Source: Acidimicrobiaceae bacterium (GTDB lineage: Bacteria; Actinomycetota; Acidimicrobiia; Acidimicrobiales; Bog-793). From it: a stretch of 45,064 nucleotides of DNA. This document shows positions 1 through 45,064 of this stretch, one piece after another. The stretch lies in the NCBI GenBank assembly GCA_003139355.1, contig PLIM01000063.1, positions 1 through 45,064 on the forward strand, in the 5' to 3' direction. The stretch's first letter is position 1; every line of letters begins with the position of its first letter. The position numbers and the translations under genes are program-made. The notes beneath the pieces were generated by a model. It did no database searches. It was not told the origin of the DNA and saw only the letters and a program-made list of their open reading frames with translations.

Positions 1-116
1 TAGGGAGTTAGTGGCACCTCGGAAACGAGTGGGGTCTGAGGGCCTCTCGCGGCGCGGCGACAGCTCTGTAGATGACCACGGCCAGCCTGCACGGTGGTGA
101 GGAGTCGCAAACTCTC

Positions 117-1511
117 TCAGCTGGCTAGACGAAGATCCCGCTGACTGAGGATCTCCCGTCGTTCCGCTAGCTCGGTAAGTTGCTGTTTGGTTTCAAAGAT
201 GGCGATCACATGCGCGGCGAGCTGGCGTAAGACGTCGAGTTGACCGACGCTGAGCTGACGCGGCTTCGAGTCGATCACGCACAAGGTGCCGACAGCAGAG
301 CCATCGGGGGCAACTAGAGGAGCACCCGCGTAGAAGCGAATGTTGGGGTCTCCAGTCACGAGTGGATTAGCGGCGAAGCGTTCGTCAGTCGTGGCGTCGT
401 TCACAACTAGCAAGTGAGCCGGGTCCATGATGGCGTGGGCACAGAAGGCAAGGTCCCTCGTCGTTTCCGCCACCTTTAGCCCAACCCGAGCCTTGAACCA
501 CTGGCGCTCGGCGTCGACCAGGCTGACCGCCGACATGGGAGTCCCGCACACCTTGGCGGCGACGGCCGCGATCTCGTCGAAGAGGGCCTCGTAGGCGGTA
601 TCGAGGATTCGATAGCGCTGCAAGACCGCCAAGCGCTTGGCTTCGTTCGCGGGGATGGGCGCTCTTGTGGACATTCCGGTTTCGCGACCGGCAACGGTGA
701 CGGCATGTTGATGTTTGGTCACCCACGCAGTCAGCTCCTCGGCCGGAACCGGTCGGCTCCAGTGGTATCCCTGACCCTGGTCACACCCCATGAGGAGAAG
801 CAGGTTCAAGGCGTCCTGGGACTCGACCCCTTCGGCCACAACGTGTTTACCCAGCCCATGGACGAGCTCGATGATTCCATGGACGATATGGGCGTCGGCA
901 TTGTTGTCGACTACATCGAGGACGAAGGACTTGTCGATCTTGACCACCGACACCGGTAGCTTCGCGAGATAGGCCAGAGACGAAAACCCGGTGCCGAAGT
1001 CGTCAATGGCCATGACGAAGCCTCGCTCCGCCAGGGCGGTGAGTACGGCGATGGCTGCCTTCGGATCGGCCATGACCGACGTCTCAGTTATCTCCAGATC
1101 GAGGCCACGGTGGCTGATTCCGTGCCGATCGCATACGGCGGTGATCTTGTCCGGCAGGGAGGCATCAATCAAGGAACTCGCCGATAGGTTCACCGCCACT
1201 GGCAGATCGATGCGATTCGTCTGCCATTGGGCGTACTGGTCGGCTGCCTGGTCGAGGACGAAGTCGGTCAGCTCGGTCATGAGGCCGTTGCGCTCGGCGG
1301 CGGGGATGAAGTCGTCGGGGAAGATGAGGCCACGCTCGGGATGCTGCCAACGAACGAGAGCTTCGACGCCGAGCGCCTGCCCGGTGAACAGTCCGACTTT
1401 GGGCTGGTAGTAAACAACCATTTGACCTGCGGCAATCCCGTTCCGCAGCTCGGCGGCCTCGATCTCTAGATCCCCTTGCACCTGGGCCTCCCTTCTCGGG
1501 CCACACCGCAA
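117..1511 (-). CDS. EAL-GAF protein, putative c-di-GMP phosphodiesterase
   Basis: Predicted cytoplasmic enzyme that hydrolyses cyclic di-GMP. The EAL domain spans about residues 20-265 and keeps the expected catalytic residues: the EAL motif itself (E50), N108, E140 in LEITET, D170-D171 in DDFGTG, K191, and E227 in AEGVES. A GAF domain follows at about 290-450, of the type that normally precedes a GGDEF or kinase domain (RILDT, QWFKARVGL, FCAHAI). The order EAL then GAF with no GGDEF is unusual. The protein starts just before the EAL domain and ends in a short charged helix after the GAF, so it may be trimmed at both ends. The start is TTG at 1511; the frame is open up to a stop near 1575, but no better start is visible. 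Domain calls are firm; activity is inferred. Confidence 0.85.
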   Translation of the reverse strand: MRCGPRREAQVQGDLEIEAAELRNGIAAGQMVVYYQPKVGLFTGQALGVEALVRWQHPERGLIFPDDFIPAAERNGLMTELTDFVLDQAADQYAQWQTNRIDLPVAVNLSASSLIDASLPDKITAVCDRHGISHRGLDLEITETSVMADPKAAIAVLTALAERGFVMAIDDFGTGFSSLAYLAKLPVSVVKIDKSFVLDVVDNNADAHIVHGIIELVHGLGKHVVAEGVESQDALNLLLLMGCDQGQGYHWSRPVPAEELTAWVTKHQHAVTVAGRETGMSTRAPIPANEAKRLAVLQRYRILDTAYEALFDEIAAVAAKVCGTPMSAVSLVDAERQWFKARVGLKVAETTRDLAFCAHAIMDPAHLLVVNDATTDERFAANPLVTGDPNIRFYAGAPLVAPDGSAVGTLCVIDSKPRQLSVGQLDVLRQLAAHVIAIFETKQQLTELAERREILSQRDLRLAS

Positions 1512-1799
1512 GATGCCGGCTCTCCTGCCGACAAAGGTTCGAGGCGCGCCTCTGTCTCCTCTTCTCGTATCGACTCAGGACTGCTGAACCTTAAGTGGTT
1601 CTCCGAGTTTCAGCGGGGGCGACAGTGCGATCGTTGGTGGTGAGCTAGCCGGCGCGCATCGGCCCCCACGTTCGACCACCTGGCGCCCGGGCTGGCTTGT
1701 GGTGGAACCCCGGCCCAGAGGTGACGCCAAGGGCATACACGGACGAACAGGGCGCGGCCTCTTACGCCGTGGAGGACCGGGGCCGCTGTCAGAACTGCT

Positions 1800-2254
1800 T
1801 TACCGGGTATCGGAAAGCTCCGGGATGACAGGGACCGCCAGTGGCAGCAGTCCTCCGCTCCAGGCCTCGGACGACGAACCCGAGGCGACTCGTGTGTTGC
1901 CGTGTTTCGGACAGAGGACGACATCGGGCATGTCCAGCGTATCCCAGCCGAAGGGGCAACCGCAGGCGACGAGGAGCCGAAAGGCGGGGCGCCAGGGAGA
2001 ATGAGGCAGGAGACCTGCGGAGGGGGATGTGGCAACGCCGAAGCAGCCCCCGTTCGAGGGGCTAACTGATCCCAGGTCCGAGCGAGCGGCCCGGTTGCCG
2101 CAGGCAGAACTGTAGGAGCGTGAGCGCCGGTCGCGGTCCGAGCGGCCACCACGGCAGGATGGTTCGCGAGGAATGTCTCGGCTGCGGCGCTGAGCACGTC
2201 GAAAAGGTTGGCGGCGTGGCCGCTAACCGATCGGTTCGGCGTGGACTCGTCCAT
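1800..2254 (-). pseudogene. Unrecognised gene with apparent -1 frameshift
   Basis: An ATG at 2254 follows a GAGG ribosome-binding site and opens a frame with strong GC3 coding bias (alanine-rich helix, residues about 10-45). Near 2040-2050 the bias moves to the next frame, which continues to a TAA at 1800-1802. Adding one G to the five-G run (2047-2051 on the plus strand) joins the two parts into one protein of 151 residues. The second half has a cysteine/histidine set (CGCP, then CPKHG about 18 residues later) that could bind a metal. I do not recognise the family. It is either a real frameshift mutation or a homopolymer sequencing error. The unbroken first frame runs on to 1610, but that tail is arginine/serine-rich noise. 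Confidence 0.4.
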
Positions 2255-2597
2255 TTACGCCTCGATGCCTGGGCACTTCCATCCTCGGGCACTGCTCAGG
2301 GCGTGACTCGGTAGGCCCCGACGCCGCTTTCGCTGGGCTTGTGTATTCGCCGATGTAGGCCCTTCCCCGAGGCAAGAGACCATTCGGAGGCCGTCCGGCA
2401 CCCATAGGAGCGACGGCGCGCTGCAGACGGGTGATCGGGTGGCTGAGCGAGGTCTTGCGGGGCTGAGCCGGTAGTCGGGAATGGTCGTTGTGGTAATGGC
2501 GGTGCTCCCGCTGGTGGGCACCGCCCACACGGGAGCTCCGGACCTGGTCCTCACCGCTGCGCGCGCGACTAGACTTCCTGGCCTGGAAGGGGAGGCC
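2255..2597. other. Intergenic region between divergent genes
   Basis: 343 bases separate the frameshifted gene on the left from the CBS gene on the right. Long open frames on both strands here look like GC-rich shadows: they have no coding bias, no recognisable motif and no ribosome-binding site. A TAGACT hexamer at 2570-2575 could be a -10 element for the CBS gene, but no convincing -35 precedes it. I see nothing else. Confidence 0.3.
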
Positions 2598-3089
2598 ATG
2601 CTCTGCGTGAAGGACGTAATGCACACAGACTTGTGCCGTGTCGAGCCGGGGGAGACGGTCGCCGACGTGGCTCGAACCCTCATCTTTCACGGTGCGCAGT
2701 GCGCGCTCGTTGTCGAGGGGGAAGAGCTGCTCGGAATCGTCAGTGAACGGGACCTGCTCGGAATCGTCACCGAACGGGACCTGCTCAAGGCGGTGCTCCC
2801 GACGACGGCCGAGCTCAACGAGGCAGGTAGCTTCCGAGCGTTCAGCGATTTGGTTGCAGTGGCGCGAGATCACTTCGCGGCCCCCGTGGAGTCGGTGATG
2901 ACAAGACCGGTCCGGACCGTCGACCGTGACGCGGGCTTGATCCGAGCCCTCGGCACCATGCTCTCGGGACGGATCCACCATTTGCCCGTCGTCGGTCCCA
3001 AGGGTGAAGTGGTCGGCGTGGTGACGCAACCTGATCTCCTTCGGGCGGTCTTCATGGAGTGGCAGCGCGGCACCGGAGCGTCTCACTGA
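2598..3089 (+). CDS. CBS-domain pair protein
   Basis: A stand-alone pair of CBS domains, a module that usually binds adenine nucleotides and senses energy state. The first domain opens with VKDVMHTDLCRVEPGETVAD and the second with VESVMTRPVRTVDRDAGL; both end in the usual G(V/I)V..(R/P)DLL signature. The chosen ATG at 2598 sits just after a GGAAGGGGAGG ribosome-binding site and begins at the first CBS strand. The frame is open further upstream to 2481, but that stretch does not look coding. The first domain carries a perfect in-frame duplication of nine residues (LLGIVSERD / LLGIVTERD) right at the nucleotide-binding signature. No effector domain is fused, so the partner is unknown. Confidence 0.85.
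   Translation: MLCVKDVMHTDLCRVEPGETVADVARTLIFHGAQCALVVEGEELLGIVSERDLLGIVTERDLLKAVLPTTAELNEAGSFRAFSDLVAVARDHFAAPVESVMTRPVRTVDRDAGLIRALGTMLSGRIHHLPVVGPKGEVVGVVTQPDLLRAVFMEWQRGTGASH
2727..2780 (+). repeat. 27-bp in-frame tandem duplication inside CBS gene
   Basis: Two adjacent 27-nt units (2727-2753 and 2754-2780) differ at only two bases (agt versus acc, a serine to threonine change) and are followed by the first six bases of a third copy. The unit encodes nine residues, so the frame is kept. The conserved CBS end signature G-I-V-x-E-R-D-L-L occurs twice in a row. Confidence 0.9.
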
Positions 3090-3106
3090 GACGTTGCTCA
3101 TCGTCT

Positions 3107-3326
3107 TCACTCGGGGAGAAGTTCGAGTTCCCGCATGTGGCCCCCCTTGGCTGCGTGCCAGAGTCGCCCGGAGAGAATGGCCCACGCGTCCAAGGTGTTG
3201 ACGAAGTCGAGTGTCCCCTGAGCCGCATGGCCACCGAGATGGGTTGAGGTAAGAACGCTCAACCATTCGGCTCCGCCGTTGGTGCTCACGTAGAGGGTCT
3301 CGTCGGTGGCCGCGAGCCAGGTCGTA
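3107..3326 (-). pseudogene. Remnant of a beta-propeller (BNR/YCF48-like) gene
   Basis: The minus frame ending at 3107 reads as two consecutive propeller-like blades. One contains LYVSTNGGAEW, close to the Asp-box S-x-D-x-G-x-x-W. The next contains G-T-L-D-F-V-N-T-L-D-A-W-A followed by LWHAAKGGHMREL, in the position where LW.T.DGG.TWREL is expected. Only about 70 residues remain. An ATG or GTG at 3289 is the first start inside the frame, but the propeller pattern continues upstream of it. An eight-base repeat array at 3327-3350 then interrupts the region. I read this as a gene fragment beside phoU rather than an intact small protein. The match is by eye and moderate. Confidence 0.35.
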
Positions 3327-3350
3327 GGCGAGCAGGCGAGCAGGCGAGCA
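3327..3350 (+). repeat. Three perfect copies of an 8-bp repeat
   Basis: The unit GGCGAGCA occurs three times without a gap. Eight is not a multiple of three, so gain or loss of a copy shifts any frame crossing it. The array lies between the end of phoU and the propeller remnant. Confidence 0.85.
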
Positions 3351-3361
3351 CCCGCGGCCGA

Positions 3362-4033
3362 CTATTCCTCCGGCGGATCAAGGCTAAGGCTTGCCTTCGG
3401 CGGAAGGCTGGCAATGCGGCTGGCAAGGTTCACGGCGTGGTCACCCAAACGCTCGTAGAACCGGGCGAGAAGCGTGACCTGCGCGGCCACCGCGGTCGTC
3501 ATGACCCCACGAGCCACTTCTCCGGTGAGTCGTTCGTGAAGGATGTCGATCTCCTCGTCGTCTTCGTCCAGGGTGCTCAGCGGTGGAATCTGCGCACCGA
3601 ACGCGTCCGAAGCCGCCTTCCACATCTCGAGAGCGACCTCCGTCATGCGCTGGACGATGCCACGGCTGAGCGGGCTCATTTCGGCGCCGAGGTTGGCCAC
3701 CGCACGCTGGGCGATGTGCTCAGCCAGATCGGCGCTGCGTTCCAGCTCCGGCAAGATCTGGAGAATACCGATCAGCCTGCGTAGCTCGTCACCGGTTGGC
3801 GACTCGGTGTCGATCTGATCCCAGAGAGTCTGTTCGACATCGGACGTGAGCTCGTCGATCGACCGGTCCCCGTCCATCACCGCCCTACCCAAAGAAATGT
3901 CCCCGAGCAGCAGAGCCTGCGTCGCACTAGCGAGCGATTCGGTCACGAGAGCGAAGAGCTGCCCGACGCGGCGATCAACTGGTGATCCTTCGGACGACAC
4001 CTCCATCAAGGACGAACGATAACCAGGTGGCAC
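3362..4033 (-). CDS. phoU: PhoU phosphate signalling protein
   Basis: PhoU links phosphate transporters to the PhoR/SenX3-type sensor kinase and restrains the phosphate-starvation response when phosphate is plentiful. The protein has the two-repeat PhoU form: each half has a metal-site helix, seen here as ELERSADLAEHIA and FYERLGDHAVNLA. At 223 residues it is the usual length. The GTG at 4033 is preferred because the R-S-S residues then align with the conserved PhoU N-terminus; an ATG at 4006 is the alternative, and neither has a strong ribosome-binding site. It is divergent from a phosphate:H+ symporter, with a PHO-box-like repeat only 17 bases from the GTG. No pst genes are in the window, so PhoU may act here with the MFS symporter. 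Confidence 0.92.
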   Translation of the reverse strand: MPPGYRSSLMEVSSEGSPVDRRVGQLFALVTESLASATQALLLGDISLGRAVMDGDRSIDELTSDVEQTLWDQIDTESPTGDELRRLIGILQILPELERSADLAEHIAQRAVANLGAEMSPLSRGIVQRMTEVALEMWKAASDAFGAQIPPLSTLDEDDEEIDILHERLTGEVARGVMTTAVAAQVTLLARFYERLGDHAVNLASRIASLPPKASLSLDPPEE

Positions 4034-4049
4034 CTGGAATTACCAATGT

Positions 4050-4071
4050 GTTCATCTTGTGTTCACTTAGA
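4050..4071 (+). promoter_or_regulatory. PHO-box-like direct repeat
   Basis: Two 11-nt units, GTTCATCTTGT (4050-4060) and GTTCACTTAGA (4061-4071), lie head to tail. Each matches the conserved GTTCACC core of actinobacterial PhoP/RegX3 sites at six of seven positions, with the typical 11-nt spacing. The site lies between phoU and the phosphate symporter, where a phosphate-starvation regulator could control both. Confidence 0.65.
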
Positions 4072-4162
4072 TGTCGTCTAGAAGTCATTTGGAGTTGCGA
4101 AAGTAACGTGAAAGTGAATTTCTGGAAAGCGGAGCCACGACTCCGCCGGATGGAGACCCTCC

Positions 4163-5650
4163 TTGTTGCTTGGCGAACCTGAGAACGTGAAAGAGGGGCT
4201 CGCGCCCGTCACGATCAGCGACCTCTTAAATGAGGCGCCCAGGAGCAAATTTCACCGCCGGGTTGTCCTTATCTCTGGCATGGGCTTCTTCACCGACGCA
4301 TACGACCTGTTCGTCATCGGCACGGTCGCTGCCATCGTTACGACCCAATGGCACCTCAGCACTACCGAGGCGAGCTGGGTGACCGGCGCGGCTCTCCTGG
4401 GTGCCGTCGCCGGAGCCTTCGTATTCGGGAGGATCGCGGACGTCCTCGGTCGCAAGAGCGTCTACGCGTTGGTCGCGGGCATCATGATCGTCGGAGCGCT
4501 TGCCTCTGCGTTCTCCCCAAACTTCGTGTGCCTGGTCATGGCACGACTTGTGTTGGGCCTCGGTATCGGTGGCGACTACCCGGTCTCGGCGGTGCTCATG
4601 AGCGAGTACTCCAACAGGCGCGACCGCGGCCGTCTTGTAGGCATGGTCTTCTCGATGCAGGCGCTCGGGCTCATAGTTGGTCCGCTCGTGGGCTTGGCCC
4701 TGTTGTCCTCAGGGGTTACCCAGGCTCTCAGCTGGAGATTGTTGCTTGGCCTCGGCGCGGTTCCTGCAGCCGCCGTGATCTACCTGCGGGCAAAGATGCC
4801 AGAATCCCCGAGATTTCAAGCGCGTGTGCAAGGTGAGGGCCAGCGTGCAGCGCGCGAAGCAGCCGCTTTCTCCAAAGGCGTCTTCGATGCCTCGGCCGTG
4901 TCAGCCGAGGGCACGAGGCGCATGGGTTTCCGAGAGTTCCTGACCAATCCCCAGATGCTGCTCCTCTTGGTGGGCACGGCGGGAAGCTGGTTCCTCTTCG
5001 ATTACGCCTACTACGGGAACACCTTGTCACTGCCGGCGATCCTGAAAGGTGTCGACGCCCACGCAACCCTTGAGGCGAAACTTGCCTGGACCCTCGCAAT
5101 CTTCGTGGTATTCGCGGTGCCCGGCTACGCCTTGGCCGTCATGCGCATGGACAGAATTGGCCACAAACGGCTGCAACTGATCGGGTTCACGGTCATGGCT
5201 GTTGCTTTCATCGCCCTCGGCGCAATTCCCCGGCTCACTGCGACGGTTGTGCCCTTCCTGCTTGTCTTCGGGCTCAGCTACTTCTTCGTCGAGTTCGGGC
5301 CGAACACCACGACATTTGTCCTGCCGTCCGAAGTGTTCCCCGTGAGCATGCGTACGACCGGCCATGGCATCGCTGCGGGAGTCGGCAAACTCGGTGCGTT
5401 CATCGGGGTGTTCTTGGTGCCGCAACTCCAGCGGCACATCGGCTTGCGAGGCATGCTCCTCGTGGCGGCAGTTGCGTCGATACTTGGCTTCTCGTTGAGT
5501 CTCGTGCTGCCCGAGCCCGCCCGCCGAAGCCTCGAGCAGGTTTCGGGCGAGGATGACCAGCCGCCGCTGAGAGTGAGCAGCAGCAGGGCCGTCGCTCCCG
5601 CTTTGTCGCATGCTCCGTCCGTCTTTACCGAGCATCCTCTTCGAGGCTGA
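4163..5650 (+). CDS. MFS phosphate:H+ symporter (PHS family)
   Basis: A 12-helix major facilitator of 495 residues that probably imports inorganic phosphate with protons. The N-terminal signature GMGFFTDAYDLFVIG is the hallmark of the PHS family (Pho84-like, TC 2.A.1.9). Other family features are GRIADVLGRKSVY between helices 2 and 3, LGLGIGGDYPVSA in helix 4, and the FFVEFGPNTTTFVLPSEVFP block in the C-terminal half. The TTG start at 4163 has GGAG seven bases upstream; a GTG at 4187 is a weaker option. Its placement opposite phoU with a PHO-box-like repeat between them supports phosphate rather than a sugar or aromatic acid as substrate. The last 40 residues are a soluble tail. Confidence 0.88.
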   Translation: MLLGEPENVKEGLAPVTISDLLNEAPRSKFHRRVVLISGMGFFTDAYDLFVIGTVAAIVTTQWHLSTTEASWVTGAALLGAVAGAFVFGRIADVLGRKSVYALVAGIMIVGALASAFSPNFVCLVMARLVLGLGIGGDYPVSAVLMSEYSNRRDRGRLVGMVFSMQALGLIVGPLVGLALLSSGVTQALSWRLLLGLGAVPAAAVIYLRAKMPESPRFQARVQGEGQRAAREAAAFSKGVFDASAVSAEGTRRMGFREFLTNPQMLLLLVGTAGSWFLFDYAYYGNTLSLPAILKGVDAHATLEAKLAWTLAIFVVFAVPGYALAVMRMDRIGHKRLQLIGFTVMAVAFIALGAIPRLTATVVPFLLVFGLSYFFVEFGPNTTTFVLPSEVFPVSMRTTGHGIAAGVGKLGAFIGVFLVPQLQRHIGLRGMLLVAAVASILGFSLSLVLPEPARRSLEQVSGEDDQPPLRVSSSRAVAPALSHAPSVFTEHPLRG

Positions 5651-5834
5651 CACCGATCAGTTTCGCTGCCGTCGAGCTCTGCGCCCTCAATGTCATCTCC
5701 GGTGCGTTCGGACTGCTGCGATGAACGGTGCGTGCCGGCAGCGAGGGCTGGTCGCCCCAGGCCCCGGTTCGTGAACCTAGGCGTGGTTGATCTCCCGTTT
5801 GGCCCGGGATCGGACCGGTGACGCGCCAGAACAG

Positions 5835-5874
5835 CGCGCGACCGAAGGTTCTGTCATACGGGCACGGTCGCGCG
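5835..5874 (-). terminator. Hairpin between convergent genes
   Basis: A perfect 10-bp inverted repeat, CGCGCGACCG (5835-5844) and CGGTCGCGCG (5865-5874), encloses a 20-base loop. It lies just past the stop of the Gfo/Idh gene and downstream of the phosphate symporter, so it could stop transcription from either side. No T-run follows. Confidence 0.5.
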
Positions 5875-5883
5875 GTCGGAGGG

Positions 5884-6996
5884 CTAGTTGAGCGAATCCG
5901 GGTCCACGCCGGTGCCACCCGATGCACTGCTCGCGTATGCGGCCAGTGCGAAACGCAATATGTTGACGGCTTCGTCAACATTCCACAGCATCGGGCCTTC
6001 GCCTGTGTGGAGCCAGCGGAGCCAATGGCGGCCGGAATCCCGAAAACTGCTGGCCCAGTCGTCATCGAGAGCGTGGTAGGAGCGCATCTCCCCGTCGAGG
6101 TAGACCTCCAGGCTCGGCTGTTGGATACCGCGGCCGGTGCATCGGTTGACCCGCGCGTAACCGCGGCGGCCCGTGATCTCCCAGCGTTCGTCATTGGTGT
6201 AGTAGTCGGAACGCAGGTACATGTCGATCGCCAGGGTGATGTCCCAAACGCCGCGGATCCCATTGTGGTGTTCCCACACCAAGGTGGTGGGTGCGTCGAT
6301 CTCGATGCCGGGCACGACTTCGGTGGTGCCCACCCATGCCCGCACTTGCTTGATCGGACCGAACAGCCAGATCGCAGTCGCGAGCTTGTGCCAGCCGTCA
6401 TCGAACACGAGGGTGCCGCGGCCAAGTCGCATCTGCTGGAACTGCCACTCGTAGCTGCTCCCCGGGACGTCCCAGCCACCGCGGCCGCTGGCCACCATCT
6501 TCATGTGGTATCCGCTCACTTCGCCGAGTTCGCCTGACCCCACAATCTCCTTGAGCTTCATAAGTGGTTCGTAGAAGATGTAGTTCTCCATGACGCGCAG
6601 CAGCCGGTCGTTCGCCACCGCCGCGTTGAGCATCCGTTTCGCGCCGGCGAGGTCGTTGCAAATCGGCTTTTGAAGATTGACGTGCCAGCCGTAACCGAGG
6701 AGCTCCGGAACGCCATCGGCATGCAACGGAATCGGCAGCAGAGCCTCGACGGCGTCGACCTCGAGACCACTCGCCGCCAATTCCGCAGCGGAGGCGAATG
6801 TTCTGGCGGCTGGCCAGTCTGCCTGGCGCTGGGCGCAGCGCTCCTCGCTCGGATCGACCAGCGCCACGACCTCGACGTCGGGATTGTCAAGGTAAGCGCG
6901 CACGTTGAGGTCGTAGATGCGCCCAAGGCCCACGAACGCGGCGCGTACGGGCCTTTCATAGGGTACGAAGGTCGTTCTTGGGCCGGTTGCTGACAT
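5884..6996 (-). CDS. Gfo/Idh/MocA family oxidoreductase
   Basis: NAD(P)-dependent sugar or polyol dehydrogenase type protein of 370 residues. The N-terminal Rossmann fold begins with AAFVGLGRIYDLNVRAYL and has EVVALVDPSEERC at the end of strand 2. The usual E-K-P motif appears as QKPICNDLAGAKRML. The C-terminal domain has the beta-sheet form of the family, including WDVPGSSYEWQFQQM and a DDGWHKL segment that supplies the expected histidine. The glycine motif is G-L-G-R-I-Y rather than G-x-G-x-x-G. Substrate unknown. The ATG at 6996 is six bases from a TATTAT box, so the transcript is probably leaderless. It stands alone: the phosphate symporter converges on it and the flavoprotein gene diverges. 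Confidence 0.88.
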   Translation of the reverse strand: MSATGPRTTFVPYERPVRAAFVGLGRIYDLNVRAYLDNPDVEVVALVDPSEERCAQRQADWPAARTFASAAELAASGLEVDAVEALLPIPLHADGVPELLGYGWHVNLQKPICNDLAGAKRMLNAAVANDRLLRVMENYIFYEPLMKLKEIVGSGELGEVSGYHMKMVASGRGGWDVPGSSYEWQFQQMRLGRGTLVFDDGWHKLATAIWLFGPIKQVRAWVGTTEVVPGIEIDAPTTLVWEHHNGIRGVWDITLAIDMYLRSDYYTNDERWEITGRRGYARVNRCTGRGIQQPSLEVYLDGEMRSYHALDDDWASSFRDSGRHWLRWLHTGEGPMLWNVDEAVNILRFALAAYASSASGGTGVDPDSLN

Positions 6997-7002
6997 GGCG
7001 CA

Positions 7003-7008
7003 ATAATA
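7003..7008 (-). promoter_or_regulatory. -10 element of a probable leaderless promoter
   Basis: On the minus strand TATTAT ends six bases before the ATG at 6996, which places the start codon at or next to the transcription start. No clear -35 is visible and no ribosome-binding site fits, as is common for leaderless actinobacterial genes. Confidence 0.5.
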
Positions 7009-7216
7009 GGTCTGGACAGGACCCGCTCCGTCGTTCGAAGAAGCCGCGAGAGCTGTGTGTTCCTCTCATAGGTGTACGCGGGCGACGGGACCGAGGCCGG
7101 TGTCAACTAGTCTCTCGCGGTATCGAAGGACCGACCGCGGCCATGCAAGTCAGTGACGGCTATCGAAGGCTCCGAGTCAGGTGTCGCGCGCATGGAGCCC
7201 TGGCCGAGGTCGAACG

Positions 7217-8668
7217 TTGAGGAGCCCGCGGGCGGCGAGCGACTGGCCTGCGATCATCCAGGGCGGCATGGGTGTCGGCGTCTCGGGGTGGCCCCTGGTA
7301 CGGGCAGTTGCGCTTACGGGCCAGCTCGGTGTGGTCTCGGGAGTGGCGCTGGACACCCTCCTCGCCCGCCGTCTCCAGCTGGGAGACCCGGGAGGTCACA
7401 TCCGCCGGGCGCTGGCGAGCTTCCCGCACGCCGACACCTCTGAGCAGATCCTGGGCCGCTACTTCATCGAAGGCGGCATCGATCCCGTAAAGCCGTTCCG
7501 CCTGGTGCCGCGCCTGTCGCTGAATCCGAGCCGGCAGGCCACCGATCTCATCGTCGCGGCCAACTTCGTGGAGGTATTCCTCTCCAAGGAGGGCCACGAA
7601 GGCCTGGTCGGGGTCAACTACCTGGAGAAGATTCAGATGGCCACCCCGGCGGCGACGTACGGCGCCATGCTCGCGGGAGTCGACTACGTGCTTGTCGGCG
7701 CCGGCATCCCCGCCGAGTTCCCCGGTCTCCTTGATTCGCTGGCCGCCGGGCGTGCCGGCGAGATCGCCGTCGACGTGCTCGGCGCAGGGGCCGCTCGGTT
7801 CGCGGTCGCAGTGCGCCCAGAATCGATCTCCGGTGCGAAAGTGGAGTTGCGTCGGCCGAAGTTCCTCGCCATCGTCGCTTCCCATGTGCTGGCCTCGTAT
7901 CTCGCTCGCGATGCCCGCACGTGCCCTGACGGGTTCGTGGTCGAAGGGCCCGTGGCAGGCGGCCACAATGCTCCGCCTCGTGGTCCGCTCAGCTTTGACG
8001 AGGAGGGTCAGCCGATCTACGGGCCTCGTGACGTGGTCGATCTGGAGAAGTTGGCAATGTTGGGGCTGCCTTACTGGCTTGCCGGTGCCTACGCGAGCCC
8101 CGAGTCGCTCGTACAGGCCCGCGAGGCCGGGGCAACCGGTATCCAGGTCGGCTCCGCGTTCGCCCTCTGCGAGGAGTCGGGCTTCGACGCCTCGTTGAAA
8201 CGTGCCTTCATCGAGAAGGCCCTCTCCGGCACCCTCCACGTGCGCACCGATTCGCTGGCCTCGCCCACCGGCTTTCCTTTCAAGGTGGCCGACCTGCCAG
8301 GGACTGTCGCGGTGCCTGAGGTGTACGCCGAGCGCCGGCGGGTGTGCGAGGCCGGCTATCTACGGGTTCCCTACCGCGGACAAGACGGTGAGATCGGGTA
8401 CCGTTGCCCCGCCGAGCCGGCTTCGGCCTACCTCCGCAAGGGCGGGAAGATGGACGACACGATCGGGCGACGCTGCGTTTGCAACGGGCTGATCGCGGCG
8501 ATCGGGCTGGGTCAGCGCCACCGCGACGGAGCCGTAGAGCCGCCCCTCGCGACCATCGGACAGGACCTCTCGTTCCTCCCGAAGCTGGTCGGCGCCAGCC
8601 GCGACAGCTACAGGGCAGCGGACGTCGTGGCCTATCTCCTGCAAGGCGGCGGCCGCGACGGCCCATGA
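7217..8668 (+). CDS. Nitronate monooxygenase-like flavoprotein
   Basis: FMN-dependent TIM-barrel protein of the 2-nitropropane dioxygenase/NMO superfamily, 483 residues. The opening AIIQGGMGVGVSGWPLVRAV is the family start. EGPVAGGHNAPPRG carries the glycine-glycine-histidine FMN/catalytic motif, and GATGIQVGSAFALCEESG is the phosphate-binding region. The C-terminal 100 residues extend beyond classic NMOs and hold four cysteines (RRVCEAG, GYRCP, RRCVCNGL). The TTG at 7217 follows a GAGG and is preferred; the frame is open from a GTG at 7181. The true substrate is unknown, since many members are not nitroalkane oxidases. Confidence 0.8.
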   Translation: MRSPRAASDWPAIIQGGMGVGVSGWPLVRAVALTGQLGVVSGVALDTLLARRLQLGDPGGHIRRALASFPHADTSEQILGRYFIEGGIDPVKPFRLVPRLSLNPSRQATDLIVAANFVEVFLSKEGHEGLVGVNYLEKIQMATPAATYGAMLAGVDYVLVGAGIPAEFPGLLDSLAAGRAGEIAVDVLGAGAARFAVAVRPESISGAKVELRRPKFLAIVASHVLASYLARDARTCPDGFVVEGPVAGGHNAPPRGPLSFDEEGQPIYGPRDVVDLEKLAMLGLPYWLAGAYASPESLVQAREAGATGIQVGSAFALCEESGFDASLKRAFIEKALSGTLHVRTDSLASPTGFPFKVADLPGTVAVPEVYAERRRVCEAGYLRVPYRGQDGEIGYRCPAEPASAYLRKGGKMDDTIGRRCVCNGLIAAIGLGQRHRDGAVEPPLATIGQDLSFLPKLVGASRDSYRAADVVAYLLQGGGRDGP

Positions 8669-8750
8669 AGCGAGCCGACGCCGGCGCCGATGCGAACAGC
8701 GACCGCCAGCGCCTCGGGAGCCTGGCTGGCGCGGCCCCGACGAAGCCGCC

Positions 8751-8756
8751 TATAAT
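8751..8756 (+). promoter_or_regulatory. -10 element of the marR promoter
   Basis: A perfect TATAAT, rare in such GC-rich DNA, ends six bases before the GTG at 8763. This is the same spacing as the leaderless Gfo/Idh promoter at 7003-7008. Confidence 0.6.
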
Positions 8757-8774
8757 ACTTACGTGCCACAAGTA
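8756..8774 (+). promoter_or_regulatory. Probable MarR operator
   Basis: TACTT (8756-8760) and AAGTA (8770-8774) form a perfect five-base inverted repeat with a nine-base spacer. The palindrome overlaps the last base of the -10 box, the predicted transcription start and the GTG start codon. MarR repressors typically bind palindromes of 16-20 bp over their own promoter, so this fits autorepression. Confidence 0.5.
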
Positions 8775-9275
8775 ACTAGTATGGGCCGCGGAGGCGAGGG
8801 GCTGAAGCTCGCCGACGGATCGGTCAACCAGATCCAAGGCGCGTTCGGAATTGTGGCCCGCTCCATGGGCCAGGTCCGTGTCCACGAGCGCCTGCTCCAA
8901 GCAGCGGGCGTCCGGCTCGACCGGGCCGGGGCGGCCCTGCTCCACATGCTCCAGGTACGCGGGGACTCGGTGCGGGTGACGGGGCTGGCCGACTTGCTCG
9001 GTGTCGACACGCCGACGGTCACGCGCAAGATCCAGCAGCTCGAGCGGGGTGGATTGGTGGCCCGCCACGCCGATGCCGATGACCACCGCGCCACCCGCAT
9101 CCGGCTGACTCCGGCCGGGCGACGGACGCTCGAGCGGGTGTCCAGGGCCCGGCGGGCTTGGTTCGGACGGCTGCTCGAGGGCTGGGACGACGTGGACCTG
9201 GCGGCCTTCGCATCGATGCTCGGACGGTTCGCGGACTCATTGGAGCGTGACTTGGAAGACGCCCGTGGCAGCTGA
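8763..9275 (+). CDS. MarR family transcriptional regulator
   Basis: Winged-helix repressor of 170 residues. Helix-turn-helix about residues 60-82 (VTGLADLLGVDTPTVTRKIQ), wing with HADADDHRATRIRLTPAGRR, and helical dimerisation ends. MarR proteins usually release DNA on binding small phenolic or drug-like ligands. The gene lies 97 bases ahead of two ABC exporter genes on the same strand, a common arrangement for self-regulated efflux. GTG at 8763 appears leaderless; an ATG at 8781 is possible but has no ribosome-binding site either. The predicted operator covers its own start, so the exporter is probably repressed with it. Confidence 0.9.
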   Translation: MPQVTSMGRGGEGLKLADGSVNQIQGAFGIVARSMGQVRVHERLLQAAGVRLDRAGAALLHMLQVRGDSVRVTGLADLLGVDTPTVTRKIQQLERGGLVARHADADDHRATRIRLTPAGRRTLERVSRARRAWFGRLLEGWDDVDLAAFASMLGRFADSLERDLEDARGS

Positions 9276-9372
9276 GCCTGCCGTCGGTCCGGCGGCCGCC
9301 CATGCACGATCTCGACGCCACCTTGGGGCTGGTTGCGCGACTTGCCCAGCCGCGCCAAATGGGGGCTAGCCG

Positions 9373-11103
9373 ATGCTGATCAGCCTTGTGCAACGCTATC
9401 TCGGTCGGTACACCCGCCAGGCGTGCCTGGTCGTCACGCTGCTGGTCGTGCAGGCAGTCGCAAACCTCTACTTGCCGAATCTGACTGCCGACATCATCAA
9501 CAACGGCATCGAGAAGGGCGACATCCACTACATCTGGACGACGGGGGCGTGGATGCTCGGCATCACGCTCGTGGTGGGGGCAATGTCGATGGTGGCTGTG
9601 TACTTCGCCTCCAGGGTCTCCATGGGCATAGGCCGGGACATCCGCAGTGCCGTCTTCAAGTCAGTGCAGCGCTTCTCTGCACAGGAGATCAACCACTTCG
9701 GGACGCCCTCGCTCATTACGCGCAACACCAACGACGTCCAGCAGATCCAGCTGTTCCTGCAGATGGCTCTCACGATCATGGTGCTCGCGCCGATCATGTG
9801 CGTCGGCGGCGTGATCATGGCGCTGAAAGAGGACGTGAGACTCTCGGCGCTCCTCGTGGTCGTCGTCCCGGTCATGCTCGTCGTCATCTCGATCCTGATG
9901 GCCAAGGCGGTCCCGTTGTTCAGGTCGATGCAGTCCAGGATCGACCGGGTCAATCTCGTTCTTCGCGAACAGATCACCGGCGTGCGGGTCATCCGGGCGT
10001 TCATCCGCACCGGCCAGGAACAGCAGCGATTCGCGGACGCGAACGGGGCACTGACCACTACAGGACTCCGGGTGAACCGCATGTTCGCACTGGCGCTGCC
10101 GACTGTCATGGGGGTGATGAATCTCACCTGTGTCGCGGTGCTCTGGTTCGGCGGCCACCTGATCGCCAGCGGGACCATGCCGATCGGCAACCTCACGGCT
10201 TTCCTCAGCTACATCCTGCAGATCCTCATGTCCGTGATGATCGCCGTGATGATGGTGATCCTCCTACCGCGGGCAGTCGCCAGCGCCGACCGGATCGAGG
10301 AGGTGCTGCGCGCTGAACCTTCGGTCCTGGATCCGGCAGACGCCGTCGTCCCCCCGTCCTCGGCGGGACTGGTGGAGCTGCGAGATGTCGTCTTCGGGTA
10401 TCCGGGGGGTGAGGAGCCGGTGCTGCACGACCTGTCGTTCTCGCTGCTGCCAGGTGAGACCACAGCGATCATCGGTGGCACGGGCTCGGGCAAGACCACG
10501 CTGCTCAACCTCATCCCTCGCTTGTTCGACGTCACGAGCGGCGCCGTGCTCGTCGACGGGGTCAACGTGGCGGACCAGGCGCGGGGCGCCCTCTGGGCGA
10601 AGATCGGGATGGTGCCGCAGCAGGCGTACCTGTTCAGTGGCACAGTGGCGGAGAACCTGCGTTTCGGCCGGCCCGACGCCACCGACGAAGAGCTGTGGCA
10701 GGCACTCGGGGTCGCCCAGGCGAGCGATTTCGTGTCCGCAATGCCGGGCGGCCTTGAAGCAGAGATCACCCAGGGGGGCACGAACGTGTCCGGCGGCCAG
10801 CGCCAGCGGTTGTCCATCGCACGGGCGCTCGTGAAGCGGCCGGCCATCTACCTGTTCGACGACTGTTTTTCCGCCCTGGACGCGGCCACCGACGCGAAGC
10901 TCCGCGGAGCCCTCAGATCCGAGACCACGGACGCGACCGTGCTGATCGTGGCGCAGCGTGTCAGCACGATCCTGCACGCCGACCGGATCATCGTGCTCGA
11001 CGACGGGCGGGTCGTGGGGATCGGCCGGCACGAGGAGCTCCTGTCGACCTGTGCCGAGTACCGGGAGATCGTCACCTCCCAGCTCGGTGAGCAAGCCGCA
11101 TGA
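9373..11103 (+). CDS. ABC exporter subunit with degenerate ATP site
   Basis: Half-transporter of 576 residues: six membrane helices (about 1-310) then an ATPase domain. Walker A GGTGSGKTT is near residue 368, the C-loop VSGGQ near 472, and Walker B is LFDDCFSALD near 495. The residue after the Walker B aspartate is aspartate where hydrolysing sites have glutamate. This D-D pattern marks the degenerate-site subunit of heterodimeric exporters such as TM287/288 and BmrCD. The partner gene overlaps it by four bases (ATGA), so the two are translated together. Substrate probably a drug or lipophilic metabolite, judging by the MarR gene upstream. The start is ATG at 9373 after a G-rich stretch. Confidence 0.92.
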   Translation: MLISLVQRYLGRYTRQACLVVTLLVVQAVANLYLPNLTADIINNGIEKGDIHYIWTTGAWMLGITLVVGAMSMVAVYFASRVSMGIGRDIRSAVFKSVQRFSAQEINHFGTPSLITRNTNDVQQIQLFLQMALTIMVLAPIMCVGGVIMALKEDVRLSALLVVVVPVMLVVISILMAKAVPLFRSMQSRIDRVNLVLREQITGVRVIRAFIRTGQEQQRFADANGALTTTGLRVNRMFALALPTVMGVMNLTCVAVLWFGGHLIASGTMPIGNLTAFLSYILQILMSVMIAVMMVILLPRAVASADRIEEVLRAEPSVLDPADAVVPPSSAGLVELRDVVFGYPGGEEPVLHDLSFSLLPGETTAIIGGTGSGKTTLLNLIPRLFDVTSGAVLVDGVNVADQARGALWAKIGMVPQQAYLFSGTVAENLRFGRPDATDEELWQALGVAQASDFVSAMPGGLEAEITQGGTNVSGGQRQRLSIARALVKRPAIYLFDDCFSALDAATDAKLRGALRSETTDATVLIVAQRVSTILHADRIIVLDDGRVVGIGRHEELLSTCAEYREIVTSQLGEQAA

Positions 11104-13064
11104 GCACACCCGCCGCGCGGCAGCGACCAGGTGCGAGACGAGGCTTCGGTGGACCGGGCCGACCGGGGATGTCCATGCCGGTCGAGCGGCCCAAGGACTT
11201 CCGCAACACCGTGCGGCGTCTCGGGCGACGACTGAGGCCTGAGAAGATCCGCATCGCTTTCGTGATCGTGATGACCTCCGGGAGCGTGGCGTTCACTGTG
11301 TTCGGTCCGAAGATCCTCGGCAGCGCGACCGATGTCCTGTTCAACGGGGTCATAGGAAAGCGCCTGCCAGCAGGGATGTCCAAACAGCAGGCCATTGCCC
11401 TCTTGCGCTCGAGGGGCGAAGGACAGCTCGCCGACATGATCAGGGGAATGTCGATCACTCCCGGATCGGGAGTCGATTTCGGCCATCTCGGCAGGCTGCT
11501 CGGCCTCGCCGCGCTCGTGTACATCTTCGGAGCCATGCTCAACTGGGCTCAGGGCTACGTGATGGCAGGGGTCGCGCAGCGAACCGTGTACCGCATGCGC
11601 GAGGACGTGGAGTCCAAGCTCGCTCGGCTGCCGTTGCGGTACTTCGACCGGCACTCCCATGGCGACATCCTGAGCCGCGTCACCAACGACATCGACAACG
11701 TCACCACGACGCTCCAGCAGGGCTTGAGCCAGCTGCTCAACTCGGGGCTCACGATTCTCGGTGTGATCGCGATGATGTTCTGGATCAGCCCGCTGCTGGC
11801 CGGCGTCTCGCTCATAACGATCCCGCTGTCGATCGTCGTGACGTTCTTTGTCGCTCGCCGCTCGCAGGTGCAGTTCGCCGCGCAGTGGGAGCGCACAGGA
11901 GCGCTGAACGGCCACGTCGAAGAGATGTACACGGGTCATGCTCTCGTGCAGATATTCGGGCGGAGCGACGCGTCCATAGAGGAGTTCGACCGCCAGAACG
12001 AGCCCCTGTACGAGGCGAGCTTTCGCGCCCAGTTCCTTTCCGGTGTGATCCAGCCTGCGATGCAGTTCCTTGCCAACTTGAACTACGTGGTGATAGCGGT
12101 CCTCGGCGGGTACCGCGTCGCGTCGGGAGCGCTCTCGCTCGGGGACGTGCAGGCTTTCATCCAGTACTCGCGCCAGTTCACGATGCCGATCACCCAGGTG
12201 GCAAGCCAGATGAACCTCTTGCAGTCGGGGGTTGCCTCGGCCGAACGGGTCTTCGCGCTGCTGGATGCCGAGGAGGAGGAGCCGGACTGTCCCCAGCCGG
12301 CACAGCTCCTCGACCCGGACGGGCGCGTGGATCTCGAGCACGTGGGCTTCCAGTACGAGCCCGAGCAGGCACTGATCAAAGACTTCAGCCTTTCGGTCTC
12401 ACCGGGTCAGACCGTCGCGATCGTCGGGCCTACGGGTGCGGGCAAGACGACGATCGTGAACCTTCTCATGCGTTTCTACGAGATCGACTCGGGAGGCGTC
12501 CTGCTCGATGGCATAGACGCGCGCAACCTCGTCCGTGACGACGTGAGGCGGACGTTCGGCATGGTTCTTCAGGACACGTGGCTGTTCACAGGGACGATCC
12601 GAGACAACATCGCGTACGGGCGCGAGGGCGCCACGAGCGAGGAGGTAATTGCCGCCGCCGAGGCGGCGCACGTCGATCACTTCGTGCGGACCCAGCCGCA
12701 GGGGTACGACACCGTGGTGGACGAGGACGCCTCCAACATCTCGGCCGGCCAGAAGCAGCTCATCACGATCGCTCGGGCGTTCGTCGCGAACCCGACGATC
12801 CTCATCCTCGATGAGGCAACGAGCAGCGTCGATACGCGCACCGAGGTCCTCATCCAACAGGCGATGGCCCGCTTGCGCCACGGCCGGACGAGCTTCGTCA
12901 TCGCTCACCGGCTCTCGACCATCCGCAACGCGGACACGATCGTCGTCATGGACGCCGGTCGGATCGTCGAGCAGGGCAGCCATGCCGAGCTCATCGCCCG
13001 ACAGGGCTTCTACGCCGGGCTGTACGAGAGCCAGTTCACCGAGGCCTTCGTGGAGACGGTCTGA
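11100..13064 (+). CDS. ABC exporter subunit with catalytic ATP site
   Basis: Second half of the heterodimeric exporter, 654 residues. It begins with a soluble arginine/glycine-rich leader of about 45 residues, then six membrane helices and an ATPase domain. Walker A GPTGAGKTT lies near residue 442 and Walker B ILDEATSSVD near 568, with the catalytic glutamate present. The C-loop is ISAGQ instead of SGGQ. Between the first two helices is a longer loop (about residues 80-125) with KRLPAGMSKQQAIALLRSRG, absent from the partner and typical of this subunit in actinobacteria. The ATGA overlap with the upstream gene gives fixed stoichiometry. Together the two subunits have one working and one degenerate ATP site. 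Confidence 0.93.
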   Translation: MSTPAARQRPGARRGFGGPGRPGMSMPVERPKDFRNTVRRLGRRLRPEKIRIAFVIVMTSGSVAFTVFGPKILGSATDVLFNGVIGKRLPAGMSKQQAIALLRSRGEGQLADMIRGMSITPGSGVDFGHLGRLLGLAALVYIFGAMLNWAQGYVMAGVAQRTVYRMREDVESKLARLPLRYFDRHSHGDILSRVTNDIDNVTTTLQQGLSQLLNSGLTILGVIAMMFWISPLLAGVSLITIPLSIVVTFFVARRSQVQFAAQWERTGALNGHVEEMYTGHALVQIFGRSDASIEEFDRQNEPLYEASFRAQFLSGVIQPAMQFLANLNYVVIAVLGGYRVASGALSLGDVQAFIQYSRQFTMPITQVASQMNLLQSGVASAERVFALLDAEEEEPDCPQPAQLLDPDGRVDLEHVGFQYEPEQALIKDFSLSVSPGQTVAIVGPTGAGKTTIVNLLMRFYEIDSGGVLLDGIDARNLVRDDVRRTFGMVLQDTWLFTGTIRDNIAYGREGATSEEVIAAAEAAHVDHFVRTQPQGYDTVVDEDASNISAGQKQLITIARAFVANPTILILDEATSSVDTRTEVLIQQAMARLRHGRTSFVIAHRLSTIRNADTIVVMDAGRIVEQGSHAELIARQGFYAGLYESQFTEAFVETV

Positions 13065-13099
13065 CCGGGCGCGCCCGAGGTGGGCCTCGCTCTCGCGGT

Positions 13100-13759
13100 G
13101 TGTCGGGTCAGCTGCTCACCCGCCCGGTGCTGACGTGGAGCTTCGGGATTGCCGGGCTGCTCTTGTACAACTGGTGGGTTCTGGTTCCGCTCAAGCCCGG
13201 CCTCCTGGTCTCAGCCAACGAGCTCTTCAGTGACCTCGAGGTGACCGGTCAGCCGTTCGCGACGGCGATGCAGCACGCCGATCTTCTCTCCGGCTTGCTC
13301 CTCTTGGGGGCGTTCTTGGGCGCGGGGAGCGCGACGGTCCGGGGTGGCCGGCGGGAATGGTCGGCCATGATGGTCTTTGCCGCCGCAGGAGCCCTCGGCG
13401 GAGTGTTTCCAGAGATCTGCGCTGACGGGATCAACGCTGTCTGCCGGGGCAGGGAGTTGAGGCTCCAGCTTCCCCTCGAGCAGTACATGCACGTTGTTGC
13501 CGGCATCCTCGAGTTCGGGGGCATCACGGTCGCCCTTTTCTATGCCTACCGGCGGACACGCAGCGAGAGGACCCGCACCGCCAGGGTCTATCGGGTCCTG
13601 GGCAGAGCCGCGCTGGCCGCATATCCGATCCTGGGCTTGGCCTACCTGCTGGACAGACTCGGGAGCGCGGTGGAGGCGGTCTTCTTCGTGGGCTTCACGG
13701 TGATAGTTCTGGCCCAGCTCTATGAACGAACTGCTGGCCTTGCTTCCCGGCACACCTGA
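13100..13759 (+). CDS. Six-helix membrane protein, DUF998-like
   Basis: 219 residues with about six hydrophobic segments: GIAGLLLYNWWVL, DLLSGLLLLGAFLGAG, WSAMMVFAAAGALGGVF, VVAGILEFGGITVALFY, ALAAYPILGLAYLL and VFFVGFTVIVLAQL. Conserved-looking loop residues (FPEICAD, an internal histidine in YMHVVAG) resemble DUF998 membrane proteins, but I call this by form only. It starts with GTG at 13100, 36 bases after the ABC exporter, so it may be the last gene of that operon. No strong ribosome-binding site. Function unknown. Confidence 0.7.
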   Translation: MSGQLLTRPVLTWSFGIAGLLLYNWWVLVPLKPGLLVSANELFSDLEVTGQPFATAMQHADLLSGLLLLGAFLGAGSATVRGGRREWSAMMVFAAAGALGGVFPEICADGINAVCRGRELRLQLPLEQYMHVVAGILEFGGITVALFYAYRRTRSERTRTARVYRVLGRAALAAYPILGLAYLLDRLGSAVEAVFFVGFTVIVLAQLYERTAGLASRHT

Positions 13760-13778
13760 CTGCACCAGGTCGCGGCGG

Positions 13779-13798
13779 CCGAACTCCGGCGAGTTCGG
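13779..13798. terminator. Hairpin terminator between convergent genes
   Basis: CCGAACTC (13779-13786), four-base loop CGGC, and GAGTTCGG (13791-13798) form a perfect eight-bp stem. It lies in the 59-base gap between the stops of the six-helix protein and the glycosyltransferase, so it can serve both strands. No T-run. Confidence 0.6.
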
Positions 13799-13818
13799 GT
13801 ATGGCGCAGCTGAATCCT

Positions 13819-14589
13819 CTAAGCGACTGCGGTCGCTGCTGCGCGGGGTGCGAAATCGAGGAACCCGTAGCGCCTGATGCCGCTGACGTGCAACCGGTAC
13901 TGGGCGGTGGTCCTCAGTACACCGATGCCGTAGCGGACGCTTCTCCTGAAGTTGATCGAGGACGAGTCCGCCGCATAGCGGGTCGGACAGGAGAGCTCGC
14001 CGATGTTCGCCCCGAAGACGACCGCCTGGACGATGATCTGGTTGTCGAAGACGAAGTCGTCGGAGTTCCGCTCGAAGGGCAGGGCCTCCAGCAATCCTCT
14101 GCTGTAGGCTCGCAGGCCCGTGTGGTACTCGGACAGCTTTTGGCGTAGCACGAGGTTCTCGCAGAGTGTGAGGACCCTGTTGGCCACGTACTTGTAAGCA
14201 GGCATCCCGCGAGCCATCGAATTCTGCGCCAGGATGCGCGACCCGAGGACGAAGTCGTACTCTCCGTAAGCGATCATCGCTGCCAGGGCAGGCACGAGAA
14301 GCGGCGAGTACTGGTAGTCGGGATGGAGCATGACGACGATATCGGCGCCGAGATCCAGTGCTGCCTTGTAACAACTCTTCTGATTCGCACCGTAGCCCCG
14401 GTTCTTGTCGTGTCGAATCGAGATGAGGCCGAGGTGCTCTGCTTGCCGCATCGTGTCGTCGGTGCTCGCGTCATCCACGAGCAGGACGTTGTCGATCACG
14501 GCGCGGTCGAGCTCGTCGACCGTCCGCTTCAGCGTTTCGCCAGCGTTGTAAGCGGGAAGCACTGCGGTGATCTGCTTCCCGTTGAGCAC
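13819..14589 (-). CDS. Family 2 glycosyltransferase, DPM1-like
   Basis: GT-A fold transferase of 256 residues that likely moves a sugar from a nucleotide donor to a polyprenyl phosphate or glycan. AVLPAYNAGETLKRTVDEL is the family start, VLLVDDASTDDT holds the nucleotide-binding aspartates, RGYGANQKSCY is the DPM1-type loop, and HPDYQYSP replaces the D-x-D. No membrane anchor is evident. The GTG at 14589 is used. It opens the glycan locus and is divergent, by 70 bases, from the polytopic membrane protein, so the two may share a control region. Confidence 0.88.
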   Translation of the reverse strand: MLNGKQITAVLPAYNAGETLKRTVDELDRAVIDNVLLVDDASTDDTMRQAEHLGLISIRHDKNRGYGANQKSCYKAALDLGADIVVMLHPDYQYSPLLVPALAAMIAYGEYDFVLGSRILAQNSMARGMPAYKYVANRVLTLCENLVLRQKLSEYHTGLRAYSRGLLEALPFERNSDDFVFDNQIIVQAVVFGANIGELSCPTRYAADSSSINFRRSVRYGIGVLRTTAQYRLHVSGIRRYGFLDFAPRAAATAVA

Positions 14590-14659
14590 GCTGCGAGTGT
14601 AGCCATACGGTGTCGGACCTCGGAATCGCGGGGGCGGTATCGCTTGGTAGGGTCATCCG

Positions 14660-16513
14660 GTGCTCGCCGCCAGTAGCCCGACTGCCGGGTCGATCTTGGC
14701 CGGGCGCGTGCCAGGGCGCCGCCACCATCGCTGGCCACTTGTCTGGGAGGGTGCGGCCGTCGCGCTTTCGCCCCTCTTCGCCTTCTTCGTGTTGAGGATC
14801 CGGGCCATGTCGCCACTCGAATTGCCCGACCCCAGCATGCACACCATCTACATCGTCGATCCGCACGAGATGTACATCCGCTATGCGGCTGCCTTCACCC
14901 CGACCGCGCGACTGCGTGAGGGCGCCCAGGTGGGATTCCTCGTTCTCGCCCGTCTCGCCTATCTAGCCTTCGGTGCCGTCCCCGGCTTCTTCGCCACGCG
15001 CTACCTCTTCGCTCTGATAGCCATAGTGCCCGCCTACCTACTGCTCAGGCGGCTCTATGGCATCCCCGCCGGCGCGCTGGCTATCGTCGCCCTGCTCAGT
15101 TCGCCCGTCGTCATCACCGCCTGGGGGACCGACTACCCGGACTCGGCCGTGATCTCCTACATAGCTGGAGCCGTCGCTTGCCTCGCGATGCCTTGCCGGG
15201 ACCGATGGCGTTCGGCTTGGCTCGGCCTCGCGGGCGTGTTGCTGACGCTGGCGATCTGGTCCCACGGAATGGGTATCGTGCTCGCCGGCACCACCATCGC
15301 CGTGTACGCCGCTGTGCGCCTCCTGCGGACCAGGCGACATCTCCTTCGAGACGGCATCCTCCTGGCGGGGCTCGCTGTCTTGGTGACGCTGCTCCTCATG
15401 GTCGCTTCGGCCCACATCTTCGGCCAGTTCGACTTCATCCGGCCGACGCTCGCCGCCGCGGCCTACTTGAACCAGCCGGGCCAGGTACGACTGTTTCACT
15501 CCGCGAATTGGCGCTGGGCTCCGTACTTGGCGTACCTGTTGGTCCCTCCTGCGGTCATCGTCGCGTTCTGGGTCACCTTCGCACGAAGGTTGCGCGCGGT
15601 CCCCACTGCCCAACTGTTCGTCGGTCTCGCATGCACCGCCCAGTTCGCCGTCTTCGCCTACCTGCAGTTCTCCTACCACGTCGAGACACTCGAGATGCAC
15701 TACTTCTCCTCGACTCTCTGGGGCGTGATCTGCCTGGCCCTGGCCGTGACCCTGGCCGAGATCGGCCGGCCGCTGTCGACTCGCCACTTGGCGCGTTGGC
15801 TCCCGGCGATTCTCCTTGTTGCCGTCCCGCTCGCGTACGAGGCCTACCCGCATGTACCGGCATTCGGGTGGGTGCCCGCTGGCGTGGCCTTGGCCGCGGT
15901 CCCGGTCGTCCTCGCCGTGATCATGCGGCTCGACACCCGTCGGCGCACAGCGCCCTCGGCTTGCCGAGGCAGGCTCGGCCTGGGCGTGGCGGCGACCGTC
16001 ATCGCCGTGACGGGGTCCCTGCTCGTTCTTACGGTCGCGCCGAGCCCTCCGCTCCCAGCCTTCCGGGGGCTCGCCATCGCGGAGGACCCGCCTGCCTCAT
16101 ATGCGGGCGCTCTCGGCGGCAGCGCCAACCTCCTGATCGACTGGTACCAGATCAGCGCGGACCTCCCGTCGTTCGTGGGCAACGCCGCCTACAGCGGCGA
16201 GCAGCTGTTGATGTGGTTGCCCGGCAACCAGATCGGCGAGCTCATGGGGCCGATCGGCATGTATCACGGCGGGTTCAACTTCTTGCCGACCGGTCTCCCG
16301 ATCCTCAGTGCGCCAGATGCGGCGACACTCGAGAGCAGGCGGCCAGCAGAGCTGCTCCTGCTCAGCACGACGGGCGCCCAGTTCGAGGCCGCCCTCGTGG
16401 CCCTCGGGCCTTATCAGCCCGTCCTCGCTCGCACGACGGTCATGCGCCAGGGGACGACCGTGCTTCATGCGTGGTTGATCGTCCTCAGATACTTCGCCCG
16501 GCACGCCGTCTGA
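14660..16513 (+). CDS. Polytopic membrane protein, likely GT-C type glycosyltransferase
   Basis: 617 residues with about 11-13 hydrophobic segments. After the first helix, the large loop has LPDPSMHTIYIVDPHEMYIR: acidic residues in the first outer loop are where GT-C enzymes (which use polyprenyl-phosphate sugars) keep their catalytic aspartates. A C-terminal outer domain follows the last helix (about residue 470 on), then a final short hydrophobic stretch. I do not recognise a specific family; the call rests on topology, the acidic loop and the neighbours. The start is GTG at 14660. A 246-base gap follows before the next gene. Confidence 0.65.
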   Translation: MLAASSPTAGSILAGRVPGRRHHRWPLVWEGAAVALSPLFAFFVLRIRAMSPLELPDPSMHTIYIVDPHEMYIRYAAAFTPTARLREGAQVGFLVLARLAYLAFGAVPGFFATRYLFALIAIVPAYLLLRRLYGIPAGALAIVALLSSPVVITAWGTDYPDSAVISYIAGAVACLAMPCRDRWRSAWLGLAGVLLTLAIWSHGMGIVLAGTTIAVYAAVRLLRTRRHLLRDGILLAGLAVLVTLLLMVASAHIFGQFDFIRPTLAAAAYLNQPGQVRLFHSANWRWAPYLAYLLVPPAVIVAFWVTFARRLRAVPTAQLFVGLACTAQFAVFAYLQFSYHVETLEMHYFSSTLWGVICLALAVTLAEIGRPLSTRHLARWLPAILLVAVPLAYEAYPHVPAFGWVPAGVALAAVPVVLAVIMRLDTRRRTAPSACRGRLGLGVAATVIAVTGSLLVLTVAPSPPLPAFRGLAIAEDPPASYAGALGGSANLLIDWYQISADLPSFVGNAAYSGEQLLMWLPGNQIGELMGPIGMYHGGFNFLPTGLPILSAPDAATLESRRPAELLLLSTTGAQFEAALVALGPYQPVLARTTVMRQGTTVLHAWLIVLRYFARHAV

Positions 16514-16697
16514 TCGGGACCCAGACGATCTTCGGAGTGCTTGGCAGGATCAGCCGAATGCAGCATTCACACACGATATTCATAGCCCGGCGATCCAAGC
16601 CCTCCGCGTGCGGGTTCAGGATCCACCGTCGCTCGGGGGCTCGGTCCGCATGACCGGCCAATCTGGACGCTCGGGCCAAGTTCAGATGGGCTGAGAA

Positions 16698-16743
16698 GTT
16701 GTGCTACAACAACGGCTAGGTCAACAGCGAGTCGCGTACTCGC
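16698..16743 (+). promoter_or_regulatory. Two small inverted repeats before the GT fusion gene
   Basis: GTTGT-gct-ACAAC (16698-16710) and GCGAGT-cgcgt-ACTCGC (16727-16743) are perfect short palindromes. The second ends five bases before the AAGGAG ribosome-binding site. They could be an operator and a leader hairpin, but short palindromes are frequent in GC-rich DNA. Confidence 0.3.
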
Positions 16744-16759
16744 CGTGAAGGAGCAGCGT

Positions 16760-18751
16760 GTGCAGTCGACATCGGGTGGAGTAGTGGAGTTCAGCCCGCC
16801 GCCGGACCCGCTTGTCTCGGTGATCATCGTCGCGACAGGTGCTGCGCCGGACCTACTGGGGTGCCTTCGTGCCCTGGCCGCGAACACCAAGGATGTGCCG
16901 TTCGAGGTCATCGTGGTCGAGAACGGCCTCGCGCCAGGCGTCTCGAATGACCTCGCGTTCGGGACGCGAGGTGTCACCATCGTCCGCTCCGGAGTCAACC
17001 GGGGCTTTGCCGGCGGCTGTAACCTAGGTGCGCGCAAAGCGCTCGGCACCTATTTGGTTCTCTTGAACGATGACGCCGAGCCGCAACCCGGCTGGTTGCC
17101 GCCTCTCATAGAGGCAGGCGAAGTCCCTGGAGTGGGTGCAGTCGGCGGCCGCGTCCTGCTCTCGGACGGGACCTTGCAGGAGGCCGGCTCGATCATCTGG
17201 CACGACGGCGGGAGCTTTGGCGTAGGTCGTGATCTGCCCGGGGACGCCGTCTCGTTGCGATTTCGCCGGCGTGTCGAATACTGCAGCGCGCTGTCACTCC
17301 TGGTCCGTCGCGAGACTTTCAACGAGCTGGGAGGTCTCGACGAGGGCTATTTCCCGGCCTACTACGAGGATGTCGACTTCTGCCTCAAGATCGCCCAGCG
17401 CGGGGAAGTGGTGCTTTACGAGCCCCGCTCGGTCGTCCGCCATTTCGAGTCGAGGAGCTCGACCCAACGGTTCAAGGAGTTCCTTTGCCTTACGCATCGC
17501 ACCAGGCTGATGGAACGATGGCCGGAGGTGTTCGAGGGGCCAACGCATGCGGTTCCGATCGATGACGACTCGGTCGAGGAGGCGATCCATCTTGCCATGG
17601 GGTCACCGCCACGGGTGCTCGTGATCGACGACCGCCTGCCCGACTTGCGACTCGGCTCTGGTTACTCGCGGATGTTCGACGTCGTGCGAGACATATCAAC
17701 AGCGGGCTATCGGGTTTCGGTCTCTCCGACGGCCGCTGACGACGGCGATGTCGACGCGCTCGGAGCCTTGGGTGTCGGGGTTGTGACCGAGCCGCTCGCC
17801 GAGCACCTTCGTCGGCGCACGGTGCGCTACGAGGCGGTGATCGTCTCACGCCCCCACAACTTCAAGCGCTACGGGTGGATGGTCCGTGAGCTGCAACCCG
17901 ATGCACACCTGTGCTACGACGCGGAGGCGTTGTTCTATCGCCGTCTCGAAGCGCAGGCCGAGCTCGCCGGCTCCGAGGCTGCTCGCGAGGCCTTGTGCAG
18001 CGCCGCTGACGACTCCCGCACGATCGAAGCCGAGATCGCGCGCGCGGTCGACACGATCGTTTGCGTGTCCAGCGACGAAGCGGCCGCGCTTCGCGCGCTC
18101 GGTGCACGCGAGCCGTTTGTCGTGGAGCCCTGGCTCAGCGAGCCGGCGCTCACACCGGCAGGGTTCGCTGCGCGCTCTGACGCGTTCTTGGTGGCGGGTT
18201 GGTTGGCCGGGCCGGAGTCGCCGAACGTTGACGGACTTCTCTGGTTCGTGCGGGACGTGCTGCCAATGGTCCTGGCCCGGCTGCCGTGGGTCCGAATCCG
18301 CGTCTCCGGCAGCGCGCCACCGCAGGCGGCGCTCGAAGTCGGGGGGCGTGGCATCTCCTTCGAGGGTCACGTAGGCAACATCGCGGACTTCTACGGCCGG
18401 ACCCGTGCCTGCATCGTGCCGCTCAGGTACGGGGCAGGCGTGAAGATCAAGACCGTCGAGGCGCTCCAGTACGGCGTGCCGACGGTGGCCACGAGCGTCG
18501 GTGCCGAGGGCATCGATCTACGCGGTACCGCTGCACTCTCTGTCGCCGACGATGCCAGGGACTTCGCGCTCGCGCTGACCTCGTTGCTCACCGATCGCGT
18601 GGCCTGGGAACAACGACGCGCCGAGATCGAGGCGCTGGACGCGCTGCGCCGATCCGAAGCGTCCTGTGTCACGTGGGGCTCTATCCTGGCAGAAGTCTTG
18701 GGCGAGCGCGGGGCATTAGAATCGCGAACGGAACGGAGGGCGGCCACATGA
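16760..18751 (+). CDS. Two-domain glycosyltransferase (GT2-GT4 fusion)
   Basis: 663 residues that join two transferases. The N-terminal GT2 domain (about 15-250) is of the rhamnosyl/WbbL type: VSVIIVATGAAPDLLGCLRA, NRGFAGGCNLGARKA, VLLNDDAEP as the D-x-D region, and AYYEDVDFCLKIAQRG. The C-terminal GT4 domain (about 280-640) has GPESPNVDGLLWFVRDVLP and the donor-binding PLRYGAGVKIKTVEALQYGV. Such a fusion can add two sugars in turn to one growing chain. The GTG at 16760 is chosen because AAGGAG lies six bases upstream; an earlier in-frame GTG at 16745 lies inside that signal. It leads a three-gene operon and overlaps the next gene by four bases. Confidence 0.9.
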   Translation: MQSTSGGVVEFSPPPDPLVSVIIVATGAAPDLLGCLRALAANTKDVPFEVIVVENGLAPGVSNDLAFGTRGVTIVRSGVNRGFAGGCNLGARKALGTYLVLLNDDAEPQPGWLPPLIEAGEVPGVGAVGGRVLLSDGTLQEAGSIIWHDGGSFGVGRDLPGDAVSLRFRRRVEYCSALSLLVRRETFNELGGLDEGYFPAYYEDVDFCLKIAQRGEVVLYEPRSVVRHFESRSSTQRFKEFLCLTHRTRLMERWPEVFEGPTHAVPIDDDSVEEAIHLAMGSPPRVLVIDDRLPDLRLGSGYSRMFDVVRDISTAGYRVSVSPTAADDGDVDALGALGVGVVTEPLAEHLRRRTVRYEAVIVSRPHNFKRYGWMVRELQPDAHLCYDAEALFYRRLEAQAELAGSEAAREALCSAADDSRTIEAEIARAVDTIVCVSSDEAAALRALGAREPFVVEPWLSEPALTPAGFAARSDAFLVAGWLAGPESPNVDGLLWFVRDVLPMVLARLPWVRIRVSGSAPPQAALEVGGRGISFEGHVGNIADFYGRTRACIVPLRYGAGVKIKTVEALQYGVPTVATSVGAEGIDLRGTAALSVADDARDFALALTSLLTDRVAWEQRRAEIEALDALRRSEASCVTWGSILAEVLGERGALESRTERRAAT

Positions 18752-19215
18752 GAAAGCTGCCAGATCCCAGACGGCCGGTCACCGGCCGGGAGCTCACGCG
18801 TGACGAACGCTCCGAGGACGGGGCCCGGCTCAACCTCCAGCACGCCAGCGAGACCAGCGATTTGGCTCGCGCGCGGTCGCGTGTCTCACGCGAAGGACAT
18901 GCCAATGACGAGCTCGTGGAGGAGCTGGAGCTACGCCTTCGAGAGTGGGTCGAGCGAGTGGACGCCCTCGAGACGGAGATGGGGTACCTCAAGCGAGATC
19001 TGGAGGTCCGTATCGCCTATGCCCTCGAGCTGGAACGCCAGCTGGACTACCACGTGGGCGCTGTGCGCTACGCGCAGAACGAGGTTGAAGCGATTCGTGC
19101 CCGAACCGCCTACCGCGTCGTGGACGGCATGGTGCGGCGGGTTGCCACCAAGCCGGCGCTCTACCGTTTCGCACGCAGCTGGGCTCAAAGGATGATGGCC
19201 TGGCGTGAGAGCTGA
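18748..19215 (+). CDS. Coiled-coil protein of glycan locus
   Basis: 155 residues, soluble, with no known catalytic motif. Residues about 50-115 form a strongly charged coiled coil (ELVEELELRLREWVERVDAL, then ETEMGYLKRDLEVRIAYALE). A basic helical tail includes RTAYRVVDGMVRRV and KPALYRFARSWAQRM, a tail type often found at the ends of glycosyltransferases. ATG at 18748 overlaps the stop of the GT fusion (ATGA) and has GGAGGG upstream. Its stop is overlapped in turn by the FkbM gene. The tight coupling suggests it holds the transferase and methyltransferase together, or acts as a length ruler; this is inference. Confidence 0.75.
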   Translation: MRKLPDPRRPVTGRELTRDERSEDGARLNLQHASETSDLARARSRVSREGHANDELVEELELRLREWVERVDALETEMGYLKRDLEVRIAYALELERQLDYHVGAVRYAQNEVEAIRARTAYRVVDGMVRRVATKPALYRFARSWAQRMMAWRES

Positions 19216-20146
19216 CCGACCGGACAACACGCGAACAGAGACCCGCCCGGGAGGCTCCAGTCCCGACCGGATGGTGTCGTATGCAGCGAGTGCAGAGGAC
19301 GTCGTCCTGCACAGGGCTCTCTGCCGCGGCCGCGTCGGCGTCGGCCGGTACGTGGATGTAGGAGCTTCCTCTCCCTACTTGAGCTCGGTGACGAGACACT
19401 TCTACGACGCAGGCTGGAGCGGCATCGATGTCGAGCCTCTCGCGGAGGAGGCGGCGGAACTGCGCCGGGCTCGGCCGCGAGACGTCGTGGTCGAGGCGGC
19501 GCTCGGAAGTGCCGCTGGCGAGGTCACCCTCTACGTCGTAGGTGACGAACGCGGCCTCTCGAGCACAGACGCGGAGGTGGGCGCCGGCTACGTCCGAGCC
19601 GGTCGCCCGGTGCGAGAGCGCGTGGTCAGACTCCGTACGCTGGCAGATGTCCTCGACGAGCACTGCTCCGGTGAGGTCTCCTTCCTCAAGGTCGACGTGG
19701 AGGGCGCGGAGCCCGAAGTGCTGTCGGGCAACGACTGGTCGCGGTGGCGTCCGAGGGTGGTTGTGGTGGAGGCAACCGATCCCTGGTCGTACCAGCAGAC
19801 GCACTCGCGCTGGGAGCCACAGCTCTTGGCAGCCGGGTATCTCTTCGCTTGCTTCGACGGGATCAACCGGTTCTACGCGCGCTCTGAGGAGCCAGATCTC
19901 GTGCCGCTGCTCGCGCCGGCAAGCGTGCTGGACAACTTTGTGTCGGAGAACCTCAACCGTGTCGAGGGGTACGTTCGTCATCTCGAGGCGGAGCTGAAGG
20001 CGCGGAGCTCGCATGTGGCAGAGCTCGAGACTTTCGTCGGCCGCCAAGAGGAGCAGATCCGCGTCAGGGACCGCCGCATCGCCGAGCTCGAAGCCCGCAT
20101 CGCCCAGGCACGCGCCACGGCAAAGGACTCCAAGGGGCGGGCCTGA
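19205..20146 (+). CDS. FkbM family methyltransferase with coiled-coil tail
   Basis: SAM-dependent methyltransferase, 313 residues, likely O-methylating a sugar in the glycan. YVDVGASSPYLSSVTRHFY is the SAM-binding motif I, GWSGIDVEPL follows, and FLKVDVEGAEPEVL is the FkbM motif. From about residue 240 the protein becomes coiled coil (YVRHLEAELKARSSHVAELE, then EEQIRVRDRRIAELEARIAQ), an addition to the normal FkbM domain of roughly 220 residues. GTG at 19205 overlaps the coiled-coil gene by 11 bases; an ATG at 19271 is an alternative that keeps the catalytic domain. End-modifying methyltransferases with coiled coils are known to cap O-antigen chains (WbdD type), so capping is a reasonable guess. 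Confidence 0.85.
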   Translation: MRADRPDNTRTETRPGGSSPDRMVSYAASAEDVVLHRALCRGRVGVGRYVDVGASSPYLSSVTRHFYDAGWSGIDVEPLAEEAAELRRARPRDVVVEAALGSAAGEVTLYVVGDERGLSSTDAEVGAGYVRAGRPVRERVVRLRTLADVLDEHCSGEVSFLKVDVEGAEPEVLSGNDWSRWRPRVVVVEATDPWSYQQTHSRWEPQLLAAGYLFACFDGINRFYARSEEPDLVPLLAPASVLDNFVSENLNRVEGYVRHLEAELKARSSHVAELETFVGRQEEQIRVRDRRIAELEARIAQARATAKDSKGRA

Positions 20147-20180
20147 CTCCTTGCGTCAGAGCATCAGGTCAGCGGGCCGT

Positions 20181-22655
20181 TCAAATCCCCGCGCGAGCCG
20201 GGCTCGCGATGTCCCCCGGATCCGGCCCGTGCTGGTCGTCTCCGCCTGAGTTCGGACCGGGCGCTTTGCGCAGCCTCCTCGGAGCGGCGCGCTCGCGGCA
20301 CGCGACCTCGGCCGCCTCGAACGCCGGGGCGAACGACTCGCCGAGGTCCGCACGCACCAGCTCGGGTCGCGGCCTGCGCCAGGCAAGCGGCCAGATCGCC
20401 CACGCGAGCAGTGCGGCGAGGGTGGCTAGAGCAAGCCAGGTTCCGATGACCAGCCGCGCCGGCAGGTACCAGAGGTGGATGACGTGAGGGCCGGCGGGGA
20501 CCGCTGCCTCTAACATCAGGCCCCTGTAGCGCGACAGCGCCAACGCGCGGCCGTCGATCGAGGCGTGCCACCCGGGCAGGTCGGTCACGCGCATGACGAG
20601 CTGGCTTGGTGCCGAGGCGTCGATCCTGAGTGTCCAGCTGCTCGCCACGGGATGTCTTATGGAAGACACCGGCCGCGATGCGCCCGAGCCGCCCCTGGTG
20701 ATCAAGGAGAAGCGCGTCGCGCCGGGAACTGCGTAGAGGCGCTCGCCCGCGAACGACCCGGCATAACGGGTGCCGGGCGGCGCTGGCAGCGAAGTCCCCG
20801 GCTCCTGCAGGATCCACGCGATCCCGTACTCGCGGGCGAGCGCGGCGGAGCCGATGTCGGGCTCGACATAGGACATTCCGCCCCGGCTCGTGAAGTACAC
20901 CTGCGGAATCACCGGATCGTGGCCCGCATACTCGGCGATCCCATAGCCGAGGTTGGCGTTCGGGTAGAAGCCGACAGGCTCGATCGTCTGCGACTGGGTC
21001 GGCGTTCCGGTGTCCAACCCGACCAGACCAGAGCCCACGACCGCCTTCAGCCGCGCAATTGCAGGCGTTACCGGGAAGAAGCTCTTGCTGTAGGTGTTGA
21101 TACCGACTCCGGAGAACAGAAGGAAGGCCGACTCTGCGCCGAAGAGCACCACTGCTCCCGCGACAACGATCCGCCGGGCGGACGGCCGGCGCGCGAACCT
21201 GCGTGCGAACAGGAACAGGCCGCCGGCCAGAACGCATGCCGCCACCAGCCCGATTGGCCACCAAAGGCTGTCGAGCCTGAGTTCGTGACGCGCCGCCGGG
21301 AGCTTGCCGCTGAAAGCCCGGTACCACAGGAAGGCGACGAACACGGCGACAATCGCGCTCATGACCCAGTAGGTGATCAACATGCGGCGCTCGCCCCGCG
21401 CGCGAAGCAAGGTCTCGAGCCCCAAAGCTGCCAGCACGCCGAGCGGCAAACCGACGATCGCGCGCATCCGGCTGATCGGCAGGCTGTCCAGGCCCGAGTG
21501 CTTCAAGAGGGTGTATACGACATGGAACGACCTTGTCTGGTAGGAGATCGCCATGGCGACCACTACCATGGCGGCCAGAGCGACAACCGTCGGGTGCCGC
21601 CACCAGCGCAGCACTGCAGCCCCGGCCAGGACGAGCGCGATGACCCCGACGTAGGCGACCGTCTCGTAGTAGTTGTTCCTCGGGTAGAAGAACGCGCTTC
21701 CGTTGATCGGCAGCCCGTAGTACCCCGGCGTGACGAGCAGCGCGAGAGCGCGCGCATCGAGGCCCGCGAAACCTGTCAGGGTCCCGCGATGACTGCCCTT
21801 GACTGCCTGCAGTCCCGGGAGCCACAACGGTGCCGAGAGAGCGCCCCCCGCGAGGACCCCGATGACGACTCGCACGACGCCCGAGAGCGACAGCCGCCGC
21901 CTGCCTACAAGTGCCAGGGCCGTCAGCACGACGAAGAAGACCGCGAGCGCCCCCGCGACGAAGAAGTACGCCTCGGGAAACCCCCCGTACACGCAGAAGG
22001 CGACCGACAGCGCCAGCAGGACCACGTAGGAGCGCCTTGCCTTCCAGCGGTAGGCGAGGATCGCGAGCGCCGCGATCCACCCGAGCCAGGCCACCACGTC
22101 CGACAGGGGCCAGGTGAGCCATCCGGCGAACGCGCCTGAGAGCATGAATGTGATTCCGCCCAGCGCCGAGGCGAGGGGTCGCAGGCCGAGGACACGGCAC
22201 AGCACGTAGGCACCGGTCCCGGCGATGAGGAGCTTCATCGCCACGACGACGAGAAACGCGTACCGGAGCGGAGCGAGATAGCTCACAAGATCGGGCAGGC
22301 TCAAGACGGCCGACTGGAAGTTGAGGAACTGGTTCAGCCCGAGCAGGCTCAGGTCGTTCCAGAGCGGGAACTGCAAATGGTGGATCGCTGTCCAGTCGAA
22401 GGCGTTGAACGGCACCATCAAGGTGACCGAGTCGCCGTTCAGCACGTTGTGAGGCGCGCCAGGGTATGCGCCGGTGCCGAGTGAGCTGAAGGAGATGACG
22501 GTGTCGAAGCTGCCGAAGCTCCCGCCGTCCTTGACCGACGGCGACACGTAGGCCAGGACGAAGCCGAGGATGGCCGAGAGGCCGAACACGTCGGTGCCAT
22601 GGCGTAGCCACCAACGCGCGACACGCCCCCGAGATGGCGCAGACACGCCTGTCAC
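20181..22655 (-). CDS. Large YfhO-like membrane protein
   Basis: About 824 residues with 12-14 membrane helices and a long outer C-terminal domain, the layout of YfhO (PF09586) proteins, which in Gram-positives take part in glycosylating surface polymers. Typical features are GGSFGSFDTVISFSSLGTG and NGDSVTLMVPFNAFDWTAIH in the first outer loop, FPLWNDLSLLG, and the late motif DLPGWHASIDGRALALSRYR. The frame is open up to 22823, but the first 56 residues look like non-coding sequence, so GTG at 22655 (or 22646) is preferred; neither has a clear ribosome-binding site. It converges on the FkbM gene with only 34 bases between them and is divergent from the next GT2. Function inferred from family and context. 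Confidence 0.8.
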   Translation of the reverse strand: MTGVSAPSRGRVARWWLRHGTDVFGLSAILGFVLAYVSPSVKDGGSFGSFDTVISFSSLGTGAYPGAPHNVLNGDSVTLMVPFNAFDWTAIHHLQFPLWNDLSLLGLNQFLNFQSAVLSLPDLVSYLAPLRYAFLVVVAMKLLIAGTGAYVLCRVLGLRPLASALGGITFMLSGAFAGWLTWPLSDVVAWLGWIAALAILAYRWKARRSYVVLLALSVAFCVYGGFPEAYFFVAGALAVFFVVLTALALVGRRRLSLSGVVRVVIGVLAGGALSAPLWLPGLQAVKGSHRGTLTGFAGLDARALALLVTPGYYGLPINGSAFFYPRNNYYETVAYVGVIALVLAGAAVLRWWRHPTVVALAAMVVVAMAISYQTRSFHVVYTLLKHSGLDSLPISRMRAIVGLPLGVLAALGLETLLRARGERRMLITYWVMSAIVAVFVAFLWYRAFSGKLPAARHELRLDSLWWPIGLVAACVLAGGLFLFARRFARRPSARRIVVAGAVVLFGAESAFLLFSGVGINTYSKSFFPVTPAIARLKAVVGSGLVGLDTGTPTQSQTIEPVGFYPNANLGYGIAEYAGHDPVIPQVYFTSRGGMSYVEPDIGSAALAREYGIAWILQEPGTSLPAPPGTRYAGSFAGERLYAVPGATRFSLITRGGSGASRPVSSIRHPVASSWTLRIDASAPSQLVMRVTDLPGWHASIDGRALALSRYRGLMLEAAVPAGPHVIHLWYLPARLVIGTWLALATLAALLAWAIWPLAWRRPRPELVRADLGESFAPAFEAAEVACRERAAPRRLRKAPGPNSGGDDQHGPDPGDIASPARAGI

Positions 22656-23064
22656 CGTACCGATTCCGGTGCTCGCCTGGCTGGCCTCAGTGCTTGGCCG
22701 ATTGCGCGCCTTGGGTAGGTGCGCGAGGAGCCGGGGGCTGGGAGATCCACGAGGACAAAGGCTGCCCGGACGTGACTGACAGCGTCTGGACCGGCCTCCA
22801 TCAGGATGGCAAGTTTGGCACAAGCGGCCGGCCGTTGCGAGCTACGACGGTACAGGTCGTCCCGCGTCGTGGTCCTCGGGCACTGCCGATTATCTGTGAC
22901 ACGGAGTTTCCCTCAGCCGTCGTCGCGCTGGTCAAGCGAAACGTCGCACCGCCATCGTGTACCACCACCAGTGCCTGCACTAGCTCATGGGCACTATCTT
23001 GGAGCCCACGTCGCGCGAAGTCTTCACCAGTCCGCGCAACCCTTGAACTTCAGGAGCTCCAGGC
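22656..23064. other. Intergenic region between divergent glycan genes
   Basis: About 409 bases between the YfhO-like gene and the GT2 gene. The region must hold promoters for both directions. AGGAG at 23052-23056 is the ribosome-binding site of the GT2 gene. TATCTT near 22995 could be its -10 box, without a good -35. Open frames crossing the region have no coding signature. Confidence 0.3.
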
Positions 23065-23865
23065 ATGGGAAACATCTCGGACCACCAGCAAACTCGTCTG
23101 CGGGCGCTCCAGCGGCTCGTCATCGACCTCGGGCGGCAGGACTTCGACGAGCGCTACCGCGACCTCGAGCTGACGCCGGTCGTGGGTTTGATCTGCGCCT
23201 ACGAGGAGGAGGCCAACATCGGCGACGTGCTCAGGCGCGTGCCGAAGGTGGCATGCGGGCTGGACGTCACACCTCTTGTGATCGTCGACGGCGGCGAGGA
23301 CGAGACCGCTCGAGTCGCCATGGAAGGCGGGGCTGTGACCTTCGTGTTCCCAGTGAACCTGGGTCACGGGGTGGCGCTACGTGTCGGCTATGACCTCTGT
23401 GTGGCCCTAGGGGCCCGGTACGTGGTCACACTCGATGCCGACGGCCAGAACGACCCCGCCGAGATGCCCCAGCTGCTCCAGCCGCTAGTGGCTGACGAGG
23501 CCGACTTCGTTGTGGCCTCCCGGCGCCTGGGCGTGGACAAGACGGGGGACCGCTACCGTCAATTGGGCGTGGTGTTCTTCGCTGCGCTGATGAACTTTTT
23601 GACAGGCGCCCATCTCACCGACACGTCCAACGGCTTCCGGGCCCTGCGGGTGGCGATGCTGGCGGACGTGAAAGGCCGGCTCGAGCAGGACCAGTACCAA
23701 ACGGCTGAGCTGCTCGTAACGTCGCTCAAGCGGGGATGGAGGGTGACCGAGCGCCCCGCCGTGTGGCACGAGCGGGCCTCGGGGCAGTCGAAGAAGGGCG
23801 GGAACATCCTCTACGGCTTCCGCTACGCCGCCGTGCTGCTCGGGACCTGGCGCCGCGAGCACTGA
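23065..23865 (+). CDS. Family 2 glycosyltransferase, polyprenyl-phosphate type
   Basis: 266 residues. GLICAYEEEANIGDVLRRVP starts the GT-A fold, LVIVDGGEDETARVA gives the nucleotide-binding aspartates, VTLDADGQNDPAEMP is the D-x-D of DPM-like enzymes, and DTSNGFRALRVAML is the acceptor-side motif. No membrane helix beyond the hydrophobic core is evident. ATG at 23065 follows AGGAG with eight bases between. It likely charges a lipid carrier with a sugar for the GT-C and YfhO-type enzymes nearby. It is the last gene of the glycan locus before central metabolism genes begin. Confidence 0.9.
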   Translation: MGNISDHQQTRLRALQRLVIDLGRQDFDERYRDLELTPVVGLICAYEEEANIGDVLRRVPKVACGLDVTPLVIVDGGEDETARVAMEGGAVTFVFPVNLGHGVALRVGYDLCVALGARYVVTLDADGQNDPAEMPQLLQPLVADEADFVVASRRLGVDKTGDRYRQLGVVFFAALMNFLTGAHLTDTSNGFRALRVAMLADVKGRLEQDQYQTAELLVTSLKRGWRVTERPAVWHERASGQSKKGGNILYGFRYAAVLLGTWRREH

Positions 23866-24030
23866 GCCTCGCCGCAGCGGAGCGCCCGCAATCGGTGGCG
23901 CCCCGTGGGTGGCAGTCGTCTTCCCGTCGTGGCTGCGGCCCGGCCGTGAGGTCGCGAGGCCAACCCTGCCTCGCAGAGTCCCGCCCGCTATGCTCGCCCG
24001 CAAGTTCGAACCAAAGGAGCGGATGGACTC

Positions 24031-25065
24031 GTGCAGATAGGAATCCTGACTGGTGGGGGAGATGCGCCTGGGCTGAATGCGGCCATCCGAGCGGTGGCTC
24101 GCAGCGCCTTCGCGGACGGAGCCGATGTTCTTGGCGTGCGCAACGGGTGGGCCGGCCTGGTCGAGGGCGGCGATGTCAGCCCGCTGCGCCCTGAAGACGT
24201 CTCGGGGATCCTCACCCGGGGTGGCACGATCCTGGGCACCTCGCGGGTCAACCCCCTGGCTGAACCCAGCGCGATGGAGGCTGTCGTCGCCAACCTCGGC
24301 CGTCTCGGCATAGACGCGCTGGTGGCCATGGGGGGGGATGACACGCTCTCGGTGGCCGCCGCACTGGCGGAGCGGGGAGTGCCCGTCGTCGGCGTCCCCA
24401 AGACTGTGGACAACGACCTGCAGGTCACCGAGTACTGCATTGGCTTTGACACTGCTGTCGCCGTCGTCACCGAGGCAGTGGACCGGCTGCACACCACGGC
24501 TGCCTCACACCACCGGGTGATGGTGGTCGAGGCGATGGGACGAGACGCCGGGTGGGTGACGCTGATGGGGGGCCTCGCCGGAGGGGCCGACATGATCGTC
24601 ATTCCGGAGTTCGAGGTCGAACTGAACGAGGTCGTGGACCACCTCCACGCCCGCCATCGGCAGGGCAAGACCTTCAGCATCATCGCCGTCTCCGAGGGGG
24701 CCGATGTCGTCGGCCTGCCCGTCCCGTCCGACACCGAGGCGCCTCTCGACGCCTTCGGGCATGTTCAGCTCAGCCGTCGCGGGATCGGAGAGCGTCTTGG
24801 CCGCCAGTTGGAGGACGTGACCGGCTTTGAGACCAGGGTGACGGTCCTCGGCCACACCCAAAGGGGCGGCACTCCGACCGCCTACGACCGGATCTGGGCG
24901 ACACGCGTCGGCGTTGGCGCCTACAAGCTCCTGAGCGAAGGGGACTTTGGCGCGATCCCCATCAAGCGCGGCGATCGCGTGGAGAGCGCCCGGCTGTCCG
25001 AGGTGGCCGCCGGAGCCCGCCTGGTGCCCGAAGACCTCTACCGCCTGGCACAGATCTTCTACTGA
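24031..25065 (+). CDS. pfp: 6-phosphofructokinase, predicted pyrophosphate-dependent
   Basis: Phosphorylates fructose 6-phosphate in glycolysis, 344 residues. GGGDAPGLN is at 8-16. The residues that choose the phosphoryl donor fall at the same numbers as in E. coli PfkA: the motif GGDDT gives D104 and PKTVDND gives K124. ATP-dependent enzymes have glycine at both places, while D104 with K124 is the pyrophosphate pattern. R72, D127 and D129 are present. GTG at 24031 has AAGGAG about 11 bases upstream; the ATG just before it is out of frame. If pyrophosphate is the donor, the step is reversible and can serve gluconeogenesis too. A strong hairpin follows the stop. Confidence 0.9.
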   Translation: MQIGILTGGGDAPGLNAAIRAVARSAFADGADVLGVRNGWAGLVEGGDVSPLRPEDVSGILTRGGTILGTSRVNPLAEPSAMEAVVANLGRLGIDALVAMGGDDTLSVAAALAERGVPVVGVPKTVDNDLQVTEYCIGFDTAVAVVTEAVDRLHTTAASHHRVMVVEAMGRDAGWVTLMGGLAGGADMIVIPEFEVELNEVVDHLHARHRQGKTFSIIAVSEGADVVGLPVPSDTEAPLDAFGHVQLSRRGIGERLGRQLEDVTGFETRVTVLGHTQRGGTPTAYDRIWATRVGVGAYKLLSEGDFGAIPIKRGDRVESARLSEVAAGARLVPEDLYRLAQIFY

Positions 25066-25071
25066 GCGGGT

Positions 25072-25099
25072 CCACCGTCCCGACATGACGGGACGGTGG
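25072..25099 (+). terminator. Strong hairpin after phosphofructokinase
   Basis: CCACCGTCCCG (25072-25082) and CGGGACGGTGG (25089-25099) form a perfect 11-bp GC-rich stem with loop ACATGA, seven bases after the stop codon. No T-run follows, as is common in high-GC actinobacteria. Confidence 0.75.
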
Positions 25100-25313
25100 T
25101 GTGCTGAGCGGATGGACCGAACTTGAGCGGAAGGTCGCGGCTTCGGCCGTCATCTCACGCTGACTCGAGTGCGCCCACTAGGTGGTGGCCATATGGGCGT
25201 TCGCGTGCGACCGTGCATGGCGGTGGCCTTCGGCAGATGGTGGTCCTGCAGGGCGACCCGGTAGACTGATGTCCCGCGGCCATTGCCGTGTTCTTTTCCG
25301 GGGTCCTGCCCAA

Positions 25314-27188
25314 ATGCTCTCGCGCGCCAACTTCCGCAACCTCGCGATCGTCGCCCACGTCGACCACGGCAAGACGACGCTCGTCGACGGGATGCTGTGG
25401 CAGTCGGGCGTGTTCCGGGCCAATCAAGAGGTCAACGAGCGCGTGATGGACTCCATGGATCTCGAGCGCGAGAAGGGGATCACCATCCTGGCCAAGAACA
25501 CCTCCGTGCGCCACGGAGGGGTGAAGTTCAACATCGTCGACACTCCGGGGCACGCGGACTTCGGCGGAGAGGTCGAGAGAGCGCTCGCCATGGTCGATGG
25601 TGTGCTCCTGTTGGTGGACGCCAGCGAGGGTCCCTTGCCTCAGACTCGCTTCGTGTTGCGCAAGGCGCTCGAGCGGCGCCTGCCTGTGGTGCTCGTGGTC
25701 AACAAGATCGACCGCCCCGACGCGCGTCCCAAGGAGGTCGTGGACGAGGTCTATGAGCTCTTCTTGGACCTCGACGCGGACGAGGAGCAGATCGAATTCC
25801 CCATCGTGTACTGCAACGCCAGGGCGGGACGTGCCTCGCTCGATCCGACGGTGGAGGGCAGAGACCTCGAGCCGTTGTTCCAGGTCATCTACGAGTACAT
25901 TCCTGCTCCGACCTTTGAGCCCGGCCATCCGCTGCAGGCACTCGTCACGAACCTCGACGCGTCCGCATATGTCGGCCGTCTCGCGATCTGTCGCGTGCTG
26001 CACGGCACGATCCGGCGTGGCCAGCAGGCGGCATGGTGCCGAGCCGACGGAATCGTGGAGCGATTCAAGGTTGCCGAGCTGTACGTGTCCGAGGGGCTGG
26101 ACCGAGTCGATGTCGCGGAGGCCGGCCCCGGCGAGATCATCGCCGTGGCCGGGTTGTCCGATGTCACCATCGGCGAGACGCTCTCGGACCCCGAGGACCC
26201 GAGGCCGCTTCCGGTTCTCATCGTCGACGAGCCGAGTCTGGGCATGACCCTTGGCATCAACACCTCGCCCCTATCGGGCAGCGAAGGGACCAAGGTCACC
26301 GTCAGGTTGCTGAAGAGCCGCCTCGATGCCGAGCTTGTCGGCAACGTCTCGATTCGACTGCTGACGACGGAGAGACCCGATACCTGGGAGGTGCAAGGAC
26401 GCGGCGAGCTGCAGCTCGCCGTTCTCGTTGAGATGCTGCGACGGGAGGGTTTCGAGCTGACCGTGGGCAAGCCGCAGGTCGTGACCCGCATGATCGGCGG
26501 CAGGCTGCACGAGCCGGTGGAGGCGGTGTCGATCGACGTGCCCGAGCAGTTCCTCGGCGTAGTCACCCAGTTGCTCTCGCTGCGCAAGGGTCGCCTGGTC
26601 CAGATGGTCAATCACGGCACCGGTTGGGCCAGGGTCGACTACTCGGTGCCTTCTCGCGGCTTGATCGGCTTCCGCACGGAGTTCTTGACCGAGACCCGCG
26701 GAACCGGAGTGTTGCATCACATATTCGACCGTTTCGAGCCATGGCACGGCGAGCTGCGAACGCGTGCGTCGGGCTCGCTCGTTGCCGACAGGCGGGGCCT
26801 GACGACCACCTACGCCCTTATGAACCTCCAGGATCGCGGCGAGCTGTTCGTCGGGCCCGGCGTCGAGGTCTACGAGGGGATGATCATCGGAGAGAACGCC
26901 CGTTCGGAGGACATGGATGTCAACCCGACCAAGGAGCGCAAGGTCACCAATGTGCGTTCTTCAACGGCCGAGGAGCTGGTCCGCCTGATCCCACCCAGGC
27001 TCCTCTCGCTCGAGCAGGCGCTCGAGTTCATCCGGGAGGACGAGTGCGTCGAGGCCACCCCGGCCAGCGTCCGGCTGCGCAAGGCACTGCTCGAGCAGGA
27101 TGTGCGGGGGAGGCGGACCGCCCAGTCCAAGCGCGCCCGGTCCCACGGCGAAACTGGCGAAGTCCAGGGTGGTCGCCGGGTCGGGTGA
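25314..27188 (+). CDS. typA: Translational GTPase TypA/BipA
   Basis: Ribosome-associated GTPase of 624 residues needed for ribosome assembly and stress growth. The G motifs are all present: [17 protein letters not shown] near residue 10, [30 protein letters not shown], and CNARAG as G5. Domains II, III, V and the TypA-specific C-terminal domain ([34 protein letters not shown]) follow. ATG at 25314 begins three residues before the conserved start; the frame is open from 25182 but that part is not coding-like. A basic tail of about 25 residues ([14 protein letters not shown]) is added at the end. TAGACT at 25262-25267 may be its -10 element. It converges on the GGDEF gene. Confidence 0.93.
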
Positions 27189-27283
27189 TCGATCCGTCCG
27201 AGGGAGCGTTCGCCGCGATCTGTGAAGAGACCTGGAGGCCGTCGGTCGTGCCGGCGCCTGAGGGTCCCAGGCACGCCCGCCGG

Positions 27284-29008
27284 TCAGAACCCCGAGTCTG
27301 TCGGGTCGACGACCAGGCGCCCACGACCGGCGCGTTTGGCGAGGTAGAGGGCGTCATCGGCTCGGCGCAACAGCTGTGCAGGATTCTCCTCAGGCCGGAA
27401 CAGAGCCATTCCCGCGCTGACCGACGACGCCACGCCGGTGACGGTCAGGATCGCTTCGTCCGCGAGCGTCACGAGGTCACGGGCCACAGATTCGACGCCC
27501 TCCGGGTCGGCGTCGCCGAGCAGGACAACGAACTCGTCCCCGCCGATTCGCACCAGGACGTCGCTACGACGGAGGCGCTCACGCCATGCTGCGACGAGGT
27601 GCCTGAGGACGTCGTCGCCGATGTGGTGGCCGAAGGTGTCGTTCACGTCTTTGAAATGGTCGATGTCGAACAGCACGAGAGCGCCAATCGATGGCCCCGC
27701 TGATTCGACAGCGAACCGCCGGGAAAGCTCGACATCGAGGGCCCTGCGGTTGTGGGCACCCGTGAGCGGATCGCGCAGCGCGAGCTCCTCGAGGTAGGCC
27801 TCCACGCGGTGGCGGTCGGTCACGTCGAGCACCTGGGTGACGAGATGGAGGGGCCGGCCTTCGTCATCCCTGATGAGGGTGATGCTCATCACGGCGTTCA
27901 CAACCGAGTGGTCCGGTCGTAGGTATCGCCTCTCGATCATCGCGGTTCGCTTCTCGCCAGCGAGCATCTGCCCGATCAGCGCGTCGTTGGACTCGACGTC
28001 GTCAGGGTGGATCAGCTCCGACAACGATCCCTGGTGCAACTCCTCGCGCGAGCGTTTCGTCAACGCGCAGAACGCATCGTTCACGCGCAGCACAGACCCG
28101 GCGGGTGCGGTGATGGCCATGCCGATGGGTGAGTTGTCGAAAGCGCTCGAGAAGCTCGCCTCACTCCGGCGCAGCGCTTCGTGAGTCTGCTCGCGGTCGG
28201 GAACCTCCAGGCTCACGACGAGAACCTCCTCGATCGCTCCTGAGCTCGGCGTGACGGGAAGGTATCGCGACCAATGTTGCTGGCCACCGGGACCCGTGCT
28301 CTCTTCGGTCGAGCTGCGGCCGGCGAAGGACTCCTCGAGGTGGCGCCGCACAGCGGAGAAGCGGTCCGGGCTCACAAGCTGTGCGAGCGGGCGGTCGACA
28401 CACGCGTCGGGGGTGGCGGCGATCGGGCGCAAGCGGTCTCCCGCCGCGAAACGGCATCGAAGGTCCCGGTCGATGATCCAGGCCGTCATGCCCGGCACGG
28501 CATTGGTGATCTGGCGATACCGCTCCAGCTGCGTTTGCAGGCGTCGCTCGGTCTCGAGCCGGTCGGTCACCACTCGCGAGATGGCCAGGAAACCGGTCGC
28601 CGATCCGTCGAGACCTCGGACCGCGCCCAGTCTCGTCTCGAGCCACTGGGGCTGACCAGTCCGGGTGCGGGCGCCAAGGGTGAGCTCGACGGTGTCCGCA
28701 CCCTTGCGCAGACGGTCGAGCGCGGCCGCGAGCTGCGGCACGTCCTCGGTGCGGAGGAATGTCTCCGCCGGCATCCGGCCGATGAGCTCGTCCGGAGCGA
28801 GACCGAGGACCGCACGGGAGGACTGGGACGCGAGCCGGATCGTTCCGTCGAGGTCGTGAAGCGTGACCAGGTCGGCGGACGCGGCGAACATGGTCGCGAA
28901 TTCGTAATGAGCCGCAAACGACCGCATCGTGGTGAAACGCCGGGGCATGCCGCGCCCTCGCTCGCGTCGCACATGGCCTCGCTCATGATCGGACACCGAT
29001 CGAGTCAT
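27284..29008 (-). CDS. PAS-PAS-PAS-GGDEF diguanylate cyclase
   Basis: About 574 residues, soluble, making cyclic di-GMP. Three PAS-like domains come first: the first starts at MFAASADLVTLHDLDGTI, the second around ITNAVPGMTAWIIDRDLRCR, and the third at FSSAFDNSPIGMAI. The GGDEF domain runs from LRDPLTGAHNRRALDVELSR to the end, with IGGDEFVVLLGD intact near residue 490 and an RRSD inhibitory-site motif at the proper distance. Catalysis and product inhibition are therefore both likely. ATG at 29008 has GAGG upstream; the frame runs on to an ATG at 29068. The signals sensed by the PAS domains are unknown. An EAL protein at the left end of the window could degrade the product. Confidence 0.9.
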   Translation of the reverse strand: MTRSVSDHERGHVRRERGRGMPRRFTTMRSFAAHYEFATMFAASADLVTLHDLDGTIRLASQSSRAVLGLAPDELIGRMPAETFLRTEDVPQLAAALDRLRKGADTVELTLGARTRTGQPQWLETRLGAVRGLDGSATGFLAISRVVTDRLETERRLQTQLERYRQITNAVPGMTAWIIDRDLRCRFAAGDRLRPIAATPDACVDRPLAQLVSPDRFSAVRRHLEESFAGRSSTEESTGPGGQQHWSRYLPVTPSSGAIEEVLVVSLEVPDREQTHEALRRSEASFSSAFDNSPIGMAITAPAGSVLRVNDAFCALTKRSREELHQGSLSELIHPDDVESNDALIGQMLAGEKRTAMIERRYLRPDHSVVNAVMSITLIRDDEGRPLHLVTQVLDVTDRHRVEAYLEELALRDPLTGAHNRRALDVELSRRFAVESAGPSIGALVLFDIDHFKDVNDTFGHHIGDDVLRHLVAAWRERLRRSDVLVRIGGDEFVVLLGDADPEGVESVARDLVTLADEAILTVTGVASSVSAGMALFRPEENPAQLLRRADDALYLAKRAGRGRLVVDPTDSGF

Positions 29009-29119
29009 CGGCGTGTGCCTCTTGGACCTTGAGCGTGTCCCGGCTTTACACCGACCCGAAGGACCCATCCAAGACTCGTGCGCGCCCGGGCCAGGACGCC
29101 CGGCGAGGCGACGGCCCGG

Positions 29120-30196
29120 TCAGTGCCGGATACTCGGGGCGCCGACGCTGCCGGTTGCTCGTCGCAACGCCGCGTCGAGGTGCGGCGCGTAGATCACACC
29201 GACTACGCGGCCGTCCTCGAGCACGGCTGCTGCACGACGTCGGCTGGCGGAAAAACACTCAACGGCAACTGGGTACAAAGGGTCACCGGGCGTGAGCGCG
29301 GGAGCAGCGCGATCAGTGGCGTCAGCCACCAGCAGAGCGCCAGGAGGGCCCGGGAGCCGGTCGGCCGCTATCAGGCCGACGTATCGCCCATGGTCGACGA
29401 CAGGAAGGACCCGGCCTGGCGAGGCCTCCAGGAACGGCGCGACGACCGACAGCGGGAAGCTGACCTCGAGAGTCGTGGGATCGAGCACCATCACATCGGA
29501 CACCTTCAGCCCTCCGACCGCTGTCCGGACCACGGCGGCCTGTTTCTCGCCGCCGGCTCCCACCAAGACGAACAGGCCGATAACGCAAAGCCAGAGGTCG
29601 TAGCGAAGTCCCACCAGCACCATCACGAGCCCCATGAAGCGCCCGATCCGCACCGCGAGGGCGGTTGCCCGCAGATCGCTGCGCTTGCGAGCGAGCAGAG
29701 CCCGCAGCACCCTGCCACCGTCCATCGGAATCGCCGGGAGGAGGTTGAAGCCTGCAAGCAGGAGGTTGGCCCACATGAGGCGGCTCGCGATCGCGCCGGC
29801 GAACAGTCCCGGCGGCCACATCGCCGCGCCGGTTGAGTAGCCCACCAGAGCCAGGATCAGGGCGAGCGCGACACTGGCGAGGGGGCCGGCGATGGCGATG
29901 GCGAGCTCGTCGGCCGGCGCGCCCGGCAAACCGGAGATCTCCGACACTCCTCCGATGGGCAACAGAACGATGTCACGTACCGCAAAGCCCCTGTGACGGG
30001 CAACGAAGCTGTGGGACAGCTCGTGGATCACGATGCAGACGAAGAGGGCCGCGATCCATACGAGATCGTCGACGAACAAGCGCGCGGTCGTCTTCCCGCC
30101 GGTCGGCAGGATCACCAATACCACCAGCAGTGGGAAGCTCCAGTGGAGGCGGATCGGCACGCCCCTGATGCTCCCGATTCGAAGTGACCGGCCCAT
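29120..30196 (-). CDS. Site-2 protease (M50) with C-terminal CBS region
   Basis: Membrane-embedded zinc protease, 358 residues, like the mycobacterial Rip3/Rv2625c type. HELSH (about residues 58-62) gives the zinc histidines and catalytic glutamate; NLLPAIPMDGGRVLRALL (about 150-167) gives the third ligand aspartate. About six membrane helices lie in the first 230 residues. The rest is a CBS pair (VSDVMVLDPTTLEV, RVLPVVDHGRYVGLIA), which may gate activity by nucleotide binding. ATG at 30196 is chosen; a TTG lies one codon earlier. Possible substrates are anti-sigma factors. It is divergent from the MFS exporter. Confidence 0.9.
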   Translation of the reverse strand: MGRSLRIGSIRGVPIRLHWSFPLLVVLVILPTGGKTTARLFVDDLVWIAALFVCIVIHELSHSFVARHRGFAVRDIVLLPIGGVSEISGLPGAPADELAIAIAGPLASVALALILALVGYSTGAAMWPPGLFAGAIASRLMWANLLLAGFNLLPAIPMDGGRVLRALLARKRSDLRATALAVRIGRFMGLVMVLVGLRYDLWLCVIGLFVLVGAGGEKQAAVVRTAVGGLKVSDVMVLDPTTLEVSFPLSVVAPFLEASPGRVLPVVDHGRYVGLIAADRLPGPPGALLVADATDRAAPALTPGDPLYPVAVECFSASRRRAAAVLEDGRVVGVIYAPHLDAALRRATGSVGAPSIRH

Positions 30197-30302
30197 CAAC
30201 CCTGCGCTTTCTGCTTGCTCAGCTCGAGGTTAGGGCGCGCGACGCCTCCCGCGGTCCGCGACGGCGACAGCGACGTCGTGGCTCTCGGTAACTTTGGGGG
30301 CC

Positions 30303-31571
30303 ATGGCTCGAGGAAAGCTGCTCGTCGACCTCGGGCCGTTGCGGCAATCGCAGGCCTTCCGGCGGCTCTGGGGAGGCTACCTGGTCACGACGCTCGGATC
30401 CCAGCTCACTGTGGTAGCCGTCCCGTATCAGGTGTTCAGGCTGACCCACTCCTCGCTGGATGTGGGCTTGGTTGGGCTGGCGCAGATCGTGCCCGTGCTC
30501 GGAGGCTCGTTGTTCGGCGGTTCGATCGCCGACGCGGTCGACCGACGTCGGCTCCTGCTGGTCACGCAGTTCTCCCTCGCGGCTTGCAGTGTCGGGCTGG
30601 CGCTGAACTCCTCGAGCGGGCAGGCGGCGCTCTGGCCCCTGTATGCGCTGAGTGCCCTGGCAGCTGGTGTTGCCAGCATCGACAGCCCGACGCGGTCCGC
30701 GGTGCTCGCCAACTTGGTGGGCCGGCCGATGTTCGTGAGCGCGAACGCCCTTTGGCAGCTTCTAGTCCAGGTAGGCCAGGTAGCAGGGCCGGCTGTCGCG
30801 GGACTGCTTCTCGGCCAGTTCGGCATCGCGTCGGTCTACTGGATCGACGCGGCCACCTTCGCAGTGTCGCTCCTGGCAGTCGCGAGCCTTCCCGCCCTCC
30901 AGCCCCCCGGAGGCGGCACCCGTTTCGGGTTGCGCTCGATGGCCGAGGGCCTGCGATACCTGAAGGGCCGAGCCGTCCTGCAAGGAACCTTCGTGATCGA
31001 CCTGAACGCGATGGTGCTCGGAATGCCGCGGGCGCTGTTCCCGGCTCTCGGCCTGCTCCGGTTCCACGGCGGCGCCGCCACGGTCGGGCTGCTCTACGCG
31101 GCGCCGGGAGCAGGCGCTCTGATAGGCGCGCTGTTCACCGGCTGGGTGGCCGCGGTTCGCAAACAGGGGCGGGCGGTCCTCATAGCCGTAACGATCTGGG
31201 GGACCGCGATCGCCGCCTTCGGGCTCGTGCCCTGGTTGTTCGCCGGCCTGGCGCTGCTGGCGCTCGCCGGCGCGGCCGATGTCGTCTCAGCGGTCTTCAG
31301 AAGCACGATCCTCCAGCTCGAAGCGCCCGAATCGCTGCGTGGGCGGCTCTCTTCAATCCATACGGCGGTCGTGACCGGCGGGCCGCGCCTCGGGGACTTC
31401 GAGGCAGGCGCGGTGGCGGCGGTCTCGACGCCGCAGATCTCGGTGGTCTCCGGAGGGCTCGGCTGTCTCGTGGGCGTCGGCCTCGTGACTTGGTTGATGC
31501 CGAGATTCTCCCGCTACGACGCCACCGACGCCGAGGGCCTCGGGCCACCATCTGCAGGTGTGAAAGGCTAG
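30303..31571 (+). CDS. MFS exporter, EntS-like
   Basis: 422 residues with 12 predicted helices, of the enterobactin-exporter/MFS_3 group. FRRLWGGYLVTTLGSQLTVV and DVGLVGLAQIVPVLGGSLFG form the first helices, and SIADAVDRRRLLLVTQ is the loop 2-3 motif. Close relatives export siderophores, macrolides or other metabolites; the substrate here is unknown. ATG at 30303 is chosen over TTG at 30294. TAACTT lies eight bases before it, so it may be leaderless. The F420 reductase gene begins four bases after its stop, so they form an operon that also reaches mshC. Confidence 0.85.
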   Translation: MARGKLLVDLGPLRQSQAFRRLWGGYLVTTLGSQLTVVAVPYQVFRLTHSSLDVGLVGLAQIVPVLGGSLFGGSIADAVDRRRLLLVTQFSLAACSVGLALNSSSGQAALWPLYALSALAAGVASIDSPTRSAVLANLVGRPMFVSANALWQLLVQVGQVAGPAVAGLLLGQFGIASVYWIDAATFAVSLLAVASLPALQPPGGGTRFGLRSMAEGLRYLKGRAVLQGTFVIDLNAMVLGMPRALFPALGLLRFHGGAATVGLLYAAPGAGALIGALFTGWVAAVRKQGRAVLIAVTIWGTAIAAFGLVPWLFAGLALLALAGAADVVSAVFRSTILQLEAPESLRGRLSSIHTAVVTGGPRLGDFEAGAVAAVSTPQISVVSGGLGCLVGVGLVTWLMPRFSRYDATDAEGLGPPSAGVKG

Positions 31572-31575
31572 GACC

Positions 31576-32241
31576 ATGGACGTAGGAATTCTCGGAGGGA
31601 CGGGTCCGGCGGGCAAGGCTCTTGCCGCCAGGCTGGCGTCGATCGGTATGTCGGTGTCGATTGGTTCGCGCTCGGCTGAACGCGGAGAGGAGATTGCGGC
31701 CCAGCTTCGTGAGAAGTGGGGGGCGCGCGTCCCCGACCTGCACGGGTCCTCGAACCAGGTCGCCTGTGAGGCGGACCTTGTCGTGGTCGCAACGCCCTGG
31801 GACGGTGCGCCGCAGACGGTTGCCGGACTGGCCCACCACCTCGACGGCAAGGTCGTCGTCTCGATGGCAAACGCACTGTTCAAGGTGGGCGACGACATGG
31901 AGGCGGTCGTGCCCGCCCGTGGCTCGCTGTGCGTGGCAGTCCAAGGCGCCGCCCCGCGAGCTCTCGTCTCGGGCGCGTTCCATCATCTTCCGGCCCGCGG
32001 ACTCGCGAACCTCGAGCAGTCCCTCGACGCGGACGTCCTGGTCTGCTCGGATCACGCGGCGGCCACCAAGGCCACGATCGACCTCGTGGACCGCATACCA
32101 GGGTGTCGCGGGATCGACGCGGGCACGTTGTCGGCTGCAGCTGCGATCGAGGCGTTCACGGCCGTGCTCATCGGCATCAACGTCCGCACGCGCTCGCACG
32201 CCAGCATCCGGCTGACGGGCCTGCGCACCGAAGGCCTCTAG
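31576..32241 (+). CDS. fno: F420H2:NADP+ oxidoreductase
   Basis: Passes hydride between the deazaflavin cofactor F420 and NADP, 221 residues. VGILGGTGPAGKALAARLA is the Rossmann motif, and SIGSRSAERGEE at the end of strand 2 supplies the serine-arginine that binds the NADP phosphate. VVVATPWDGAPQTV and SMANALF are family segments. The length and the conserved C-terminal helix (NVRTRSHASIRLTGL) match F420-dependent NADP reductases from actinobacteria. ATG at 31576 follows AGG-rich sequence. It lies between an exporter and mshC. It implies the organism makes F420. Confidence 0.92.
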   Translation: MDVGILGGTGPAGKALAARLASIGMSVSIGSRSAERGEEIAAQLREKWGARVPDLHGSSNQVACEADLVVVATPWDGAPQTVAGLAHHLDGKVVVSMANALFKVGDDMEAVVPARGSLCVAVQGAAPRALVSGAFHHLPARGLANLEQSLDADVLVCSDHAAATKATIDLVDRIPGCRGIDAGTLSAAAAIEAFTAVLIGINVRTRSHASIRLTGLRTEGL

Positions 32242-32274
32242 GGCCCGCCGCCCGCCCATGACGCGCTGTCGGTG

Positions 32275-33390
32275 ATGCGGCTATACGACACCGCTCGTCG
32301 CCAGGTTGTCCCGTTCACACCGGGCGAGGTCGTCACGATCTACACCTGCGGGATAACGCCCTATGACTCGGCACACCTCGGCCATGCTGCGGTCTATGTC
32401 ACCTATGACGTGCTACAGCGGCGCCTGCGCGATCTCGGCCACCGAACCCTGTGCGTGCGCAACATAACCGACGTCGACGACGACATCCTGCGCAAGGCGC
32501 GCGAGCTCGGCGTGCATTACCTGGACCTCGCGGCGGGTGAGATCGCCCGTTTCCAGGCCGATATGGAGGCACTCGGGTTGCTTCGGGCGTACTCCGAGCC
32601 GCGGGCGACCTCGGCGATCCCGGACATCCTCGGCTTCATCGGCATGGTCCTCGAGACGGGCCATGCATATCGGGCCGGCGGAGGGGTGTACTTCGACGTC
32701 TCGTCGTTCTCCCGGTTCGGCCAGGTGAGCCATCTCGAGCGCGACGAGATGATCCAGCTCGCCGGCGAGCACGGCGGCCGGCCGGAGGACCCCTTCAAGC
32801 ACGACCCGCTGGACTTCGTGCTCTGGCAGCCCTCCGCCCCGGGGGAGCCTGCCTGGGAGTCGCTCTGGGGCCCGGGCCGACCCGGCTGGCACATCGAGTG
32901 CTCGGCGCTGGCCATGCGCGAGCTCGGCACGACGATCGATCTGCACGGCGGCGGGACCGATCTCATCTTCCCGCACCACGAGTGCGAGTCCGCCCAATCC
33001 GAGGCGGCGACCGGCTCGCTGTTCGTCCGGCACTGGATGCACGTGGGCATGCTGCGCCTGGGTGACCAGAAGATGTCGAAGTCACTCGGCAATCTCGTCT
33101 TCGTCCATGGGCAGCTCGAGCAGGGCCACGACCCGTCCGCGATCCGTTTGGCCTTGCTCTCCCGGAACTACCGGCTGGGCTGGGAGTGGAAGGACTCGAT
33201 CCTCGAAGAGGCAGAGGACCGTCTCGATCGGTGGCGGGCGGCGGGCTCGGGTGGCGCCGGCCTCCAAGCCGTGCGGGCCAGGCTCGACGACGACTTGGAC
33301 ACCCCAGGCGCGATCGAGGTCATCGATGAGCAGGCGGCAAGCGGACGCGGCGTGGGCGAGGCCGCCGCGCTGCTCGGCGTCATGGTATGA
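32275..33390 (+). CDS. mshC: Mycothiol ligase MshC (cysteine:GlcN-Ins ligase)
   Basis: Joins cysteine to glucosaminyl-inositol, the third step of mycothiol synthesis, in the cytoplasm. It is related to cysteinyl-tRNA synthetase. CGITPYDSAHLGHA (25-38) has the G-I-T-P-Y-D form of MshC instead of the G-P-T-V-Y-D of CysS, and contains the HIGH-like HLGH. KMSKS is at 266-270 followed by LGNLVFV, also the MshC form. Zinc ligands are C25, the cysteine in GWHIECSAL, and histidine in FPHHECESAQ. At 371 residues it is shorter than most MshC (about 410) and lacks the anticodon-binding region of CysS. GTG at 32272 is an alternative start. It is 33 bases after fno. Confidence 0.9.
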   Translation: MRLYDTARRQVVPFTPGEVVTIYTCGITPYDSAHLGHAAVYVTYDVLQRRLRDLGHRTLCVRNITDVDDDILRKARELGVHYLDLAAGEIARFQADMEALGLLRAYSEPRATSAIPDILGFIGMVLETGHAYRAGGGVYFDVSSFSRFGQVSHLERDEMIQLAGEHGGRPEDPFKHDPLDFVLWQPSAPGEPAWESLWGPGRPGWHIECSALAMRELGTTIDLHGGGTDLIFPHHECESAQSEAATGSLFVRHWMHVGMLRLGDQKMSKSLGNLVFVHGQLEQGHDPSAIRLALLSRNYRLGWEWKDSILEEAEDRLDRWRAAGSGGAGLQAVRARLDDDLDTPGAIEVIDEQAASGRGVGEAAALLGVMV

Positions 33391-33546
33391 GGCTTCTCGC
33401 GGCCGACAGGACGTCCCGGCGCCGCCCGAGTCGACAGCCGGGCCGGTGGCTTCGGCTTGCTTCTCTCGAGACACTGTCCGCGGCCCGGTAGGCTGAGCGC
33501 TTCTTAGCAGCGCGACATCTGGTCGCCAGCACGAGGAGTGGTTCAG

Positions 33547-35565
33547 ATGCCCAGCGAGGTCACGGTCTTCCTGCCCGACGGGTCCACACGCAGTGTCCCC
33601 GCCGGCACGACGATCGCGGATCTTGCTGCCCAGATCGGGCGCCGGCTTGCGGCCGCCGCGGTCGCCGCGGAACTCGACGGTGTCCTGGTCGACCTCTCCG
33701 AGGTTCTCGTCGATGACGCGAGGGTGCGCATCATCACCTCCGACACCGACGAGGGCCGTGACGTGCTTCGCCACTCGACCGCCCACGTCCTGGCTCAAGC
33801 GGTGCTCAGGCTCTGGCCGGGGGCGCGCTACGCCATCGGCCCGGCCATCGCCGATGGCTTCTACTACGACTTCGACCTGCCGCACGGTGCCCGCTTCTCC
33901 GACGACGACCTGGCCCGGATCGAGTCGGAGATGCACGCGGTCATCGACGAGTCCCAGCCGTTCGTGCGCGAGGAGCACACGATCGCAGAGGGCCTCGAGA
34001 TATTCGCCGACCAGCCGTACAAGCGCGAGATCATCGAGGGGGTGGCAGAAGCCGCTGTCCGGATCGATGACGAGCTCGCGGCCGAAGCGGGCGGGAATCC
34101 CGGCGCGGTCAGCACCTACCGGAACGGCCCGGGGTTCATCGACCTGTGCCGCGGGCCGCATGTGGCTTCGACCGCCCGCCTCGGCCATTTCAAGCTGACT
34201 CGGGTGGCCGGGGCGTATTGGCGCGGCGACGAGCGCAGGCCGCAGCTGCAGAGGGTATACGGCACGGCCTGGGAGTCGGACAAGGCGGTCGAGGCTTACC
34301 TTCACCGTCTCGCGGAGGCCGAGCGCCGTGACCATCGCCGCCTGGGTGCCGAGCTCGACCTGTTCTCGTTCCCGCCCGAGCTGGGTTCGGGGCTGGCAGT
34401 GTTCCACCCCAAGGGCGGCCTCGTCCGCAAGGTGATGGAGGACTACTCGCGGTCCCGCCATGAACAGTCCGGGTACCAATTCGTGAACACGCCCCACATC
34501 ACCAAGTCGGGGCTGTTCGAGACCTCGGGACACCTGCAGTGGTTCGCAGAGGGGATGTTCCCCCCGATGGAGCTCGACGAGGGGCATCAGTACTACCTGA
34601 AGCCGATGAACTGCCCGTTCCACATCCTCATCTACAAGAGCCGGCAGCGCTCCTACCGTGAGCTGCCGCTGCGGCTGTTCGAATTCGGCACGGTCTACCG
34701 CTACGAGAAGTCGGGCGTGATACACGGGCTCACCCGGGTGCGCGGGGTGACCATGGACGATGCGCACATCTTCTGCACTCGAGATCAGATGGCGACCGAG
34801 CTGCAATCGTTGCTCGGCTTCGTGCTCGATCTGCTTCGCGACTTCGGGCTCGACGACTTCTACCTCGAGTTGTCGACCATGCCCGAGGAGAAGGCGGTCG
34901 GTACCGCATCCGAATGGGAGGAGGCGACCGAGGCGCTGCGACAAGCCGCGCTGGCGATGGAGCTCGAGCTCGTGCTCGATCCCGGCGGCGGCGCCTTCTA
35001 CGGTCCCAAGATCTCCGTCCAGGTGCGCGACGCGATCGGCAGGACCTGGCAGATGTCGACGATCCAGGTCGACTTCCAGATGCCGCAGCGCTTCGAGATG
35101 GAGTACGTCGGCCAGGACAACGCCCGGCACCAGCCGATCATGATCCACAGGGCGTTGTTCGGATCGGTGGAGCGATTCTTCGCCGTCCTCCTGGAGCATT
35201 ACGCGGGGGCCCTGCCGACCTGGCTTGCGGCCGTGCAGGTTCGAATCCTCCCCGTGCGCGACGACCACACCTTCTACGCACAACGGGTTCGTTCACTGCT
35301 TGCTGCAGCCGGAGTGCGCGCGGAGGCGGACGACGCGGGGGAGCCCCTCGGTGCGAGGATCCGCCGCGCCAAACTGGAGAAGCTTCCGTACGTCCTCGTT
35401 GTCGGAGATTCTGACCTTGCGGCGGGAACAGTCGGGGTCAACGCACGGGGCTCGGATGAGCCCGAGCGCGGTGTCAGCACCGACTTGTTCGTCGAGAAGC
35501 TGCGGCTCGAGGCGGCGCCGCCGGTCGGTCGTGGATTCGGAACTGCTGGCACGGGAGCGCCATGA
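33547..35565 (+). CDS. thrS: Threonyl-tRNA synthetase
   Basis: Charges tRNA-Thr, 672 residues. An N-terminal TGS domain (TVFLPDGSTRSVPAGTTIAD), an editing domain with HSTAH and the C-R-G-P-H set, a class II core with motif 2 (HGLTRVRGVTMDDAHIFC) and the zinc-site MNCPFH near residue 355, motif 3 (MIHRALFGSVERFFAVLLEH), and the anticodon-binding domain at the end. ATG at 33547 is chosen since GAGGAG (33533-33538) lies eight bases upstream; the GTG at 33538 is part of that signal. The HIT gene overlaps the stop by four bases. No T-box or other leader structure was seen in the 156-base gap before it. Confidence 0.96.
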   Translation: MPSEVTVFLPDGSTRSVPAGTTIADLAAQIGRRLAAAAVAAELDGVLVDLSEVLVDDARVRIITSDTDEGRDVLRHSTAHVLAQAVLRLWPGARYAIGPAIADGFYYDFDLPHGARFSDDDLARIESEMHAVIDESQPFVREEHTIAEGLEIFADQPYKREIIEGVAEAAVRIDDELAAEAGGNPGAVSTYRNGPGFIDLCRGPHVASTARLGHFKLTRVAGAYWRGDERRPQLQRVYGTAWESDKAVEAYLHRLAEAERRDHRRLGAELDLFSFPPELGSGLAVFHPKGGLVRKVMEDYSRSRHEQSGYQFVNTPHITKSGLFETSGHLQWFAEGMFPPMELDEGHQYYLKPMNCPFHILIYKSRQRSYRELPLRLFEFGTVYRYEKSGVIHGLTRVRGVTMDDAHIFCTRDQMATELQSLLGFVLDLLRDFGLDDFYLELSTMPEEKAVGTASEWEEATEALRQAALAMELELVLDPGGGAFYGPKISVQVRDAIGRTWQMSTIQVDFQMPQRFEMEYVGQDNARHQPIMIHRALFGSVERFFAVLLEHYAGALPTWLAAVQVRILPVRDDHTFYAQRVRSLLAAAGVRAEADDAGEPLGARIRRAKLEKLPYVLVVGDSDLAAGTVGVNARGSDEPERGVSTDLFVEKLRLEAAPPVGRGFGTAGTGAP

Positions 35566-36101
35566 GCCTCGACCACCTCTGGGCAGGTTGGCGGTCGAGC
35601 TATGTGAGCTCGTTCGAGGATGGAGCCGCCGCGACCGGCTCGAGCGGCGGCGCAGCGGCCGCAGGCGAGGCAAGGGCGGTGTGCGTGTTCTGCGGGATCG
35701 TGCGCTCCGAACAGTCCGACGAGGTGCGACATGTGCTGTGGACGGGCAAGCTCACCATCGCGCTCCTCAACGCCTATCCGTACTCCCCGGGCCATGTGAT
35801 GGTGCTCCCGGTCCGCCACGTCAGTGACCTGTCCGAGCTCGAGACCGAGGAGAGTGCCGAGCTCTCCCGTGGAGTTCACGACGCCGTGGCGGCGGTGAAG
35901 GCCGCCTATCGTCCCGAAGGCATGAACCTCGGGCTGAACCTCGGGCGGGCGGGGGGAGCGGGGATCCCTGCGCATTTGCACGTCCACATAGTTCCGCGAT
36001 GGATCGGCGACACGAACTTCATGACCTCGGTTGCCGCAGTCCGCGTCCTTCCCGAGGCCCTGGGTGACAGTTGGGCGAAGCTACGGGCCGCCTGGACGTG
36101 A
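35562..36101 (+). CDS. HIT family protein, Ap4A phosphorylase-like
   Basis: 179 residues. The histidine triad HLHVHIVPRW is near residue 138, and CVFCGIV at 41-47 is the cysteine pair seen in HIT hydrolases. In mycobacteria the gene next to thrS (Rv2613c) is a HIT-type diadenosine tetraphosphate phosphorylase; position and sequence fit that role here. Aminoacyl-tRNA synthetases make Ap4A as a by-product, so coupling to thrS makes sense. ATG at 35562 overlaps the thrS stop (ATGA). The first 35 residues are an alanine/glycine/serine-rich leader, possibly disordered. Confidence 0.9.
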   Translation: MSLDHLWAGWRSSYVSSFEDGAAATGSSGGAAAAGEARAVCVFCGIVRSEQSDEVRHVLWTGKLTIALLNAYPYSPGHVMVLPVRHVSDLSELETEESAELSRGVHDAVAAVKAAYRPEGMNLGLNLGRAGGAGIPAHLHVHIVPRWIGDTNFMTSVAAVRVLPEALGDSWAKLRAAWT

Positions 36102-36604
36102 GCGGTTCGCCGTCCGGCGAACGCCGGGCGCCCATGATCTGGGGAGAGTGCAACGTAGAAGGGGACCAGGTCGTCGTCCGCTTGAGCGGGTGGCGCAAGC
36201 TGCTTGCCACCAAGGCCACGCTGAGGTTCCCGCTCGCCTCGATCGCCCGGGTCGGTCACGACCCGTCGGCACGCGCGCATGTGAAGATCGGCTTTCACCA
36301 ATGGCGCCGACACGGCCAGGGAGCCTGGCGAGTCGGCATCTACCACGGACTGGACGGCTGGTCCTTCTGGTCGATCGGGCTCGGTCGCAATGCTGTGCTC
36401 ATCGAGTGCTCGGGAGAGCAGTTTCGCTATGTGGTCATCGAAGTCGCCGACGCCCAGCGCACCGTGCGAGAGATTCGCGCCGCGGCGGCGCGCGTGACCG
36501 GGCGCAGCCCTGGTGGCCTGGAGACGAACCCAGCGACACCGCACGTGCTCGCGCAGCGACGAGATCGCCGCGAACAGGGCGGGCCCGCGACCGGCGAAGA
36601 TTGA
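36098..36604 (+). CDS. Bacterial PH-domain-like protein
   Basis: 168 residues. The core (about 25-130) is a run of beta strands typical of bacterial PH-like domains: ECNVEGDQVVVRLSGWRKLL, LRFPLASIARVGHDP, GAWRVGIYHGLDGWSFWSIG, and a final helix RTVREIRAAAARV. No catalytic motif and no membrane helix. The GTG at 36098 overlaps the HIT stop (GTGA). The C-terminal 35 residues are charged and probably disordered. Function unknown; its place between HIT and a mycothiol-dependent-type enzyme in a tight row is the main clue. Confidence 0.7.
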   Translation: MSGSPSGERRAPMIWGECNVEGDQVVVRLSGWRKLLATKATLRFPLASIARVGHDPSARAHVKIGFHQWRRHGQGAWRVGIYHGLDGWSFWSIGLGRNAVLIECSGEQFRYVVIEVADAQRTVREIRAAAARVTGRSPGGLETNPATPHVLAQRRDRREQGGPATGED

Positions 36605-36608
36605 AGCA

Positions 36609-37352
36609 GTGCCCGGTCATCACCTCGACTACGAATCGCACCGTGCGGCCCTCAAGCGCGAGTGCGAGCTCATCGCAGACGCGAGCGGCGAGGCTCTCGC
36701 GGTCCCGGTTCCGACGTGCCCGGAATGGTGCCTCTCCGACCTGGTAGTGCATCTGGGTGACGTGTTCAGGTTCTGGCGCACCCAGCTCGAAGTGGCGTCC
36801 CCCGATGCTCGGGCCGAGCCCGTGTCACGAGGCGTGCCCCCCGGGGTCGACCTCATGGACTGGTTCGAAAGCGCTTCGGCCGATCTCCATTTCACGCTCG
36901 GCGATAGCGATCCGGAAGAACCTTGTTGGAATTGGTCGGGCGCGGATCTCACCGCTGAGTGGGTCTGCAGGCGCATGGCGCTCGAGTCGGCAGTGCACCG
37001 TTACGACACCGAGCTCTCGGTCGGCTCGACGACACCGATCGACCGGGATCTCGCCGTCGACGGGATCGACGAGCGGATCTGTGTCCACCTTGCGACCGAC
37101 GTGCCCGAGGCGCCGGACGCCTCGCTCGGTGGTGTGCTGTGCCTGGCCTGCGCGGACGACGCGGCAGCTTGGACGCTCGAGGTGGCCGGTGGCAGGCTGC
37201 GCTGGCGCGAGGGCAGGGGACCGGCCGACGCCGTCCTTGTCGGCCCCGCGTCCGACCTCTACCTGTACTCCTGGAACCGTAGGCCTCTCGATGTGCTCGA
37301 GCTGACAGGGAGCCGGCAGGTCGCTGCGGCCTGGAGCTCACTGCCTGTCTGA
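36609..37352 (+). CDS. Maleylpyruvate isomerase family mycothiol-dependent enzyme
   Basis: 247 residues with an N-terminal DinB-like four-helix domain and a C-terminal MDMPI domain. VPTCPEWCLSDLVVHLGDVF carries the conserved histidine, and RRMALESAVHRYDTEL carries the second and third metal-site residues (E, H, D). Such proteins use mycothiol for isomerase or transferase reactions; the substrate cannot be named. GTG at 36609 begins the conserved first helix; the open frame continues upstream without coding signs. mshC, which makes the cofactor, is 3 kb away. It ends three bases from the stop of the converging EF-G-like gene. Confidence 0.85.
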   Translation: MPGHHLDYESHRAALKRECELIADASGEALAVPVPTCPEWCLSDLVVHLGDVFRFWRTQLEVASPDARAEPVSRGVPPGVDLMDWFESASADLHFTLGDSDPEEPCWNWSGADLTAEWVCRRMALESAVHRYDTELSVGSTTPIDRDLAVDGIDERICVHLATDVPEAPDASLGGVLCLACADDAAAWTLEVAGGRLRWREGRGPADAVLVGPASDLYLYSWNRRPLDVLELTGSRQVAAAWSSLPV

Positions 37353-37355
37353 GAG

Positions 37356-39419
37356 CTATGTCTCCGCGGCCTGCTTGGCGAGCCTGTCTGCGATCGGCGC
37401 CGGCACAACCTCGTGATGGTCGTGGCGCACGACGAAACGACCCCGGCCTCCGGTGAGTGACCGGAGGTCGGTGGCGTAACGCTGGATCTCCGACGCCGGC
37501 ACCAATGCGATCACGACCTGCTCACCGCGCTCTCCGGCCTCGGTGCCGAGCACCCGGCCCCTCCGCGAGTTCAGATCACCGAGGATGTCGCCCTGATAGG
37601 CGGCAGGCACCGTGACCTCGAGCCTGGAGACAGGTTCGAGTATCACCGGGCCGGCAGCGGCCAGAGCCTCCTTGAAGCCGAGCGACGCCGCCATCTTGAA
37701 GCTCATCTCGGAGGAGTCGACCGTGTGGTACTTGCCGTCGTAGCAGGTCACGCGGACGTCGACGACGGGGTAGCCGAAGTGGCCCCCCATGGTCATCGCT
37801 TCCTGCACGCCCTTTTCCACAGCGGGGATGAACTGTCGGGGTATCGCGCCGCCGACGATCGCGTCCACGAACGCGAAGCCCTCGCCGCGCTCGAGCGGCT
37901 CGACGCGCAGGTAGGCAACGCCGAACTGGCCGTGACCCCCGGTCTGTTTCTTGTACTTGCCCTCGGCCTCGGCGGACTTGGTGATCGTCTCCCGGTAGGG
38001 AACCCTGACAGGCTCGGTGTCGACAGCCACGCCGAACTTGCGGCTGAGCTTCTCGCACACGATCTGCAGGTGCGTGTCGCCCATGCCCGACAGCACCGTC
38101 TGGTGCGTCTGGTCGTCCCGACGCACCAGGAGCGCAGTGTCCTCCTCCTGCAGTCGGTGGATCGCCGTCATGAGCTTGTCATCGTCACCCTTCGCCTTCG
38201 GGTGGACCGCGATGGACAGCACGGCAGTGCGGAGCCTGGGTCCTTCTGCAACCACCGGCTGGTTCTTCGGTGCCAAGGTGTCGCCGGTCAGCACGCCGCT
38301 CAACTTCGCGACGGCGACGATGTCGCCGGCGGGCGCGGCCGAGGTGGGCTGGGTCTCCTTGCCGCGCATTACTTGGAGAGCGTGCAACTTCTCCTCGGAG
38401 TGACTGCGGCTGTCGTAGAGGGTCATGTCGGGCCGCAGCGTTCCGGAGAGCACGTTCATGAGCGAGATCCGTCCGACAAAGGGGTCGGCGATCGTCTTGA
38501 AGACCCGGGCCAGGGGCGGCCCGTCGGGATCGCGTGGGAGCTCCATGGTGTTGCCCCCCGCCTGTACCGTGAACGACCGGCGGGCGAGCGGGCTCGGGCC
38601 GATCTCGCAGATCAGAGAAGCCAGGCGGTCGACCCCCACGCCGGTGAGGGCCGATCCGCACACGACGGGAAACACGCTCGCGGAGGCGACGCCCTTCGCG
38701 AGCGTGGCTTCCAGCTCCTCGGCGGAGGGCACCTCGCCTTCGAGATACCGCTCCATCATCTCGTCGTCACCGACGACGATCCCTTCGATCAGGGCCTCGC
38801 GGACACGCTGCTGAAGCTCGGACATGTTCTCGGGGATGGGTCCGGTCGTGGGCTTGGCCGTGCTGTAGGTGATGGCGAAGTCGGTGAGGAGGTCCGCGAT
38901 CCCGTTGAACTCCGCCTCGCGACCGATGGGCAGCTCCAATGGCGCGATGCCTGAGCCGAAACGCTCGCGGAGCTGGTCCAGTGTCCTCTCGAAGTCGGCG
39001 CGCTCGCGGTCGAGCTTGTTGACGAACACGAGCCTGGGGATGCCGAGATCGGTCGCAAGCCGCCAGGTCTCCTCCGACTGAACCTCTACGCCCTCGACGG
39101 CACTGACGACGAGCACGGCGAGGTCGGCGACCGACAGGCCCGCCTCTACCTCGGCGATGAAGTCGGCATATCCCGGGGTGTCGATGACATTGATCTTGCA
39201 GTCCTCGAAAAGAAACGGGGCCAGTGCCAACGAGACCGATATCCGCCTCTTGACCTCTTCGGGCTCGAAATCGCAGACCGTCGTCCCGTCCTCTGTCCGT
39301 CCCGGTCGGGACAGCACGCCGCCGGCTACCAGCAGCGCTTCGGCGAGCGTTGTCTTGCCGGCGCCGCCATGGCCGATGAGCGCGACGTTGCGGATTTTCG
39401 CGGACGGCACTGTGTTCAC
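37356..39419 (-). CDS. EF-G-like GTPase (EF-G2 type)
   Basis: 687 residues with the five-domain form of elongation factor G. The P-loop is GHGGAGKTT (16-24) instead of the A-H-I-D-A-G-K-T of true EF-G, and the switch I has KRRISVSLALAPF in place of the usual ERGITI region. DTPGYADF and NKLD are the G3 and G4 motifs. These traits match the second EF-G-like protein of actinobacteria (FusA2/Rv0120c type), which is reported not to replace EF-G in translocation. Typical domain IV residues such as GGHGQFGVAYLRVEP are kept. It stands alone on the minus strand, inserted between the HIT-PH-MDMPI row and pgsA. ATG at 39419. Confidence 0.88.
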   Translation of the reverse strand: MNTVPSAKIRNVALIGHGGAGKTTLAEALLVAGGVLSRPGRTEDGTTVCDFEPEEVKRRISVSLALAPFLFEDCKINVIDTPGYADFIAEVEAGLSVADLAVLVVSAVEGVEVQSEETWRLATDLGIPRLVFVNKLDRERADFERTLDQLRERFGSGIAPLELPIGREAEFNGIADLLTDFAITYSTAKPTTGPIPENMSELQQRVREALIEGIVVGDDEMMERYLEGEVPSAEELEATLAKGVASASVFPVVCGSALTGVGVDRLASLICEIGPSPLARRSFTVQAGGNTMELPRDPDGPPLARVFKTIADPFVGRISLMNVLSGTLRPDMTLYDSRSHSEEKLHALQVMRGKETQPTSAAPAGDIVAVAKLSGVLTGDTLAPKNQPVVAEGPRLRTAVLSIAVHPKAKGDDDKLMTAIHRLQEEDTALLVRRDDQTHQTVLSGMGDTHLQIVCEKLSRKFGVAVDTEPVRVPYRETITKSAEAEGKYKKQTGGHGQFGVAYLRVEPLERGEGFAFVDAIVGGAIPRQFIPAVEKGVQEAMTMGGHFGYPVVDVRVTCYDGKYHTVDSSEMSFKMAASLGFKEALAAAGPVILEPVSRLEVTVPAAYQGDILGDLNSRRGRVLGTEAGERGEQVVIALVPASEIQRYATDLRSLTGGRGRFVVRHDHHEVVPAPIADRLAKQAAET

Positions 39420-39629
39420 GTGGGTACCTCACTTCCCGCGACCGGCTGCACCGTGGCTGGCTGGTCGACAAGCTCTCCGGACAGGTTGGGAGCCTATCGG
39501 TCGCGTGCGCCGGAGGAGGAGCCCGAAGGATCGGCGAGCGGCTCTGGTATCCTCGCCAAGAGAGGGTGGAAGCCACGTGTGCTTGCGTGACGGACATTTT
39601 CGACTGCAGCAGTGCCAGACAGGAGCGAG

Positions 39630-40586
39630 ATGATCGACGGCCACCGGGGCCAGTCAACGGCGAGCGGCAACGAGGAGGTTCCCGTTGACGACCAGACCGC
39701 GCAGACCCCTGTGCCGACCACGGCAGGCGGGGTAGCCGAGCGGTCACCCGGGCATGGGGTCCGTACGGGTTTCGGGGTGGGTAACCGCCTCGTACGACTC
39801 GGCGTCAGCGCGAATCAGGTCACTGTCGTAGGCATTCTCCTCGCGGGCGTCACCGGTGTCGCCATCGGCCTCGGGCACTTGTGGATCAGCGTCGTGCTGC
39901 TCACCTTCGGCGGCCTCATGGACACCCTCGATGGCGTTGTCGCGAAGGCTGCGGGCACGGCTTCCAAGAAGGGCGCGTTCTTCGACTCGGTCGCCGACCG
40001 GGTGGCCGACACCCTCATCTTTGGCGGCGTGGCCTGGTACCTCGCCTCGGGCAGCGAGCCGAGACTGGCCCTGTTGCCCTTCGCCATCCTCGGCGTCAGT
40101 GCGGTCATCTCCTACGAGCGTGCGAAGGCGGAATCCCTCGGTTACGACGCCAAGGGTGGCCTCATGGAACGGGCCGAGCGGCTCATCCTGCTCGGCATCG
40201 CATTGCTGCTCCATGTGATCCTGGTCCCCCTGCTCGCTCTGCTGCTAGCGCTGTCGGTGTTCACCGCAGTGCAGCGTTTTGTGAAGGTCTGGCGCCAGGC
40301 GAGCCGGCAGATCGCCAGCTCCAAGGCCGTGCGTGGACCGTGGCGTCGCGGGCGCGTCGAATCGCGCTGGCAATCGTGGCGCCAGCCGCGCGCGAACGGC
40401 ACGAGGCGACGTGCGACCATGCCGAGCCGCGTGCGGGCCCGACGCCGGACCGAGCCGCTCGGCGTGAGGCTGCGCCGTGTCCTTGCCAGTGAGCGCTCTG
40501 GTGGACACCGTGTCGGTCCCCGGGCCGAGGGCCGCAGCCTCGTCGTGCGATCGTCGCGGCGCCGGCGCCCCGGGGCCGGTAGCTGA
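39630..40586 (+). CDS. pgsA: CDP-alcohol phosphatidyltransferase, PgsA-like
   Basis: Membrane enzyme that joins a CDP-lipid to an alcohol, in this context probably inositol phosphate, giving the base for PIM-type lipids. The signature D-x-x-D-G-x-x-A-R-x8-G-x3-D-x3-D is met at D98, D101, G102, A105, G115, D119 and D123, but the arginine is lysine (K106). About six membrane helices lie between residues 50 and 215. The last 100 residues are an arginine-rich, low-complexity tail. ATG at 39630 has AGGAG four bases upstream; GTG at 39612 is an alternative. Position before the acyltransferase and near thrS-HIT is as in mycobacteria (Rv2614c-Rv2611c). Confidence 0.85.
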   Translation: MIDGHRGQSTASGNEEVPVDDQTAQTPVPTTAGGVAERSPGHGVRTGFGVGNRLVRLGVSANQVTVVGILLAGVTGVAIGLGHLWISVVLLTFGGLMDTLDGVVAKAAGTASKKGAFFDSVADRVADTLIFGGVAWYLASGSEPRLALLPFAILGVSAVISYERAKAESLGYDAKGGLMERAERLILLGIALLLHVILVPLLALLLALSVFTAVQRFVKVWRQASRQIASSKAVRGPWRRGRVESRWQSWRQPRANGTRRRATMPSRVRARRRTEPLGVRLRRVLASERSGGHRVGPRAEGRSLVVRSSRRRRPGAGS

Positions 40587-40629
40587 CCGCAGCTCAGCAA
40601 TTCGGTCGGGAATAGGAGTTGGCCAGCCA

Positions 40630-41529
40630 GTGACGGCGCCGAACCAATGGGCTCGTTACCTCACCTATCGGGGCCTCGCGGCGATGTTGCAGGTCATTCC
40701 GCGTCCGCTTGCCGGTGGCCTCGCGAGCGCCGCCGGCTTCACGATCTCGGAGCTATGGCGCGGCAAGCGGCCACTCGTGCGTGCCAACCTGCGGCGAGTG
40801 CTCGGGCCCGCGGTCGACGAGGCGACCATGGGCCGGCTCGTCACCAAGGCCTTCTCCTCCTACGCGCACTACTGGGTGGAGTCTGCACGGGTCGTGGCTC
40901 TGCGGTCGGACCAGATCGAGTCGACCTTCAGCATCGAGGGTTTCGAGCGGTTCCGTGTGGAAATGGCGAGAGGCCGCGGTGTGGTGATCGCGCTTCCCCA
41001 TGTCGGCTCTTGGGAGTACGGGGGCTGTTGGCTCGCCCAACAGGGATATCCCATGACCACTGTTGGCGAACTGCTGGAACCTCCCGAGTTGTTCGACTGG
41101 TTCACGTCGCAGCGCGCCGCGCTCGGGCTCACCGTGTTGCCACCCGGGCCCGACACGACCGTCCGACTCCTGGACACGCTGCGGGCGGGCCGCGTCGTGG
41201 GACTGTTGGCGGACCGGGACCTTGTCGGCAACGGCGTCAAGGTTGAGTTCTTCGGTGAGAAGACGACGCTGCCCGCAGGCCCGGCGCTCCTTGCCCTGCG
41301 ATCCGGCGCAGCCTTGATGACCTGCGCCATCTATCAGCGGCCGCGTGGCCTGTACCACGCCGTACTGCAGCCGCCGCTCGACTCGACACGCACCGGCAGG
41401 CTGCGTCAGGACGTCCAGCGCCTCACCGAGGAGATGGCGCGTGGTCTGGAGGAGCTCATCGGGCTGGCACCCGAACAGTGGCATCTGTTCCAGCCGAACT
41501 GGCCGTCAGACCGGGAGCGGTACCGCTGA
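40630..41529 (+). CDS. PIM acyltransferase, LpxL/PatA-like
   Basis: 299 residues of the lauroyl/myristoyl acyltransferase (LpxL/HtrB) family. HVGSWE gives the catalytic H-x4-E; GRVVGLLADRD and FFGEKTTLPAGPALLALRSG are the later family motifs, and HLFQPNWPSDR is the typical end. In mycobacteria the gene following pgsA (PatA, Rv2611c) acylates phosphatidylinositol mannoside at the membrane. The GTG at 40630 has AGGAG about 11 bases upstream; the frame is open back to 40477 over pgsA, without coding signs. 43 bases after pgsA. In mycobacteria pimA follows; here the next gene on this strand is an unrelated YbjQ. Confidence 0.88.
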   Translation: MTAPNQWARYLTYRGLAAMLQVIPRPLAGGLASAAGFTISELWRGKRPLVRANLRRVLGPAVDEATMGRLVTKAFSSYAHYWVESARVVALRSDQIESTFSIEGFERFRVEMARGRGVVIALPHVGSWEYGGCWLAQQGYPMTTVGELLEPPELFDWFTSQRAALGLTVLPPGPDTTVRLLDTLRAGRVVGLLADRDLVGNGVKVEFFGEKTTLPAGPALLALRSGAALMTCAIYQRPRGLYHAVLQPPLDSTRTGRLRQDVQRLTEEMARGLEELIGLAPEQWHLFQPNWPSDRERYR

Positions 41530-41596
41530 CCTGCAGGTTTACCTGGCAGTCTTGCGGGCGTGACACGAGGATGACGCGCGAGGTCGCGCGGCGGTG

Positions 41597-42132
41597 TCAG
41601 CCAGGATCCGTTGCCGGCCAGGTCTCGTTCGGCCTTGTCTTGAGCTGAGCGGCCTCACACAAGCCAGCTCGTAAGATCGCGCCGGCAGGACTCCCGGATC
41701 TTTCGACCGCCTCGGTGAAGCGCTCGAACTCGAAGAGGACGCGTCGACCATTCGCTCAAGCGACCAGCCCCGAGCCGCGATCGTCTGAGCCCGCACCAGC
41801 GAGAGATGGGCGACGTACTGGTCCGCGAGCTCGAGGTAGATGTCGAGCCGGCCGTCGGGCAGTCCCGGCCAGTTGGGCACGAGGTGCTCCGGCTTGATGT
41901 CCTTGGGGCTCCAGCGCCGCCTCCGTGGGTCGTCTGGGTCCTTGCGCCGCCCGGCCACAAACTCGATCAGTAGGCGCACGTGAATCAGCGTCGCCTCGAG
42001 GCACGCGTTCTTGAGCACGGCCGGGCCGGTCTCTTCGAGCCGGCAGGTCCAGGCGAAGAGCTCGGCCATTGCCTTGACCTCGTAGTTGAGGTGGCTCGCC
42101 GCCGCCTTGATCTCCTCATCGCTGAAAGTCAC
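41597..42132 (-). pseudogene. Unrecognised gene coupled to integrase, with apparent frameshift
   Basis: A helical protein begins at GTG 42132 (MTFSDEEIKAAASHLNYEVK). It reads well for about 130 residues to WSLERMVD, and then turns into a serine/arginine-rich shadow that ends at 41539. In another frame the sequence goes on naturally as VLFEFERFTEAVERSGSPAG and ends at TGA 41597-41599. Adding one base near 41741 restores a protein of 178 residues. I do not recognise the family; it looks soluble and alpha-helical. The start overlaps the stop of the integrase remnant (GTGA), so the two were once one transcript. Real frameshift or sequencing error cannot be told apart here. Confidence 0.5.
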
Positions 42133-42353
42133 GAGAGGGCCCGTCCGGCCTCAACGCGCGCCGCCGAGCCGAGTACTTCGTCGATCGCCGTGCGGGTACG
42201 GTCTTTGGAGTCTGGCCACAGATGCGCGTAGGTGCCCAGACACCACCGCCAAGCGTGCAGCGGCGAAGCGTCGGGCCTTCCTACGAGTTGCCGCTCACGC
42301 CAGCGGTTCCTACGAGTCCCGACCTCTGAGCCCGACCAGACCCTTGATGGCAC
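42129..42353 (-). pseudogene. C-terminal remnant of tyrosine recombinase (integrase)
   Basis: The last 35 residues read TYAHLWPDSKDRTRTAIDEV, which matches the end of actinobacterial phage-type integrases around the catalytic tyrosine (T-Y-x-H-L-W-P-D). The segment before it (GRPDASPLHAWRW) sits where the family has L-R-H-A-S. The upstream arginine and histidine boxes are not found, so the enzyme cannot be active. The stop overlaps the GTG of the next gene downstream. Probably the trace of an integrated element. Confidence 0.55.
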
Positions 42354-42694
42354 GGGACTACCACGAGAGAGCCGGGAACATCGCCATCTTCGGGCAGTAA
42401 GTCAGCGCAGATCGCCAAGTCGGGCGCGAGCTACGAAGAGGCCCAGTGAGTCCGTGGGAGGCGCAATAAGCCCATTTATGGAACCCCGAGCTTCAGGGAA
42501 CTGGCTAGGGGTCATGGAGGCGTACGCGTGCGACGCGGGCGTAGCCGTCAGCGCGAAACCAAGCCGGCTTGCGGGGCTCGACGGGGGCACGGAACCGACC
42601 GAGCCGAGCCGGTCCAGCCCGGGTGGCTGGCCGTGGTGACATCATGTTCGAAGGCGCCCACGGTCACCGACGCCTCAAGTCACAGGAGGCAGCC
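42354..42694. other. Region upstream of integrase remnant
   Basis: 341 bases with no intact gene. On the minus strand, 42402-42515 is an open frame (MTPSQFPEARGSINGLIAPP onward) in the same frame as the integrase remnant and parted from it by a TGA. It may be more debris of the same element. On the plus strand, AGGAGG at 42684-42689 is the ribosome-binding site of ybjQ. I looked for a tRNA that might serve as attachment site and found none. Confidence 0.3.
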
Positions 42695-43120
42695 ATGCAG
42701 GCCCCAACCGACCTACCCAGTTACCCGAGCCAGCCGGCAGGGGGGAGCGCCCCTTCCTCGCGGCCCATGATCGTCACGACGACAGAGAACATCCCCGAGG
42801 CCCGGGTAGTGAAGACCCTCGGCCAGGTGTTCGGCCTCACCGTCCGCTCCCGCAGCCTGGGAGGCAACATCGCCGCCGCCCTGAAAAGCCTCGTCGGCGG
42901 CGAGATAAGGTCCTACGTCAAGCTCAACGAGGACGCGCGGCGCCAGGCGCTCGACCGCATGGTGCAAAACGCCGCCGCCATGGGGGCCAATGCAGTGACC
43001 ATGATGCGCTTCGATTCCACCGAGATGTCGAGGAGCATGAGCGAGATCGTCGCCTACGGTACCGCCCGGGTTGTCGAGTGGCTGCCCGCGCCCCCTGACC
43101 CAACCGGCGCGCAAAGGTAA
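42695..43120 (+). CDS. YbjQ/UPF0145 family protein
   Basis: 141 residues. The conserved part begins at MIVTTTENIPEARVVKTLGQ and shows the family signs VFGLTVRSRSLGGNIAAALK, GGEIRSYVKLNEDARRQALD and GANAVTMMRFDST. The family forms homo-oligomers (pentamers in structures) and has been suggested to bind heavy metals; no clear function is known. ATG at 42695 follows AGGAGG with five bases between, adding a short proline-rich leader; ATG at 42767 would begin at the conserved part. The following small gene starts 10 bases after its stop. Confidence 0.88.
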   Translation: MQAPTDLPSYPSQPAGGSAPSSRPMIVTTTENIPEARVVKTLGQVFGLTVRSRSLGGNIAAALKSLVGGEIRSYVKLNEDARRQALDRMVQNAAAMGANAVTMMRFDSTEMSRSMSEIVAYGTARVVEWLPAPPDPTGAQR

Positions 43121-43130
43121 GGGGCCCCCA

Positions 43131-43340
43131 TTGGGCGTCGTGCAATGGGTGATCGTAGCGGTCGTGGTCGTCGGGGTCGTGTTTGCGCTCTTCGGCTGGG
43201 ACCGTTACCGAAGTAGCCGCAAGGTTGCCAGCAAGTCTTCTCAGCCGACGAGCGAAGTCTTCACCGACCCTTCGACGGGCAAGCCGATGCGGGTTTGGTA
43301 CAACCCAGCAACCGGGGAGCGGGAGTACCGCCCCGAGTAG
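43131..43340 (+). CDS. Small single-helix membrane protein
   Basis: 69 residues. One N-terminal membrane helix (WVIVAVVVVGVVFALFGW) is followed by a polar tail. The end is FTDPSTGKPMRVWYNPATGE, with two D/N-P-x-T-G turns that may pair. TTG at 43131 has AAGGGG seven bases upstream, overlapping the ybjQ stop; GTG at 43140 is the other choice. Probably an operon with ybjQ. Function unknown. Confidence 0.6.
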   Translation: MGVVQWVIVAVVVVGVVFALFGWDRYRSSRKVASKSSQPTSEVFTDPSTGKPMRVWYNPATGEREYRPE

Positions 43341-43423
43341 GTGCCACTGTGGGCACAGCGGGGCGAGGTATCGGGGACGAGCGAGGGTCCCCGGCGGGGC
43401 GGTTTGGGGCTCTCGTTGCGGGC

Positions 43424-43580
43424 CTAGTGAGGGAGCGGGTAAGGCCGCCGTTCCAGCTCGCCGGCGTGCGGGCGCTGGCGTCCACGAGGTACCAGCGCCG
43501 GTGGGCTTGCCGTCGGGGTCGTACACCAGCCGATGGCAGCGCCCTCGCTCGGCGGTCCAGGCTTCGGCGTAGTCCTGCAC
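43424..43580 (-). pseudogene. Decayed small ORF
   Basis: Three minus frames each hold a piece of what looks like one small protein: QDYAEAWTAERGRCHRLVYD then PDGKPTG from GTG 43580, then RWYLVDA in the next frame, then PHAGELERRPYPLPH ending at TAG 43424. Together they suggest a gene of about 80 residues that has lost an internal piece and taken indels. I recall such short ORFs near integrases in actinobacteria but cannot name the family. Confidence 0.4.
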
Positions 43581-43870
43581 GACTTCCGAGCGTACTGAGG
43601 CGCTCCGACCGGCAACCTCGGACCGAGGTGGAGGGGGCAGCTCCCCTTCCCCCACCTTTGTGCCGACGTCGGGTAAGCCGAATCGTGCCGACCACTCACC
43701 GTGCTTGTCGCCCAGACCCCCTCCCCGGGAGTCGCCCCTGCCGACTCGGCGTGCACTGGCTTTACGCGTCGTTACGGTATCGCGGCGCGCGATGGAGCGT
43801 TCTGTATTCAGTCGACGAGTCTGTTGCTCCGGGGACGAGGGTCAACCTCGCGGCCTGGTGTGGAGCGAGG

Positions 43871-44371
43871 TCAGTGGGAGCCGCCAAGTTGGAGCCGGTA
43901 GAGGTTGTCCAAATATCCGTCCACTAGCGCCTGCTTCCAGAAGCTGAATCCAAGCTTGTGAGCGACGGACTGGGAGGCGTGATTCTCGGGGTCGATCATC
44001 GCGAGGAGTTCCCCTCGGTAGGTCTTGGACGCCTCGGCGAGCATCGCTCGCCCAGCCTCTGTGGAATAGCCTCGCCCCCGAGCTTCCGGCGTGAGTCGGT
44101 ATCCGTACTCCAGACGAGACCGGCCCTCGAACTCGAACCGGTCGACACCTGAGTAGCCGAGGATCTGGCCTGTGGACCGGTCGATTACTGGCTGCTTGGC
44201 GAAAGGGAACTCCTCCGCCCGGATCAGCATTTGATCGAACCGGCGGTTGGCAGCCTCGCGATCTAGAACGCCCGCCGAGAAGACCATGAACTCCCTGTCA
44301 CAGAAGAGTTGCACGAACCGTTCACGATCACGCTCGACGGGGAGGCGGAGTTCGAGTCGCTGTGTCAGCAC
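43871..44371 (-). CDS. GNAT family N-acetyltransferase
   Basis: About 166 residues, of the RimJ/RimL group. LTQRLELRLPVERDRERFVQ is the start of the fold, GQILGYSGVDRFE and LEYGYRLTPEARGRGYSTEA hold the acetyl-CoA loop (RGRGYS), and NHASQSVAHKLGF is the usual end motif. The GTG at 44371 fits the start of the domain; the frame is open to 44665, but the added 98 residues are low-complexity and lie over possible genes on the other strand. Acceptor unknown. It lies alone in the accessory edge. Confidence 0.8.
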   Translation of the reverse strand: MLTQRLELRLPVERDRERFVQLFCDREFMVFSAGVLDREAANRRFDQMLIRAEEFPFAKQPVIDRSTGQILGYSGVDRFEFEGRSRLEYGYRLTPEARGRGYSTEAGRAMLAEASKTYRGELLAMIDPENHASQSVAHKLGFSFWKQALVDGYLDNLYRLQLGGSH

Positions 44372-44489
44372 AACGAGCACCACGATCGCGAAAGCAATGG
44401 CACAGCTCACATCCTGGCAGAGACGACTCTGCAAGCCACACTTCTCAGGAGGCAGAACCAACCCGCCCCCGAGTCGTCCCCGTAGATCC

Positions 44490-44669
44490 TTGCGGGCCAA
44501 CTCATCGAGAGCCGAGCTCGACACCATCACCGAGACAGATTGCCCTATATCGGCGCTCCCTGGCGTACTCGCTGGCCTGGCAGATACCGATGCTGAGACG
44601 CTGTACGCGCAGCTCGCCGCCGACAGCATCGTCCCGCCAACCGTCGTCGACGATCTGGCCGACATTTAG
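44490..44669 (+). CDS. Possible small antitoxin-like ORF
   Basis: 59 residues from TTG 44490. The acidic, helical end (LAGLADTDAETLYAQLAADS, then VPPTVVDDLADI) has coding-like third positions. It ends 25 bases before a PIN-like start on the same strand, as an antitoxin would. There is no ribosome-binding site and no family match that I can name, so this is a guess by position. Confidence 0.2.
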   Translation: MRANSSRAELDTITETDCPISALPGVLAGLADTDAETLYAQLAADSIVPPTVVDDLADI

Positions 44670-44694
44670 GCCCGGCACCGGGGACCACCACACC

Positions 44695-44750
44695 GTGTGG
44701 CTCTTCGATACCTGCTCGATCATCAACCTGTCGTACTGCCAGCCGGTCGC
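44695..44750 (+). pseudogene. Possible PIN-domain toxin stub
   Basis: From GTG 44695 the plus strand reads VWLFDTCSIINLSYCQPV. A strand ending in an aspartate, followed by T-x-x-I-I-N-L, is the usual opening of PIN ribonucleases. After about 18 residues the resemblance ends, where the transposase sequence on the other strand begins. It appears cut by the insertion element. Confidence 0.3.
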
Positions 44751-45064
44751 CTGCAGTCGTCGCCCACCAGTCGCCAAAGCCGAGCTTGGAGCACGGGGCA
44801 ACGACCCGGTTGAGGACCATCAGAGCGATGTAGGTCCCCACGGATGCCGAAGCGTCCGCGCGTCGAGGCCCGACCACCTCATCGACGATCTCGGCGACAC
44901 GATGGCGTTTGATCACCGACCAGGTAGCTGCGAGGTCACCGAAAGCGAGGTGCCTGGTCCGCTCGGGGACCGCTGTCTAACCTGCCACTGCAGCCTCGAT
45001 GTCCTCGGCTTTTCCCAAGTAGCGCTCCCAGGCCATCTTCGCCTTGCCGTCCACCCTGGCCATC
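44740..45064 (-). mobile_element. Broken IS1634-like transposase fragment
   Basis: The minus strand reads in one frame from ATG 45063: ARVDGKAKMAWERYLGKAED, an in-frame TAG at 44977-44979, then TAVPERTRHLAFGDLAATWS and on through SVGTYIALMVLNRVVAPCSK to WWATTAGDRL near 44745. This is the N-terminal part of an IS1634-type transposase as found in actinobacteria. The catalytic D-D-E region is absent since the match ends there. The nonsense codon and the lost 3' part make it inactive. The frame runs off the window edge. Confidence 0.6.

What the first reader, a model, noticed from the sequence alone, without database searches (positions are those of the whole stretch)
16760..20146. Three-gene operon: GT2-GT4 fusion, coiled-coil protein and FkbM methyltransferase with coiled-coil tail
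The genes overlap by 4 and 11 bases, so they are made together. The second protein is nearly all coiled coil, and the FkbM methyltransferase has an extra coiled-coil tail of about 70 residues. In WbdD systems a coiled coil measures chain length and the methyltransferase caps the chain. Here a bifunctional polymerising transferase, a free coiled coil and a tailed methyltransferase could form a similar ruler-and-cap assembly, in an actinobacterial surface glycan. The gene make-up is seen directly; the ruler idea is inference.
Basis: partly seen in the sequence, partly recalled or inferred. Interest (0 to 1): 0.65.

Follow-up and report, generated by a model that had tools for sequence, protein, structure and literature searches.

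The report
Two-piece coiled-coil methyltransferase in glycan operon
A peat-soil actinobacterium makes, from one operon, a two-headed sugar-chain builder, a rod-shaped coiled-coil protein and a coil-bearing methyltransferase, and comparison with relatives suggests that the last two are a split version of a known enzyme design that caps surface sugar chains at a set length.

Summary
The three genes overlap by 4 and 11 bases, are conserved in order and overlap in sister species, and encode a GT2-GT4 fusion, a helical coiled-coil protein and an FkbM methyltransferase ending in a 65-residue helix. One correction: protein 2 is not nearly all coil. It is a 50-residue loose N-terminus, a coil (about 50-118) and a basic two-helix tail.

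Relatives give the meaning. In many Acidimicrobiia the same FkbM subfamily is one polypeptide, FkbM-coil-tail; in three genomes it is fused on to GT4 modules. The window's FkbM stops where that tail would start, and the tail sits on protein 2. FkbM-coil genes often lie near Wzm/Wzt genes whose Wzt carries a carbohydrate-binding domain, the export system used by WbdD-type chain terminators. In the free-coil family the distance between two conserved anchors is 26, 47, 54, 61 or 68 residues, always a whole number of heptads apart.

Best reading: a coil-scaffolded assembly complex with a two-piece methyl-capping terminator, working like WbdD but not a member. Length control and capping remain inference. 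The window's Wzm/Wzt lies on another contig, some genera have the coil without a methyltransferase, and no specific coil pairing could be shown.

The parts
16745..18751 (+). GT2-GT4 fusion, 668 aa (candidate bifunctional polymerase): GT2 at about 16808-17539, GT4 at about 17612-18709
   Evidence: Pfam PF00535 61.9 bits and PF13692 65.7 bits, both over cut-off; NDD and YYEDVDF motifs read directly; homologues over both domains in 14 family-f1 genomes, split in two genes in G028 and G033
18748..19215 (+). free coiled-coil protein, 155 aa, start overlaps the GT stop by 4 bases (ATGA)
18895..19101 (+). coil of protein 2 (residues about 50-118, about 10 nm if one helix)
   Evidence: COILS-like score; AlphaFold2 helix, pLDDT 90-98 over most of it
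19102..19212 (+). basic two-helix tail of protein 2 (residues 119-155; motif TAYR...KPALYRFAR); candidate membrane or polymerase contact
   Evidence: tail profile finds it in free coils of other genera and at the end of one-piece FkbM-coil and methyltransferase-coil proteins; helices 120-134 and 136-154; net charge +6, but amphipathicity not above shuffles
19205..20146 (+). FkbM-family methyltransferase with C-terminal coil, 313 aa, start overlaps the coil gene by 11 bases
   Evidence: PF05050 3e-26, TIGR01444 over cut-off, AlphaFold2 mean pLDDT 88.7, FkbM crystal structure 2py6 among the fold matches, Z 12.6, rmsd 2.6, 157 aligned
19946..20140 (+). C-terminal coil of the FkbM protein (residues 248-312); 89 residues follow the NRFY motif, against 92-93 before the tail aromatic residue in four one-piece relatives (67-126 over all nine measured)
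14660..16513 (+). GT-C-like membrane glycosyltransferase upstream (weak PMT_2 match); neighbour conserved in the genus only, possibly part of the same glycan locus

Best explanation
The operon encodes a membrane-side glycan assembly unit. The GT2-GT4 protein extends a lipid-linked chain. Protein 2 is a rod with a basic tail at its C-terminus that sits at the membrane and holds the GT. The FkbM methyltransferase is held by its own coil some 10 nm from the growing point and O-methylates the chain end once the chain reaches it, so it acts as a cap. FkbM-coil (protein 3) plus coil-tail (protein 2) is a split form of a one-piece FkbM-coil-tail terminator found across Acidimicrobiia, which works like WbdD in Gram-negative bacteria. 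Shown: gene set, overlaps, coil and tail anatomy, one-piece and GT-fused homologues, whole-heptad length steps. Inferred: polymerase role, membrane contact, capping, length setting, coil-coil contact.
For: One-piece FkbM-coil-tail homologues in G172, G161, G418, G310, G198, G332, G168 and G661; fused on to GT4 modules in G268, G173 and G790, the order reported for Klebsiella O7 ORF6 (PMC11231755). Protein 3 ends 3-4 residues before the tail position of four relatives. Recurring kits with other cap enzymes: G004 GT2-GT4, coil-tail, then a class I methyltransferase with its own N-terminal coil; G010 coil-tail, methyltransferase with coil, GT4-GT4; G056 GT2-GT4 beside methyltransferase-coil-tail. 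Coil follows the GT2-GT4 in 12 of 14 family genomes. Coil spacer 26, 47, 54, 61 or 68 residues, all 5 modulo 7; chance about 4e-4. FkbM-coil next to Wzt with Wzt_C in G418 and in one run of genes with Wzm-Wzt_C in G790; within about 12 kb in 5 of 17 genomes, chance about 1e-6 if genes were placed at random.
Against: In the window genome Wzm/Wzt_C lie on another contig (C51) with their own GTs and a methyltransferase-like gene; Wzt_C is present in nearly every family genome with or without the operon. G014, G028 and G033 have the GT and coil with no methyltransferase nearby. Specific pairing of the two coils is not supported by charge pairing. Tail amphipathicity is not above shuffles in the window species. 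Whole-heptad steps are expected of any continuous coiled coil, ruler or not. FkbM enzymes also methylate internal sugars (general knowledge).
Confidence: 0.5

Rival explanations
1. Scaffold without ruler: the coil proteins bring GT and methyltransferase together at the membrane, and the FkbM enzyme methylates sugars inside the chain as it is made. Length is set elsewhere or not at all.
For: Coil accompanies the GT even without a methyltransferase; FkbM enzymes are general sugar O-methyltransferases (established knowledge); no Wzm/Wzt beside the window operon.
Against: FkbM-coil genes sit with Wzt_C transporters, which recognise chain ends in the characterised systems, in G418 and G790 and near them in four others; coil length stepped by heptads between conserved ends.
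Confidence: 0.35
2. The methyltransferase caps one glycan through the separate Wzm/Wzt system while the GT2-GT4 and free coil work on another; the operon is a convenience of expression, and the two coils form homo-oligomers that never touch.
For: Protein 2 charge pattern favours self-pairing (+6 of 18); GT and coil occur without FkbM; a single Wzt_C locus elsewhere in the genome.
Against: Exact conservation of both overlaps in the genus and of the order GT, coil, FkbM in three genera; coil-tail and FkbM also adjacent in family f36, with a GT2-GT4 about 2 kb further on (L181).
Confidence: 0.1
3. Chance neighbours: three unrelated proteins, the coil being a generic helix of no role in glycan assembly.
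For: Protein 2 evolves fastest of the three.
Against: Conserved order, purifying selection, coil after the GT in 12 of 14 family genomes, tail shared with methyltransferase fusions.
Confidence: 0.03

Closest known systems
WbdD/WbdA of E. coli O8/O9a and Klebsiella O3/O5 (PMC3482155, PMC11231755, PMC5082667)
   Same: Methyltransferase followed by an extended coil; a C-terminal membrane or polymerase contact after the coil; a separate dual-GT enzyme; O8/O5 WbdD adds methyl only
   Different: Catalytic domain is FkbM (PF05050), no kinase; the coil's membrane-side part is on a second polypeptide; coil about 10 nm against about 20 nm; transporter not in the operon; an actinobacterium, without LPS as far as known
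Klebsiella O7 ORF6 and O12 WbbB, single-chain terminator-coil-polymerase proteins (PMC11231755)
   Same: Relatives in G790, G268 and G173 have FkbM-coil-tail-GT4 in this order, and G050 a sulfotransferase-like domain-coil-GT2-GT4
   Different: The window has these modules in three proteins, with other catalytic families
Klebsiella O4 ORF7 system (PMC11231755)
   Same: Polymerase and terminator activities in separate proteins, the coil protein as scaffold
   Different: Terminator is a Kdo transferase (GT137) that carries its whole coil itself
FkbM methyltransferase family (PF05050, TIGR01444)
   Same: Protein 3 is a member by sequence
   Different: Subfamily in which a C-terminal coil was present in nearly every member read, often with tail and GT; no paper in the held library joins FkbM, coiled coil, polysaccharide and termination

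Membership tests
WbdD chain terminator | WbdD-type class I methyltransferase domain | tested here: not met
   Domain is Methyltransf_21/FkbM; no sequence match to any solved structure at 1e-3
WbdD chain terminator | kinase domain (O9a type; absent in the O8 type) | tested here: not met
   No kinase match in protein 3
WbdD chain terminator | extended coil directly after the catalytic domain | tested here: met
   Helix 248-312, coil score
WbdD chain terminator | C-terminal membrane-associated amphipathic helix after the coil, same chain | tested here: not met
   Protein 3 ends with the coil; a tail is on protein 2 and is fused in relatives
WbdD chain terminator | tail binds membrane and recruits the polymerase | not testable with these tools
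   Only charge and helix shape seen
WbdD chain terminator | Wzm/Wzt with carbohydrate-binding domain in the same pathway | tested here: inconclusive
   Present in the genome on another contig; linked to FkbM-coil genes in several relatives
WbdD chain terminator | coil length sets chain length | not testable with these tools
   Length varies by whole heptads among genera; glycan lengths unknown
FkbM methyltransferase family | PF05050/TIGR01444 domain over cut-off with SAM-site motif | tested here: met
   93 bits against 22.7; 69.4 against 37.7; YVDVGA and FLKVDVEGAE conserved
bifunctional GT2-GT4 glycosyltransferase | both GT domains over cut-off in one chain | tested here: met
   PF00535 and PF13692; catalytic activity not tested

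The most novel reading that the evidence does not exclude
A capping-and-measuring machine in actinobacteria in which the ruler is a separate, swappable protein graduated in heptads (spacer 26 to 68 residues) and the cap enzyme docks on to it by its own coil, so that lineages change cap chemistry (FkbM, other methyltransferase, perhaps sulfotransferase) and chain length independently.
Probability: 0.3. Interest if true: 0.75.

Novelty: new variant of a known kind. Interest (0 to 1): 0.52.

Why it matters
Chain-length rulers of the WbdD kind were worked out in Gram-negative O antigens. A two-piece form with FkbM as candidate cap in actinobacteria would extend the principle to another envelope type, give FkbM methyltransferases a definite role, and offer a natural series of coil lengths, from 26 to 68 residues between fixed anchors, with which the ruler idea can be tested directly.

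Tried and rejected
Charge-pairing score of the two coils: best hetero score reached by 1092 of 2000 shuffles, so no evidence for specific pairing. Wzt_C presence as evidence for the window operon: rejected, since nearly all family genomes have it. ABC exporters at 9373-13064 as glycan exporter: PF00664 type, not Wzm/Wzt, and no evidence links them to the glycan. MftF: protein 1 scores 99.7 against a cut-off of 280, so not a mycofactocin glycosyltransferase. Spacing in one-piece FkbM-coil-tail proteins measured from the catalytic domain is not heptad-stepped; the anchor lies outside the coil, so this is uninformative. Fold search of protein 3: generic methyltransferase fold, no sharper hint; WbdD was not among the rows shown, which excludes nothing. 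A mixed alignment of coils and FkbM proteins misaligned the coils and was dropped.

Full report
What is there. The three ORFs lie at 16745-18751, 18748-19215 and 19205-20146 on the + strand, with overlaps of 4 bases (ATGA) and 11 bases. Both overlaps are identical in sister species G002 and G003; in G001 the set falls on two contig ends. Protein 1 has a GT2 and a GT4 domain, protein 3 an FkbM domain. Protein 2 has no family match. All three are under purifying selection; protein 2 is the most variable in sequence (60-82% identity) but has the same length in three species, the pattern described for coiled-coil spacers (PMC5082667).

Anatomy. Protein 2 is not nearly all coil. Residues 1-50 are poorly predicted, about 50-118 form one helix with strong heptads (51-87 by a COILS-like score; 0 of 100 shuffles as high; the COILS matrix was retyped from memory), and 119-155 form two short helices with net charge +6.

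The free-coil family. Ten free coils align. The start of the coil and the tail are conserved, the length of the stretch between them is not. Between the anchors E96 and Y122 of protein 2 the distance is 26 in the window genus, 61 and 68 in genus g3, 47 in both coils of G019 and in G004, and 54 in G010. Three further members, counted by eye from the translations, give 47 (G028), 47 (G033) and 54 (G014). All are 5 modulo 7. Four further lengths agreeing by chance has probability about 4e-4. Any continuous coil may lengthen by whole heptads, so this shows a true coil of variable length, not a ruler as such.

The fused relatives. A search with the FkbM alignment over 395 genomes of the class found 21 genomes at 1e-30. 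In nearly all those read, a coil follows the FkbM domain. In G172, G161, G418, G310, G198, G332, G168 and, outside the class, G661, the coil ends in a basic tail that opens with S[WY] or a close variant, in the same chain. In G268, G173 and G790 GT4 modules follow the tail. Protein 3 has 89 residues after its NRFY motif; the tail aromatic lies 92-93 residues after it in G172, G161, G310 and G332, and at 67-126 over all nine measured. So protein 3 looks like a terminator without its tail, and protein 2 carries a tail of the same kind. A free coil-tail gene next to FkbM also occurs in G280, of another family, where a GT2-GT4 gene lies about 2 kb further on (L181).

The same kit with other enzymes. 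G004 has GT2-GT4, coil-tail and a class I methyltransferase with its own N-terminal coil. G010 has coil-tail, a methyltransferase of that kind and GT4-GT4. G056 has GT2-GT4 overlapping a methyltransferase-coil-tail fusion. G064 has a GT2 beside another such fusion. G050 has a protein with sulfotransferase-like motifs, a coil and a GT2-GT4 homologous to protein 1 in one chain (the sulfotransferase reading rests on motifs only). In the family, 12 of 14 genomes with the GT2-GT4 have a coil directly after it, also G014, G028 and G033, where no methyltransferase is near. The coil's constant partner is therefore the GT.

Export. In G418 the FkbM-coil-tail gene overlaps the gene for Wzt with the Wzt_C carbohydrate-binding domain by 4 bases, and in G790 Wzm, Wzt_C, GT4 and FkbM-coil-tail-GT4-GT4 form one run of genes. 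Five of 17 genomes have Wzt_C within about 12 kb of the FkbM-coil gene, about 1e-6 under random placement; glycan genes cluster anyway, so this overstates the link. In the window genome Wzm/Wzt_C is on contig C51 with its own GTs, and Wzt_C is near universal in the family, so its presence there proves nothing.

Mechanism and standing. In WbdD systems the terminator is held by a coil at a fixed distance from a membrane-bound polymerase and caps only chains that reach it (PMC3482155, PMC11231755, PMC5082667). The operon has the parts of such a machine in a new division. I put about 0.75 on a coil-scaffolded functional unit and about 0.5 on methyl capping with length setting. It works like WbdD but is not a WbdD: the catalytic family differs and the tail is on another chain. 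A direct test of coil pairing gave nothing, and complexes could not be modelled.

Limits. Gene calls in relatives are my own simple ORF picks. Counts of genomes are not independent events.

Noticed in passing
L129:7206-10526 (G050): 1106-aa protein with a sulfotransferase-like N-terminus (GMHRSGTS, RHPVEVAKSL), coil, basic stretch and a GT2-GT4 homologous to protein 1; no Pfam match for the N-terminus.
   Followed up: partly
L117:13889-15475, L119:6272-7858, L118:6808-8403, L120:2254-3672: FkbM-coil proteins of genera g3 and g17 carry a further domain of about 230 residues without Pfam match; motifs (TPGTGA, VTIGRHPFDAL) recall sulfotransferases.
   Followed up: partly
L117:7497-8768, L123:3898-5142, L121:6487-7914 and relatives: A protein of about 405 residues with an HEAYPGHHTEH motif (DUF885-like, below cut-off) sits directly or a gene or two upstream of the GT2-GT4 genes in seven family genomes but not next to the window operon.
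   Followed up: no
L144:7333-16758 (G000:C51): The genome's Wzm/Wzt_C locus with tandem GT4 genes and a protein with a conserved helical N-terminus and a weak methyltransferase match (8427-9455).
   Followed up: partly
L126:3579-6695 and L127 (G028, G033): Here the GT2 and GT4 halves are separate genes, each followed by its own coil protein; in both a sugar epimerase gene follows.
   Followed up: partly
window:13819-14589 and 23065-23865: Two GT2 proteins resembling polyprenyl-phosphate sugar transferases flank the region with two large membrane proteins (14660-16513, 20181-22823); the GT2 genes and the upstream membrane protein are conserved in the genus only.
   Followed up: partly
window:39612-41529: CDP-alcohol phosphatidyltransferase and lipid A acyltransferase-like gene overlapping, as in phosphatidylinositol mannoside clusters.
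   Followed up: no
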